A stretch of DNA of 48,375 bases from Gammaproteobacteria bacterium (GTDB lineage: Bacteria; Pseudomonadota; Gammaproteobacteria; Enterobacterales; Alteromonadaceae). The DNA lies in assembly GCA_017302255.1 (NCBI GenBank), contig JAFLDV010000032.1:1-48375 (forward strand). Reading direction: 5' to 3'. The first letter of the stretch is position 1. Each line of letters begins with the position of its first letter. Below the pieces are notes generated by a model that saw only the letters and a list, made by a program, of their open reading frames with translations, searched no databases and was not told the origin of the DNA. Below are positions 1 to 48,375 of this stretch, one piece after another. The position numbers and the translations under genes are program-made.

Positions 1-341
1 AACACCTGATCGTAGGCACCAACATCATCCCAATCTTGTAAACTAACCGCTTCCGTACTCGCTTTGCCTTGCACTGGCGCCGCAAACCAATCCCGAAGTT
101 CACTACCCGCTTGTTTTCGCTGATAGAAAACCTGCTGACTGTCGGCAGACCAATAGGCTTGTTCTGGTTGTCTGCCCAACCAATCTGGATGAGCCATGGC
201 TTGTTTCATCGTCATTGGTGTCGAACCAACTGCGGCCTTTACTGTCACAGGTTCGGTAGGATTGACCGCTAATACCGTTGGCGCAAAGATAACGAGCGCA
301 CTTAGGCTTAGCGCTAACAGCGATTTTTGAGGTAGTTTCAT
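1..341 (-). CDS. S9 family (prolyl oligopeptidase-like) peptidase, N-terminal part, exported
   Basis: The gene starts at the ATG whose complement is 339-341 and runs off the left edge, so only about 113 codons are visible. The first ~25 residues are a signal peptide (basic MKLPQK, hydrophobic core, VLA before the mature VNPTEP). The following stretch, with MTMKQAMAHPDWLG, AYWSADSQQVFYQRK and ELRDWF, resembles the start of the beta-propeller domain of bacterial S9 (DPP IV-like) peptidases, which are periplasmic serine peptidases that cleave peptides near proline. The catalytic domain lies outside the window, so the assignment rests on N-terminal resemblance only. The upstream ribosome site is weak (TAAGAAC). 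The gene is read in the same direction as azoR, but a terminator separates them. Confidence 0.6.
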   Translation of the reverse strand, partial: MKLPQKSLLALSLSALVIFAPTVLAVNPTEPVTVKAAVGSTPMTMKQAMAHPDWLGRQPEQAYWSADSQQVFYQRKQAGSELRDWFAAPVQGKASTEAVSLQDWDDVGAYDQV

Positions 342-444
342 CGGTTTAGTTCTTAGAGTAAGGAATGAATTGTCACTTATACAAAGCAACTCAGAGAAAT
401 TCAACCTTCTGCGATACGATGCATCGCCAATCCGATGAACATCC

Positions 445-472
445 ATAAAAAAACCACCGCATTGCGGTGGTT
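445..472 (-). terminator. Rho-independent terminator of azoR
   Basis: AACCACCGC (452-460) pairs perfectly with GCGGTGGTT (464-472) around a 3-nt loop. On the minus strand the stem runs into a seven-T tract (complement of 447-453). It lies 33 nt past the azoR stop and before the S9 peptidase gene. Confidence 0.85.
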
Positions 473-504
473 GTTGAGTCTTCAATTACAGAGCAAATTA
501 GCGA

Positions 505-1122
505 TTAGGCGGCAATCTTAGCCGACACTTCACCAATTTGCGCTTTCGCAGCTGCCAGCGCCTGTTGCGCGCTATCAGCGCCCATATTGAGGCCTTCAGC
601 ATAGATAAAATGTAAGTCGGTTAAACCAATAAAACTAAAGAAGCTTTTCAAAAATGGCGTTTGACTGTCAGCAGGTAAATCTTTATAGATACCGCCGCGA
701 GTTGCGAAAAATATCACTGGTTTGTTCTGCAAAAGGCCAACTGGTCCCTGCTCGGTATATTTAAAAGTGATGCCAGCACGAGCCAGGCGGTCAAACCAAG
801 ACTTTAACTGAGTTGGCACTCCAAAGTTGTACATCGGCACGCCAACTAAAATAACATCAGCTGACTCGACTGCGGCGATAGCTTGGTCTGAAATTGCAGC
901 CAATGCTTGTTGTTCGGCCGAGCGATCGGCCACTGGCGTCATCCATGCTGCCAATTCAGGCATCGCCAGATGCGGATATGCATCGGCAGCTAAATCAACA
1001 TCTTCGCGGGCAAAGCCAGCAGGCAATGCTTGGATAAATTGCTCGATTAACTGGCTCGATTGACCTTTTTCACCACTCACCGAACTATTCACGACTAAAA
1101 CTTTTTTCATAGCACTTTTCAT
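505..1122 (-). CDS. azoR: FMN-dependent NADH-azoreductase
   Basis: This is a flavodoxin-fold quinone/azo-compound reductase of 205 residues, the usual length of the family. Collinear AzoR motifs are an N-terminal beta strand KVLVVNSSVSG, the FMN-binding PMYNFGVPTQLKSWFDR, ARAGITFKYTEQGPVGLL, and the second FMN loop ATRGGIY. AzoR enzymes reduce quinones and azo dyes with NADH in the cytoplasm and are linked to thiol and electrophile stress. The first ATG (1122) is preferred because AGGGG lies about 9 nt upstream; a second ATG four codons in gives MKKVLVV and is possible. The gene is divergent from the ECF sigma gene and shares its 5' region, so it could be a target of that sigma factor, although I see no matching promoter facing it. 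Confidence 0.9.
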   Translation of the reverse strand: MKSAMKKVLVVNSSVSGEKGQSSQLIEQFIQALPAGFAREDVDLAADAYPHLAMPELAAWMTPVADRSAEQQALAAISDQAIAAVESADVILVGVPMYNFGVPTQLKSWFDRLARAGITFKYTEQGPVGLLQNKPVIFFATRGGIYKDLPADSQTPFLKSFFSFIGLTDLHFIYAEGLNMGADSAQQALAAAKAQIGEVSAKIAA

Positions 1123-1257
1123 GTCAAAGCCCCTGCAGTTATTTATGGAAACATATGGATGTGTTCAATTGATGCGTGCAGTTTATCAACCACATTTTCG
1201 ACAAAAAAGCAGAATAAATCGCCAATAACGTTCGATTTTTTAATCTAAACAAAATAG

Positions 1258-1285
1258 TAATCCAAATTTCAACTTGCCGCGTATC
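1258..1285 (+). promoter_or_regulatory. Candidate ECF (RpoE/ChrR-type) promoter for the sigma-chrR unit
   Basis: TAATCC (1258-1263) is one mismatch from the TGATCC -35 element known for RpoE-ChrR systems. Sixteen nt later comes CGTATC (1280-1285), a plausible -10. Transcription would start near 1290-1293, which leaves no room for a ribosome site before the ATG at 1297 and favours the ATG at 1321. The match is by eye; autoregulation is inferred from the family. Confidence 0.4.
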
Positions 1286-1320
1286 TAATACCAACAATGT
1301 CGCGACTAAAGGTCATAATT

Positions 1321-1980
1321 ATGTTGGATCAACGCCGCACTTACGGGCATCATGCGAGTCAGTTTGCAAACAACTCGCCGGGACTTATGGATACGACAGA
1401 AACTGCGTCACCGCTTAACTTGGGCCAATGGGAAGAAGCATTGGGGTTAATCGCCATAAACCGCGACAAATCAGCTTACGCTGGTTTGTTCAACTACTTT
1501 GCCCCAAGACTTAAAGCGTTCGGCATCAAGATGTTTGGCAATGAGCAACAAGCGATGGAGATGGTGCAGGACACCATGCTAAACGTTTGGCAAAAAGCTG
1601 CGTTGTTTGATCCAACTCGCGGTTGTGCTTCGACTTGGATTTACACCATCGCCCGGAACGTCCGTTTTGACATGCTGCGCAAGAAGCAAAGTCGAAAAGA
1701 TGATATTAGCGCTGACGATTTGTGGAGTGATGGCGATTATCCAGAGCAAGAAGATTTACAGAGCCATAGTTGGGATCTGTATATCATTGCCGAGAAAATT
1801 GCGCCGCATTTTGCAGCATTACCGCCAGCACAACGTGTTGTGATGGAAAAAGTATATTTAGAAGAAAATTCACATCAAGAAGTCGCAGAGCAACTCGGGA
1901 TCCCGTTAGGTACCGTGAAATCGCGGATCCGTTTGGCTTTAGATAGATTAAGAGAGGCAGTCGATGGGCAACAGCGTTAA
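1321..1980 (+). CDS. ECF sigma factor of the RpoE-ChrR type (ECF11-like)
   Basis: This is an alternative sigma factor that directs RNA polymerase to stress promoters. Region 2 is visible as YAGLFNYFAPRLKAFG followed by QAMEMVQDTMLNVWQ and STWIYTIARNVRFDMLR; region 4 as LPPAQRVVMEKVYLEENSH and the helix-turn-helix PLGTVKSRIRLALDRLREA. The group assignment comes from its partner: the next gene, overlapping by 17 nt, encodes a ChrR-type zinc anti-sigma with cupin domain. In Rhodobacter this pair answers singlet oxygen and organic peroxides. I chose the ATG at 1321 (219 residues) because AAAGG sits 8 nt upstream; an in-frame ATG at 1297 has no ribosome site, and one at 1387 would give a more family-typical N-terminus. 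Confidence 0.85.
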   Translation: MLDQRRTYGHHASQFANNSPGLMDTTETASPLNLGQWEEALGLIAINRDKSAYAGLFNYFAPRLKAFGIKMFGNEQQAMEMVQDTMLNVWQKAALFDPTRGCASTWIYTIARNVRFDMLRKKQSRKDDISADDLWSDGDYPEQEDLQSHSWDLYIIAEKIAPHFAALPPAQRVVMEKVYLEENSHQEVAEQLGIPLGTVKSRIRLALDRLREAVDGQQR

Positions 1981-2644
1981 ACATCACCCAAGTTTAAGTT
2001 TGTTGGAACAATTCTGTGACGGTAGTTTGACTCCAGAAGTCGCACTGTTGGTCGCGACACATTTGGATTTTTGTCCTCATTGTCAGCGCCTTAGTAAAGA
2101 TATCGAAGCAGACTTAGCCTGTAGCTTTGCAGCAGCACCGGTAGCAGCAGGTCAAGATGATTGGTTAAGTATGATGCAACAGGTTCTTGCCGAAGCTGAA
2201 ACTACCGCCAAGCCAGTAACGCCATCAACAGATCCGGTTGTGACCAATTTAGAAGTTGGTGGACATCAGTTTGAATTGCCACGTGCTCTTCAGCGTCTGA
2301 GTAGCAAACGCAGCAAATGGCTTACGCTTGGTGGTATTGCGACGGCTAGGCTACCTTCGGGCGAGCCTCATCATATTTCATTATTGTTTATCGACAAGAA
2401 CACCGCAGTGCCACAACATACCCACAAAGGTTTAGAAATGACCTTAGTGCTGGCGGGTGAAATGGTTGATGAACAAGGCCGTTATGTCCCTGGTGATTTG
2501 ATTATCAATACTCCAGATGACACCCATACACCACGCAACGTCAGCGATGACCCTTGTTTATGTTTGTCGGTGTTAAGCGCGCCATTGCAGTTCAAGCAAG
2601 GCATGACCAGACTACTGAATCCATTGCAGCGATTTTTTTACTAG
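1964..2644 (+). CDS. chrR: ChrR-type anti-sigma factor with zinc-binding and cupin domains
   Basis: This protein is predicted to hold the upstream ECF sigma factor inactive until a stress signal. The N-terminal anti-sigma domain has the zinc motif with His33, Cys37 and Cys40, plus His7/His8 near the start. The C-terminal cupin has His152, His154, Glu158 and His188; this spacing (2, 4, 30) is the same as I recall for the metal ligands of Rhodobacter ChrR, which supports a true ChrR rather than a generic cupin. Length is 226 residues. The start overlaps the sigma gene (ATGGGCAACAGCGTTAA), with AGAGAGG upstream, so the two are probably translationally coupled. A bidirectional terminator follows, so this is a two-gene unit without the photolyase or cfa genes often found beside such pairs. 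Confidence 0.9.
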   Translation: MGNSVKHHPSLSLLEQFCDGSLTPEVALLVATHLDFCPHCQRLSKDIEADLACSFAAAPVAAGQDDWLSMMQQVLAEAETTAKPVTPSTDPVVTNLEVGGHQFELPRALQRLSSKRSKWLTLGGIATARLPSGEPHHISLLFIDKNTAVPQHTHKGLEMTLVLAGEMVDEQGRYVPGDLIINTPDDTHTPRNVSDDPCLCLSVLSAPLQFKQGMTRLLNPLQRFFY

Positions 2645-2668
2645 TCACTACGCCTAGGCCTCAAAAGC

Positions 2669-2698
2669 AAAAACCGCCATTACTGGCGGTTTTTTTAT
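2669..2698. terminator. Bidirectional terminator between chrR and the triple-domain sulfur gene
   Basis: AACCGCCA / TGGCGGTT stem with a 3-nt loop, flanked by A5 on the left and T8 on the right. It serves chrR on the plus strand and, with a shorter T tract, the convergent gene ending at 2730. Confidence 0.85.
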
Positions 2699-2729
2699 TG
2701 TCTCGAATTACATTTTTAGCTAACTGCAG

Positions 2730-5021
2730 CTAGCAGAGCAAAGCAATACCACCTTTGAGGTTATACACTTCGGCAAATCCAGCTCTGTTGAGGATTTTCG
2801 CTGCTAACAAGCTACGATTGCCTGAACGGCATACCAACAACAGGCGCTGCGATGCATAGAGTTCTTGCTGCATCAGCGACCAGCAAATTCGTGACAGCGG
2901 CACATGCACAACTTTTGTTGTGGCCGGAATATAGGGCCCCAACTGCCCCGCGCTTTGCTCGTAGCCCTCTCGCACATCAACCACCAAGCAATCTGGATAC
3001 TTCGCCAAAAACAGATCTAGCTGCTGACACTCGACGATAGCTTTGGCATCTGACAGATTGACTTCAACAATACCGCATTGGTATTGCGCTGATTGCGCAA
3101 GCTGGCAACTTTGTTTATTGATTTCATCCAACCAATGTTGCGTTGGTAACTGCGCAGCCAACAGCTGGGCAAGTAACGGTTGTTCAGCGCATGCAATGTT
3201 CCAGGTAGTGAAGAATCGCTGTGCGTAGTCATGACTCGACAATAATACCGTGTCGTCAGCGATGCGTTGCTTTAATGCCAGTAAGCTCTGCACAAAGGCG
3301 TTTGCATCGGCATCTGGTAAATCCAAACGACCACAACCGCCAGGCAGCAACAGATCTCCGACAAATGCGCCAAGCAATTGCTCGCCGCGCCATAGCAATA
3401 AGCTGCGGCTGTCACTGCTATGTCCTGGCGTAGCCAGCTGCTCTAATCGATATTGACCGCAGTTAATTTCATTCTGACCACTAGGCCAGCCAAGGTTGTG
3501 ATCAGCTGCGGCCTCTGGTTTTAGCAGTGCCAGTAAATCAGCCCGAGCAGATTGATGATCTTGATGTTGATGGGTATCAAGCACGGCTAAGAGTGTTAAG
3601 CCTTGCCCCTGTACTAGGTTCGCCAAGCGATTTGCCAATGGCGCAACCGGATCAATAATAACCGCTTGGCGACTTTGTTCGCAGACCAAAAGGTAACTAC
3701 ACATGTCCTCATGTTTAAGCTGAGTCACCCCACAACATTGGTCTGTGTCTGTACTTAAAACATCTGAAAGCACTAAACAACATTGCCGCACCACCGGCGT
3801 CAATCGATGCAAGGCAGCGCAAGCTTGGTCAATTTGAGTTTGGGTTGTCGCCGGACCAAATGACATACGAATAGCACCTTGACTGCGCCAAGGTTCAAGT
3901 CCCATCGCATCAAGCACAAAACTTGTCGGCACTTTGGAGCTACAGGCAGAACCTGAACTAACCCGAATACCAGCGGCATCAAATAAATCCATGATATCTT
4001 TGCTATAAAAGCCCGGCACCGCAAAATTAATGGTGGTTGGCACTATATAGGGCTCATCACTATTTAATACCAAATCCGGATATAGTTCGCGCAGTGCAGC
4101 CAACAATTGCGCCCGAAAGCGCCACAGCGTCGCTTCGTTTTGAAAGACGGAATCGGTAGATTTTAATAATTCAGAAAAAATCGCATGCAGCGCAGCAATA
4201 CCCGGCAAGTTTTCGGTGCCAGAGCGCAAACCACCTTCTTGTCCGCCACCGGCGATAAAAGGCTGATACGGTGAACCTTGCCGAACGTATAAAAAGCCAA
4301 TGCCTTTGGGTGCATAAAGTTTATGACCGCTAAATGGCGCATAGTCGATGCTAGTATTGGCGATATCTAACGACATTTTGCCTAGCGCTTGGACACAATC
4401 AACCATCCAGCGGACATCTTTATTCACCCGCCGAATCAGCTGTTCGAGCGCCAGCAAATCCTGCTTAACTCCTGTTTCGTTGTTGGCGGCCATAGTGCAA
4501 ACCATTGCCGCCTTTGGCAACAATAGCTCCAGAGCCTTCAAATCGAGAATACCATGTTGGTCAACCGGGATTGCCTGAACTGTCGCATTCAACTGCAGCA
4601 CCGCATTCCAATGCTTTAAACTTTCCGGCACCGCTTTATGTTCGGTCGCGCCATACAACAGCAAAGTTTCTGGACCACCAAGTCCCCGCCGTTTTGCATC
4701 GGACAAAGCCGAAACAATTGAGGTTTGGATACCTTCAGTTGCGCCAGAGGTAAATACAATTTGTCCGCTACTGGCGCCAATAACTTGTCTTGCCAGCTGA
4801 CGAGTGGCTTCGAGCTCAACTTTCGCTTTAATGCCGGTGCTGTGACTACTGCTTGGATTGCCAAAGCATGTTTGCATGTGATGCATCACAGCCTCTGCCG
4901 CACATGGCAAAACCGGCGTCGTCGCGTTGTGATCGAGATAAATTTCGATGTGACGACCGCTCGTTTCCGGTAAGCATGATTTGGCAAGTTCAGCATTAGG
5001 TGTCGTGACAGACGTATTCAT
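2730..5021 (-). CDS. Three-domain sulfur protein: cysteine desulfurase + MBL-fold persulfide dioxygenase-like + rhodanese
   Basis: One 763-residue reading frame carries three sulfur-handling domains. Residues ~26-408 are a class V PLP enzyme of the IscS/NifS group: TEHKAV with His128, SGHKLYAPKG with the PLP lysine Lys234, GGGQEGGLRSGTEN, and SSGSACSS with catalytic Cys360. Residues ~430-620 are a metallo-beta-lactamase fold: THQHQDH (His484, His486, Asp488, His489), TPGHSSDS (His534), GDLLLPGG (Asp556) and SSHDY (His597), as in persulfide dioxygenases and glyoxalase II. Residues ~660-763 are a rhodanese with DVREGYE and the active-site loop CRSGNRS (Cys731). All key residues are present, so each domain could be active. 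CstB-type proteins join the last two domains; adding a desulfurase in front is unusual. The linker has two CC pairs (414-415, 429-430). The start has AAAGG upstream. No iscU or other Fe-S gene is nearby, which argues against a dedicated cluster-assembly role. Function is inferred. Confidence 0.85.
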   Translation of the reverse strand: MNTSVTTPNAELAKSCLPETSGRHIEIYLDHNATTPVLPCAAEAVMHHMQTCFGNPSSSHSTGIKAKVELEATRQLARQVIGASSGQIVFTSGATEGIQTSIVSALSDAKRRGLGGPETLLLYGATEHKAVPESLKHWNAVLQLNATVQAIPVDQHGILDLKALELLLPKAAMVCTMAANNETGVKQDLLALEQLIRRVNKDVRWMVDCVQALGKMSLDIANTSIDYAPFSGHKLYAPKGIGFLYVRQGSPYQPFIAGGGQEGGLRSGTENLPGIAALHAIFSELLKSTDSVFQNEATLWRFRAQLLAALRELYPDLVLNSDEPYIVPTTINFAVPGFYSKDIMDLFDAAGIRVSSGSACSSKVPTSFVLDAMGLEPWRSQGAIRMSFGPATTQTQIDQACAALHRLTPVVRQCCLVLSDVLSTDTDQCCGVTQLKHEDMCSYLLVCEQSRQAVIIDPVAPLANRLANLVQGQGLTLLAVLDTHQHQDHQSARADLLALLKPEAAADHNLGWPSGQNEINCGQYRLEQLATPGHSSDSRSLLLWRGEQLLGAFVGDLLLPGGCGRLDLPDADANAFVQSLLALKQRIADDTVLLSSHDYAQRFFTTWNIACAEQPLLAQLLAAQLPTQHWLDEINKQSCQLAQSAQYQCGIVEVNLSDAKAIVECQQLDLFLAKYPDCLVVDVREGYEQSAGQLGPYIPATTKVVHVPLSRICWSLMQQELYASQRLLLVCRSGNRSLLAAKILNRAGFAEVYNLKGGIALLC

Positions 5022-5046
5022 CAGCCCAGCCTTTTTATAACCAATA

Positions 5047-5063
5047 GGAATAACTTATATTCC
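5047..5063. promoter_or_regulatory. Inverted repeat, candidate operator of the triple-domain sulfur gene
   Basis: GGAATA (5047-5052) and TATTCC (5058-5063) form a perfect 6-bp inverted repeat with a 5-nt spacer, 26 nt upstream of the start codon at 5021. The position fits a repressor site over the -10 region. The A+T-rich form is compatible with small winged-helix regulators such as the ArsR-family sulfane-sulfur sensors (BigR/SqrR), but the regulator is a guess. Confidence 0.35.
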
Positions 5064-5252
5064 ATCATGATAAGCAATTGCCGGCGGTTCGACAAGCACT
5101 ACACCGCAATCGATCGAGCAATCAGGCTAACCATAGCTGCCTGTGACTGAAAATGCATTAGCCATAGTGGTAGGACGAATATTGGTTGCTTGGAAAAATG
5201 TCCATTAAACTTGCAACCACTGTCGCAGGTATTCGCTATTGCAGAAAAAGAG

Positions 5253-5285
5253 CATAAAAAAACTCCGCAATTGCGGAGCTTTTCA
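5253..5285 (-). terminator. Terminator of fadR
   Basis: CTCCGCAATTGCGGAG (5263-5278) is a perfect self-complementary stem. On the minus strand it is followed by seven T residues (complement of 5256-5262). It lies 43 nt past the fadR stop. Confidence 0.85.
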
Positions 5286-5328
5286 AGCTGATGATTCTTT
5301 ACTTAGCGACAGTAAATTATTCGACTAA

Positions 5329-6045
5329 TTATTCAACTAAGTCTTTTGGAATATCCGGTCTTAACGCCGACCAAACTCGTCCTGACTCTTTACCGTATTT
5401 GCGTACAGCAAGGACAACTTCATCATGTTTACCCGCTTCTGCGTATAACTTCAGCTGGTGATAGTATTTTCTTGCTAACTCACGTGATTCTGGTTGCGAG
5501 AAATAGAAAGTCGCAATTTTACGGTATAAACCGCGGAAACCATTGAGGATCAATACATAAATACGGTTTGCTGAATGCAGGGCCAACTCGTGATTTAAGT
5601 TGTAATCAAAATCAGCAAAGGCGGTTGGAGTGTCTTCTAACTGCTCGGCGCCAGCAAAGGCTGCGATTGCTTGTTCACGATGGTTTTTCACTGCACCACG
5701 AATGTAGATTGCGCTGATGTTGGTGCGCGCAGACAATAACTCGTCAACTAACTCTGGCATCCGCTCTTCATCTAAGCGCGCCAAAGTCTCGAGAATATTT
5801 AATCCAGAGGTTTCCCAGAAGTTATTCACTTTGGTTGGTTTACCGTGCTGAATAGTCAACCAACCATCACGAGCCAAACGCTGCAATACTTCACGAAGCG
5901 TGGTTCTGGTCACGCCAATCAACTCTGACAATTCACGTTCAGCCGGCAGAATAGAGCCCGGGGCGAATTTTCCGTTCCAAATGGATTCAACGATATATTC
6001 TTCAGCAAACCCTGCTGGGCTCTGTGCTTTAATCAGGTTAGTCAT
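5329..6045 (-). CDS. fadR: Fatty-acid-responsive transcription factor FadR (GntR family)
   Basis: FadR represses beta-oxidation genes and activates unsaturated fatty-acid synthesis; long-chain acyl-CoA releases it from DNA. At 238 residues it matches E. coli FadR. The N-terminal winged helix-turn-helix is clear ([18 protein letters not shown], then [16 protein letters not shown] and [11 protein letters not shown]), and the all-helical acyl-CoA-binding C-terminal half shows the FadR-specific run [19 protein letters not shown] and [13 protein letters not shown]. The gene stands alone with its own terminator and is divergent from dsbB. A likely target lies in this window: the palindrome ACAGGTCTGACCTGT 27 nt upstream of fadI. 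No FadR box is visible upstream of fadR itself. Confidence 0.95.
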
Positions 6046-6229
6046 CCGGATCTGTCCGTTTTTGTTGTGATTTTAGTTAACTTTGGCACTGATTGTACCA
6101 GACCAAGGGCAGTTCACAAGCACCCTTCTACAAAATGCCGCATCATACTGATGGCAAAGGTTGTTTTCACACGCAATTTCGCTTAGATTGTCGGCTGGAA
6201 ATAATAACCCGACTAACAAGGGAAATCAG

Positions 6230-6763
6230 ATGTTTGCAGCTGTGGCTCGTTGGCCTAAACAACGCTGGCCTTGGATCCTTCTCACTGTCTCATCCAGTGC
6301 ATTATTGCTTATCGCTTTGTATTTCCAATATGGTATGGGATTAGCACCATGTATCATGTGTGTTTACCAGCGTTTTGCGCTTTGCGGTATCATCATCGCA
6401 GGCCTAATTGGTAGTTTTGGCTATCAATCGGTGTTTGGTCGCTGGTTGGGTTATGTTAGCTGGATAGTTGGTGCCGGTTGGGGTTTGAAAATAGCCCATG
6501 ACCAAGTGGTAAATGAACAAGTTGTTGCCAGTGGCGGATTTTCTACCTGTGCCTTATTCCCAGAGTTTCCAACGTGGTTGCCTTTAAATGAATGGATACC
6601 TGCGGTTTTTCACCCAACAGGTATGTGCGGCGAGATCTTATGGACTTTCCTAGGCTACTCAATGCCGTTTTGGATGCGCATTGTATTTGCAGTTTATTTG
6701 CTGGTTGCCATCATCATTCTGGCAAGCCAATTGAAGAAGCATAAATACAATCCGTATGACTAG
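6230..6763 (+). CDS. dsbB: Disulfide bond formation protein B
   Basis: This inner-membrane quinone reductase re-oxidises periplasmic DsbA and passes the electrons to ubiquinone. Both essential cysteine pairs are present: Cys41-Cys44 in the first periplasmic loop (APCIMCVYQR) and Cys107 and Cys133 in the second (FSTCALFPEF ... HPTGMCGE). Four hydrophobic helices fit the family topology (about 16-34, 48-64, 70-88, 145-168). I place the start at the ATG at 6230 (177 residues, MFAAVARWPKQRW) because AAGGGA precedes it and it matches the family N-terminus; a longer frame opening at 6161 adds a 23-residue non-conserved tail. The gene is monocistronic, divergent from fadR and ends at a strong bidirectional terminator. 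Confidence 0.95.
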   Translation: MFAAVARWPKQRWPWILLTVSSSALLLIALYFQYGMGLAPCIMCVYQRFALCGIIIAGLIGSFGYQSVFGRWLGYVSWIVGAGWGLKIAHDQVVNEQVVASGGFSTCALFPEFPTWLPLNEWIPAVFHPTGMCGEILWTFLGYSMPFWMRIVFAVYLLVAIIILASQLKKHKYNPYD

Positions 6764-6784
6764 ATTGCCTGCAAAGCAGTCAAG

Positions 6785-6812
6785 AAAAAACCGCCTTTCG
6801 GCGGTTTTTTTA
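6785..6812. terminator. Bidirectional terminator between dsbB and fklB
   Basis: AAAAAACCGCC / GGCGGTTTTTT stem with a short TTTC loop, T-rich in both directions; serves the convergent dsbB and fklB. Confidence 0.9.
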
Positions 6813-7427
6813 TTACAGAATTGCTAACAACTCAACATCAAAAATCAAAGCGCTATATGGCTTGATTGCACCACCAGCACCACGCTCGCCGTAAGCTAAG
6901 TTGTGTGGGATGTATAAGCGGTATTTCGCGCCAACAGGCATTAACTGTAATGCTTCTGTCCAACCAGCAATTACGCCAGATACTGGGAATTCAGCAGGTT
7001 GGCCACGATTGTATGACGAGTCAAACACTGTACCGTCAATTAAAGTACCGTGGTAATGCGTACGAACTTTATCAGCACGCGTTGGTTTTTGGCCTTCACC
7101 TGCGTTGATGATTTCATACTGTAAACCAGAAGCAGTGGTAACGATCCCTGGTTTTTTCGCGTTTTCTGCAAGGAAAGCATCACCAGCGCCTGCTGCAACT
7201 TTCGCTTGAGCTTCTTGCTCAGCTTGCATGCGCTCGCTAATTACTTCAAAAGCTGCACGAATTTGCGCTTCGGTAACTTCAGGCTCGGTGCCACCAAAAG
7301 CAGCAGCTAAACCAGCGGCAACAGCGGTAATATCTAAACCATCAAATGGGTTATCAGCCAATTGCTGACCCATTTGCAAACCGATACCGTAGCTCGCGTG
7401 TTGTTCAAGCGTTGTGAATTTTGACAT
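6813..7427 (-). CDS. fklB: FKBP-type peptidyl-prolyl cis-trans isomerase FklB (FKBP22)
   Basis: This enzyme catalyses prolyl isomerisation during protein folding. The N-terminal dimerisation domain starts with the FklB-typical ASYGIGLQMGQQL and runs to about residue 95, followed by ENAKKPGIVTTASGLQYE and the FKBP domain (VRTHYHGTLIDGTVFDSS, RGQPAEFPVSGVIAGWTEAL, MPVGAKYRLYIPHNLAYGER). The sequence is collinear with E. coli FklB almost end to end. No signal peptide is visible, so it is cytoplasmic like E. coli FklB. The ATG at 7427 (204 residues) is chosen over a GTG three codons upstream because it matches the family start. It lies 79 nt downstream of yfcL on the same strand with no clear terminator between them, so read-through from the yfcL unit is possible. 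Confidence 0.95.
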   Translation of the reverse strand: MSKFTTLEQHASYGIGLQMGQQLADNPFDGLDITAVAAGLAAAFGGTEPEVTEAQIRAAFEVISERMQAEQEAQAKVAAGAGDAFLAENAKKPGIVTTASGLQYEIINAGEGQKPTRADKVRTHYHGTLIDGTVFDSSYNRGQPAEFPVSGVIAGWTEALQLMPVGAKYRLYIPHNLAYGERGAGGAIKPYSALIFDVELLAIL

Positions 7428-7506
7428 AACTATCACTTTTAAAATTGCGCAAAAGCGCTGTTAATAAACACCAGTGACCAAGGACACTGCCATTGAAAAA
7501 TTTGGG

Positions 7507-7782
7507 CTATAGTGCTTGGATTTTTTGCCAAATCGATTGCACTAACAACTCATCTGAATGATTTAACTCACCATTTTCCATAGCAACAGCCAAACTCGCG
7601 TCAACTGCCGTCATGATATCGTCGGCACTAAATGCTTGTTCAGTTAGTTGCAACTGTCCTACTGCTAAATCAACGTGGCCACGTAAATAACCGCTGGCAA
7701 ATAATTCGTCATCCGATAATTGCGCGACACTGTTATCAAAGTAATCGGACATTTGACTGATTTTAACTAGAGCTGAGTTCAT
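7507..7782 (-). CDS. yfcL: YfcL family protein
   Basis: This small protein of 91 residues has no established function. The family signature SDDELFASGYLRGHVDLA is nearly identical to that of E. coli YfcL, and the C-terminal half keeps the helical ELNHSDELLVQSIWQKI pattern. It is predicted to be cytoplasmic and helical, with no signal peptide or membrane segment. The start codon overlaps the stop of the upstream ATP-NAD kinase family gene by 4 nt (ATGA), so the two are translationally coupled. In E. coli yfcL sits in the same aroC/mnmC/fabB neighbourhood, and here aroC is about 4 kb away, so the association is partly kept. Confidence 0.9.
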   Translation of the reverse strand: MNSALVKISQMSDYFDNSVAQLSDDELFASGYLRGHVDLAVGQLQLTEQAFSADDIMTAVDASLAVAMENGELNHSDELLVQSIWQKIQAL

Positions 7783-8921
7783 TCATTCTCCGAGGTACCC
7801 AGGCGGTACATCACATAATCGTTATAACCACATAGAATGCGCAGCATCCCTTGTAACTCTTGATCGAGGCTTGGGTCACCACTATCACTAATGAGCGGGC
7901 GACCGCCTAATTGTTGAATTTTGCTTTTGGTCGCCAACAGACAAATATGCTCTCGGCCAACTGTTCGAATCACAGATGGCGATAACTGTTGATTGCCACG
8001 GCCAAAAATATGGCCTTGGCCACCAATCAAAGTAATAACAAGTCGACAGTCAAAACCATCGACTAATTTGAGTAATTCAGCTGCCGTAACATCACTGGCA
8101 ATGACTTCACCATTTTCAACGACATCAACGCCCAACAAGGTGTTTGGCAAATTAAGTTCAGCCATGACAGCGGCAACAGTGCTGCCCGAGCCCATGATAT
8201 AACGGACATCGTCTTCCATTTGACTGACAAAATAAGCAGCTAAGTCATCCAGCACCAGCTCTTCTGACTCTTTGCCAGCGGTCTTTACACTCTGCACATA
8301 ACGCAATTCTGCGGGGATCTGCATCTCGCCATAACGTTTGGCTCGCACAGTACCGCTGCGAAAAGCGACTTCATCGATATCCATGACTTGTGCTTCTTGT
8401 ACTGAAACTAACTCGCCCCGGACCATTTTTGCCACAACTTTACCCGCAGCTTGCGGCGTAATGGCATAAACACCCGAGTGAATTTTACAACCTGCCGGAA
8501 TACCAAGCACCGTGGTACTTGGTTTGACACTGTTGCAAATATTGCGCGCTGTGCCATCTCCACCGGCAAATAACAATAAATCAATACCGAGTTGACTGAG
8601 CTGAGCCGCAGCCTCTTCACTGTCGGTTGCAGTCGACGGCTCAGCCGGCGTCCACTTGAGAACTTCCAGCGTAAAGCCGAGTTTCTCGGCAAGATCTGCC
8701 CCCATAGCACCAGCGACTGTGACGATAACAAGCTGGTCACGCAAGGCTAAAAGCTCCTGCAGCGCGTATTCTGCACGTTGCGACGCCATGGGCACGGCAC
8801 CAAGCGCTAGCGCTGTCGCCGCCATATCATCACTGCCTTTTAAGGCAACTGAGCCACCTAAACCAGCAAAAGGATTAATAATGAAGCCCAGACGAAATCG
8901 ATTGCCCTTGCTAACTGCCAT
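7779..8921 (-). CDS. ATP-NAD kinase family protein (AcoX/NadK-like)
   Basis: A 380-residue protein of the ATP-NAD kinase superfamily. It begins with LGFIINPFAGLGGSVALKGSD, typical of the AcoX-like branch, and contains the diagnostic diphosphate-binding FAGGDGTARNI (GGDGT at residues 120-124) and LGIPAGCKIHSGVYAI. The C-terminal region contains GSGSTVAAV and LLGVDVVENGEV, and VITLIGGQGHIFGRGNQQLSP follows. It differs from housekeeping NadK by its length and N-terminus, so substrate specificity (NAD or another nucleotide) is uncertain. AAGGATC precedes the ATG. It is the first gene of a unit with yfcL (4-nt overlap) and perhaps fklB. Family assignment is firm; the role is not known to me. Confidence 0.85.
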   Translation of the reverse strand: MAVSKGNRFRLGFIINPFAGLGGSVALKGSDDMAATALALGAVPMASQRAEYALQELLALRDQLVIVTVAGAMGADLAEKLGFTLEVLKWTPAEPSTATDSEEAAAQLSQLGIDLLLFAGGDGTARNICNSVKPSTTVLGIPAGCKIHSGVYAITPQAAGKVVAKMVRGELVSVQEAQVMDIDEVAFRSGTVRAKRYGEMQIPAELRYVQSVKTAGKESEELVLDDLAAYFVSQMEDDVRYIMGSGSTVAAVMAELNLPNTLLGVDVVENGEVIASDVTAAELLKLVDGFDCRLVITLIGGQGHIFGRGNQQLSPSVIRTVGREHICLLATKSKIQQLGGRPLISDSGDPSLDQELQGMLRILCGYNDYVMYRLGTSENE

Positions 8922-9056
8922 ATCAAGATCCTTAAAATCAACGCGGTATTGTAACCTAACGAGTAAAAGTTGGCACGAGTTGCTGCCAAATCACATTGCA
9001 CTAAAACACGCTGTGCTTTAGATTAAACTTTTTTAAGATACTGGCAGGACCACTTT

Positions 9057-10454
9057 ATGGCACTTTTGGACATACTTCAGCAGTTGCGTGAGAAATATTA
9101 CGCCAACCCTTACCCTCAGGCTGCTGAGCGTAAAGCACAATTGCGCGCATTGCGACAACAACTGCTTGCCCAACAAGCCGAACTATATAGTGCTGCTGCT
9201 ATCGATTTTGGCCAACGATCCGCGTCCGAAACCCGCATGTTAGAGGTACTGCCGACGGTAAATAATATTAGCGATGCGATAAGCAAACTTGGTCGCTGGA
9301 TGAAACCATCAAAACGTCATGTCAGTATTTTGTTTCAACCGGCGAGCAATCAAGTGGTCTACCAACCACTAGGCGTTGTTGGTGTTATTGTGCCGTGGAA
9401 TTACCCGATATTTCTTGCACTCGGACCATTAGTTGGCGCCGTTGCTGCCGGCAACAAAGTGATGGTGAAGCTGTCGGAAAGTACACCTGCGCTGAATAAA
9501 GTGCTGAAGCAAATCATTGAAACCGCATTGCCAAATATCGCCATTGTGGTTGAGGGCGAGGCTGATGTCGCCGCCGAGTTTAGTGCATTACCTTTTGATC
9601 ACCTGCTCTACACTGGCTCGACCGCAGTTGGTCATCATGTCATGCGCGCGGCAAGTGCACATCTGACGCCAGTCACTTTGGAGCTTGGCGGCAAATCACC
9701 GGTATTGTTAGCACCGGATGCCAACATCAAAGTCATGGCCTCACGCATCATGTTTGGCAAAGCTTGTAATGGCGGCCAAACTTGTGTAGCACCAGACTAT
9801 CTATTAGTTCCAGTAATGTCTTTAACCTCGACAGTCGAGGCACTAACCAACGAGTTTCAAGAATTTTATCCAAATGGTGCGGCTGATGCCAATTGGACAT
9901 CGGTGATCAACGAAAGGCATTGGCAGCGACTTTGTAAGCTTTTGCAAGAGGCGCAAGCGGCTGGTGCAGAAATCATCAGTTTGGCGGGAGAAGTTGATTT
10001 CGCGGACAGCAAACGGCGGATGCCAATTCAATTAGTGATTAACGCCCCTGCGCATTGTGCAATTTGGCAGGAAGAGATTTTTGGGCCATTGTTGCCAATC
10101 AAGACCTACGAAAACATCAATGAAGCCTTTGATTTTATTCGTAGTCAACCAAGACCTTTGGCATTCTATTTGTTTACCGACGACAAAGCTTTACAGAAGA
10201 AGTCGCTGGAAATCGTCCACGCTGGCGGTGTTTGTATCAATGACACCTTGGTACATGTTGGCCAAGACGATCTGCCATTTGGTGGCATCGGGCCATCGGG
10301 CATGGGACATTATCACGGCCGGGAAGGCTTCTTAACCTTTAGCCATGCCAAAGCGGTGCATAAAAAAGGCCGTTTTAATAGCGGCATGTTCGGCTATCCG
10401 CATATGCGGCCGAAACTACTCGACAAGTTATTGGATTGGCTGCTCAAACCATAA
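9057..10454 (+). CDS. Coniferyl-aldehyde-dehydrogenase-type NAD(P)-dependent aldehyde dehydrogenase
   Basis: This 465-residue class 3-like aldehyde dehydrogenase oxidises aldehydes to acids. Catalytic features are all present: VPWNYP with Asn115, LYTGSTAVG of the cofactor fold, the general base Glu209 in TLELGGKSPV, and the nucleophile Cys243 in GGQTCVAPDY. EEIFGPLLPI and LPFGGIGPSGMGHYHG are standard late motifs. The N-terminal pattern (LREKYYANPYP, ERKAQLRAL, AAAIDFGQRSASETRMLEV) and FLTFSHAKAVHKKGRFN are those of proteins annotated as coniferyl aldehyde dehydrogenase; the true substrate may be fatty or aromatic aldehydes. The C-terminal YPHMRPKLLDKLLDWLL helix is amphipathic. The gene is monocistronic, divergent from the ATP-NAD kinase family gene, and ends in a terminator. 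Confidence 0.9.
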   Translation: MALLDILQQLREKYYANPYPQAAERKAQLRALRQQLLAQQAELYSAAAIDFGQRSASETRMLEVLPTVNNISDAISKLGRWMKPSKRHVSILFQPASNQVVYQPLGVVGVIVPWNYPIFLALGPLVGAVAAGNKVMVKLSESTPALNKVLKQIIETALPNIAIVVEGEADVAAEFSALPFDHLLYTGSTAVGHHVMRAASAHLTPVTLELGGKSPVLLAPDANIKVMASRIMFGKACNGGQTCVAPDYLLVPVMSLTSTVEALTNEFQEFYPNGAADANWTSVINERHWQRLCKLLQEAQAAGAEIISLAGEVDFADSKRRMPIQLVINAPAHCAIWQEEIFGPLLPIKTYENINEAFDFIRSQPRPLAFYLFTDDKALQKKSLEIVHAGGVCINDTLVHVGQDDLPFGGIGPSGMGHYHGREGFLTFSHAKAVHKKGRFNSGMFGYPHMRPKLLDKLLDWLLKP

Positions 10455-10478
10455 CAAGCTCGTGTTATGACTATGAAA

Positions 10479-10505
10479 AGACGTGCTGCTTAGCACGTCT
10501 TTTTC
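10479..10505. terminator. Bidirectional terminator between the aldehyde dehydrogenase and MFS genes
   Basis: AAAAGACGTGCT pairs with AGCACGTCTTTT around a short GCT(T) loop. T-rich on the plus strand, and A-rich on the left, so it also works for the convergent MFS gene, whose stop codon it touches. Confidence 0.85.
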
Positions 10506-11667
10506 ATTTACCAAAAGCCGCAATGTGTTTTGGCAAGGTCCAAGTCAGCATTGCCGCAGCAAAAGCAGCGCCGCCAGCCAGTAGAAAACTTAATGTTGAA
10601 CCAGCACCATCTTGCCAAGTCCAGCCACAGATATAAGCACCGACCGCACCACCACCACCATAAACTAAACCAGCGTACAAAGCTTGGCCGCGACTGCGCT
10701 GAGGTTTTGGGAAGAACTGTTGAATAAACTGCATGGCACAACTATGGGCTAACGCAAAACTAAAGGCATGCAACAACATGCTAAGCGCCAGCACTAGGGG
10801 TTGTGCGGCAAAAAAAGCAACTAAACTCCAACGGATAGCGGTCAATCCATAACAAAGGCTCAGTAAGTTGCGATAACTGCGATTGTTCAGCACCTTGCCA
10901 GCAAAGTAAAACGCCACAATTTCAGCGGCGACAGCCAAACCAATAAACAATCCACTTGCAGTTCCGCTGTAACCTAAATCTCTGGTATAGATAGTAAAAA
11001 AGCTATAAAACGGCGCAAAACTGACTTGCAGTAAAAACGCCGCCAGCATAAATACGACAAAAGCACGATGACGCCACAATAATCGAAACTTAACAGCTGC
11101 TCCGTTTTCCGCATGCCCCAGTTCAAATTTAGGCAATTGCCATAATGTGACCAACATCAATAGTAAAAATAATAAGGCGCTTGCCGGTAAAAACTCCGGA
11201 CCAAATTGTTCTAAAAGATAGCCACTAAGTACCACCAATAGGATGTAACCAACACTACCAGCAGAACGGACTTTACTATAACGAGCAGTATCGTTTTCCA
11301 GATAATGAAAAGCCGAGGTCTCTAGTTGCGGCAAAATCGCGGTCCAGCACAGGCTGTAAATCGACAAACCGACTAACAACAAGCCATAACCGCCATCAAT
11401 AAAACTTGAGCACCAACCAAGTGTTGCAAGTACAGCACCAAAACGCATCACCCAAACCGGGTCCCCCCGGCGCTCAGCGAATTGCGCCCAAAGACTAGGT
11501 CCGATAATACGCATACCGGTAACAATCGCCAACAGCAGGCCAATGTCATGTGAATTTAGCCCACGAGAGTCAAGATAAAGCCCGATATAAGGAACAAAAA
11601 CGCCAAGAACACCGAAATAGGCGAGATATGCAAAAGCCAAAAGCTTTTCATGCGATAAATTCGACAA
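10504..11667 (-). CDS. MFS transporter (MFS_1-like, HcaT-like)
   Basis: A major facilitator with about 12 hydrophobic segments, 387 residues from the chosen start. The N-terminal helix AFAYLAYFGVLGVFVPYIGLYL, the loop LNSHDIGLLLAIVTGMRIIGPSLWAQFAER and the mid-protein YSKVRSAGSVGYILLV are typical of the branch that contains the 3-phenylpropionate permease HcaT and sugar-like permeases. I cannot name the substrate. The likely start is the TTG at 11667 (MSNLSHEKLLAF) because AAAAGGG lies 9 nt upstream; an ATG at 11778 would add 37 residues of non-conserved sequence. It follows prmB-aroC on the same strand, with a 158-bp gap holding a hairpin, so it may be partly co-transcribed with them. Confidence 0.85.
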   Translation of the reverse strand: MSNLSHEKLLAFAYLAYFGVLGVFVPYIGLYLDSRGLNSHDIGLLLAIVTGMRIIGPSLWAQFAERRGDPVWVMRFGAVLATLGWCSSFIDGGYGLLLVGLSIYSLCWTAILPQLETSAFHYLENDTARYSKVRSAGSVGYILLVVLSGYLLEQFGPEFLPASALLFLLLMLVTLWQLPKFELGHAENGAAVKFRLLWRHRAFVVFMLAAFLLQVSFAPFYSFFTIYTRDLGYSGTASGLFIGLAVAAEIVAFYFAGKVLNNRSYRNLLSLCYGLTAIRWSLVAFFAAQPLVLALSMLLHAFSFALAHSCAMQFIQQFFPKPQRSRGQALYAGLVYGGGGAVGAYICGWTWQDGAGSTLSFLLAGGAAFAAAMLTWTLPKHIAAFGK

Positions 11668-11696
11668 AAGCAAAAACCCTTTTCTGCAAACGAACA

Positions 11697-11717
11697 AGCC
11701 ATCCCTCAGGGATGGCT
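11697..11717 (-). other. Perfect 10-bp hairpin between aroC and the MFS gene
   Basis: AGCCATCCCT and AGGGATGGCT are exact complements separated by one base (the loop would open to 3-5 nt). On the minus strand it is followed by TTGTTCGTTTG, a poor U tract. It may be a weak terminator of aroC, a processing site, or an attenuator ahead of the MFS gene, 30 nt before its TTG start. Confidence 0.5.
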
Positions 11718-11825
11718 GGCAACATAACTTCCGAAAATGTAATTGGGCTGATGCTGCCCTTGTGACATATGAAGACAAGGGCTTGCAGTCGCTGACCTGC
11801 GTTTTTGGCTGTCAGCCCGGAAAAT

Positions 11826-12929
11826 TTAGCTGCGCTGCAACGCCGCTAAATCTGGTGTTGATACCGACACTTGGTGGTTCTGTGCATGATGGCGTAAAAA
11901 ATGATCCATCAATACAATGGCTAGCATTGCCTCAGCAATTGGCACAGCGCGGATACCAACACAAGGATCGTGACGACCTTTAGTCACTAGTTCCACTGGC
12001 TCGCCAAACTGATTGATGCTTTGCCCTGGGATGCTAATGCTAGAAGTTGGTTTTAGCGCAATACTGACTCGAATATCTTGGCCAGATGAAATACCGCCTA
12101 AAATACCGCCAGCGTGATTGGCTGTGAAGCCTTGCGGCGTCATTGCATCACGATGGGTTGAACCTTGTTGTTCAACCACGGCAAAACCATCACCAATTTC
12201 AACCGCTTTCACCGCATTGATACTCATCATGGCATGGGCAATATCGGCATCTAATCGGTCAAACACAGGTTCGCCCCAACCTACTGGTACATTCGAAGCC
12301 ACAACATTAACCCGAGCGCCGACCGAATCGCCTGACTTTTTCAAGTCACGCATAAAAGTATCAAGTGCTTCGATTTTATCGACATCAGGACAAAAGAAGT
12401 CGTTCTGTTCAACTTGCTGCCAATCAACTTTTTCAGCTTTGACCGGACCCAACTGGGCAAGATAACCGCGGATCTCAACGCCAAAACGCTGACGTAAATA
12501 TTGTTTAGCAATAGCACCAGCGGCAACACGCACGGCAGTTTCTCGTGCAGATGAGCGACCGCCGCCACGGTAATCGCGAATACCATATTTGTGATGATAG
12601 GTGTAATCAGCATGTCCTGGGCGGAACAAGTCTTTGATGTTCGAGTAATCTTGACTACGCTGATCCGTATTTTCAATTAACAGACCAATCGAGCAACCAG
12701 TGGTTACGCCTTCAAAAACGCCGGACAATACTTTGACTACATCATCTTCACGGCGCTGCGTGGTGTAGCGTGATGTGCCTGGTTTACGCCGATCAAGTTC
12801 GTGCTGCACTGCTTCCATATCAAGTTGCAGCCCAGGCGGACAACCGTCCAAAACCCCACCGATGGCCGGACCATGGCTTTCGCCAAAAGTTGTCAGCCGA
12901 AACAATTCACCGATACTGTTGCCAGCCAT
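11826..12929 (-). CDS. aroC: Chorismate synthase
   Basis: This enzyme catalyses the last step of the shikimate pathway, 5-enolpyruvylshikimate-3-phosphate to chorismate, with reduced FMN. At 367 residues it has the usual length, and the signature blocks are intact: [18 protein letters not shown] near the N-terminus, [17 protein letters not shown], the basic block [19 protein letters not shown], and [20 protein letters not shown]. It lies 3 nt downstream of prmB on the same strand, the same order as in E. coli, so the two form one unit. No feedback or attenuator element is visible upstream. Confidence 0.97.
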
Positions 12930-12932
12930 GTA

Positions 12933-13883
12933 TTACTCCAAAAAATCTGCCTGATGGGCGAGCAACTGAGCTTTAGTCAGGGCAAAAACGCCAATGCCGC
13001 CATTTTTAAACTGGATCCAGTCAAAGGGAACTGCTGGTAATCGCTCGGCGAGCGCAACCATACTATTACCCACTTCACAAATCAGCACGCCCTGTTCTGT
13101 TAAATGATCAGCAGCCTCGCGCAAAATTCGCATCGTCAAAGCTAAGCCATCAACCCCCGAGGCCAAACCAAGTTCAGGCTCGTGATGATATTCTTCAGGC
13201 AAATCAGCCATGTCTTCCGCGTCAACATATGGAGGATTAGTAACGATAAGGTCATATTGTTGCCCTGGCAGCGCGTCATAGCCATCCGAATGGATCGGGA
13301 ACACCCGATCTTCCAGTTGATGTTGGCTGATATTCAGATCGGCAACCATCAAGGCATCTTCGCTAATATCCACAGCGTCCACTTCAGCGTCAGGCATATA
13401 GTGCGCACAAGCAATCGCAATACAGCCAGAGCCGGTGCACAAATCTAAAATACGTGATGGCGGATTCACCGCAAACCATGAGCCAAACTGCTGAACAATC
13501 AGTTCGGCAATTGGCGAGCGCGGCACTAGTACCCGCTCATCGACATAAAATGGCAAGCCGGCAAAAAATGCATGTTGGGTTAAATAGGCCGCAGGAACTC
13601 GTTGTTCAATCCGGGCTTGCAGCAATTCGACAAACTGCCGACGCTCGGTACGAGTTAGTCGAGTTTGCAGCAACGCCGGTTCGGCTAAATGGGTAAAATG
13701 CAAAGTGTGCGCCATCAGAACCCCTGCTTCGTCCCAAGGGTTGTCTGTGCCGTGGCCAAAGTAAATATCGGCAGCATTAAACTGGCTTACCGCAAAACGC
13801 AGCCAATCGTGAATAGTAATAAGTTCGACCAATGCATCGTCGATTAATTCTGCAGTTAGCTGATAAGAATGTTGTTCTGTCAT
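12933..13883 (-). CDS. prmB: Ribosomal protein L3 N5-glutamine methyltransferase
   Basis: This SAM-dependent enzyme methylates a glutamine of ribosomal protein L3, probably during 50S assembly. The methyltransferase core shows the SAM motif [15 protein letters not shown] (about 145-159), the acidic [11 protein letters not shown], and the amide-binding NPPY at 216-219. The all-helical N-terminal domain ([31 protein letters not shown]) distinguishes PrmB from PrmC. Length is 316 residues. It begins only 34 bp from the divergent smrB, so both promoters must share or overlap that tiny region or lie inside the opposite gene. It is co-transcribed with aroC. Confidence 0.95.
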
Positions 13884-13917
13884 TTATTTCAATCTGCTCT
13901 TTGTATAGACTTGCGCC

Positions 13918-14445
13918 ATGCGCAAATTACCGCCTTTAAACGACCAGGATTTACAGCTGTTCCGCGATTCAATCGCGGGCACTAAGCCGTTGCGGCAGGA
14001 CAAGATACCGCCTGCGCGAGCTGTCAGCAAGCAAAAATCCGCCATCAAGACGTCTGAACGAAAGGATGACGCTAGTTTATTCTATTTTTCTGACGAATAC
14101 GAAGGCTATCAGTTTGATGGCGGCACAATCAGCTATGTGCAACCCGGAGAAGACCCGCAACTTGCCAAAAATTTGAAGCGCGGTGAAGTACAACCTGGCG
14201 TTTTATTGGACTTGCACGGTTTGACACAACTGCAAGCAAAAACTGAATTAGCGGGATTATTGGAATACTGCCAAGCACAACATCTCAATTGCGCTTGTGT
14301 CGTGCATGGCAAAGGCAGCGGTTTACTAGCACGTAAAGTGCCAAATTGGTTAATCCAGCATCCAAACGTAAGAGCCTTTCATACTGCGCCAACCCATTGG
14401 GGTCGAGATGGCGCACTCTTAGTGTTACTTAAAACGCCGACGTAA
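13918..14445 (+). CDS. smrB: Ribosome rescue endonuclease SmrB
   Basis: SmrB (YfcN) recognises collided ribosomes and cuts the mRNA between them. The C-terminal Smr domain is intact: LDLHGLTQLQAKTEL with the catalytic DLHG at 98-101, VVHGKGSG with HGKG at 130-133, and FHTAPTHWGRDGALLVLL. The N-terminal extension with LFYFSDEYEGYQ is typical of SmrB (the E. coli protein has HYFSDEF) and absent from MutS2-type Smr proteins. Length is 175 residues. It is divergent from prmB as in E. coli, and its last 17 bp overlap the 3' end of the convergent sixA. Confidence 0.95.
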   Translation: MRKLPPLNDQDLQLFRDSIAGTKPLRQDKIPPARAVSKQKSAIKTSERKDDASLFYFSDEYEGYQFDGGTISYVQPGEDPQLAKNLKRGEVQPGVLLDLHGLTQLQAKTELAGLLEYCQAQHLNCACVVHGKGSGLLARKVPNWLIQHPNVRAFHTAPTHWGRDGALLVLLKTPT

Positions 14446-14923
14446 CCAACGGCAATTCAGCAACAGACATCTTCTCAAGCACCACGCCGCGTTGCCCCGG
14501 TTGATATTCAATGCCGACTAAACCGGAAGTTTCAAATATCGGGGTTTGGCCAGTTTTACTGAAGGTTTCTACCAAAAAACTCACCAATGGCATATGCGAA
14601 ACTAACAAAATCCGTGCATTAGCCTGAGTTTCTAGCAAAGCATCAATATAAAGTTGTACTTGCTGGCAGTCGCCTTCTGGCACTAACTCTGCTAATGTTT
14701 GCAAAGATGGTTTTGAAGATTGACCGTGCCACATCAGTTCCGCAGTCTGCTGAGTACGGATAAATGGGCTATGTAAGATAAAATCAAATGGTTGGTAACT
14801 CTTTGCGAGCCAGTTTGCCATTTGCGTCACATCGGCGCGGCCTTTGGCTGTTAACTGACGTTGACTATCTTGACTGCTCTGTGGCTCAGCTTCGCCGTGC
14901 CGCATGATAACCAAATTGACCAT
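14429..14923 (-). CDS. sixA: Phosphohistidine phosphatase SixA
   Basis: This small histidine phosphatase removes phosphate from phosphohistidine; in E. coli it acts on the nitrogen PTS protein NPr and earlier on ArcB. The catalytic RHG is at the start (VIMRHGEAEP), SPFIRTQQTAE supplies the second arginine, and VSHMPLVSFLVE the second catalytic histidine. The sequence is collinear with E. coli SixA. I chose the ATG at 14923 (164 residues), which places RHG eight residues in, as in the family; an upstream ATG at 14953 would add ten residues. The ribosome site is weak. Its 3' end overlaps smrB by 17 bp, a convergent arrangement that leaves no room for a terminator. Confidence 0.9.
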   Translation of the reverse strand: MVNLVIMRHGEAEPQSSQDSQRQLTAKGRADVTQMANWLAKSYQPFDFILHSPFIRTQQTAELMWHGQSSKPSLQTLAELVPEGDCQQVQLYIDALLETQANARILLVSHMPLVSFLVETFSKTGQTPIFETSGLVGIEYQPGQRGVVLEKMSVAELPLVTSAF

Positions 14924-14991
14924 TGTGTACACCATCAACAACTTCACGCCCAACGCGAAAAGAGTGCGCTATGATAAAGAAACTTTGCGTG

Positions 14992-15004
14992 AACAGTAAC
15001 TGTT
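14992..15004. promoter_or_regulatory. Perfect 13-bp palindrome between sixA and the M16 peptidase gene
   Basis: AACAGT-A-ACTGTT is a perfect inverted repeat with a single central base, 40 nt upstream of the M16 start. It does not match an operator I can name. Confidence 0.25.
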
Positions 15005-15043
15005 AATAAAGCATAAAACCAAACGTTTATATTCCTGATTGAT

Positions 15044-17869
15044 ATGATGAGCAGCCGTACGACTCGTCAATCGTTGCCGATAACGAGGCCTGAATTGAAT
15101 AAAAGTCACGTCGTACGCAGTGCTAATGATCACCGTAGCTATTCTCCGTTAACCTTACCCAACGGCTTGCGCGTGTTATTAGTTGAACAACCAGATGCAG
15201 AAAAAAGTGCTGCCGCCATGGCCGTTAACGTTGGCCATTTTGATGATCCCAAAGATCGAGAAGGTTTAGCTCACTTTTTAGAACATCTGGTTTTTTTGGG
15301 TTCCAAAAATTTTCCGGACTCTGGCGAATATCAGCAATTTATGGCCGCTAAAGGCGGAAGTCATAATGCTTGGACCGGCACCGAACACTCATGCTTCTAC
15401 TTTGATATTGAAGACAAAAGCTTTAGTCAGGGACTTGAGCGTTTTGCCGATATGCTAAGCGCCCCGCTATTTTCCGAAGAAGCTGTGCTAAAAGAGCGTC
15501 AGGCTATCGAAGCGGAATTTTCGATGAAGTTAAAAGACGACGGCCGACGGATTTACCAAGCCCACAAAGAAACCATCAATCCTGAACATCCATTTGCCAA
15601 GTTTTCCGTCGGCAACCTGCAAACGTTGGACGACAGAGCAGAACAATCAGCGCAGCAAGCGGTGCAGCAGTTTTATCTCGAGCAATACAGCGCGAGCCGA
15701 ATGACTTTAGTCACAGTCAGTGCTTTCCCGTTGCAACGGCAAGAAGAATTGGTCATGCAGCATTTTATGGCGCTGCCATCGCACTTACCAGCAAAGCCAG
15801 CGCTTTCCGTGCCATTGCACCAACCCGAACACCTCGGTATCCAATTAAACATTCAGCCGCACAAACCAACTCATCGCTTGGTCTTGAGTTTCTCACTGCC
15901 CGACATTCAACCTTGGTATCAATTCAAAGTTATTAGTTTCTTAGCGCATATCCTCGGAGATGAAGGTCCAGGCTCATTGTTAAGCTTGTTAAAGCAACAA
16001 GGGCTAGTGAATGCGCTGAATGCTGGCGGCGGCATCGATGGTAGTAACTATAAAGACTTTACCCTTGCTTTTGAATTAACCGCTGCCGGTATGGATGCGG
16101 TGAAAACTATCACCGAACAAAGTTTTGGCTATCTGCAGTTACTGAAACAGCAGCCATTCCCTGAGACTTTATTTTTTGAACGACAACGTTTGTGTCAGTG
16201 GAGTTTTTTATACCAAGAGCCTAAATCTGCACAACAACTGGCAAGTGATTTAGCCGTCAATTTGCAGCATTATCCTGTCGAAGACTACATCTACGGCGAC
16301 TATCGTATGGAAATGCCGCCTGAGTCATTGTATCGGAAAATCCTCGGATACTTTAATGCCAATGCCCTTCGCATAATGGTCATCGCGCCAGAAGCCAAGG
16401 TTGACCGTGAAGCCCGTTGGTATCACACGCCTTACAGTGTCGATGTGATTGACCCGACTTGGCTTCAGAGCTTAAATGAACAAGCAATTCCTGCTAATTG
16501 TAAGCTGCCTCCAGCTAACCGCTATTTGGTGGGGCAACTTAATCTATTGCCTTTACATGCCCACCAACAGCATCCTGTGCAAGTGTGTAAAACCGAGGCG
16601 CTATCCTTATGGTTCAAAGCTGATACCGATTTTGGCTCACCCAAAGGTCATATCTTCGTGCAATTGACTCTGCCAAATACGGTACAGAATACCCAGCAAC
16701 TGGCACTGACCAAACTTTGGCTTGAGCTGTTTTTAGATCGGATTAATGAAAAATTCTACCCAGCGACTACCGCAGGGCTTAGCTACAACATTTACGTGCA
16801 ACAACATGGCCTAACTCTCCACAGTAGTGGCTTATCTGGCAATCAAATCGCCCTATTGCAAGACGTGTTGACCGAGATCCAAAACTTTGAGTTTTCACCA
16901 GCTCGATTTGTTGAACTTAAAGCACAGTTGGTTCGGCACTGGCAAAACCAAGTTCGCAACAAACCGATCAGTCAGCTGTTTAGTCAGCTGTCCAGTTTAT
17001 TGCAACCGATGAATCCGGAAAGTGAACAGTTGGCTCGTGAACTAACCGCGGCAAGTTGCGAAGACTTCCAACAGTTTTGTGAAAATATGCTCGACAAAGT
17101 GCATATCGAGGGGCTAATGCTTGGTAACTGGACCAAACCAGAAGCGAAAACCCTAGAATCGATGTTAAGCAACTGGTTAACAGCAAGACAGAACTATGGG
17201 CCGAAATTACCTCGACAAAGTTATAGTGTCGATGGCCTCGGTCCGCTTTGGTTAACTCAATCGGTAAGCCATGACGACCATGCATTGGTGATTTATTTAC
17301 CAGCAAAAGATCGTTCGCCACGCAGCATGGCGATGTTTATGTTGGCCAACCACCTGATTTCGCCTGAATATTTCCATGCACTGCGCACAGAGCAACAACT
17401 TGGTTATTTAGTTGGTACCGGTTACGTACCGATGAATCTAAAACCCGGCATTGCTTTTTACATCCAGTCGCCGAAAGCAGAGCCGGCAGATCTCTATTAC
17501 GCAACCTTGATTTTCTACCGCCGATTTTTGGAAGAATTACCAGAACTTGAAGCCAACGAGTTCCACGACATTAAATTAAGCCTGCAAAGTCAGTTAAAAG
17601 AACGCGACACTAGCTTAAGCGCTCGAGCAAAACGAGTCTGGCTGGCGCTTGGTCAAGGCGATTATGAATGTCGGCTATCGCAACAAATTCAAGGCGAACT
17701 TGCCCGCTTGAATTTGCAAGAGTTCTTAGATTTTTGTTATGAACTGCTGGCACCTGACTATGATGCCGTGTTTTTAGCGACAGGTTCAGCGCCTGAACAC
17801 TCGCATATGCGCAGTCTTAGCATCATGGAAATAAGTGAACAATTAACCCTACAAACCGATTGGCTTTGA
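15044..17869 (+). CDS. M16 (insulinase/pitrilysin-like) zinc metallopeptidase
   Basis: This large peptidase has the four-domain M16A plan in 941 residues. The inverted zinc motif HFLEH is at 77-81 and the third ligand is Glu158 in ERQAIEAEF, 77 residues on, the same spacing as pitrilysin. Neighbouring GSKNFPDSGEYQQFM and GSHNAWTGTEHSCFYFD are classic insulinase motifs; the C-terminal half has RTEQQLGYLVGTGYVP, the exosite-type motif of the family. Members degrade short peptides in a closed chamber. Unlike E. coli protease III (PtrA) no signal peptide is visible (MMSSRTTRQSLPITRPE), so this copy looks cytoplasmic. It is divergent from sixA; the following GGDEF-EAL gene has its own promoter overlapping this stop codon. 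Confidence 0.9.
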   Translation: MMSSRTTRQSLPITRPELNKSHVVRSANDHRSYSPLTLPNGLRVLLVEQPDAEKSAAAMAVNVGHFDDPKDREGLAHFLEHLVFLGSKNFPDSGEYQQFMAAKGGSHNAWTGTEHSCFYFDIEDKSFSQGLERFADMLSAPLFSEEAVLKERQAIEAEFSMKLKDDGRRIYQAHKETINPEHPFAKFSVGNLQTLDDRAEQSAQQAVQQFYLEQYSASRMTLVTVSAFPLQRQEELVMQHFMALPSHLPAKPALSVPLHQPEHLGIQLNIQPHKPTHRLVLSFSLPDIQPWYQFKVISFLAHILGDEGPGSLLSLLKQQGLVNALNAGGGIDGSNYKDFTLAFELTAAGMDAVKTITEQSFGYLQLLKQQPFPETLFFERQRLCQWSFLYQEPKSAQQLASDLAVNLQHYPVEDYIYGDYRMEMPPESLYRKILGYFNANALRIMVIAPEAKVDREARWYHTPYSVDVIDPTWLQSLNEQAIPANCKLPPANRYLVGQLNLLPLHAHQQHPVQVCKTEALSLWFKADTDFGSPKGHIFVQLTLPNTVQNTQQLALTKLWLELFLDRINEKFYPATTAGLSYNIYVQQHGLTLHSSGLSGNQIALLQDVLTEIQNFEFSPARFVELKAQLVRHWQNQVRNKPISQLFSQLSSLLQPMNPESEQLARELTAASCEDFQQFCENMLDKVHIEGLMLGNWTKPEAKTLESMLSNWLTARQNYGPKLPRQSYSVDGLGPLWLTQSVSHDDHALVIYLPAKDRSPRSMAMFMLANHLISPEYFHALRTEQQLGYLVGTGYVPMNLKPGIAFYIQSPKAEPADLYYATLIFYRRFLEELPELEANEFHDIKLSLQSQLKERDTSLSARAKRVWLALGQGDYECRLSQQIQGELARLNLQEFLDFCYELLAPDYDAVFLATGSAPEHSHMRSLSIMEISEQLTLQTDWL

Positions 17870-17892
17870 CACTGTCATTAAATTTATATAAT
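17866..17892 (+). promoter_or_regulatory. Candidate sigma-70 promoter of the GGDEF-EAL gene
   Basis: TTGACA (17866-17871) and TATAAT (17887-17892) are both consensus hexamers with a short 15-bp spacer; the alternative -10 TAATTT gives 17 bp. The -35 overlaps the TGA stop of the M16 gene. The start of transcription would be near 17899, about 25 nt before the GTG start. Confidence 0.5.
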
Positions 17893-17924
17893 TTAAAGCC
17901 TGACTAGGTTCAACGTATAAAAAT

Positions 17925-20177
17925 GTGAATAAAAACAATAATAAAATTAGTAAGTTCGCATATTTAGTTGCGATTTTTATAAGCAGTCCAGCATTAGCAT
18001 TGGACTGGGGCAGTTCTATGCCTTACGTCTTGTCATCAATTTTAGTGTTTTCTTTTGGGGTGTTATTACTCGCGCATTTATCCATTTTAAAAATGCGCCG
18101 CTATCAAAACCGGCTAGAGCAAAGTGAAGAGCGTCTGCGTTTATCGCTCTGGGGCAGCGGCGATGAGCTTTGGGACTGGAACATTGCGAATGGCACCTTG
18201 TTTCGTTCAAGTTCATGGCAAAATCCAGTTGATCTAAAACCCGACACTAACCAATTCCCGCCAAACCGTGACAACATCCATCCCTACGATTTAGAACGAG
18301 TGACCGAACAGCTTTATCAACACTTGGCTGGAGAAACGCCATTTTTTGAAGCGACCTATCGGATCCGTGCCGCTGATGGCGGTTGGGTTTGGGTGCTTGA
18401 TCGGGGAAAAGTTGTTTCTACCGATATTGATGGTGTCGCCACCCGGATGACCGGCACTTTGAAGAACATCCAACTGTTAAAACACACCGAAGAGCGACTT
18501 GAATTATTCGCTCGTTGTTTGGAAAACATTTCAGATGCCGTTGTGATTTGTGACACCAATTTTACTGTGCTTGAGGTAAACCAATCCTTCAGCGAAATCA
18601 CCGGCAAATCGCGCGAACAAGTGATTAAAAAGCCTTTTGATTTAGCGATGTACCCTAGCCGCTTTTTACAGGAAATTGGCTTGGCGCTGCAAAATCATGG
18701 CTCTTGGCAAGGTGAAATTAAGGACCAACGGCAAAACGGCGAAATTTATCAAGCCGAACTTAACTTTGACATTGTCCGTGATGATCATGGTCTGTTGACC
18801 CAATACGTCGCGGTATTCTCCGATATTTCCGAGCGTAAACGTCGTGAGGCTGAACTCAGCCGTTTAGCAAACTCAGATACCTTAACTGGCCTGCCGAACC
18901 GCGCAGTTTTCTCTTCTGAGTTGAGCCGCTTGGTAGAACGAGAAGTTCGACACGCATTATTAGTATTTGATTTAGACAACTTCAAAAAGATTAACGACTC
19001 ATTAGGCCATCAATTGGGCGACACACTGCTGATTAAACTGGCTGAGCGCCTAAGCCAATTGACCCGACAAAAAGAACGGTTGTATCGACTCGGCGGTGAC
19101 GAATTTGCCATATTGCTGGAAAACACCAACGATATTCACACCATCACGAGTTTGGCCAAAGAGTTAATTAAGCAAATCAACCAACCGTTTTTTATCCATC
19201 AGCACGAACTTGCGGTTACCAGCAGTATCGGCATTGTGCTGTATCCAGAAGATGGAAAAGACCCAGAAGCACTACTTCGTAACGCCGATACCGCCATGTA
19301 TCACGCTAAAAACGACGGCGCGAATCGTTATTTGTTCTTTAATGACTCGATGAACAAACTCGCCGTGAAACGTTTACAACTGGAAAACTTAATCCGCCAC
19401 GGCTTAAAAGAAGATTATTTTACTGTTTATTACCAACCGAAAATGGACATTCTCAGCGGTCAATTGGTTGGTATGGAGGCATTGGTGCGCTTTATCACGC
19501 CTAAACGCGGTTTAATAAGCCCGGCCTCCTTCATTCCGGTCTCAGAAGAGACCGGGCAAATTGTTGAAATCGGCGAAGTTGTCTTAAGAAAGGCTTGTAG
19601 AGATGTAAAGCGCTGGATTGACCAAGGTTTGTTTCATGGTCGAGTTGCGGTGAATTTGTCCGTTAAGCAGTTTATGTTGCCGTATTTGTGTGAACAAATT
19701 GACGATGTGCTGCAAGAATCTGAATTGCCGTCATACCACTTAGAACTCGAAATCACCGAAGGTACGGTAATGCAATCACCGAAAATGGCGATTGATACCA
19801 TGAAAAAATTACGCGCTCGCGGCATCCATTTAGCGATGGATGACTTCGGTACTGGCTATTCGTCATTGGCGTATTTAAAACAATTCCCGCTAAACACCTT
19901 GAAAATAGACAAGGCTTTTATTGACGATATGAACACAGCTCGTGGTCGCAATATGGTCGACACTATCGTTACTATCGCGCACAACTTAAGTTTGACTGTC
20001 GTTGCGGAAGGTGTCGAGCAAGCAGAGCAATTGCAGCAATTAAAGCAATTGCGTTGTGAAATCATTCAAGGCTATTACTACTCAAAACCGTTATCAGCCG
20101 CCGATTTTACCCAATTTCTCCTAGATCAAAAACACAGCAAGCCGAAGTTGGCAGCGGTGCCTAATTTAATCTCATAG
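17925..20177 (+). CDS. Membrane-anchored PAS-PAS-GGDEF-EAL cyclic-di-GMP protein
   Basis: This 750-residue bifunctional candidate makes and/or degrades c-di-GMP. A signal-peptide-like segment (10-26) and a transmembrane helix (34-54) precede two PAS domains (about 66-185 and 190-305; the first ends in WVLDRGKVV, the second contains VVICDTNFTVLEVNQSFSEITG). The GGDEF domain has an intact GGDEF at 390-394 and DFDNFKKINDSLGH-like motifs (FDLDNFKKIND). The EAL domain has MEALVRF (Glu518), EITEGTVMQ, MDDFGTGYSSLAYL and KIDKAFI, so it should be catalytic. The RxxD inhibitory site is not exact: the matching residues 381-384 are RQKE. The start is a GTG with a poor ribosome site, suggesting low translation. 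No operon partner. Confidence 0.9.
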   Translation: MNKNNNKISKFAYLVAIFISSPALALDWGSSMPYVLSSILVFSFGVLLLAHLSILKMRRYQNRLEQSEERLRLSLWGSGDELWDWNIANGTLFRSSSWQNPVDLKPDTNQFPPNRDNIHPYDLERVTEQLYQHLAGETPFFEATYRIRAADGGWVWVLDRGKVVSTDIDGVATRMTGTLKNIQLLKHTEERLELFARCLENISDAVVICDTNFTVLEVNQSFSEITGKSREQVIKKPFDLAMYPSRFLQEIGLALQNHGSWQGEIKDQRQNGEIYQAELNFDIVRDDHGLLTQYVAVFSDISERKRREAELSRLANSDTLTGLPNRAVFSSELSRLVEREVRHALLVFDLDNFKKINDSLGHQLGDTLLIKLAERLSQLTRQKERLYRLGGDEFAILLENTNDIHTITSLAKELIKQINQPFFIHQHELAVTSSIGIVLYPEDGKDPEALLRNADTAMYHAKNDGANRYLFFNDSMNKLAVKRLQLENLIRHGLKEDYFTVYYQPKMDILSGQLVGMEALVRFITPKRGLISPASFIPVSEETGQIVEIGEVVLRKACRDVKRWIDQGLFHGRVAVNLSVKQFMLPYLCEQIDDVLQESELPSYHLELEITEGTVMQSPKMAIDTMKKLRARGIHLAMDDFGTGYSSLAYLKQFPLNTLKIDKAFIDDMNTARGRNMVDTIVTIAHNLSLTVVAEGVEQAEQLQQLKQLRCEIIQGYYYSKPLSAADFTQFLLDQKHSKPKLAAVPNLIS

Positions 20178-20242
20178 CTTTGAAGTTGCGAAAACCGCTT
20201 AAAGAGTTGCAACGTTTAGAGTTTCCCCTTCCAATTCAGCAA

Positions 20243-20274
20243 TAAAAAAAGAGCCAAATGGCTCTTTTTTTATT
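20243..20274. terminator. Bidirectional terminator after the GGDEF-EAL gene
   Basis: AGAGCC / GGCTCT stem with an AAAT loop, preceded by A7 and followed by T7. It serves the GGDEF-EAL gene on the plus strand and the small membrane protein gene on the minus strand. Confidence 0.9.
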
Positions 20275-20316
20275 TACGCTTAATCCTGTAGATGGCTGAT
20301 ACCCTACAAAATGTAT

Positions 20317-20478
20317 TTAATCTCTACTTCTTGCGTCAGGATCAATGCCTTGACGGATTTTTTCAATCCGCTCTTGGTGCTTAAACCACATGCTCAAACC
20401 ACCAAGCCCAATCCCAGCTAACGGGATTAAAAACACTAACACTGCAGGCTGAAGTAAATTATTAAAAAAATCTTGCAT
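20317..20478 (-). CDS. Small membrane protein of 53 residues, unknown function
   Basis: A short reading frame encodes MQDFFNNLLQPAVLVFLIPL, then AGIGLGGLSMWFK and a charged tail HQERIEKIRQGIDPDARSRD. Residues about 10-32 form one hydrophobic, glycine-containing membrane helix, and the tail is amphipathic and cytoplasmic if positive-inside applies. Similar membrane-helix plus HQERIEKIRQG tails occur in small phage-shock-B-like and other unclassified proteins, but I cannot name a family. GGATTAACC gives a modest ribosome site. It lies 35 nt downstream of maoP on the same strand and just ahead of the bidirectional terminator, so it is probably co-transcribed with maoP. Confidence 0.65.
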   Translation of the reverse strand: MQDFFNNLLQPAVLVFLIPLAGIGLGGLSMWFKHQERIEKIRQGIDPDARSRD

Positions 20479-20513
20479 GGTTAATCCTTTCCATTGCAGG
20501 AAAACGTTAAATA

Positions 20514-20861
20514 TTAATCGTTGTCAGTTTCAACGTAAGAGAAATCGTCACTACCGTCGGCAATACGCTTTTTGCCGAACACTGTGTGAAACTTACGCTT
20601 CTCTTGAATACGTTGCTTGTACTTCATCCAAGTTTTTTCATACACGGAAGCGGCTTCTGCCTCGCCCTTACAAACTTGCAAAAAGCGCTGTTCTTCTTCA
20701 TTCACTGGCTGACGGATGCCGTCTTCCAGTTCCTGCATCGATGCCCCATGCTTCTCCAGCAGGTTACCCTCTGCCAGCGTAAAACGTCCTGACCGAGTAA
20801 ATCCTTTCGGGAAATTCCGGTCATCAAAAAAGCGACGTTTAGCCACAAAACTTTGCTGCAT
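20514..20861 (-). CDS. maoP: Macrodomain Ori organisation protein MaoP (DUF413)
   Basis: MaoP (YifE) works with the maoS site to organise the origin macrodomain in E. coli. This 115-residue protein is collinear with E. coli YifE: RRFFDDRNFPKGFTRSG, LLEKHGASMQELEDG, PVNEEEQRFLQVCKGE, WMKYKQRI and KFHTVFGKK. It is cytoplasmic. The ATG at 20861 has AGGGGA 9 nt upstream; a GTG one codon earlier is possible. It is divergent from hdfR, exactly the E. coli gene pair, and is followed on the same strand by the 53-residue membrane protein. Confidence 0.95.
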   Translation of the reverse strand: MQQSFVAKRRFFDDRNFPKGFTRSGRFTLAEGNLLEKHGASMQELEDGIRQPVNEEEQRFLQVCKGEAEAASVYEKTWMKYKQRIQEKRKFHTVFGKKRIADGSDDFSYVETDND

Positions 20862-20990
20862 CACTTTTTTCCCCTGATCTCGTTGAATCTAAAGCTATCC
20901 CAATTAAACTGTGCGGAGTATGGTAAACAAAATTCCTATCGTAAAACAAATATTTTTTATGGTTTCGATAAAAATAACTAAGGTACCGAT

Positions 20991-21788
20991 TTGGATACTG
21001 AACTATTAAAAACCTTTTTAGAAGTGCAGAAAACTCGACACTTCGGTAAAGCCGCTGAGAACTTGTACCTCACGCAATCTGCAGTTAGCTTTCGCATCCG
21101 ACAATTAGAGCAAAGCTTAGGCGTCGCACTCTTTACTCGGTTTAGAAATAATATTCAATTAACCAACGCTGGAGAATTGTTATTACCCCATGCGCGCGCT
21201 GTGATCCAAGCGATGGTTGCAGCTAAACATCAGTTATTATTGCAAAGTGGTAAGCCCCAACCTTATCAATGGCAAATCGCCAATGAACTGAGCTTTTTAC
21301 TTCAACAACTACCAAGCTGGCCAGTTTCTGCCGAACATAGCTTGCAAGTGCAGTTTTTAAGCTCTACAACGGCGATACAAGAACCCTTGCAACGAACTGA
21401 TGGCTACGTTGGCTTTGCAGCAAATAATTCGTTATCGGAAAGCACAGCGCGTTATAGCCTTGGCTTTCTTAAATTGCTTGCAGTCACTTCAAATTCCCAA
21501 GCCACCAGCGAAGCTCGGTGGGAGTTACCGACAGCTATCCCGCAACTTAGCGAATTAACTTTGGGTTTTGTCAGCACCGATGCTTATCTACTGCGAAATT
21601 ATCTGAAATGCCATAACGCCTGTGGCTATCTGCCAAGTTCAATGGTCGATACTGAAAGCTTGCAACTGTTAGCGAAAGCGCCGGTTTGGCTAGAGGTATG
21701 CGCTTATGCCCCGATAGATGCTGAATGGCCGGCAGTGCTTGCTCAGCAATTACAATCAGCAGAACTGTTATTTGCCACACCTAATTAA
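20991..21788 (+). CDS. hdfR: LysR-family regulator HdfR
   Basis: The first 60 residues ([56 protein letters not shown]) are nearly those of E. coli HdfR, which represses flhDC and activates gltBD there. Length is 265 residues, slightly shorter than the E. coli protein, and the effector domain is much less conserved, so the target may differ. The start is a TTG at 20991 supported by AAGG 7 nt upstream. It is divergent from maoP with a 129-bp intergenic region that must hold both promoters, and ends before a strong bidirectional terminator. Confidence 0.9.
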
Positions 21789-21846
21789 ACTTTGCAGCTA
21801 TGCGCCTGCTGGGCTGATAACTGTTTTAGTGCTTACCTAATTCCGA

Positions 21847-21878
21847 TAAAAAAACCACCGCATTTGCGGTGGTTTTTG
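21847..21878. terminator. Bidirectional terminator between hdfR and fadJ
   Basis: AAACCACCGCA / TGCGGTGGTTT stem with a short TT loop, A-rich on the left and T-rich on the right; serves convergent hdfR and fadJ. Confidence 0.9.
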
Positions 21879-21906
21879 CTGCTAGCAGTTACTAAAAGCA
21901 TTTAGC

Positions 21907-24036
21907 TTAGTAAAAACTACGTCCTTCTTCAGCCATGCTCAGCAACATGTTGCATGGCGTGAAGCGAGCTCCAAATTGTTGTTCGTAGCGACGTAAATCA
22001 GCAACTAAAGCCGTAACGCCGAGGCTGTCAATGTAATGGAATGGTCCGCCTAGGAACGGTGGGAAGCCGATACCGAAAATTGCACCGATATCACCGTCCC
22101 GCGCACTTGCGATAATTCCTTCTTCCAAGCAACGCACCGCTTCATTGAGCATCTGAACCATACACCGGTTGCTGATTTGCTCAGATGACAAGCGACCTGA
22201 TGGTTGGATGCCCAACAGCGCATAAACAGAAGTATCAACCTCTTTGCGGCCCTTTTTCACCGCTGCGCCGTAACGATAGAAACCTTTTTCAACTTTTTTG
22301 CCTTTACGACCATCGGCAATCAGTTTGTCAAAAGCTGCAGGCGCTTCAAATCGCTCACCTAATTCACGTTGCAAAATTGGCGAAATTTTTGCGCCGACGT
22401 CAATACCGACTTCATCAAGTAAGGTAATTGGACCAACTGGGAAACCAAATTTACTCAGTGCTTTGTCTAATTTCTCGACTGGCTCCCCTTCAAGTAACAG
22501 GTTGGCCGCTTCGTTCATATACAAAGCCAAAATACGGTTGACGTAAAAGCCAGCGCCATCCTTAACAACAATTGGGGTTTTACCCTGTTTCCGCGCAAAA
22601 GCCACAGTTGTTGCAATAGTTTCAGGCGAGGTTTTCTCATGCGCAATGACTTCAACCAGTGGCATTTTATCCACCGGTGAGAAGTAATGCAGACCAATCA
22701 CATTTTCTGGACGCTGCGCTTTGGCGGCAATTTGCGCGATCGGCAATGAGCTTGTGTTACTAGCAAACACTGTATTCTCTGAACAATTGGCTTCAATATC
22801 TGCAACCATGCGTTGTTTCAAATCTAGATCTTCAAACACAGCTTCAACGACTAAATCAACATCATGAAAACCAGAATAGTCCGTAGTACCGGTTAACAGT
22901 GACATCTGCTTTTGCAGTTCAGTTTTACTAATAAAGCGTCTTTTGAATTTTTTATTCAATAAGCTGAAGCTGTATTTTAATGCATTGCCGATGCCGGTTT
23001 GGTTGATGTCTTTAATACGAACTGGCAAGCCAGCCTTACCAGCAGTCACATTGGCGATACCACCGCCCATCAAACCGCCACCTAATACCGCAACTTTTTT
23101 CACTTTACGTGGCTTCGCATCGCCCGCACCGGATTCTTTTTTCATTTGCGTAGTTGCAAAGAATAAATTCCGTAATGATGCGGAAACTGGAGTCATGCAA
23201 AGCTCACCAAAGGCTGCAGCTTCAAAAACTAAACCTTTTTCAATGCCCTGCTCGGCACCTGTACGAATAGCCGCAATGATTTTTTCTGGCGCAGGATAAT
23301 GGCCTTGGGTTTTGCTCAGTGTCTGCTTCAGTGCTTGGCTAAACAAAATACCGCGACCAATCGAGGTAAACTCTAAGAGTTGGCCCATCAGAGGCAATTT
23401 CACCGGTTTTGAACGATCTGGTTTGCCAGCTAGCGCCATCTTCACTGCAGCTTCTAACAAAATACTGACTGGCACTACCGCATCAACCAAGCCTGCTTTT
23501 CTCGCTTGATCAGCGCGCAGTTGCTTACCAGTTAACATCATGTCTAGGCCCTTTTGCAGGCCAACTAGACGCGGTAAACGCTGCGTACCGCCGCTGCCAG
23601 GCAACAGACCTAACTGTACTTCCGGCAGACCCAACACCGTTTTGTTGTCATTAGTGGCTACCCGGCCATGACAGGCCATGGCAAGTTCCAAACCGCCGCC
23701 CAAACACGGACCATGAATGGCCGCAATTAGCGGAATACTCAGCTGCTCTAGCTGGTTAAACATTTGCTGACCCATAGTGGCAATCGCAGTTGCTTCTGCC
23801 GCTGATTTACAGGCGTCTAACATGGTGATGTCAGCGCCAGCAATAAATGAGTCAGGTTTGCCAGAAATAATCACTAAACCTTTTAGCGATTTATTGCTGC
23901 GGATCTGCTCGAGCAAATCGCTAATTTCTTCAGCAAATGCCGCCTTCAGCACATTCATGCTTTCGCCGGCTACATCCATGGTGATAACACCAACACCATC
24001 ATCACGGATCGCTAAGCTAAAAGTCGGTTGGCTCAT
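21907..24036 (-). CDS. fadJ: Fatty acid oxidation complex alpha subunit FadJ
   Basis: This multifunctional enzyme carries enoyl-CoA hydratase/isomerase and 3-hydroxyacyl-CoA dehydrogenase activities of beta-oxidation. In the N-terminal crotonase domain Glu117 ([10 protein letters not shown]) and Glu139 ([13 protein letters not shown]) are the catalytic pair. The NAD-binding domain starts at [14 protein letters not shown] (GGGLMGGG at 319-326) and contains [12 protein letters not shown] and [14 protein letters not shown]. At 709 residues the length and the fadI-fadJ order identify FadJ rather than FadB. Its start codon shares one base with the fadI stop (TAATG), so the subunits are translationally coupled and would form an alpha2beta2 complex. 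Transcription is from the fadI promoter. Confidence 0.95.
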
Positions 24037-25346
24037 TATTCAGTCTCCACAATCATAGCTGCGCCTAAACCACCAGCAGCACAAGCTGTGGTTAAGCCAA
24101 TACCGCCGCCACGGCGTTTTAATTCATTTAATGTTTGGGTAATTAAACGAGTACCAGTTGCGGCAAATGGGTGACCGTATGCTAATGAACCGCCGAGTAC
24201 GTTGAAGCGCTCCATATCAATTTCACCAATAGCCTCGGTACGACCTAATTTCTCTTGGGCGAACTTTTTACTTGCAAACATTTTCATGTTAGCGAGTGTC
24301 TGCGCAGCAAATGCTTCATGCATTTCAATTAACGTTAAATCTTTTAAATTCATGCCAGCGCGGTCAAGAGCAATTGGTGTAGCGTAGGATGGCCCCATCA
24401 GCATGTCATCCCACACATCAATTGCCGCAAATGCATAACTACGGATGTAACCCAACACTTCATAACCCAAGGCTTTCGCTTGGCTTTCAGGCATCATCAG
24501 CACCGCAGACGCACCATCGGTCAATGGCGTCGCGTTAGCAGCAGTCACTGTGCCGTAGGTGCGGTCAAATACCGGTTTTAATTTGGCATAAGAATCAAGT
24601 TTTGATTCCATACGAATATTGTTATCGACTTCTAAGAATTTGCTGTATGGCTCAACGTGTGCAGCCATCACTTCATCCTTCATCAAACCATCTTTCCAAG
24701 CTTTTGCCGCTAACGTGTGTGAACGGTGCGCCAAGGCATCTTGGTCAGCACGGCTAATTTGATGAGTTTTGGCCATTTGCTCGGCGGTATCCCCCATCGA
24801 CAAGCCTGTTGTGTATTCGGCAACCGCTGGTGGTACTGGCAATAAATCTTTAAAGCCAAGACGGCGGAAAATCGCCAGCTTTTGGCCGAATGTTTTGGCT
24901 TTGTTAACGTCGACTAGCGCACGAGCGAGGGCTTTACTTACGCCAATTGGCAATACTGAGCTCGAATCGGCGCCACCAGCGATACCGATATTGGTGATGC
25001 CAGCCATCATACTTTCAGCAACACTCACTACCGATTGGAAACTTGTTGCGCAAGCGCGAGTGACGCTAAATGCGTCGGTATGAACGTTCATACCAGTGCC
25101 AAGCACTATTTCACGAGCGATATTTGGTGCTTCTGGCATTTGAACAACTTGACCGTAAACCACTTGATCAATTAATTTGGGGTCTAAGGCGCTGCGGATC
25201 AACAATTCGTTGACGACAAGCTTACCGAGTTCAAGTGCAGAAACTCCATGAAATTCTGTAGCTTGTTTGGCAAATGGCGTACGCAGACCGCGTACGATGG
25301 CGATACGGTCACCCTGACGAGTGATTAGTTTGATTGGCGTGGCCAT
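24036..25346 (-). CDS. fadI: 3-ketoacyl-CoA thiolase FadI (beta subunit)
   Basis: This enzyme is the thiolytic beta subunit of the FadJ complex, cleaving 3-ketoacyl-CoA to acetyl-CoA. The acyl-accepting cysteine is Cys99 in [10 protein letters not shown], the catalytic histidine lies in [16 protein letters not shown], and the second cysteine is in [15 protein letters not shown]. Length is 436 residues from the ATG at 25346, chosen because GAGGA lies 6 nt upstream; an ATG at 25358 overlaps that ribosome site. A perfect FadR-type palindrome lies 27 nt upstream and a PsrA-like palindrome 76 nt upstream, so repression by both fatty-acid regulators is likely. Confidence 0.95.
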
Positions 25347-25372
25347 AGTGATCCTCATGCTGCTAATTCGTT

Positions 25373-25387
25373 ACAGGTCTGACCTGT
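25373..25387. promoter_or_regulatory. FadR operator upstream of fadI
   Basis: ACAGGTC-T-GACCTGT is a perfect palindrome closely matching the E. coli FadR box core (TGGTCNGACC with flanks). It lies between the presumed fadI promoter and the start codon, a repressing position. A fadR gene is present at 5329-6045. Confidence 0.85.
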
Positions 25388-25421
25388 GCGTTTTATTCGA
25401 TTGTAACGAGAGATCAGACAA

Positions 25422-25441
25422 ATTAAAACACTTGTTTTAAT
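25422..25441. promoter_or_regulatory. PsrA-like palindrome in the fadI-moxR intergenic region
   Basis: ATTAAAACA-CT-TGTTTTAAT has 9-bp perfect arms and contains AAAC-N4-GTTT, the core reported for PsrA, the TetR-type fatty-acid regulator of Pseudomonas and Alteromonadales. It would overlap the -35 of a fadI promoter with -10 TACAAT. No psrA gene is in this window, so the regulator is inferred. Confidence 0.5.
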
Positions 25442-25551
25442 ATCTGTTGAACCATATATCAGAGTCCAGGTCAAAGCCTAGCTGTTTTTCGCAATTTGCG
25501 CCTAACAAATAGCCTGTTAATTCAGTTAAATAACAAGAGAAGAGTCGTGCT

Positions 25552-26502
25552 GTGAATGCATTTAACCGGTTAAAAAGTTACCTAGACAGTCAAGTATTAG
25601 GACAACCCGCCCTCACCGAAGGTATTTTGCTCGCGTTACTGGCTAATGGCCACTTATTGGTCGAAGGTCCACCGGGACTAGCAAAAACTAGAGCCGTCAA
25701 TGCGTTAGCCCAAGGTGTTGAAGGCAGTTTCCACCGTATTCAATTCACTCCAGATTTACTGCCAGCAGACTTAACAGGTACCGATATTTTCCGGCCTGAA
25801 ACAGGCAAGTTCGAATTCCAAAGTGGCCCGCTGTTTCATCACATTATTTTAGCTGATGAAATTAACCGTGCGCCGGCAAAGGTCCAATCGGCATTATTAG
25901 AAGCAATGGCGGAAAAACAAATTACTGTTGGTCGACATAGCTATAAACTACCCGAATTGTTCTTGGTTATGGCAACTCAAAACCCTTTGGAACAAGAAGG
26001 TACTTACCCGCTGCCAGAAGCCCAACTTGACCGCTTTTTATTGCATTTAAAAGTTGATTACCCTGATGCGGCAACTGAACTTAAAATACTCAAACTTACA
26101 CGTAATGAAGCCTTTAGCCAAAATAGCGAACAGCCTGAGCGCATTAGCCAGGCCGATATTTTTGCTGCGCGCAAAGCACTTTTGCAAATTCATATGGCCG
26201 AAGATTTAGAGCAATACATTGTTCAATTGATTATGGCGACTCGCAGACCAGAGCTTTACAGCGCAGAATTGGCTCGTTGGTTAAGTTATGGAGCAAGCCC
26301 ACGCGCAACTATCGCCCTAGATCGTTGTGCGCGAGCAAAGGCTTGGCTCAGTGGTCGAGAGTTTGTCACTCCGCAAGATGTGCAAGCGGTTTTCCATAAC
26401 GTGGTTCGTCACCGTTTAGTGTTAAGTTATGAAGCGGAAGCGCAAGGCATTGACGCCGACCAAGTGTTGAGTGAAATTTTGGCGTTGGTGCCGGTGCAAT
26501 GA
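25552..26502 (+). CDS. MoxR-family AAA ATPase
   Basis: This ATPase is the chaperone-like first gene of the Bat (aerotolerance-type) operon; MoxR proteins act on partner proteins with von Willebrand factor A domains. Walker A is GPPGLAKT (39-46), Walker B is ILADEINRAP, sensor 1 is VMATQNPLEQEGTYPLPEAQ, and the C-terminal lid has SYGASPRATIALDRCARA, all typical of MoxR. Length is 316 residues. The start is a GTG at 25552 with AGAGAAGAG upstream. The next gene starts 9 nt after its stop and all following genes overlap, so the six genes to 32414 form one operon. Confidence 0.93.
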   Translation: MNAFNRLKSYLDSQVLGQPALTEGILLALLANGHLLVEGPPGLAKTRAVNALAQGVEGSFHRIQFTPDLLPADLTGTDIFRPETGKFEFQSGPLFHHIILADEINRAPAKVQSALLEAMAEKQITVGRHSYKLPELFLVMATQNPLEQEGTYPLPEAQLDRFLLHLKVDYPDAATELKILKLTRNEAFSQNSEQPERISQADIFAARKALLQIHMAEDLEQYIVQLIMATRRPELYSAELARWLSYGASPRATIALDRCARAKAWLSGREFVTPQDVQAVFHNVVRHRLVLSYEAEAQGIDADQVLSEILALVPVQ

Positions 26503-26511
26503 AGTTAACTC

Positions 26512-27468
26512 ATGTCAGTTAAGCAAGATCCCCTGCAAATTGCCGCTTGGTTAGACGAGCTGCAAACCAATGGTAGTCAATTGGATTTAACGCAGCTGTT
26601 GCGTTATCAGCGATTGACCCATTTGCTTGATTTAACCCCCAAACAAACTATCCAAAGTAAGTTGGCCGGTAGTTATTTAGCAAAAACCAAAGGCCGGGGT
26701 ATGGAGTTTGATGAGGTTCGTCATTACCAACCCGGCGATGACGTGCGCACAATCGATTGGCGAGTCACCGCCCGTACCGGTAAAGTCCACACCAAATTGT
26801 TTCGTGAAGAAAAAGAGCGCCCAGTATTTATCCTGACCGATCTTTCCAGTTCCATGCAATTTGGATCGCAACTTCTGCTGAAATCAGTGCAAGCAGCTCA
26901 TCTAGCGGCACTAATAGCTTGGCACGTAAAAAAGACTGGCGATAAACTCGGCGGGATCTTATTTAACGACCAACATATCGTCGAATTAAAGCCAGCAGGC
27001 CGTCATGTCGCGGTTTTAAGATACCTGCATCAGCTCATCGAGCTGCAAAAGGTCAATCGAGCTATGCCTCAGCAGCAAAATCTGGCAAATGCCTTGGGAC
27101 AGCTGCGGCGCTTGGCGCGCCCGGGCAGTTTATTGTTTGTTATTTCAGATTTTAGTCAACTTGATGAACAATGCTTGCGCCATCTTCAAGCCATGCGTTT
27201 GCATAATGAAATTCGTTTGTGCCAACTGTTTGATCCACTAGAACGGCAAGCACCAATCGACTGTCGCGGTGCAGCGTTGGTCAGTAGCGGTCAACAGTCC
27301 TTTGGCATTGAGCTTTCCGACCAAAAACTTTGGCAGCGCTTTGCCAAACAACAATCGGCAGCACAACAACAATTCGATACCAGTATCCAATTGTTAGGTC
27401 TACGACCTCGCCATTTCAGCGCTGCGCAGCCATTGTCATTACAACTGATGGAGGCAAGTTATGGCTGA
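26512..27468 (+). CDS. DUF58 domain protein of the Bat operon
   Basis: A 318-residue soluble protein. The DUF58 signature is clear: KGRGMEFDEVRHYQPGDDVR followed by TIDWRVTARTGKVHTKLFREE. It is followed by a VWA-like fold with a metal-site motif DLSSSMQFG and the later VISDFSQLD. DUF58 proteins regularly sit between MoxR and BatA genes and are thought to be MoxR partners, but the biochemical role is not established. No signal peptide or membrane segment is seen. Its stop overlaps the next gene by 8 nt. Confidence 0.9.
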   Translation: MSVKQDPLQIAAWLDELQTNGSQLDLTQLLRYQRLTHLLDLTPKQTIQSKLAGSYLAKTKGRGMEFDEVRHYQPGDDVRTIDWRVTARTGKVHTKLFREEKERPVFILTDLSSSMQFGSQLLLKSVQAAHLAALIAWHVKKTGDKLGGILFNDQHIVELKPAGRHVAVLRYLHQLIELQKVNRAMPQQQNLANALGQLRRLARPGSLLFVISDFSQLDEQCLRHLQAMRLHNEIRLCQLFDPLERQAPIDCRGAALVSSGQQSFGIELSDQKLWQRFAKQQSAAQQQFDTSIQLLGLRPRHFSAAQPLSLQLMEASYG

Positions 27469-27943
27469 GCCAATGCCCGCTTCACAAATGCCGACCACTG
27501 AAGAAATTAAACTTGTCGACATTAAAGAACCGCAACTTCCGGATACTTTTTATCTGACGCCACTGGATGTGTTGGTTGCACTTGCTGTTGTCGTACTGTT
27601 GATATTTATTGCCCGCAAACTCTATCAGCGTTGGCAACTGCAAGCGCCCAAACGCGAAGCTATCCGCGAACTTGCAGCCCTTTCTGAACCCTCAGCGGCC
27701 GAGATTAATCTGCTGCTGAAACGTTTTTTGCGTTCCGTTGCCGGTCAACATCCTGCTTTAACGCAATCTGGTGAGGCTTGGCAGCAATTTTTAGCCCAAA
27801 CAGTTAGCGGAAATCCGCATCAAGCTCCTGATATTACTGAGCTTTTATATCAAGCAAAACCTGAGCAAGCGCGTATTGAGGAATTCTATCAATACGCTCG
27901 TTATTGGCTGAACCATGTAAAAATCGGAGCTTTACATGCTTGA
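27461..27943 (+). CDS. DUF4381 single-pass membrane protein of the Bat operon
   Basis: A 160-residue protein with one membrane helix at about 34-52 (LDVLVALAVVVLLIFIARK), a short proline-rich N-terminal part exposed to the periplasm and a helical cytoplasmic domain. Position and layout match DUF4381, found between DUF58 and BatA genes in gammaproteobacterial Bat operons; the function is unknown. GGAGG lies 7 nt before the ATG at 27461, inside the end of the DUF58 gene. The stop overlaps batA by 8 nt. Confidence 0.85.
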   Translation: MAEPMPASQMPTTEEIKLVDIKEPQLPDTFYLTPLDVLVALAVVVLLIFIARKLYQRWQLQAPKREAIRELAALSEPSAAEINLLLKRFLRSVAGQHPALTQSGEAWQQFLAQTVSGNPHQAPDITELLYQAKPEQARIEEFYQYARYWLNHVKIGALHA

Positions 27944-28914
27944 ATTCGCCTACCCATGGATGTTTGTTTTGTTGGTACTGCCTTTGTTCTGGCGCGGCAG
28001 CCGCCAGACCACTGGAGGACAAGCACTACAATTTAAACCGCTGGCGAAAACAGCGGCAGAACTCACTAACACAAAGGTGAAATCCAATCGTTTCAGCCCA
28101 CGCTTATTCGCGTTGGCAATTATTTGGCTAGCGATTGTGACCAGTGCCGCGCAGCCGCGATGGTTAGGAGAGCCTGTCAGTATTCCGCTTGAGGGCCGGG
28201 ATATGATGCTAGCGGTCGATTTGTCTGCCTCGATGAATATCAATGACATGGTAGTAGAAGGTCAAAACTTTAATCGTCTTGATACCGTGAAACGAGTGCT
28301 ACGTGAATTTATCATCAATCGCAAAGGTGACCGACTTGGTTTAATTTTATTCGCCGATGCGGCCTATCAGCAAACTCCACTGACTTTTGATTTGCTTACA
28401 GTGCAGCAAATGCTAGACGAAGCTGTGCACGGTTTAGTTGGCCAGCGCACTTCCATCGGGGAAGCTGTTGGGCTTGCGGTCAAACGTTTTAATACTTATG
28501 AAAGTTCCAATAAAGTGCTGATTTTATTAAGCGATGGCGCGAATACTTCTGGCCAAATCCAGCCATTAGAAGCGCTGGAATTAGCGAAAGCCGCCGGGGT
28601 GAAAATTTATACCGTCGGCGTTGGTGCTGAGGAGCTCGTGCAGCAGGGAATATTTGGGCCGCAGATGATTAATCCATCAAGTGATTTGGATGAGCAATTG
28701 CTGACGAATTTAGCCACCAGCACAGGCGGGCGCTATTTTCGAGCTAGAGATCCAAAGGAATTAGCGCAAATCTATCAGCTGCTTGATCAATTAGAGCCGA
28801 TAGCTCGCGATCCGCTAACTTTCCGCCCACAACAGAGTTTGTTGCATTGGCCATTGCTGATTGCCATGTTAACTAGCTTCCTCTTGCTATTACCGCAGTT
28901 ATTAAGAGGTCGTT

Positions 28915-28925
<11 letters not shown>
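27936..28925 (+). CDS. batA: BatA-type VWA domain membrane protein
   Basis: A 329-residue membrane protein. An N-terminal helix (FAYPWMFVLLVLPLFW), a second helix around 50-67 (FALAIIWLAIVTSAAQP), a VWA domain with the metal-site DLSASMNI, the threonine in LTFDLLTVQ and LLSDGANTSG, and a C-terminal helix WPLLIAMLTSFLLLLPQLL make the standard BatA layout. BatA and BatB form a complex in the inner membrane; in Bacteroides and Francisella the system is linked to oxygen tolerance and stress survival. AGAGG for the next gene lies in its 3' end, and the two overlap by 11 nt. Confidence 0.9.
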
Positions 28926-30722
<1,797 letters not shown>

Positions 30723-30729
<7 letters not shown>

Positions 30730-32414
30730 ACAACAGATGGACGTGGCTATATTTTGCTTTTGCCTTGTTATCGCAGCCTGCAGCCGCGGTAACTCAGTTA
30801 AACGCGCAAATAGACAAAAACCCAGTCATGTATGGTGAGGAAATTTTACTGCAGATCCAAGCGGATGAAAAATTACCACGCGATGCTATTGATTTTACCG
30901 TGCTCGATAAAGATTTCCGGGTGAACGGACCGGCTATTAGTCAAAGTATGCAAATCATCAATGGCAACAGCAGCCAGACGACCATTTGGCAGTTAGCTTT
31001 GTTTCCAAAACGTACTGGTGAAATTGAAATTCCTGCCTTCCAAATTGATGCAGTCGCGACTCAGCCAATAATGATCAATGTGTTGGAAAAACCAGCAAAT
31101 GCGGACGGTCAACAAGCAGATTTGTTTGTCACCAATACATTGAGCAGTAGTGAACTGCATGTGCAGCAGATGGCTTATTATGAAGTTAAAATTTTCTTTA
31201 AAGGCGATCTGAAATCAGGTGCCCTCACCCCACCCAACCTGCCTGGTTGTAGCATCGAACAAGTGGGGAAAGATATTGAAAGTAGCGAATTGGTCAATGG
31301 TGAACGTTATCAAACATTTACTCGGCGCTATAGCATCACGCCACAACAAAGCGGTGCGTTTAAGTTAGAAGCGCCATTTTTTAAAGGCGAAATGATCGAC
31401 AGAGCTAGCAGTAATTACGACTATTACGCAAAACATAAGACAGTCTCTGCCGAAGGAAAACCTCTGGACTTCAATGTAAACCCGATCCCGTTGGAGTTTA
31501 ACGGCGATTGGTTGGTTTCGGAACTTGTCGCGCTCACTGAAGAATGGTCAGTCACAGGCGATGAAATCACGCAGGGTGAGCCGGTGACTCGAACTATTAC
31601 TCTAACCGCGCTAGATCTGATGGAAAATCAACTTCCCGACTTAAAAATGACGAGTCCAGACGGCGTAAAAGTATATCCAGAACAACCCCAAGCTAAAAAG
31701 GCCGAGCGCAATGGCCGTATTGTCGCCCAAAAGGTTTTTAGCTTCGCGGTGATAGCCAACAAATCCGGAGATCTGGAATTACCTGAAATAAGTATCCCAT
31801 GGTACAACAGCCAAACCAAACAAATAACCAGTACCACTCTGGCAAAGAAACGACTTAAAGTTCTGCCAAATGCTAACTTACCAACCCCAGAGCCTGTGGT
31901 GATGACCGAAGTATCAGCGCCTAATGCTGAGCGTGCAAGCGCAGAACATTGGTGGTTACCGACTTGGCAATTTACCTATAGCAGCCTAGTACTAGTTGTG
32001 ACATTAGTGATTAGTATCAGCCTACTGCTTTGGCAATGGTTTTTACGACGCTCGGTGGGACAATTGCCATCAGCTAAAGCTAGCAAACCCATGGCGACAG
32101 ATGCACAGGTAAAATTCAGTCGGCACAAGCTCAAAGCGGCCTGCCTTGCCAACGATGCAGAGCTCTGCCAACAGTTGTTGTTGCGTTGGGGTAGTCAGCT
32201 ACTGGCACCGAGTATCGTTACAGGCACTGATTTACTAAATGAGTTACCAGATGGCGAACTCAAACAACAAGTCTTTGAGCTGTTCAATTGGCGATACCAG
32301 GCTGTAGCCAAACCATGGCAAGGACAAACGCTGTTTGAACTTTGGGCCAAATACCAACACCAACAGCTCGTAGATGAAAGCGCGGCGTTAAAGCCTCTAT
32401 ATCCAAAACACTAA
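30723..32414 (+). CDS. batD: BatD-family periplasmic/membrane protein
   Basis: A 563-residue protein with a signal peptide (WTWLYFAFALLSQPAAAV), a long beta-rich periplasmic part starting QLNAQIDKNPVMYGEEILLQ, typical of BatD (oxygen tolerance domain), and a C-terminal membrane helix (YSSLVLVVTLVISISLLLW, about 418-440) before a helical cytoplasmic tail. BatD is the large extracytoplasmic partner of BatA/B. It is the last gene of the operon; I find no clear hairpin terminator in the A+T-rich 140 bp that follow. AGGAG lies 10 nt before the start. Confidence 0.88.
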
Positions 32415-32497
32415 GTAATTATTTATAAAAAATTTCCATAAGAATCAATCACTAATAATGTTCAGAGTAGAATTTTCATTAATTTATGTATGTTGAT

Positions 32498-32525
32498 GAA
32501 CATTTTTAGTGACTGATCCGGTCTA
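32498..32525 (+). promoter_or_regulatory. Candidate extracytoplasmic-sigma promoter of the second ECF unit
   Basis: GAACAT (32498-32503) and GGTCTA (32520-32525), 16 nt apart, resemble the sigma-E consensus GAACTT / GTCTAA. Transcription would start near 32532, about 23 nt upstream of the sigma gene start with its GGGG ribosome site. The user could be RpoE or the encoded sigma itself. Confidence 0.5.
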
Positions 32526-32554
32526 TATCAGCGTGAAGTTAATGGGGCCAGTCA

Positions 32555-33067
32555 ATGAGCCAAAATCAACAACGTTATGCCGCGCTGATAAAACTCTATC
32601 ATGCTGATTTATATCGGTACGCTTATTGGCTGTGCCGGCATAAGTCGACCGCCGAAGATTTGGTACAAGAGACCTACCTTCGTGCTTGGAAAAACTTAGA
32701 TTCGTTATTAGACGCTGATGCAGCTAAAGCATGGCTGATTACCATATTACGTCGGGAAAATGCACGTCGTTTCGAGCGTAAGCAATTTGAATATAGCGAC
32801 GTTGAGCAGGAAGAGCTGCAGGATCTGTCGGACAACGATCCTGAGCAACATGCAGCGACAGAACAACTTCAAAAGCTTATCAATCAATTAGCTATCGAAT
32901 ATCGAGAACCTTTGGTGTTACAACTACTTTTTGGTATGTCCGGCGATGAAATCGCCGAATTGCTCGAACTGAATCTAAATACGGTAAATACCCGTTTATT
33001 TCGCGCTCGTTCACAACTGCGAGATCTTATTAATCAGCATCAAACTAGAGGTGCAAGCCATGGATGA
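32555..33067 (+). CDS. ECF sigma factor paired with a DUF3379 anti-sigma
   Basis: A 170-residue group 4 sigma factor. Region 2 is seen in LYHADLYRYAYWLCRH, STAEDLVQETYLRAWKNLDSL and AWLITILRRENARRFERK; region 4 in EYREPLVLQLLFGMSGDEI and the helix-turn-helix LNLNTVNTRLFRARSQLRDL. The next gene overlaps it (ATGGATGA) and encodes a one-pass membrane protein of the DUF3379 family, a common partner of such sigma factors in Shewanella and Alteromonas relatives. The regulon is unknown. A sigma-E-like promoter precedes it, so envelope stress is a reasonable guess for the signal. Confidence 0.9.
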   Translation: MSQNQQRYAALIKLYHADLYRYAYWLCRHKSTAEDLVQETYLRAWKNLDSLLDADAAKAWLITILRRENARRFERKQFEYSDVEQEELQDLSDNDPEQHAATEQLQKLINQLAIEYREPLVLQLLFGMSGDEIAELLELNLNTVNTRLFRARSQLRDLINQHQTRGASHG

Positions 33068-33725
33068 ATTGGAAATCCGCCGCCGTCTATTGGCAAATCC
33101 ACAAGATGCCGTCGACAATTTGTCGTCCTCAGATAGGCTGCTACAAACTGAGTTATTGGAATTAGATAAAGAGCTCACCAAAGCGTTGCAAATTCCTGTA
33201 CCTAGCGACTTAGCAGACCGTTTGTTATTTAATCAACCACGCCGGCGATACTGGCCTTTGGCATTGGCGGCGTCTATTGCTCTGGTTAGCCTACTAAGCT
33301 TTCAAGCCTATGATTTAAATAATAGAGCTGACAACATCGGCTTACAGGCGTTACATCACGTTCGACATGAACTGGCGGCTTTGCAATCAACTACGGACAT
33401 TCCATTATCTGAAGTAAACCAACTTCTTGCTGAGGTTGGAGGCAACCTAACTACTGGCGGTTATCCCGTTCGTTACGCCCGCTTTTGTGATTTCGAGGGA
33501 ACACGCTCACTACACTTAGTCTTTGCCAAAGAAGACGGACTGGTTACTGTTTTTGTCGTGCCAAAAAATCATGGATTAAAACCAAGCCCTGAGTTTTCCG
33601 ATCCGCAATTTTTTGGGAAGAGTCAACAATTTGCGCAAGCAGAAATTGTAATGGTCGCCACTCAACAACAGTTACTGGACCCCTTTGCCAAAACTTTAAT
33701 GGAAAAAATGCGATTTCACAGTTAA
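33060..33725 (+). CDS. DUF3379 family membrane anti-sigma factor
   Basis: This 221-residue protein has a cytoplasmic N-terminal part (DELEIRRRLLANPQD ... LELDKELTKALQIPVPSDLADRLLF) that would bind the sigma factor, one membrane helix near residues 65-80 (WPLALAASIALVSLLSF), and a periplasmic domain with HHVRHELAALQS and YARFCDFEGTRSLHLVF, as in DUF3379 proteins. The ATG at 33060 is preferred to a GTG at 33051: AGAGG lies about 8 nt upstream and the start overlaps the sigma stop for coupling. The periplasmic part would sense the signal; how is unknown. Confidence 0.85.
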   Translation: MDELEIRRRLLANPQDAVDNLSSSDRLLQTELLELDKELTKALQIPVPSDLADRLLFNQPRRRYWPLALAASIALVSLLSFQAYDLNNRADNIGLQALHHVRHELAALQSTTDIPLSEVNQLLAEVGGNLTTGGYPVRYARFCDFEGTRSLHLVFAKEDGLVTVFVVPKNHGLKPSPEFSDPQFFGKSQQFAQAEIVMVATQQQLLDPFAKTLMEKMRFHS

Positions 33726-33882
33726 TGGTCACTGGTAGCATCAGTTAGTGTACTCGTAGAAAAGCTCTGGCTCTGTGCCGTGGCAATTGTTAGCATGTCC
33801 CGCCGAAGCTTGATGGGCGAAATTCGCCCACAAGCCCCCTACCATTCAAAATTATTATAACGAATAGCGTCGAGGTCAAAAG

Positions 33883-35379
33883 TTGGAAACGGGCACAGTC
33901 ATTGCTTTAGTCATATATTTTCTGTTGATGTTAGCCATTGGCGTATACGCCTACCGGCAATCAAGTAGCAATTTATCCGAATACATGTTGGGCGGACGTA
34001 AGCTTGGTCCTGCCATCACTGCACTCTCTGCAGGCGCTTCCGATATGAGCGGCTGGTTGCTCATGGGGCTGCCAGGTGCATTATATCTATCTGGGATCTC
34101 GCAGATTTGGATCGCCATCGGCTTAGTGCTCGGTGCTTGGGCCAACTATCTGTTTTTAGCCCCAAGATTTCGTATTTACACCGAAATCGCCAAAGACTCA
34201 ATTACATTACCAGACTACTTCGAGCACCGTTTTGGTGATACCACTCGAAGTTTACGACTGATTTCCGCATTAGTTATTGTTGTGTTCTTCACTTTATACA
34301 CGGCATCGGGTGTAGTCGCGGGTGGCAAATTATTTGAGACTGTATTTCAACTCGATTATTTCTATGGCTTAGCATTAACCGTCAGTGTCGTCATTCTGTA
34401 TACCCTACTTGGTGGCTTTTTAGCAGTCAGTATGACGGACTTTGTGCAAGGCATCATTATGTTCCTAGCCTTGGTCATAGTGCCTGTAGTAACTATCGAC
34501 ATTGTCGGTGGTATTACGCCAATGCTTAATGTTGTCGAAGCACTCAACCCTGCGCATCTCGATTTATTTACCGGCACTAGTGTGCTTGGCATTATTTCAT
34601 TGATGGCATGGGGCCTTGGCTATTTTGGCCAGCCGCACATTATTGTCCGTTTTATGGCAATCCGCTCTGTTAAAGACTTTCCGGTTGCCCGTCGTATCGG
34701 CATGAGTTGGATGATTGTCTCATTATTAGGGGCTGTCGCTACTGGTTTTGTCGGGATCGCTTATGTCCAACAAACGTCGACCACCCTCGCCGATCCGGAA
34801 ACAATCTTTATCTTGTTGTCACAAGTGTTGTTCCACCCATTTGTGACTGGGTTCTTGTTAGCAGCATTACTAGCTGCGGTAATGAGCACAATTTCTAGTC
34901 AGTTGCTTGTTACCTCAAGCGCATTGACTCAAGACTTCTATAAAACCTTTTTCAATAAAACTGCATCGGATGGCCACTTAGTAATGATCGGACGCTTATC
35001 GGTGTTACTGGTTGCGGTTGTTGCGGTGGTGATTGCGCTTGACCGTTCAAGCTCAATTCTAAGTTTAGTCAGCAATGCATGGGCTGGATTTGGCGCAGCT
35101 TTTGGTCCTGTAGTGTTATGCAGCCTTTATTGGTCACGGATGACACGCCAAGGTGCTTTAGCTGGCATGATAGTTGGCGCAGCCACGGTATTGTTCTGGG
35201 TATATGCGCCGGTGAACATCGCAGATAAGCCACTGAATGATTTATTGTACGCCATGGTTCCGGGCGTAATAATGGCAACTATTGCCATCGTTGTAGGTAG
35301 CCTCTTTACGGCCAAACCATCAGCAGAGTTAGTCGCCCAGTTTGAACAAATGCAGCGCGAATTAAAAGAAAGTCAGTGA
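33883..35379 (+). CDS. putP: Sodium/proline symporter PutP
   Basis: This inner-membrane symporter (SSS family) imports proline with Na+. It is collinear with E. coli PutP: YMLGGRKLGPAITALSAGAS, DMSGWLLMGLPGALYLSGIS, the sodium-site region, WGLGYFGQPHIIVRFMAIRS and ALLAAVMSTISSQLLVTSSA. About 13 hydrophobic helices fit 498 residues. The start is a TTG at 33883 with CGAGG upstream; no ATG fits the conserved N-terminus (ETGTVIALVIYFLLML). No putA lies nearby. A hairpin follows the stop. The 157 bp upstream hold no recognisable gene. Confidence 0.95.
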   Translation: METGTVIALVIYFLLMLAIGVYAYRQSSSNLSEYMLGGRKLGPAITALSAGASDMSGWLLMGLPGALYLSGISQIWIAIGLVLGAWANYLFLAPRFRIYTEIAKDSITLPDYFEHRFGDTTRSLRLISALVIVVFFTLYTASGVVAGGKLFETVFQLDYFYGLALTVSVVILYTLLGGFLAVSMTDFVQGIIMFLALVIVPVVTIDIVGGITPMLNVVEALNPAHLDLFTGTSVLGIISLMAWGLGYFGQPHIIVRFMAIRSVKDFPVARRIGMSWMIVSLLGAVATGFVGIAYVQQTSTTLADPETIFILLSQVLFHPFVTGFLLAALLAAVMSTISSQLLVTSSALTQDFYKTFFNKTASDGHLVMIGRLSVLLVAVVAVVIALDRSSSILSLVSNAWAGFGAAFGPVVLCSLYWSRMTRQGALAGMIVGAATVLFWVYAPVNIADKPLNDLLYAMVPGVIMATIAIVVGSLFTAKPSAELVAQFEQMQRELKESQ

Positions 35380-35385
35380 TTAACA

Positions 35386-35416
35386 TTAGGGGTTGCTGTA
35401 AATCGGCAACCCCTAA
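35386..35416 (+). terminator. Hairpin terminator candidate after putP
   Basis: TTAGGGGTTGC pairs with GCAACCCCTAA around a 9-nt loop, starting 7 nt after the putP stop. The stem is strong (11 bp) but the following tract ATATTTCC is poor in T. Confidence 0.65.
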
Positions 35417-35611
35417 ATATTTCCATCCGATCAATACACTTTACAAATCATTACCACAGTATTTCATAACTGCTGTTGTCCTCGCTCCGTCTGGGTATGG
35501 GCGAATACCCAAATCCAAGACAAATGCATTTTAATACCAAATTTCATTAGCCATTTCAGAGTTTTCTTTGCTACATTGCACAAAGCTAATTCTGTAAGGA
35601 TTGTCGTTTTT

Positions 35612-36835
35612 ATGTATTTTTATGCTGCCCGCCAACCTATTCTCGATCGTGACAAAAACTTATTCGCCTATGAGTTGTTGTTTCGCGATGGTGTAGAGAA
35701 CGTGTTTCCGGATATCGATGGCGATGAAGCAACATCTCGCATGATTGCTGGCAGCCAATTTAATTTTGGTCTTGATGATTTTCTTGGTGATAAGCCAGGT
35801 TTTATCAATTTCACTCTAGACACCTTGCTGAAAAAATATCCCTCGATGCTGCCAAAGGAGCAGGTCGTTATTGAAATTCTGGAAACTGTACAGCCAGGCA
35901 AACGGTTGTTGACCGAATGCCAGCAACTGAAAGATGCAGGCTATACCATCGCACTTGACGATTATATACATCAACCGGTATGGCGGCATTTTTACCCACT
36001 GATTGATATTATCAAAATTGATTTTAGAGAAACCTCGCAAGAAACTATCGATGAAATTTTGGTAGCAACTGCTGGCTTTCCGAACATTAAGTTATTGGCA
36101 GAAAAGGTTGAAACTATCGAAGAGTTTCAACGTGCTCTGAATATGGGTTTTAGCTATTTCCAAGGTTATTTCTTCTCCAAACCAGAAATGCTGCAGAGTA
36201 AAGCGTTATCTCCTGCACAAATGACGTTGGCTGAATTGCTTTATGAAACTTCTAAAGCGGAGATGGATTTAGCAAAAATTACCCAAATCTTCGAACGTGA
36301 CGTTAATCTATCCTACAAGTTACTTCGATACAGTAATTCAGCAGTATTCAAACGCCGTTCGGAAATCGAAACTATCAAACAAGCCTTAGTTGTTTTAGGC
36401 CAAGTGGAATTGAAGAAGTTTTTATCGGTGTTGTTTACTGCGCAAGTGAGTTCAGAAAAACCAGCTGAACTGATGAGATTAGCAATGACGCGCGCGCGGT
36501 TTGCCGAAGGTATTGCCGGTCTACATCGGAAGACTGATACCGGTAAAGCCTTCCTAACTGGGATGATGTCGCTAATCGATGCGATTTTGGATGAACCAAT
36601 GTCATCGGTTCTGAGCAAATTGCCATTAGCCAAAGAGATTAAAGACGCTTTAGTTGGCGAACCCGGTTTGCTTGGTGAGTATCTGACTTTGGTTAAATCT
36701 TATGAACAAGCGCAGTGGCAACCGGCAAATGCTTTAATTGAAAAGTTCGGCTTAGCCAATGCTAACGTCCCAGACGCCTATCATGAGGCAGTGCAATGGG
36801 CTAACGAACAGATGCGAGCGCTAGGTGATCGTTAA
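35612..36835 (+). CDS. EAL-HDOD signalling protein (YuxH/CdgJ-like)
   Basis: A cytoplasmic protein of 407 residues from the ATG at 35612 (AAGGA upstream; a longer frame adds 12 unconserved residues). The N-terminal EAL-like domain starts YAARQPILDRDKNLFAYELLFRDG; the signature is ELL, and the usual DDFGTGYSS is replaced by LDDYIHQPVW, so several metal ligands are not where expected. IVIEILE- and IKIDF-type strands remain. The second half is an HDOD domain (LAKITQIFERDVNLSYKLLRY, IKQALVVLGQVELKKFLSV). Such proteins affect motility and biofilm in Vibrio; whether this one hydrolyses c-di-GMP or only binds is open. Monocistronic. Confidence 0.88.
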   Translation: MYFYAARQPILDRDKNLFAYELLFRDGVENVFPDIDGDEATSRMIAGSQFNFGLDDFLGDKPGFINFTLDTLLKKYPSMLPKEQVVIEILETVQPGKRLLTECQQLKDAGYTIALDDYIHQPVWRHFYPLIDIIKIDFRETSQETIDEILVATAGFPNIKLLAEKVETIEEFQRALNMGFSYFQGYFFSKPEMLQSKALSPAQMTLAELLYETSKAEMDLAKITQIFERDVNLSYKLLRYSNSAVFKRRSEIETIKQALVVLGQVELKKFLSVLFTAQVSSEKPAELMRLAMTRARFAEGIAGLHRKTDTGKAFLTGMMSLIDAILDEPMSSVLSKLPLAKEIKDALVGEPGLLGEYLTLVKSYEQAQWQPANALIEKFGLANANVPDAYHEAVQWANEQMRALGDR

Positions 36836-36972
36836 TTTGATTGAAACTTACCGACAACTCTAGTCATCTGTATGAACGTTGTTTGTTTGCTGCTACATGG
36901 TGGAAAGCTGATATAAGCAGGCTTTGCCAAATCTTGTTAACTCAGTCGTGTTTTCGCCATCTTCAGAACAAT

Positions 36973-37000
36973 AAAAATGCCGGTACAGGCCGGCATTTTT
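36973..37000. terminator. Bidirectional terminator between the EAL-HDOD and ComEA-like genes
   Basis: AAAAATGCCGG / CCGGCATTTTT stem with a short TACAG-type loop; symmetric A and T tracts serve both convergent genes, although it lies 138 nt past the EAL-HDOD stop. Confidence 0.88.
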
Positions 37001-37045
37001 AACAAGGGCAGCGCCCCCCAGCGAACTACCCCTATTTTTCACAAC

Positions 37046-37366
37046 CTAGCTAAAGCTGACAAAAGTAGCGATTTTCGCCGCCATTTTCTCACCAATACCT
37101 TTCACTTCAGTTAACTGCTGTTGATTTTTGATTGGACCTTTATCTTTGATATAATCCAGAATTGCTTGCGCTTTTTTAGCGCCAATACCTGGAATTGCTT
37201 CAAGTTGTTGCTGTGAGGCTTGGTTAATTGAAACCAGTTGTTTAGCTGCAGACTTCGCTTCAACAACGGTGCTTTTGACTGGGTTCGCTGAGCTATTTAC
37301 CGCAGCGTGCAAGCCAAAAGCTCCACAGGTACAAATCAACGAAAAAATAATAGATTTCATGTTCAT
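37046..37366 (-). CDS. ComEA-like helix-hairpin-helix protein, exported
   Basis: A 106-residue protein with a signal peptide (MNMKSIIFSLICTCGAFGLHA) and a C-terminal tandem helix-hairpin-helix DNA-binding domain (VSINQASQQQLEAIPGIGAK, KAQAILDYIKDKGPI, QLTEVKGIGEKMAAKIATF). This is the ComEA layout of gammaproteobacteria, where the periplasmic protein binds incoming DNA and ratchets it during natural transformation. No other competence gene lies in the window, and similar proteins are widespread in species without proven competence. AAGGA lies 7 nt before the ATG at 37366. Confidence 0.88.
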   Translation of the reverse strand: MNMKSIIFSLICTCGAFGLHAAVNSSANPVKSTVVEAKSAAKQLVSINQASQQQLEAIPGIGAKKAQAILDYIKDKGPIKNQQQLTEVKGIGEKMAAKIATFVSFS

Positions 37367-37598
37367 AGTGCTTTCCTTGTAACTTCGATCATGATAAAAA
37401 CCGCGTTGATAAACGGGTTGAACTGAATCAAAGCGGTGTTGTCTATTCCGCCAGATCCTGAGTTAAAGTTAGAACATTAATTACATTTTGCTATCTTTTT
37501 ATTAACTTTTTTCATTAATTTTTGCTAAGTCTAAGATTCAGCTGGAATTAATTTTCGTTAGGCTAAGGTTGAGCTAGCTTAAATATTGGAGTGAAATC

Positions 37599-38108
37599 AT
37601 GAAATCGTTATTCATTGTCGTACCAGTGCTGCTGTTGACCGCCTGTTCCAATCATAATTATTCTCGGAAGAATTATGTGCAAGCGACAGTGACATCGGCT
37701 GTTCCTTTTTACAAGACAGTTGAAATTCGTAAACCCAAAGAAGTATGCGAAGAGCGTCAAGTCGTCAAACGTGAAGCTGACTCTGCCGCCCCTACTATTG
37801 TTGGCGCAATTATTGGTGGTGCTTTAGGTAGTGCTGTTGCTAGTGGACGTTCTAACAAAAACGTTGGCATGGTTGCTGGTGCTGTAATTGGTGGTGCTAT
37901 CGGTAACGATGTTGGTAAACAAAACGGGTCAGAAGTAGTTCATCTAGAAACTGTCTGCTACCGCGCTGGCGATGAAATCAGCTACGAGAGCGTGATTGAC
38001 GGGTACCAAGTGACTTACCAGTTGAATGGTCGCGAATACACTGTAGTTATGGACCGCGATCCTGGTCCACAAATGCCTGTGTACGTTGACCCGTCAATAA
38101 ATCGTTAA
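37599..38108 (+). CDS. Glycine-zipper 2TM outer-membrane lipoprotein
   Basis: A 169-residue lipoprotein: the signal peptide MKSLFIVVPVLLLTAC ends at a lipobox with Cys16. The central region IVGAIIGGALGSAVASGR and VGMVAGAVIGGAIGNDVG forms the glycine-zipper two-helix motif of the 17-kDa surface antigen/SlyB-like family. The flanks hold three further cysteines (VCEERQ, ETVCYRAG) and a beta-rich C-terminus with YQLNGREYTVVMDRDPG. In enteric bacteria SlyB belongs to the PhoPQ regulon, and here the gene directly precedes phoPQ, separated only by a terminator-like hairpin. The local link is suggestive. Ribosome site TTGGAGTG. Confidence 0.85.
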   Translation: MKSLFIVVPVLLLTACSNHNYSRKNYVQATVTSAVPFYKTVEIRKPKEVCEERQVVKREADSAAPTIVGAIIGGALGSAVASGRSNKNVGMVAGAVIGGAIGNDVGKQNGSEVVHLETVCYRAGDEISYESVIDGYQVTYQLNGREYTVVMDRDPGPQMPVYVDPSINR

Positions 38109-38130
38109 TGCAGCTAGAATTTTATCGATA

Positions 38131-38161
38131 AAGCCTGTATATAAAACAGGCTTATTTTTTT
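38131..38161 (+). terminator. Terminator or attenuator between the lipoprotein gene and phoP
   Basis: AAGCCTGT / ACAGGCTT stem (38131-38138 with 38146-38153) followed by A and T8. It ends only 13 nt before the phoP ATG, with AAAAGGA directly after it, so any phoP transcript starting upstream must pass it. Confidence 0.8.
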
Positions 38162-38174
38162 AAAAGGATTTCAC

Positions 38175-38852
38175 ATGCGTGTTCTGGTCGTTGAAGACGA
38201 AATGTTGCTCGCTGAGCAAATTAAAAATCATCTACAACAACAGCAGTTTTCTGTCGATTTGTCACACGATGGTATCGATGGTTTTTTTAAAATCAGCGAA
38301 TATCCATATGATCTGGCTATCATCGACCTCGGCTTGCCAAAGCTAGATGGTTTATCTGTTATCAGAAAAGCCCGTCAGCAAGATTTAAAAACACCAATAA
38401 TTATTCTAACGGCTCGGGGCAGTTGGCAGGAAAAAGTACAAGGTTTAGACGCCGGTGCGGATGATTACCTGACCAAACCCTTTCATGTTGAAGAGCTACT
38501 CGCTCGTTGCAATGCGTTGATTAGAAGAGCTGCAGGTCAACCTGATCCAACATTAAGCGCCGGTCCACTGAGTCTAAATAGCCGCACGCAACAAGTTTGG
38601 TGTAATGGCGAAGAAGTGCCGCTTACCGCATATGAGTACAAAGTATTGGAATACTTTATGTTGAACCCGACAAAAGTCATTTCCAAAACTGAACTCACTG
38701 AACATATTTATGACCAAGATTTTGATTTAGATAGTAACGTAATAGAAGTTTTCGTTCTTCGGTTACGCAAAAAATTAGATCCGGATGGCACAATTCAACC
38801 GCTAGAAACACTGCGAGGACGTGGCTACCGGTTTAACTTGGCAGTAAGCTAA
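38175..38852 (+). CDS. phoP: PhoP-type response regulator (OmpR family)
   Basis: A 225-residue regulator with a receiver domain: acidic pocket VVEDEMLL, phospho-acceptor Asp51 in IIDLGLPKLDG, Thr78 in LTARGSWQEKV and Lys100 in YLTKPF. The C-terminal winged helix has LTAYEYKVLEYFMLNPTKVI and VIEVFVLRLRKKL, ending RGRGYRFNL. The run LTARGSWQEKV is close to E. coli PhoP (LTARESWQDKV), which with the PhoQ-like kinase supports PhoP over QseB. The start overlaps no gene but the terminator hairpin is 13 nt away. Its stop shares one base with the phoQ-like start (TAATG). Signals in this organism (Mg2+, acid, cationic peptides) are inferred from the family. Confidence 0.85.
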   Translation: MRVLVVEDEMLLAEQIKNHLQQQQFSVDLSHDGIDGFFKISEYPYDLAIIDLGLPKLDGLSVIRKARQQDLKTPIIILTARGSWQEKVQGLDAGADDYLTKPFHVEELLARCNALIRRAAGQPDPTLSAGPLSLNSRTQQVWCNGEEVPLTAYEYKVLEYFMLNPTKVISKTELTEHIYDQDFDLDSNVIEVFVLRLRKKLDPDGTIQPLETLRGRGYRFNLAVS

Positions 38853-40171
38853 TGCTGTTATCTTTAAAACTTCGCCAGGCTATTATTAGCCTGGTGTTGT
38901 TATTATTTATCCTCCCCGCTTCGTTTCTTGCAATTGAACGTGCATTTTTCGCGCAGTTAATCACTAGCACCGAACAAAAACTAGAAGTTCATCTCTATTC
39001 GTTTTTATCGGAATTAAGTTCCAAAAACGATGTTGTCGAAATCAATAATAGTATTTTACCTGCCGATTTTTTGCGTGCTGATTCCGGAACTAGTGCCTAT
39101 ATCGTTAGCGGCGACAAATTATTGTGGCAGTCAGACTCATCGCTAAATCAAGACTTCATTCCACCAGTGTTTGATATGCTGCCCGGCAAACATGAGTTTG
39201 TGCCATTGGAAGTTTCAGGAAAAACCTACTGGACCCTATCCTTTGCGTTATTGTTTGATATGGGTGAGCGCAGCATGCCGCTGACCATCCACATTCTGCA
39301 GGATGCAAAATTATTGGAGGCGCCGGTAAAGAGCTTTCGAAAGACCTTAGTCCGCTGGTTTATCGGCATCGGCTTCGTCTTATTTCTAGTAATGTTATTG
39401 GCATATTACTGGACGACCCAGCCGTTATCGTCACTCGATCACGAAATTCGACTGGTTGAAAGTGGTCAACAACAGCAATTGGATCGAATCTACCCTATTG
39501 AATTACAAGCAATTAAAGAAGACTTAAACCTACTATTGGCAAGTCAAAACCGTCAGAAACAACGTTACCGCCATCATCTAAGCGATTTAGCACATGCACT
39601 GAAGACCCCTGTCGCTGTCTTGCGAACTTCTGCACTTGCCGAGCAACCCGAACTTAGGCAGCAAATTGACCGCATCACCGCGATGATAGAGCATCAATTA
39701 AAACGTGCGAGCAGTTCAGGTCAAGATGTGTGGCAGAAGCAAATTGCTATCGCCCCTATTGTTGAGCAATTACAAAATGCTTTAAATAAAATCTATCGAG
39801 ATAAACAAATCAATTTAGTCTGTGAGATCCCGCCAGGCGCAATGTTTCGTGGCGATGAAACAGACTTGATGGAGATGTTAGGTAATTTAATGGACAATGC
39901 CTGTAAGGCATGTCGACACCAAGTACGCTTGCAAATTCAGACTAAACCGCTCATGTTTGAAGTTCATGATGATGGGCCTGGAGTCCCTGCGAATAAGACG
40001 AAAGAACTGCTAGGTCGTGGCATCCGCTTGGATACTTACCAAGATGGTCATGGTGTTGGTCTGTCGATTGTCGATGAGCTGTGTCAATCCTATGAGGGTG
40101 AGTTAAGCATTGGTGAAAGTGCACTTGGTGGTGCAATATTCCGGTTGCTGTTTCCTCAACATCAATACTAG
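38852..40171 (+). CDS. phoQ: PhoQ-type sensor histidine kinase
   Basis: A 439-residue inner-membrane kinase: transmembrane helix 1 (about 9-27), a periplasmic domain (28-165), helix 2 (168-187), a HAMP-like region with PLSSLDHEIRLVESG, the H-box SDLAHALKTP with His248, and an ATPase with LGNLMDNACKA (N-box), HDDGPGVP (G1) and GHGVGLSIV (G2). The H-box wording is the PhoQ type. The periplasmic domain keeps SGTSAYIVSGDKLLWQSD as in PhoQ sensor domains, but I do not see the long acidic patch of the enteric protein, so the ligand may differ. Co-translated with phoP. No terminator before the next gene 40 nt on. Confidence 0.85.
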   Translation: MLLSLKLRQAIISLVLLLFILPASFLAIERAFFAQLITSTEQKLEVHLYSFLSELSSKNDVVEINNSILPADFLRADSGTSAYIVSGDKLLWQSDSSLNQDFIPPVFDMLPGKHEFVPLEVSGKTYWTLSFALLFDMGERSMPLTIHILQDAKLLEAPVKSFRKTLVRWFIGIGFVLFLVMLLAYYWTTQPLSSLDHEIRLVESGQQQQLDRIYPIELQAIKEDLNLLLASQNRQKQRYRHHLSDLAHALKTPVAVLRTSALAEQPELRQQIDRITAMIEHQLKRASSSGQDVWQKQIAIAPIVEQLQNALNKIYRDKQINLVCEIPPGAMFRGDETDLMEMLGNLMDNACKACRHQVRLQIQTKPLMFEVHDDGPGVPANKTKELLGRGIRLDTYQDGHGVGLSIVDELCQSYEGELSIGESALGGAIFRLLFPQHQY

Positions 40172-40211
40172 AATTGTCTTTAGCGAATTCTCGCGGCATA
40201 AGCGGAAAATC

Positions 40212-40595
40212 ATGAAATATATTAGTTGTTTATTGCTACTTTTTTTTACATTGGACTCAAACGCGGCCGACATTTGTGCGGAAAAGCAGCAATTCCGAAT
40301 TGAGTATTCCCGTTGTCTGGATCAACAAATAGAAACCATGCAACGTGATTTAACCACTTGGGAAAATAATCATCTGATCCAGTTACAAGAGATTGCCGAA
40401 AAAACTGGCCGTACCGACCCACTAAAAGTTTTTAAGCGTTCAAGACAATCGTTTAAACAATATTCAACAGACCATTGCCGTTGGCAGTATCTAGCACTAA
40501 TCCCTGATAGCAATGCTGGCGCCTCAGCATATAAGAAGTGCATGATTAACCAGTTAGAGCAACAAATTGATATTCTGAGTAAAATTACTTACTAA
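40212..40595 (+). CDS. Small exported cysteine-containing protein, LprI/DUF1311-like
   Basis: A 127-residue protein from the ATG at 40212; a longer frame that begins inside phoQ is not supported. The first ~20 residues are a signal peptide ([20 protein letters not shown]). The mature part has four cysteines in the spacing seen in lysozyme-inhibitor LprI-type proteins: [25 protein letters not shown] and [13 protein letters not shown], with the latter block following GASAYKKC. Mature region is helical and charged. It starts 40 nt after phoQ without a terminator, so it is probably part of the phoPQ transcript. A role in resisting lysozyme-like attack is inferred from family and context. Confidence 0.65.
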
Positions 40596-40662
40596 TGATC
40601 TAGCCGAAGTTGACCACCGTATAGTTTTCAATAATTTATTAGCTTTCGGTCTCGAGGCCACT

Positions 40663-41028
40663 ATGCAAATCAATAATGCTGTTATCCGAATTAAAAACCT
40701 GCGCTTACGAACATTTATCGGTTTTAAAGACGATGAAATGCAGAACAAGCAAGATGTCGTCATCAATGTCAGAATTGAGTATAAGGCCAGTCAAGCGGCG
40801 ACTACCGATGACGTAAATACCGCACTTAATTACCGCACCATTACCAAAGAAATTATTAGCCTAGTTGAAAATAACCGGTTCTTATTACTCGAGAAATTAG
40901 CATCTGACGTGTTAGCGATAGCGTCGGCACATGCTTCGGTAAATTATGCCGAGGTGGAAATTGATAAGCCACACGCTCTTCGATTCGCAGATTCGGTGTC
41001 GCTAACCTTGTCGACTCAAAAAGCATAA
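40663..41028 (+). CDS. folX: Dihydroneopterin triphosphate 2'-epimerase
   Basis: This tetrameric enzyme epimerises dihydroneopterin triphosphate to the monapterin form. It is collinear with E. coli Fol[65 protein letters not shown] and [19 protein letters not shown]. The [11 protein letters not shown] segment separates FolX from FolB aldolase. Length is 121 residues. It is followed 42 nt later by yfcH, the E. coli neighbour. A weak promoter-like TTGACC lies about 50 nt upstream, with no good -10. Confidence 0.95.
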
Positions 41029-41070
41029 AACTGACTATACTCACGTGAATGTTTGTGACTGAGGCGCGCT

Positions 41071-41964
41071 ATGAAAATACTGTTGACGGGTGCTACCGGG
41101 TTAGTAGGCTCTGCTTTGGTAAAGGTTTGGCAAAACAATCATCAGTTAGTCGTACTCTCCAGATCGGTTAAAAAAGCTAAGCAGCTATTTGGTGATGCTT
41201 GCGAAGTTTATGATTCCCTAGACAGCATCGATTTTAATCAATTGGACGCTGTCGTTAACCTCGCTGGCGAACCTATTGCTGATGGTCGCTGGAGTGACGC
41301 TCGGAAGGCTGTGATTTGTGAAAGCCGTTGGCAGCTCACTGAAGCTATTGCCAGTAAAATTCTAAACGCAACCAAACCTCCGCATACTCTGATTAACGCA
41401 TCCGCTGTAGGTTTTTACGGTCGACAATCAGCGGAGCGGATCGACGAGAGCTTCTCGACCTTTTACCCAGAATTCAGTCATGATGTCTGTGCTCGCTGGG
41501 AAAATCTAGCTAATCGTTGTCGCAGCGAACAAACTCGGGTCTGTGTGCTCCGTATTGGCTTAGTTCTGTCGGAAAAAGGCGGAGCTCTCAGTAAAATGCT
41601 TCCAGCCTTTAAACTCGGTTTGGGCGGAAAAATAGGTTCAGGCACGCAAATGATGTCCTGGATCCATATCGACGATTTAGTGTCGGCCATCAATTTTGTT
41701 TTAGCGAATACTGAGTGCTCAGGCGTTTATAACGCGACAGCGCCGATGGCGGTTAGCAATAGCCAGTGGACACAATTACTCGGCGATCGTTTAGCGAAAA
41801 AAACGCCGTTACCTATGCCGGCATTTTTGCTTAAGTTGATGTTTGGCGAAATGTCCGACTTATTGTTGTTTGGACAAAACGTCTACCCACAAAAGCTGCT
41901 GGATGCTGGGTTCTTGTTTAAATATAATCAGTTAAGAAATGCGCTCGCTTCACTACAGCTGTAA
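41071..41964 (+). CDS. yfcH: TIGR01777 family NAD(P)-binding epimerase-like protein YfcH
   Basis: An extended short-chain dehydrogenase-like protein of 297 residues. The Rossmann motif GATGLVGSA is at residues 7-15, NLAGEPIADGRWSDARKAVI and SRWQLTEAI follow, then ASAVGFYG with the conserved tyrosine, LRIGLVLSEKGGALSKMLPAF, and the C-terminal PMPAFLLKLMFGEMSDLLLFG and GQNVYPQKLLDAGF, all typical of TIGR01777. The substrate is unknown; in plants the GC1/SulA relative affects plastid division and in E. coli the role is undefined. It pairs with folX as in E. coli and ends in a terminator. Confidence 0.93.
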   Translation: MKILLTGATGLVGSALVKVWQNNHQLVVLSRSVKKAKQLFGDACEVYDSLDSIDFNQLDAVVNLAGEPIADGRWSDARKAVICESRWQLTEAIASKILNATKPPHTLINASAVGFYGRQSAERIDESFSTFYPEFSHDVCARWENLANRCRSEQTRVCVLRIGLVLSEKGGALSKMLPAFKLGLGGKIGSGTQMMSWIHIDDLVSAINFVLANTECSGVYNATAPMAVSNSQWTQLLGDRLAKKTPLPMPAFLLKLMFGEMSDLLLFGQNVYPQKLLDAGFLFKYNQLRNALASLQL

Positions 41965-41968
41965 AAAA

Positions 41969-42004
41969 TACGCCTGTCTATCTCTAGACAGGCGTGTTGT
42001 TTTA
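41969..42004. terminator. Terminator between yfcH and ybbP
   Basis: CGCCTGTCTA pairs with TAGACAGGCG around a short TCTC loop (41971-41994), followed by TGTTGTTTT on the plus strand and preceded by AAAAAATA, so usable by both convergent genes. Confidence 0.85.
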
Positions 42005-44509
42005 TCAGGCATGTAAAGCTCTGCGTAACAGCACTGCTGATGGCATATTCAGTAATCCCCGCAACTGTACCATCGCTAAACTTACGATAATTACTGCACC
42101 TAAGGTCGGCCCCATCCACCAAAGCATTGGGTGTAGTTGAAATGGCAATTCAAATAACCTTACTTGTAAAACTGACAGTAATGCTTCTACAAGCACTGTG
42201 GCAAAACCACCAGCCAGCAAACCAAGCACTAAATATTCATATACAACGGCTTTTAACAAAAAGGCCTTAGTTGCCCCCAAGGTCCGAAGGATAGCAATTT
42301 CCTGTTCACGCTGATCCAAACTCGCTTGTACCTGCGCAATCAGCACTAGCACAGCCGCAGCAAATACCAATACCATAATTACTGAAAGTGCTACTGACAC
42401 TTGCGCAATGATCTCATTGATTTGCGTTAATATCGCTGACACTGAAATCACTGATACCGTGGGAAATTGCCGTGCTACTTCATTTAGAAGATCAGCTCGT
42501 TCTGCAGGAATATGAACTGCTGTCATATAGTTAGCAGGGAAATCCACCATCAAGTCTGGGCTCAATATCACAAAGAAATTGGGCTGTAAGCTATTCCAAT
42601 CAACTTTTCGAAAGCTAGTCACTGTAGCAGTCACTTCCTGACCGCCGATCGACAGAGCCATCTTGTCTCCAAGCGTTAATTTCATTCGTTCGGCAGAACG
42701 AGCTTCAACCGAAACTTCGGCGCGACTTTCAGCTGTAAACCATTTACCCGACGTTAATTGATTATTAGTCGGCAGCTCAGACAACCAAGTCAAATTTAAC
42801 TCTCGTCCAAATCCTTGGCGCTTATTGTCGTTTTTAGTTTGTTGGCCCTTTTGTCCATTTTCAGCGCTATCCGGCATTTCAGGCTCTTGCAGCATCTCGC
42901 CGTTCACAGACAAAATCCTGCCTGAAATCATCGGATAAAATTTGCCAGCACTAAGTTGTTGCTGTTGCAGCACCGTTGTAAGTTCAAGTTTTTGCTGGTC
43001 ATTAATATTGACCATAAAATGATTAGGAGCGTTGGCAGGGACTTGTGCCTGCCACTGACCGATTAACTCGACACGGATAAAATACAATAAAAGAGTCAAA
43101 AATATCGCTTGGCTAAAAGTGATCAGTTGAAAACTATTTGCCCACAATCGACGTCGTAGATTAGCAAGCGCTAGCTGTAGCGCACTACTTTGCCCTGCAG
43201 CTACTGGTTTTACAATGCGGACTAACAGCGCGGCGAGCAGCAACAGCACGCCGGCAAAAATCGCGCAACCAATAAACAATAGAGCTGAAGTGACCCAGTC
43301 TTGGCTAAACATCCACATCAAGCCGAATACCGCGACTGCACCTGTAATTAAATGCACAACATCAAGACGGACCGATGGAGCGCCTTGCCTTAGTACTTCA
43401 AGCGACGGAACTTCAGCTAAACGCAAGACCGGTCTAAGCGCGAATAACATTGAACAGATAAATGCGGTGGCAATGCCAATCAGCAAAGGACGTGCGCTAA
43501 ACACCGGAACAAAATCTGGCACCCACTTTTCTATCAAAAATTGGGCGCCAAAACAGGCTAATTGCCCAAGAATTAAGCCAATTATCATGCTTAGCATAGT
43601 GATCAGCAGCAGCTGACTAAAATATAAAAGCTTGGTTTGCCGTTCAGTCATACCCAAGGCTTTGATTACTGCAACGGCCATGCGATGGCGCTCACTATAA
43701 CGAGTTGCCGCCACGGCTGAAGCACAAGCCGCGAGGACGATGCCCAACAATCCAGCCAGTAACAAAAACTTTTCCGCACGGTCAAGTGCACTGCCGATTG
43801 ACGAACTACGGTCCACTTGCTGCCAGCGATCGCTTGGTGTCAATTTCGCTTCCAAGCTAGTTTGCAACTGCTTTAACTGAGTTTCAGTGCCGGCAAACAA
43901 ATACCGATAGTTAATCTGACTGCCTGGTTGCACGACCTGAGTTGCCGCAACATCATTGATATGCATAAGTATACGCGGCTGCCCGGTAAAACCAGCTGTT
44001 GGTGCGTCAGGTTCTTGATCGATGACTCCACCTAAAATCAACTCAGTAGCACCAATGCTTAGCTTATCGCCGATGTCCAATTGCAGCAGTTGCATGACAC
44101 GTTTTTCCACGTATACATGGCCAGGCGTCAGTTCGACTATTTTATCTGTTGCCTTTAACACTAATTTGCCACGCAGTGGATATTCTGCCGAGACGGCTTT
44201 AACACTGACCAGTTGCATTACATCATCAGCAAACACCATGGTATTGAACTGCATCTGCCTCGCCGATTTTAGTTGCAACTGCGCTGCGGTATCAAAATAC
44301 GCTGAATTAAAGGGTAATGGTGAACGTAGCACTTTATCTGCAGCCATAAAGCTACTGCTGCGCTGCATAAGCGCACTACGAACGCTTTCCGTGATACCGG
44401 TTAAACTCACCACAGTGACAACAGCCAGCACTAAGGCAAATGCAATGATCCATAATTCGCCTTTACGCAACTCGCGCCAAAACATCCGCCAAGCGATTTT
44501 AAAGTGCAT
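42005..44509 (-). CDS. ybbP: ABC transporter permease YbbP (FtsX-like, 834 residues)
   Basis: This large permease has two FtsX-type blocks. An N-terminal helix (WIIAFALVLAVVTVVSLTGI), a long periplasmic MacB-like domain with FMAADKVLRSPLPF and DEP-type segments, a three-helix core (FLLLAGLLGIVLAACASAVAA, LLLITMLSMIIGLILGQLACF, LLIGIATAFICSMLFALRP), two central helices, a second periplasmic domain and a C-terminal three-helix core (SVIMVLVFAAAVLVLIAQ ... LGLLAGGFATVLVEALLSV). With YbbA it is a putative lipoprotein/toxin export or lipid-remodelling system of unknown substrate. Residues about 540-572 form a hydrophilic K/N/Q-rich insertion. Its start overlaps the ybbA stop by 11 nt. Confidence 0.9.
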   Translation of the reverse strand: MHFKIAWRMFWRELRKGELWIIAFALVLAVVTVVSLTGITESVRSALMQRSSSFMAADKVLRSPLPFNSAYFDTAAQLQLKSARQMQFNTMVFADDVMQLVSVKAVSAEYPLRGKLVLKATDKIVELTPGHVYVEKRVMQLLQLDIGDKLSIGATELILGGVIDQEPDAPTAGFTGQPRILMHINDVAATQVVQPGSQINYRYLFAGTETQLKQLQTSLEAKLTPSDRWQQVDRSSSIGSALDRAEKFLLLAGLLGIVLAACASAVAATRYSERHRMAVAVIKALGMTERQTKLLYFSQLLLITMLSMIIGLILGQLACFGAQFLIEKWVPDFVPVFSARPLLIGIATAFICSMLFALRPVLRLAEVPSLEVLRQGAPSVRLDVVHLITGAVAVFGLMWMFSQDWVTSALLFIGCAIFAGVLLLLAALLVRIVKPVAAGQSSALQLALANLRRRLWANSFQLITFSQAIFLTLLLYFIRVELIGQWQAQVPANAPNHFMVNINDQQKLELTTVLQQQQLSAGKFYPMISGRILSVNGEMLQEPEMPDSAENGQKGQQTKNDNKRQGFGRELNLTWLSELPTNNQLTSGKWFTAESRAEVSVEARSAERMKLTLGDKMALSIGGQEVTATVTSFRKVDWNSLQPNFFVILSPDLMVDFPANYMTAVHIPAERADLLNEVARQFPTVSVISVSAILTQINEIIAQVSVALSVIMVLVFAAAVLVLIAQVQASLDQREQEIAILRTLGATKAFLLKAVVYEYLVLGLLAGGFATVLVEALLSVLQVRLFELPFQLHPMLWWMGPTLGAVIIVSLAMVQLRGLLNMPSAVLLRRALHA

Positions 44510-45209
44510 GCTTTGCTCCAGAATCTGTTGACAAGGTCAACCGACCGCTTTGCATCACCCACTGGGCTTGGCAGCGCTCAGCGAGACTTGCCTTATGTGT
44601 CACCAATACTAGCGTTGTGCCCTGCTGCTGATTCAAGTCAAACAGCAAATTTTCCACCATCTCGCCGGTGTTAGCATCCAAGTTTGCCGAAGGCTCGTCG
44701 GCAAATAAGATTTCCGGCTTAGTAATAAAAGCGCGCGCTATGGCAACTCGTTGTTGCTCACCACCTGATAGTTGTGCAGGGAAAAAATCTGCACGTTCTG
44801 CAAGTCCTACTTGTTCGAGCAGAGCTAATCCTTTTGCTCGAGCATCTTTAAGGCCAGCAAGTTCAGCCGGTAAGGTGACGTTTTCTAATGCAGTTAATGC
44901 AGGAAGTAAGAGAAATGACTGAAATACAAAACCAACCTTTTTCGCCCGCAGTGCGGCTCGTTCGTCATCCGACATTTGATGTAATGCTTGCCCAGCCAAA
45001 AAAACTTCGCCCTGCGTCGCTTGGTCTAAACCAGCAAGAATACCAAGCAAGGTCGACTTCCCTGAACCTGAAGCTCCGACAATAGCCACACTTTGCCCCC
45101 GGTTGATTGTCAGATTGATATCCGTCAGGATAGTAAGGCTTGAACTTGGTAATTGTACCGTTTTCTGCAAATTTCTCGTTTCGATAAATACGCTAGGTAA
45201 CTCATTCAT
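44499..45209 (-). CDS. ybbA: ABC transporter ATP-binding protein YbbA
   Basis: A LolD/MacB-type ATPase of 236 residues from the chosen ATG at 45209. Walker A is GASGSGKST, the Q-loop VGFVFQSFLLLPALTALENV, the signature LSGGEQQRVAIARAF, Walker B EILFADEPSANLD and the H-loop LVTHKASLA. It partners YbbP. The start at 45209 (MNELPSVFIETRN) is chosen because AGAAGGA lies about 11 nt upstream and the N-terminus matches the family; a longer frame from 45281 reads through the tesA signal sequence on the opposite strand. Its ATG overlaps the divergent tesA ATG by 2 nt. Confidence 0.92.
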   Translation of the reverse strand: MNELPSVFIETRNLQKTVQLPSSSLTILTDINLTINRGQSVAIVGASGSGKSTLLGILAGLDQATQGEVFLAGQALHQMSDDERAALRAKKVGFVFQSFLLLPALTALENVTLPAELAGLKDARAKGLALLEQVGLAERADFFPAQLSGGEQQRVAIARAFITKPEILFADEPSANLDANTGEMVENLLFDLNQQQGTTLVLVTHKASLAERCQAQWVMQSGRLTLSTDSGAKHAL

Positions 45210-45807
45210 GAAAAAAATCGTCCTTCTATGGTTATGCTGTTGGTTGTCGCCTGTGTTTGCGGCAAGCCAAAATTTTCTCATTCTTGGTGACAGCCTAAGT
45301 GCAGGCTATAACTTATCAAAATCACAAAGCTGGCCAGAGCTATGGCAGCAACAACTGACCGCAGAAAAATCAGACTGGCAAATCGTCAATGCCAGTATTA
45401 GCGGCGAAACAACGCAAGGCGCACTCGCACGCCTACCTGCACTACTAAAAAACCATCAACCTAAAGCAATTTTGATTGAATTGGGTGCAAACGATGGCTT
45501 ACGCGGCTATCCGATTAAAACCATCGAACAAAACCTCGCCAAAATAATTACCTTAAGCAAAGCCAGTGGCAGTAAGGTTGTACTGATGCAGATACGGATC
45601 CCACCGAATTACGGACCAAAATACACTGAACAATTTATCGCTGTTTATCCGAAACTTGCGAAACAACACGAAAGTATTTTATGGCCATTTTTTATGGAAA
45701 AAGTCGCGGTAGATCCGTCGTTGATGCAACCAGACGGTTTGCACCCCACCGCAAAAGCACAAGCCATGATAAGAGATTTTGTCAGCCCAGTGCTAAAACA
45801 ACTGTAA
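45208..45807 (+). CDS. tesA: Periplasmic thioesterase/protease/lysophospholipase L1 (TesA)
   Basis: This GDSL hydrolase hydrolyses acyl-CoA and lysophospholipids in the periplasm. A signal peptide (MKKIVLLWLCCWLSPVFA) precedes the four SGNH blocks: LILGDSLSAGYN with Ser29, SISGETTQG, LIELGANDGLRGYP and DGLHPTAKAQ with the catalytic Asp and His. Length is 199 residues. The ATG at 45208 is supported by the signal peptide and by TAGGTAA upstream, which lies inside ybbA. Start codons of tesA and ybbA interlock by 2 nt. A long-loop hairpin follows. Confidence 0.95.
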   Translation: MKKIVLLWLCCWLSPVFAASQNFLILGDSLSAGYNLSKSQSWPELWQQQLTAEKSDWQIVNASISGETTQGALARLPALLKNHQPKAILIELGANDGLRGYPIKTIEQNLAKIITLSKASGSKVVLMQIRIPPNYGPKYTEQFIAVYPKLAKQHESILWPFFMEKVAVDPSLMQPDGLHPTAKAQAMIRDFVSPVLKQL

Positions 45808-45834
45808 CCAAATGAATTAGTTGTTTCAAAAATT

Positions 45835-45895
45835 AGACGTGTGCCGCCATTAACAATCCAGCAAACAGTTAGTTGTAGCACACGTCTTCGTTTTT
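45835..45895. terminator. Long-loop bidirectional terminator between tesA and the tRNA cluster
   Basis: AGACGTGTGC (45835-45844) pairs perfectly with GCACACGTCT (45878-45887) around a 33-nt loop. TCGTTTTT follows on the plus strand, and on the minus strand AATTTTTG, so it can stop both tesA and the tRNA transcript. Confidence 0.65.
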
Positions 45896-46117
45896 ACATT
45901 ATCGGTGAGTCACACAAACGGCAAAGATGACTGCTTTAACGCAGGCGTTGTAAACAGTCAGGGAAATAGATTGGCTAAGTTAAGCAAGCAGCAATAAAAA
46001 ATTGTTGATTGGAGAATCAATTGAACAAATTTGGAAGCTAATAAATGGCGGTATTGCTTAAACGCTGGATACGTATTTGGAGATAGGATGATAAGTATTT
46101 CTGCAGAGATTCGATGC
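45896..46117. other. Intergenic region downstream of the tRNA cluster
   Basis: Together with the hairpin above this gap exceeds 300 bp. I see no convincing reading frame, promoter or structured element in it; it is probably trailer sequence of the tRNA transcript. Confidence 0.5.
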
Positions 46118-46193
<76 letters not shown>

Positions 46194-46216
46194 ATCAATG
46201 AGCGTCACTCAATAGA

Positions 46217-46292
46217 TGGCGTCCCTTAGGGGATTCGAACCCCTGTTACCGCCGTGAAAGGGCGGTGTCCTAGGCCTCTAGACGAAAGGGAC
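46217..46292 (-). tRNA. tRNA-Glu (TTC)
   Basis: 76 nt with encoded CCA. Acceptor GTCCCTT/AAGGGAC, anticodon stem CCGCC/GGCGG around CTTTCAC (anticodon TTC), T loop GGTTCGAATCC. It lies between the two tRNA-Ala genes, 23 and 15 nt away. Confidence 0.97.
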
Positions 46293-46307
46293 ACATCGTA
46301 AAAATTT

Positions 46308-46383
<76 letters not shown>

Positions 46384-46430
46384 GTACCATGCAAGCAAAC
46401 TCGGACATGCCAAGCATTGCGTTACAGAAC

Positions 46431-46466
46431 GAGGCGCATTCTATGGGGCGGCCTATTATGTGTCAA
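46431..46466 (-). promoter_or_regulatory. Strong sigma-70 promoter of the tRNA cluster with GC discriminator
   Basis: On the minus strand TTGACA (46466-46461) and TAGAAT (46443-46438) have a 17-bp spacer, followed by GCGCCTC (46437-46431). The G+C-rich discriminator is typical of stringently controlled stable-RNA promoters. Confidence 0.85.
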
Positions 46467-46655
46467 TAGTTTTTTCAAAAGCTTGATCTGTTCGGACATT
46501 TTTTGCCCATGCCGCTGAAATTACCAGCAACAAATGCGACTGCTGTAATTGCATAAGCTAAAGCCTGCTGTTAGCTCCGGCCTGGCTATGGTAGTATTAT
46601 CTCTAACAATTTAGGGCACAGACCGCCCAAACAGATTCTCTGAGGAACGGAGCTT

Positions 46656-47681
46656 ATGTACGAAGCCTACTACGGATTTAATCAACGGCCATTTCAGCTA
46701 ACGCCAAATCCACAGTGGTTTTACGCCAGTAAATTTCACAAACGAGCCCTCGCCTATCTGCAATATGGTTTGAGTCAAGGCGAAGGTTTTATCGTGATTA
46801 CTGGCGATGTCGGCACCGGAAAAACCACCATAGCGAATCAACTGCTAGGCAAGTTAGATCAAAATCAAATTGTTGCGCGTCAAATTGTGACGTCGAAACT
46901 GGAACCCGATGATTTATTACGAATGATCGCTGCAGTTTTTCAGCTAACGGTAAAAGATCCACATAAAGCCGCTTATCTTGAAGCGATATCGAATTATCTA
47001 ACGTTACTGAATCAGCAAAATAAACGTGCATTACTGTTGGTTGATGAAGCGCAAAATTTACCGCTGGAATCCATCGAAGAGCTAAGGATGCTGTCGAACT
47101 TTCAGCTTGGTGGTAAACCATTATTGCAAAGCTTTTTGCTCGGACAAAACGAGCTCAATGCCATCATTCAATCACCGCATATGGAACAGTTTCGCCAGCG
47201 CATCATCGCCTCGTCAAATCTCACTGCGTTGTCTGTTGAGGATGTCAAAGCCTATATCGAATATCGAATTAAACAAGCCGGAGTAGACAAACAGCTACTG
47301 TCTGACGATTGCTTCCCGCTGATTCATCAGCACAGCCGCGGAATTCCACGCAAAGTAAATAACCTAATGGACCGCGTTTTGTTGTTTGGTTTTTTGGAAG
47401 AAGTTGAGGTACTTCAAGAACAGCATATTGCCCAAGTTATCGAAGAAATTAGCGGTGAAATAGCAAATCAAGCGCCGACCGCCCCGATCCAACCGGTCGC
47501 AGCACCGGCCCCCGCAAGCAATCATAATGTGGCGTCAAATAATCCATATCATGCCATGCTAAGCGAATTGTCTTCATTATTAGATAATTCGCTGGAGCAT
47601 AAAATCAAAATGGCGCAGCAGTTAGACCAAATTCTTAGTCATCAACAACAGCAAGTCATTGGTAATTTGGACAAATCATAG
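46656..47681 (+). CDS. XrtA-system (PEP-CTERM/exopolysaccharide) AAA ATPase, ExeA-like
   Basis: A 341-residue ATPase. The N-terminal MYEAYYGFNQRPFQLTPNP, Walker A GDVGTGKTT (50-58), Walker B ALLLVDEAQNLP and the conserved LRMLSNFQLGGKPLLQSFLL, GQNEL and FRQRI are those of the ExeA/GspA group, and the subgroup resembles TIGR03015, the ATPase found in XrtA exosortase-linked exopolysaccharide loci. The C-terminal ~70 residues are a proline/alanine-rich linker and a helical tail, not the peptidoglycan-binding domain of true ExeA. The convergent neighbour is a TIGR03016-like outer-membrane protein from the same loci, which supports this assignment. GAGGAACGGAG precedes the ATG. Confidence 0.8.
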   Translation: MYEAYYGFNQRPFQLTPNPQWFYASKFHKRALAYLQYGLSQGEGFIVITGDVGTGKTTIANQLLGKLDQNQIVARQIVTSKLEPDDLLRMIAAVFQLTVKDPHKAAYLEAISNYLTLLNQQNKRALLLVDEAQNLPLESIEELRMLSNFQLGGKPLLQSFLLGQNELNAIIQSPHMEQFRQRIIASSNLTALSVEDVKAYIEYRIKQAGVDKQLLSDDCFPLIHQHSRGIPRKVNNLMDRVLLFGFLEEVEVLQEQHIAQVIEEISGEIANQAPTAPIQPVAAPAPASNHNVASNNPYHAMLSELSSLLDNSLEHKIKMAQQLDQILSHQQQQVIGNLDKS

Positions 47682-47710
47682 TCTAGCCAACACCAATCAA
47701 ATCTAAATTT

Positions 47711-47733
47711 AAGGTGCCCAAGGCACCTTTTTC
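47711..47733 (+). terminator. Terminator of the XrtA-system ATPase gene
   Basis: AAGGTGCC / GGCACCTT stem with a CAA loop followed by TTT-C-ATTTT. It lies 30 nt after the ATPase stop; an A-rich left side allows weak function for the convergent gene. Confidence 0.85.
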
Positions 47734-47748
47734 ATTTTGGACAAATGG

Positions 47749-48375
47749 TTAGAATTTGTAGTTAAAACCTAACGAAACCCGACTTTCAGCGAATGATTTA
47801 TCTGTTAAATCATCAACTGCTAGGGTGCGTTTTAACGTCAGCTTTCCAGTTAAAGACCGATTCATTTGTCGACTCCACTCAAGACTGCCACTATCGGAAT
47901 CACCAAAGCCAAAACCAAAGAATTGGCCACTTTCCGATGTATTGTCTTGACGCGATACATTGCCACTTAAAGTCAGGCTATTTCGCTGATTTAATTGCCA
48001 ATTCGCTGCGAGTGTCGCATAACGGTCATCGCGAGTCTGCCTGCCCTCTAAAAAGTCATCTTTACGTTGCCCAATAGTGCCGGTCAACTTTAAGCGATTA
48101 AAGTCGTATCCCATTTGTAAAGATACCAAGCGACGCACTACCAGAAGCTCACTCAAATCATCACCGGGAATTGTAATGTTGTAATACTGTTCACCCGGTT
48201 GCGGCTGATATTGCGAAGTTGGTGGTTGGAAGCAACTATCCAATCCTGGAGTAACGCCCGGAGGACATACGAACAAACCAACCTGATTATCATCAGCAGA
48301 CAAGGAGAGTAACGAACCAACCGCATCACCAAGTTTTAATTCCATTTTGAAATTTTTCAGCTCGTAATTTGCGGT
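47749..48375 (-). CDS. TIGR03016-like PEP-CTERM-system outer-membrane beta-barrel protein, C-terminal part
   Basis: The frame is open from the right edge to a stop at 47749, so about 208 C-terminal residues are visible. The sequence alternates polar and hydrophobic residues in beta-strand pairs (YATLAANWQLNQRNSLTLSG, GSLEWSRQMNRSLTGKLTLK, RVSLGFNYKF) and ends in phenylalanine, as outer-membrane barrels do. A loop with two cysteines (FVCPPG, DSCFQPP) lies within. The pattern resembles the PEP-CTERM-system-associated outer-membrane proteins (TIGR03016), probably the polysaccharide-locus porin. The first in-window ATG (48345) is internal, not the start. Recognition is by pattern and neighbourhood. 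Confidence 0.65.
   Translation of the reverse strand, partial: TANYELKNFKMELKLGDAVGSLLSLSADDNQVGLFVCPPGVTPGLDSCFQPPTSQYQPQPGEQYYNITIPGDDLSELLVVRRLVSLQMGYDFNRLKLTGTIGQRKDDFLEGRQTRDDRYATLAANWQLNQRNSLTLSGNVSRQDNTSESGQFFGFGFGDSDSGSLEWSRQMNRSLTGKLTLKRTLAVDDLTDKSFAESRVSLGFNYKF

Follow-up and report, generated by a model that had tools for sequence, protein, structure and literature searches.

The window, by which we mean the whole 48,375-nucleotide stretch of DNA that was analysed, encodes one polypeptide that joins a cysteine desulfurase, a persulfide dioxygenase (PDO)-like metallo-beta-lactamase (MBL) domain and a rhodanese domain (Table 1). Judged by conservation of residues across the family, the conserved core of this fusion is the desulfurase and the rhodanese, and the predicted oxidation is an accessory function found in some lineages, that of the window included. 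We hold with moderate confidence that the fusion is a self-contained enzyme of cysteine-sulfur disposal and relay, in which the rhodanese would be the first acceptor and the PDO-like domain would oxidise sulfur in the window's lineage. Activity, product and direction of the enzyme are predictions from sequence. The earlier note on this DNA had called the enzyme possibly undescribed, which can hold for the three-domain form only, since two-domain desulfurase-rhodanese and PDO-rhodanese fusions are already in print. As that note had also said, MBL-rhodanese fusions are known. The closest solved one is BpPRF.

Table 1. Positions in the window of the fusion gene, its domains and catalytic codons, and nearby signals.
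Feature	Position	Strand	Remarks
Complete fusion ORF, 763 aa: cysteine desulfurase / PDO-like MBL / rhodanese	2730..5021	minus	ATG at 5021, stop at 2730
Desulfurase domain, residues 26-404, NifS/IscS-like	3810..4946	minus	Pfam, PDB sequence matches, fold matches
PLP Lys234 codon	4320-4322	minus	
Catalytic Cys360 codon	3942-3944	minus	
Type I PDO-like MBL domain, residues 431-652	3066..3731	minus	
Rhodanese domain, residues 660-760, active-site loop CRSGNRS	2742..3044	minus	Pfam, PDB sequence matches
Rhodanese Cys731 codon	2829-2831	minus	
Promoter-like site TTGTCG-17-TATCAT, 5' of fusion ATG	5067..5095	minus	9/12 match, weak
Terminator-like hairpin between fadR-like gene and fusion	5257..5284	minus	
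fadR-like gene upstream of fusion	5329-6045	minus	same strand as fusion

The range of the ORF had been given correctly before, with the minus strand left unstated. Promoter-like sites occur in the region at chance level (4 found, 3.8 expected), and terminator-like sites number 7 where 3.9 were expected. Because a terminator-like hairpin separates the fusion from the fadR-like gene, the arrangement suggests that the fusion is its own transcription unit.

The N-terminal domain, presumably a desulfurase of the kind labelled group I, matches Pfam Aminotran_5 (PF00266) at residues 27-399 (E 8.9e-59). A sequence search of the PDB aligned residues 26-401 with NifS/IscS, and in the fold search all of the 50 matches listed were desulfurases or selenocysteine lyases. 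Lys234, the PLP Lys in the SGHK of a class V aminotransferase fold, and Cys360, which sits in the mobile SSGSAC loop, are each present in 182 of 182 distinct proteins; loop residues 359-362 have pLDDT below 50 in the predicted structure. This likeness to NifS and IscS would suit a housekeeping desulfurase that serves the assembly of Fe-S clusters or thio-cofactors, or else a selenocysteine lyase, the domains fused to it contributing nothing to catalysis. We regard that as very improbable, since the NCBIfam equivalog scores fall far under the cut-offs (280 of 531 for NifS and 206 of 643 bits for IscS), and 26 of the 27 fusion carriers have a separate IscS-like desulfurase (33-38% identity) on record, none being listed for G004, whose genome is 91% complete. 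The window's own genome is among the 26 and also encodes another class V desulfurase. In addition, no isc, suf or nif gene was recognised beside the fusion in flanks judged by reading, in agreement with the earlier statement that it has no Fe-S assembly neighbour. In a tree with ten other desulfurases the fusions form a single clade with support 100/100.

At the other end of the protein, Pfam Rhodanese matches residues 678-759 (E 3.5e-06), and the loop CRSGNRS is of the six-residue type, opening with catalytic Cys731. A six-residue active-site loop is that of sulfurtransferase-type rhodaneses. Cys731 is present in 181 of the 182 distinct proteins, a count that holds by construction for 143 of them, which were retained only with a rhodanese motif; among the 39 proteins chosen independently of the motif it is found in 38, the exception being L267. 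The 11 of 154 distinct rows dropped because they had no rhodanese motif were two contig-end cuts and nine desulfurases of other types (L115-L119, L125-L128), and these nine lie outside the fusion clade.

The MBL domain is matched by Pfam Lactamase_B at residues 441-489 (E 4.4e-05; score 23.9 bits, the cut-off being 22.7). Its top PDB sequence matches are PDOs, and residues 440-759 align in one stretch with BpPRF, a PDO-rhodanese fusion. With a model of the C-terminal half (residues 425-763, pLDDT 90.5) the six best fold matches were all BpPRF, and ETHE1 and MxPDO ranked above glyoxalase II. Both kinds of search thus bear out the claim that this MBL is persulfide-dioxygenase-like, being of PDO rather than glyoxalase type. 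Used as a query on its own genome, the window's MBL domain found a single further match, a weak one (28%, E 9e-5). The metal motif T-H484-Q-H486-Q-D488-H489 and His534, Asp556 and His597 are all present in the window, so that the earlier account of three domains with intact catalytic residues (Lys234, Cys360, THQHQDH/His534/Asp556/His597 and Cys731) was confirmed throughout. The 2-His-1-Asp iron ligands His484, His534 and Asp556 are also found in 108 of 108 metal-keeping proteins, a set defined by these ligands. Other conserved MBL residues are His486, His597 and Tyr599; besides the defining ligands, H597, D598, C441 and C649 are invariant in the 108, and Y599 is present in 107. Cys649, which the aligned 'QCG' with 8zbd places at hETHE1 Cys247 and AcPDO Cys224, is kept by 108 of 108 metal-keepers versus 4 of the 74 others. 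In the available portion of PMC6060420, Cys of this type is strictly conserved in type I PDOs and not in PDOs at large.

The GSH-binding Arg that forms a rigid pocket wall in type I PDOs is found in none of the 108 metal-keepers. Residue 616 at this position is L in 94, V in 8, A in 4 and E in 2, the register being taken from a phmmer alignment with 8zbd and from Tyr177/Arg194 in the accessible part of PMC11507549. Since this Arg is missing, the substrate of the PDO domain may differ from that of type I enzymes. The residue is missing from type II PDOs as well, as the text available from PMC6060420 describes for P. putida. D61, H62, R139 and D141 of AcPDO are each needed for that PDO, as far as the accessible text describes. 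The window has the corresponding residue in each case (D488, H489, R565 and D567), and among the 108 metal-keepers these residues occur in 76, 67, 82 and 54 proteins, respectively.

A search for relatives showed that the architecture is conserved as a unit. Out of 292 relatives 80 named loci were kept, and 78 of these encode complete three-domain proteins of 47.9-72% identity, the other two (L020 and L045) being cut by contig ends. A sequencing or assembly artefact, or a chance frame, is ruled out by these 78 loci. Carriers of the three-domain form include Rheinheimera, Alkalimonas, Arsukibacterium, Pseudoalteromonas, Thalassotalea and Shewanella, among others. Of 394 genomes of the order, 43 match at E<=1e-90, with G031, G853 and G1103 aligning over part of the query only. 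The metal ligands, which the earlier note took to be kept, are indeed complete in the window and in 108 of the 182 distinct proteins, and are incomplete in 74, in a sample weighted toward the family that lost the metal site. The incomplete sets fall at four places on the tree, where at least two changes are forced. In the metal-losing family the MBL domain decays and is finally deleted, giving a two-domain layout; short two-domain forms of 510-541 aa were found. One genome that is 48% complete (G1431) has a match of family f211 whose open frame spans just 412 aa. In the decayed group pN/pS is 0.81 for the MBL and 0.64 for the rhodanese domain, and because the rhodanese value is also high, these figures do not clearly single out the MBL as the domain under relaxed selection. 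A separate PDO compensating for the lost domain was considered and gave no pattern in 18 genomes, where some metal-less genomes have a further MBL-domain match and others have none. Because the MBL site is incomplete in these 74 proteins while the desulfurase residues persist, oxidation appears to be a lineage accessory; the earlier proposal that the MBL oxidises persulfide as part of the enzyme may therefore stand for the window's lineage, and not as a conserved core.

This decay, with its four places on the tree, is also what would be expected if the MBL were a glyoxalase II-like hydrolase or a structural remnant, leaving effectively a desulfurase-rhodanese. The variation of the AcPDO-essential counterparts even among metal-keepers and the missing GSH-binding Arg point the same way. 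We nevertheless consider this reading improbable, since the metal-keepers retain the invariant residues listed above, the window keeps every PDO counterpart except that Arg, the sequence and fold searches group the domain with PDOs, and pN/pS of the MBL in four metal-keeping groups (0.14-0.35) is near the rhodanese value. Positions of the D488/H489 type are metal ligands in dinuclear relatives, and their drift is ill-suited to a dinuclear hydrolase.

At 56 of the 60 loci checked in family f211, the fusion has a divergently oriented neighbour gene that encodes a regulator resembling the cysteine-sensing DecR/CyuR; in this family the MBL ligand set is incomplete in 60 of 60 proteins checked. The encoded protein is nearer DecR than Lrp, and it is the best DecR match in both DecR-bearing-locus genomes tested (G692 and G1126). 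Within the flanks available, no such neighbour was seen at the 80 named loci or at 19 Alteromonadales loci (L189-L207). An operator search used 24 of 37 loci, 13 being dropped for want of a start pattern. The palindrome pattern tried first, which had incorrect spacing, was found at 2 of the 24 loci, a second element at 13 (shuffle mean 0.07), and a third pattern at 21, in almost the same position each time (shuffle mean 0.46, maximum 4). All patterns were post hoc, the third having been adjusted by eye to the very sequences in which it was counted, and the loci are related to one another. As a possible alternative, E. coli CyuA was sought and found in 4 of 60 relatives and 0 of 27 carriers, where kinship clustering is too strong for interpretation. 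Around the fusion in the window's clade no sulfur-metabolism neighbour was seen. The flanking genes there, which we named from sequence and take to be dsbB-, fadR-, chrR- and sigma-factor-like, are common to most Rheinheimera-type loci. Because the set changes in Pseudoalteromonas, Thalassotalea and Shewanella, we rejected these genes as functional partners, and their position looks like chance.

In the reading that we favour, the PLP desulfurase domain would take sulfur from L-cysteine, freeing alanine and leaving a persulfide on Cys360, a step strongly suggested by its family. The sulfur would then pass to Cys731 in the same protein, so that the desulfurase keeps turning over and sulfur is handed on. 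We infer this relay from co-conservation and by analogy with the two-domain desulfurase-rhodanese of Pseudorhodoferax (CD-Rhd, WP_056898193.1), which, in the available text of PMC8931425, relays cysteine sulfur through its rhodanese Cys, a residue that raises kcat about 10-fold with GSH or beta-ME. A small thiol, one of the first acceptors proposed in the earlier note, is accordingly less likely than Cys731 by the same source. In the window's lineage and other metal-keepers an iron PDO domain may oxidise a persulfide to sulfite with O2, as ligands, fold and conservation suggest. It may act on a substrate different from glutathione persulfide; persulfide supplied by the enzyme itself is one candidate. 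Sulfite may leave or, more speculatively, be joined to another sulfur from Cys731 to form thiosulfate. The physiological role would be the clearing of excess cysteine and of sulfane sulfur made from it.

The protein could instead serve sulfur supply or protein persulfidation, either with the desulfurase-rhodanese providing small thiols or target proteins with sulfane sulfur and the PDO acting as safety valve, or with a C-terminal half that runs in reverse, from thiosulfate to persulfide and sulfite, for assimilation. CD-Rhd transfers cysteine sulfur efficiently to a model protein and has thiosulfate activity, and it uses thiosulfate poorly for transfer (PMC8931425, available part). For BpPRF, sulfur assimilation by conversion of thiosulfate to persulfide and sulfite is put forward in the title of the paper on it, and an oxidising domain that is dispensable, as its incomplete ligands indicate, would suit supply. 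Besides the poor use of thiosulfate, two points tell against supply: the DecR-like neighbour, in f211 only, suggests excess cysteine rather than sulfur need, and a retained dioxygenase with its ligands would use up sulfur that an enzyme of supply ought to conserve. We judge supply to be rather unlikely. A bolder version of our preferred reading, which we think quite unlikely, makes the fusion a single-chain, GSH-independent machine from cysteine to sulfite or thiosulfate, with a PDO that has lost its GSH pocket oxidising protein persulfide from Cys360 via Cys731 in cis, and with CD-Rhd as a descendant minus the oxygenase.

If disposal and relay are the role, reactive and toxic cysteine-derived sulfane sulfur would be made, relayed and oxidised without release as H2S or GSH persulfide. 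These gammaproteobacteria would then have a further route of cysteine breakdown besides the desulfidase and transaminase/3-MST routes. The natural forms in which the oxygenase is intact, decayed or deleted offer a graded set of variants that bear on what this domain adds.

Among known systems, CD-Rhd likewise has an N-terminal desulfurase and a single C-terminal rhodanese in one polypeptide, the layout of the 510-541 aa forms found here; the likeness is one of layout. Unlike CD-Rhd, for which the available text of PMC8931425 reports no MBL, the window protein carries a PDO-like domain with its ligands in between. BpPRF (5ve3/5ve4/5ve5), the top fold match over residues 425-763, shares a PDO-type MBL followed directly by one rhodanese. 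It consists of PDO and rhodanese alone, whereas some 400 residues of desulfurase stand in front in the window protein, and, like other type I PDOs (PMC11507549, accessible part), it retains the GSH-binding Arg that is missing in the window's family. In our model, MBL and rhodanese are also placed differently relative to each other than in BpPRF (with both domains superposed, rmsd is about 16 and TM about 0.5). MBL and rhodanese are likewise combined in 3tp9-type proteins and in CstB, which we take to be structure 3r2u. Unlike the window protein these have no desulfurase, and their fold matches are weaker than those of BpPRF. CstB converts persulfide to thiosulfate, according to the part of PMC9774590 available. 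With the type I PDOs ETHE1, MxPDO and AcPDO the window protein shares the Fe ligands, second-sphere His, GSH-pocket Tyr and C224/C247-type Cys, and it differs from them at the GSH-pocket Arg (R190 in AcPDO, R194 in Beggiatoa), which is Leu in most metal-keepers (94/108) and never Arg. Finally, in family f211 the gene is associated with a DecR-like regulator, which recalls the DecR/CyuR-controlled cysteine disposal genes cyuPA of E. coli. Unlike in cyuPA no such regulator adjoins the window gene, and whereas the cyuPA desulfidase gives pyruvate and H2S, the predicted desulfurase would give alanine and sulfane sulfur.

By domain search, residues 27-399 of the fusion matched class V aminotransferases, residues 441-489 the metallo-beta-lactamase (MBL) family and residues 678-759 rhodaneses. 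Against solved structures, residues 26-401 matched NifS/IscS-type desulfurases, and residues 440-759 matched BpPRF, a persulfide dioxygenase (PDO)-rhodanese fusion, in one stretch. For the full-length model (pLDDT 84.4), the 50 matches listed were desulfurases or selenocysteine lyases. The coordinates in the earlier note do hold one ORF, on the minus strand, and the catalytic residues that it named were found at their positions. As read from its sequence, the window protein carries three intact centres within one chain.

Fusion gene and two conserved cysteines of its product (window coordinates)
Feature	Position	Strand	Remark
Fusion ORF, 763 residues	5021 to 2730	minus	single open reading frame
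Cys441	3699-3701		invariant in 108 metal-keeping forms
Cys649	3075-3077		invariant in 108 metal-keeping forms

A scan of named genomes gave 292 relatives; of the best 80, 78 held all three domains in full, and the remaining two (L020, L045) were cut at contig ends. The architecture, which the earlier note proposed to follow across genomes, is conserved as a three-domain protein. Named carriers are Rheinheimera, Alkalimonas, Arsukibacterium, Pseudoalteromonas, Thalassotalea/Thalassomonas and Shewanella, together with gammaproteobacterial MAGs without a genus. In the order sample, the fusion query matched 43 of 394 whole genomes at E<=1e-90, in 13 of 114 genera. At E<=1e-60 the class sample gave 6 matches in 369; one was the window's own genome, and the other five were confined to the desulfurase. 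Of 398 genomes in the phylum sample, 14 matched, ten of them extending beyond the desulfurase. In f211, a related family where the MBL metal site decayed or was deleted, 106 of 294 genomes matched.

Residue conservation was tallied over 182 distinct proteins (143 and 39 in two sets), an uneven sample in which f211 was searched on purpose, and its shares are not natural frequencies. Rows without a rhodanese motif were removed from the first set (11 of 154; nine were desulfurases that fall outside the clade of fusions, and two were truncated at contig ends); the 39 were added to the fixed alignment with no such filter. Desulfurase K234 and C360 are present in all 182 proteins, and rhodanese C731 in 181, by construction in the 143 and unfiltered in 38 of the 39. 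In L267 (f211; genome 82% complete), Val is aligned at the rhodanese Cys position. The earlier note would have taken loss of the MBL metal ligands as evidence against its reading. H484, H486, H534 and D556 are intact in the window and all kept in 108 of the 182 proteins; at least one is missing in the other 74 (35 of the 143 and all of the 39). The 108 metal-keeping proteins also have H597 and D598 invariant, as are the tabulated cysteines, and Y599 in 107. The 74 metal-less proteins have C649 in 4 and C441 in 13. No counterpart of Cys441 is among the PDO residues discussed in the excerpts of PMC6060420 and PMC11507549, and this cysteine might be a relay site. So far as sequence can tell, desulfurase and rhodanese are steadily paired and the PDO ligands are maintained in the window's lineage.

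The best PDB sequence matches of the MBL domain were 4ysb (Myxococcus), 9rhq, 8zbd (Beggiatoa), ETHE1 and BpPRF, with glyoxalase II behind. Residues 425-763 were modelled with AlphaFold (mean pLDDT 90.5), and in a fold search with this model the six best matches were BpPRF chains, followed by 3tp9, 3r2u and single PDOs; glyoxalase II first appeared at rank 21. In type, the MBL domain belongs with the persulfide dioxygenases. The joint alignment of MBL and rhodanese with BpPRF had an rmsd of about 16 and a TM of about 0.5; thus each modelled domain resembles its BpPRF counterpart individually, but their relative placing differs. Counterparts of the iron ligands, H59, H171, Y173 and C224 of AcPDO, a type I PDO, are invariant or nearly so in the metal-keeping proteins. 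AcPDO variants of D61, H62, R139 and D141 are inactive or nearly so (excerpts of PMC6060420); their counterparts are all present in the window and occur in 76, 67, 82 and 54 of the 108, respectively. Type I PDOs have a GSH-pocket Arg 17 residues past the Tyr (R190 in AcPDO, R194 in Beggiatoa; excerpts of PMC6060420 and PMC11507549), whereas at the corresponding position, L616 in the register of a pairwise alignment with 8zbd, the 108 have Leu (94), Val (8), Ala (4) or Glu (2) and never Arg. This hints that the substrate may differ from glutathione persulfide but is no proof, because the type II PDO of Pseudomonas putida also lacks the Arg (excerpts of PMC6060420).

Four metal-keeping groups, in which synonymous sites approach saturation, had a median pN/pS for the MBL domain of 0.33, 0.14, 0.35 and 0.19; a single metal-less group had 0.81. 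In the same group order, values were 0.30, 0.12, 0.32, 0.24 and 0.64 for the rhodanese and 0.17, 0.07, 0.15, 0.15 and 0.31 for the desulfurase. By these ratios, the MBL domain of the window's clade is maintained to about the same degree as its rhodanese. Since all three ratios are raised in the metal-less group, the MBL contrast is only partly MBL-specific.

In a desulfurase-domain tree of 51 of the 143 fusions and ten other desulfurases, all fusions fell in one clade (support 100/100). Metal-less forms occupy four places, namely L110 (on a long branch), L194, L188 and the remaining f211 forms; the best tree has four changes of the metal site, of which well supported branches require at least two. 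The metal-keeping L197 lies between L188 and the remaining f211 forms, so repeated loss is possible there. L197 comes from a genome (G804) of the window's order and sits inside the otherwise metal-less f211 clade (99/96), which may point to gene transfer or to more than one loss. The metal site is absent from the variants of both L194 and L196. Both sit behind what we take to be an nqr operon; this presumed nqr locus is common to L194 and L110/L196, which may be a single lineage. Within f211, the forms make up a natural series of MBL erosion. The domain is damaged but recognisable in L188 and L262-L264; further forms are either long without an MBL motif or 510-541 aa with the MBL gone, and on the tree the short forms are nested inside the long ones.

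Beside the fusion, the window's genome encodes a protein resembling IscS (35%) and one more class V desulfurase (26%), and an IscS-like match was listed in 26 of the 27 fusion carriers compared. It is unlikely that the fusion is a housekeeping desulfurase. With the MBL domain as query, the same genome gave a single further match, a weak one (28%, E 9e-5), and by this query the fusion is its only clear PDO-like protein. At L115:70-2664 and L126:10-2688, a desulfurase was read behind a metallopterin oxidoreductase-like domain, and the same layout was assigned to L127 from its 1143-aa open frame alone; in L126, a gene near the desulfurase is presumably EgtD-like. The layout of these three resembles the metallopterin-dependent ergothioneine synthase (excerpts of PMC9516567).

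In loci of the window's clade, the flanking genes, as we read them, include no sulfur gene tied to the fusion. The genes at window 1297-2644, which we take to be sigma factor-like and ChrR-like cupin genes, are convergent with it and kept in most Rheinheimera-type loci. At L044:4542-4760 and 23 other Pseudoalteromonas loci, a 72-residue ORF with CPQQ in place of CPxP lies upstream on the same strand; we assume it to be TusA-like, with a presumably PerM-like gene after it. In L205 (3671-4639) and L206, a presumed CysK-like gene lies upstream of the fusion, two genes away. In f211, an Lrp/AsnC-type gene is divergent from the fusion in 56 of 60 loci (20 of 21 and 36 of 39), the exceptions being L188, an early tree branch, and L262-L264, which are among the weaker matches and not on the tree. 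With E. coli DecR as query, the f211 neighbour was the best hit in two genomes, G692 and G1126 (160 bits, against 120 and 125 for the second-best hits), and four such neighbours scored 154-162 bits with DecR versus 95-105 with Lrp; some other Lrp-type paralogues encoded there likewise lean towards DecR, at 132-134 bits. Cysteine disposal is controlled by DecR/CyuR in a cysteine-dependent manner (excerpts of PMC11408624). A 14-base dyad, a pattern fitted post hoc, is common to 21 of 24 f211 intergenic regions. The window fusion gene has no DecR-like neighbour at its locus; therefore the regulator evidence reaches it by kinship only.

In the proposed mechanism, the rhodanese Cys would speed the desulfurase and hand cysteine sulfur on, as shown for the two-domain CD-Rhd of Pseudorhodoferax (excerpts of PMC8931425). 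The PDO domain would oxidise a persulfide to sulfite, and sulfite meeting the charged rhodanese would give thiosulfate. Full-text literature searches, with subscription papers mostly outside their scope and papers judged by listing or excerpt, found no description of the three-domain fusion, which is weak evidence of absence. According to excerpts of PMC8931425, CD-Rhd is a dimer, which its authors call the most efficient of the desulfurases characterised; with GSH or beta-mercaptoethanol, the Cys of its rhodanese increases kcat about tenfold, and this Cys also promotes cysteine-sulfur transfer to a protein. CD-Rhd has the layout of the 510-541 aa f211 forms. Both the desulfurase-rhodanese layout (CD-Rhd) and the PDO-rhodanese fusion (BpPRF) are already in print.
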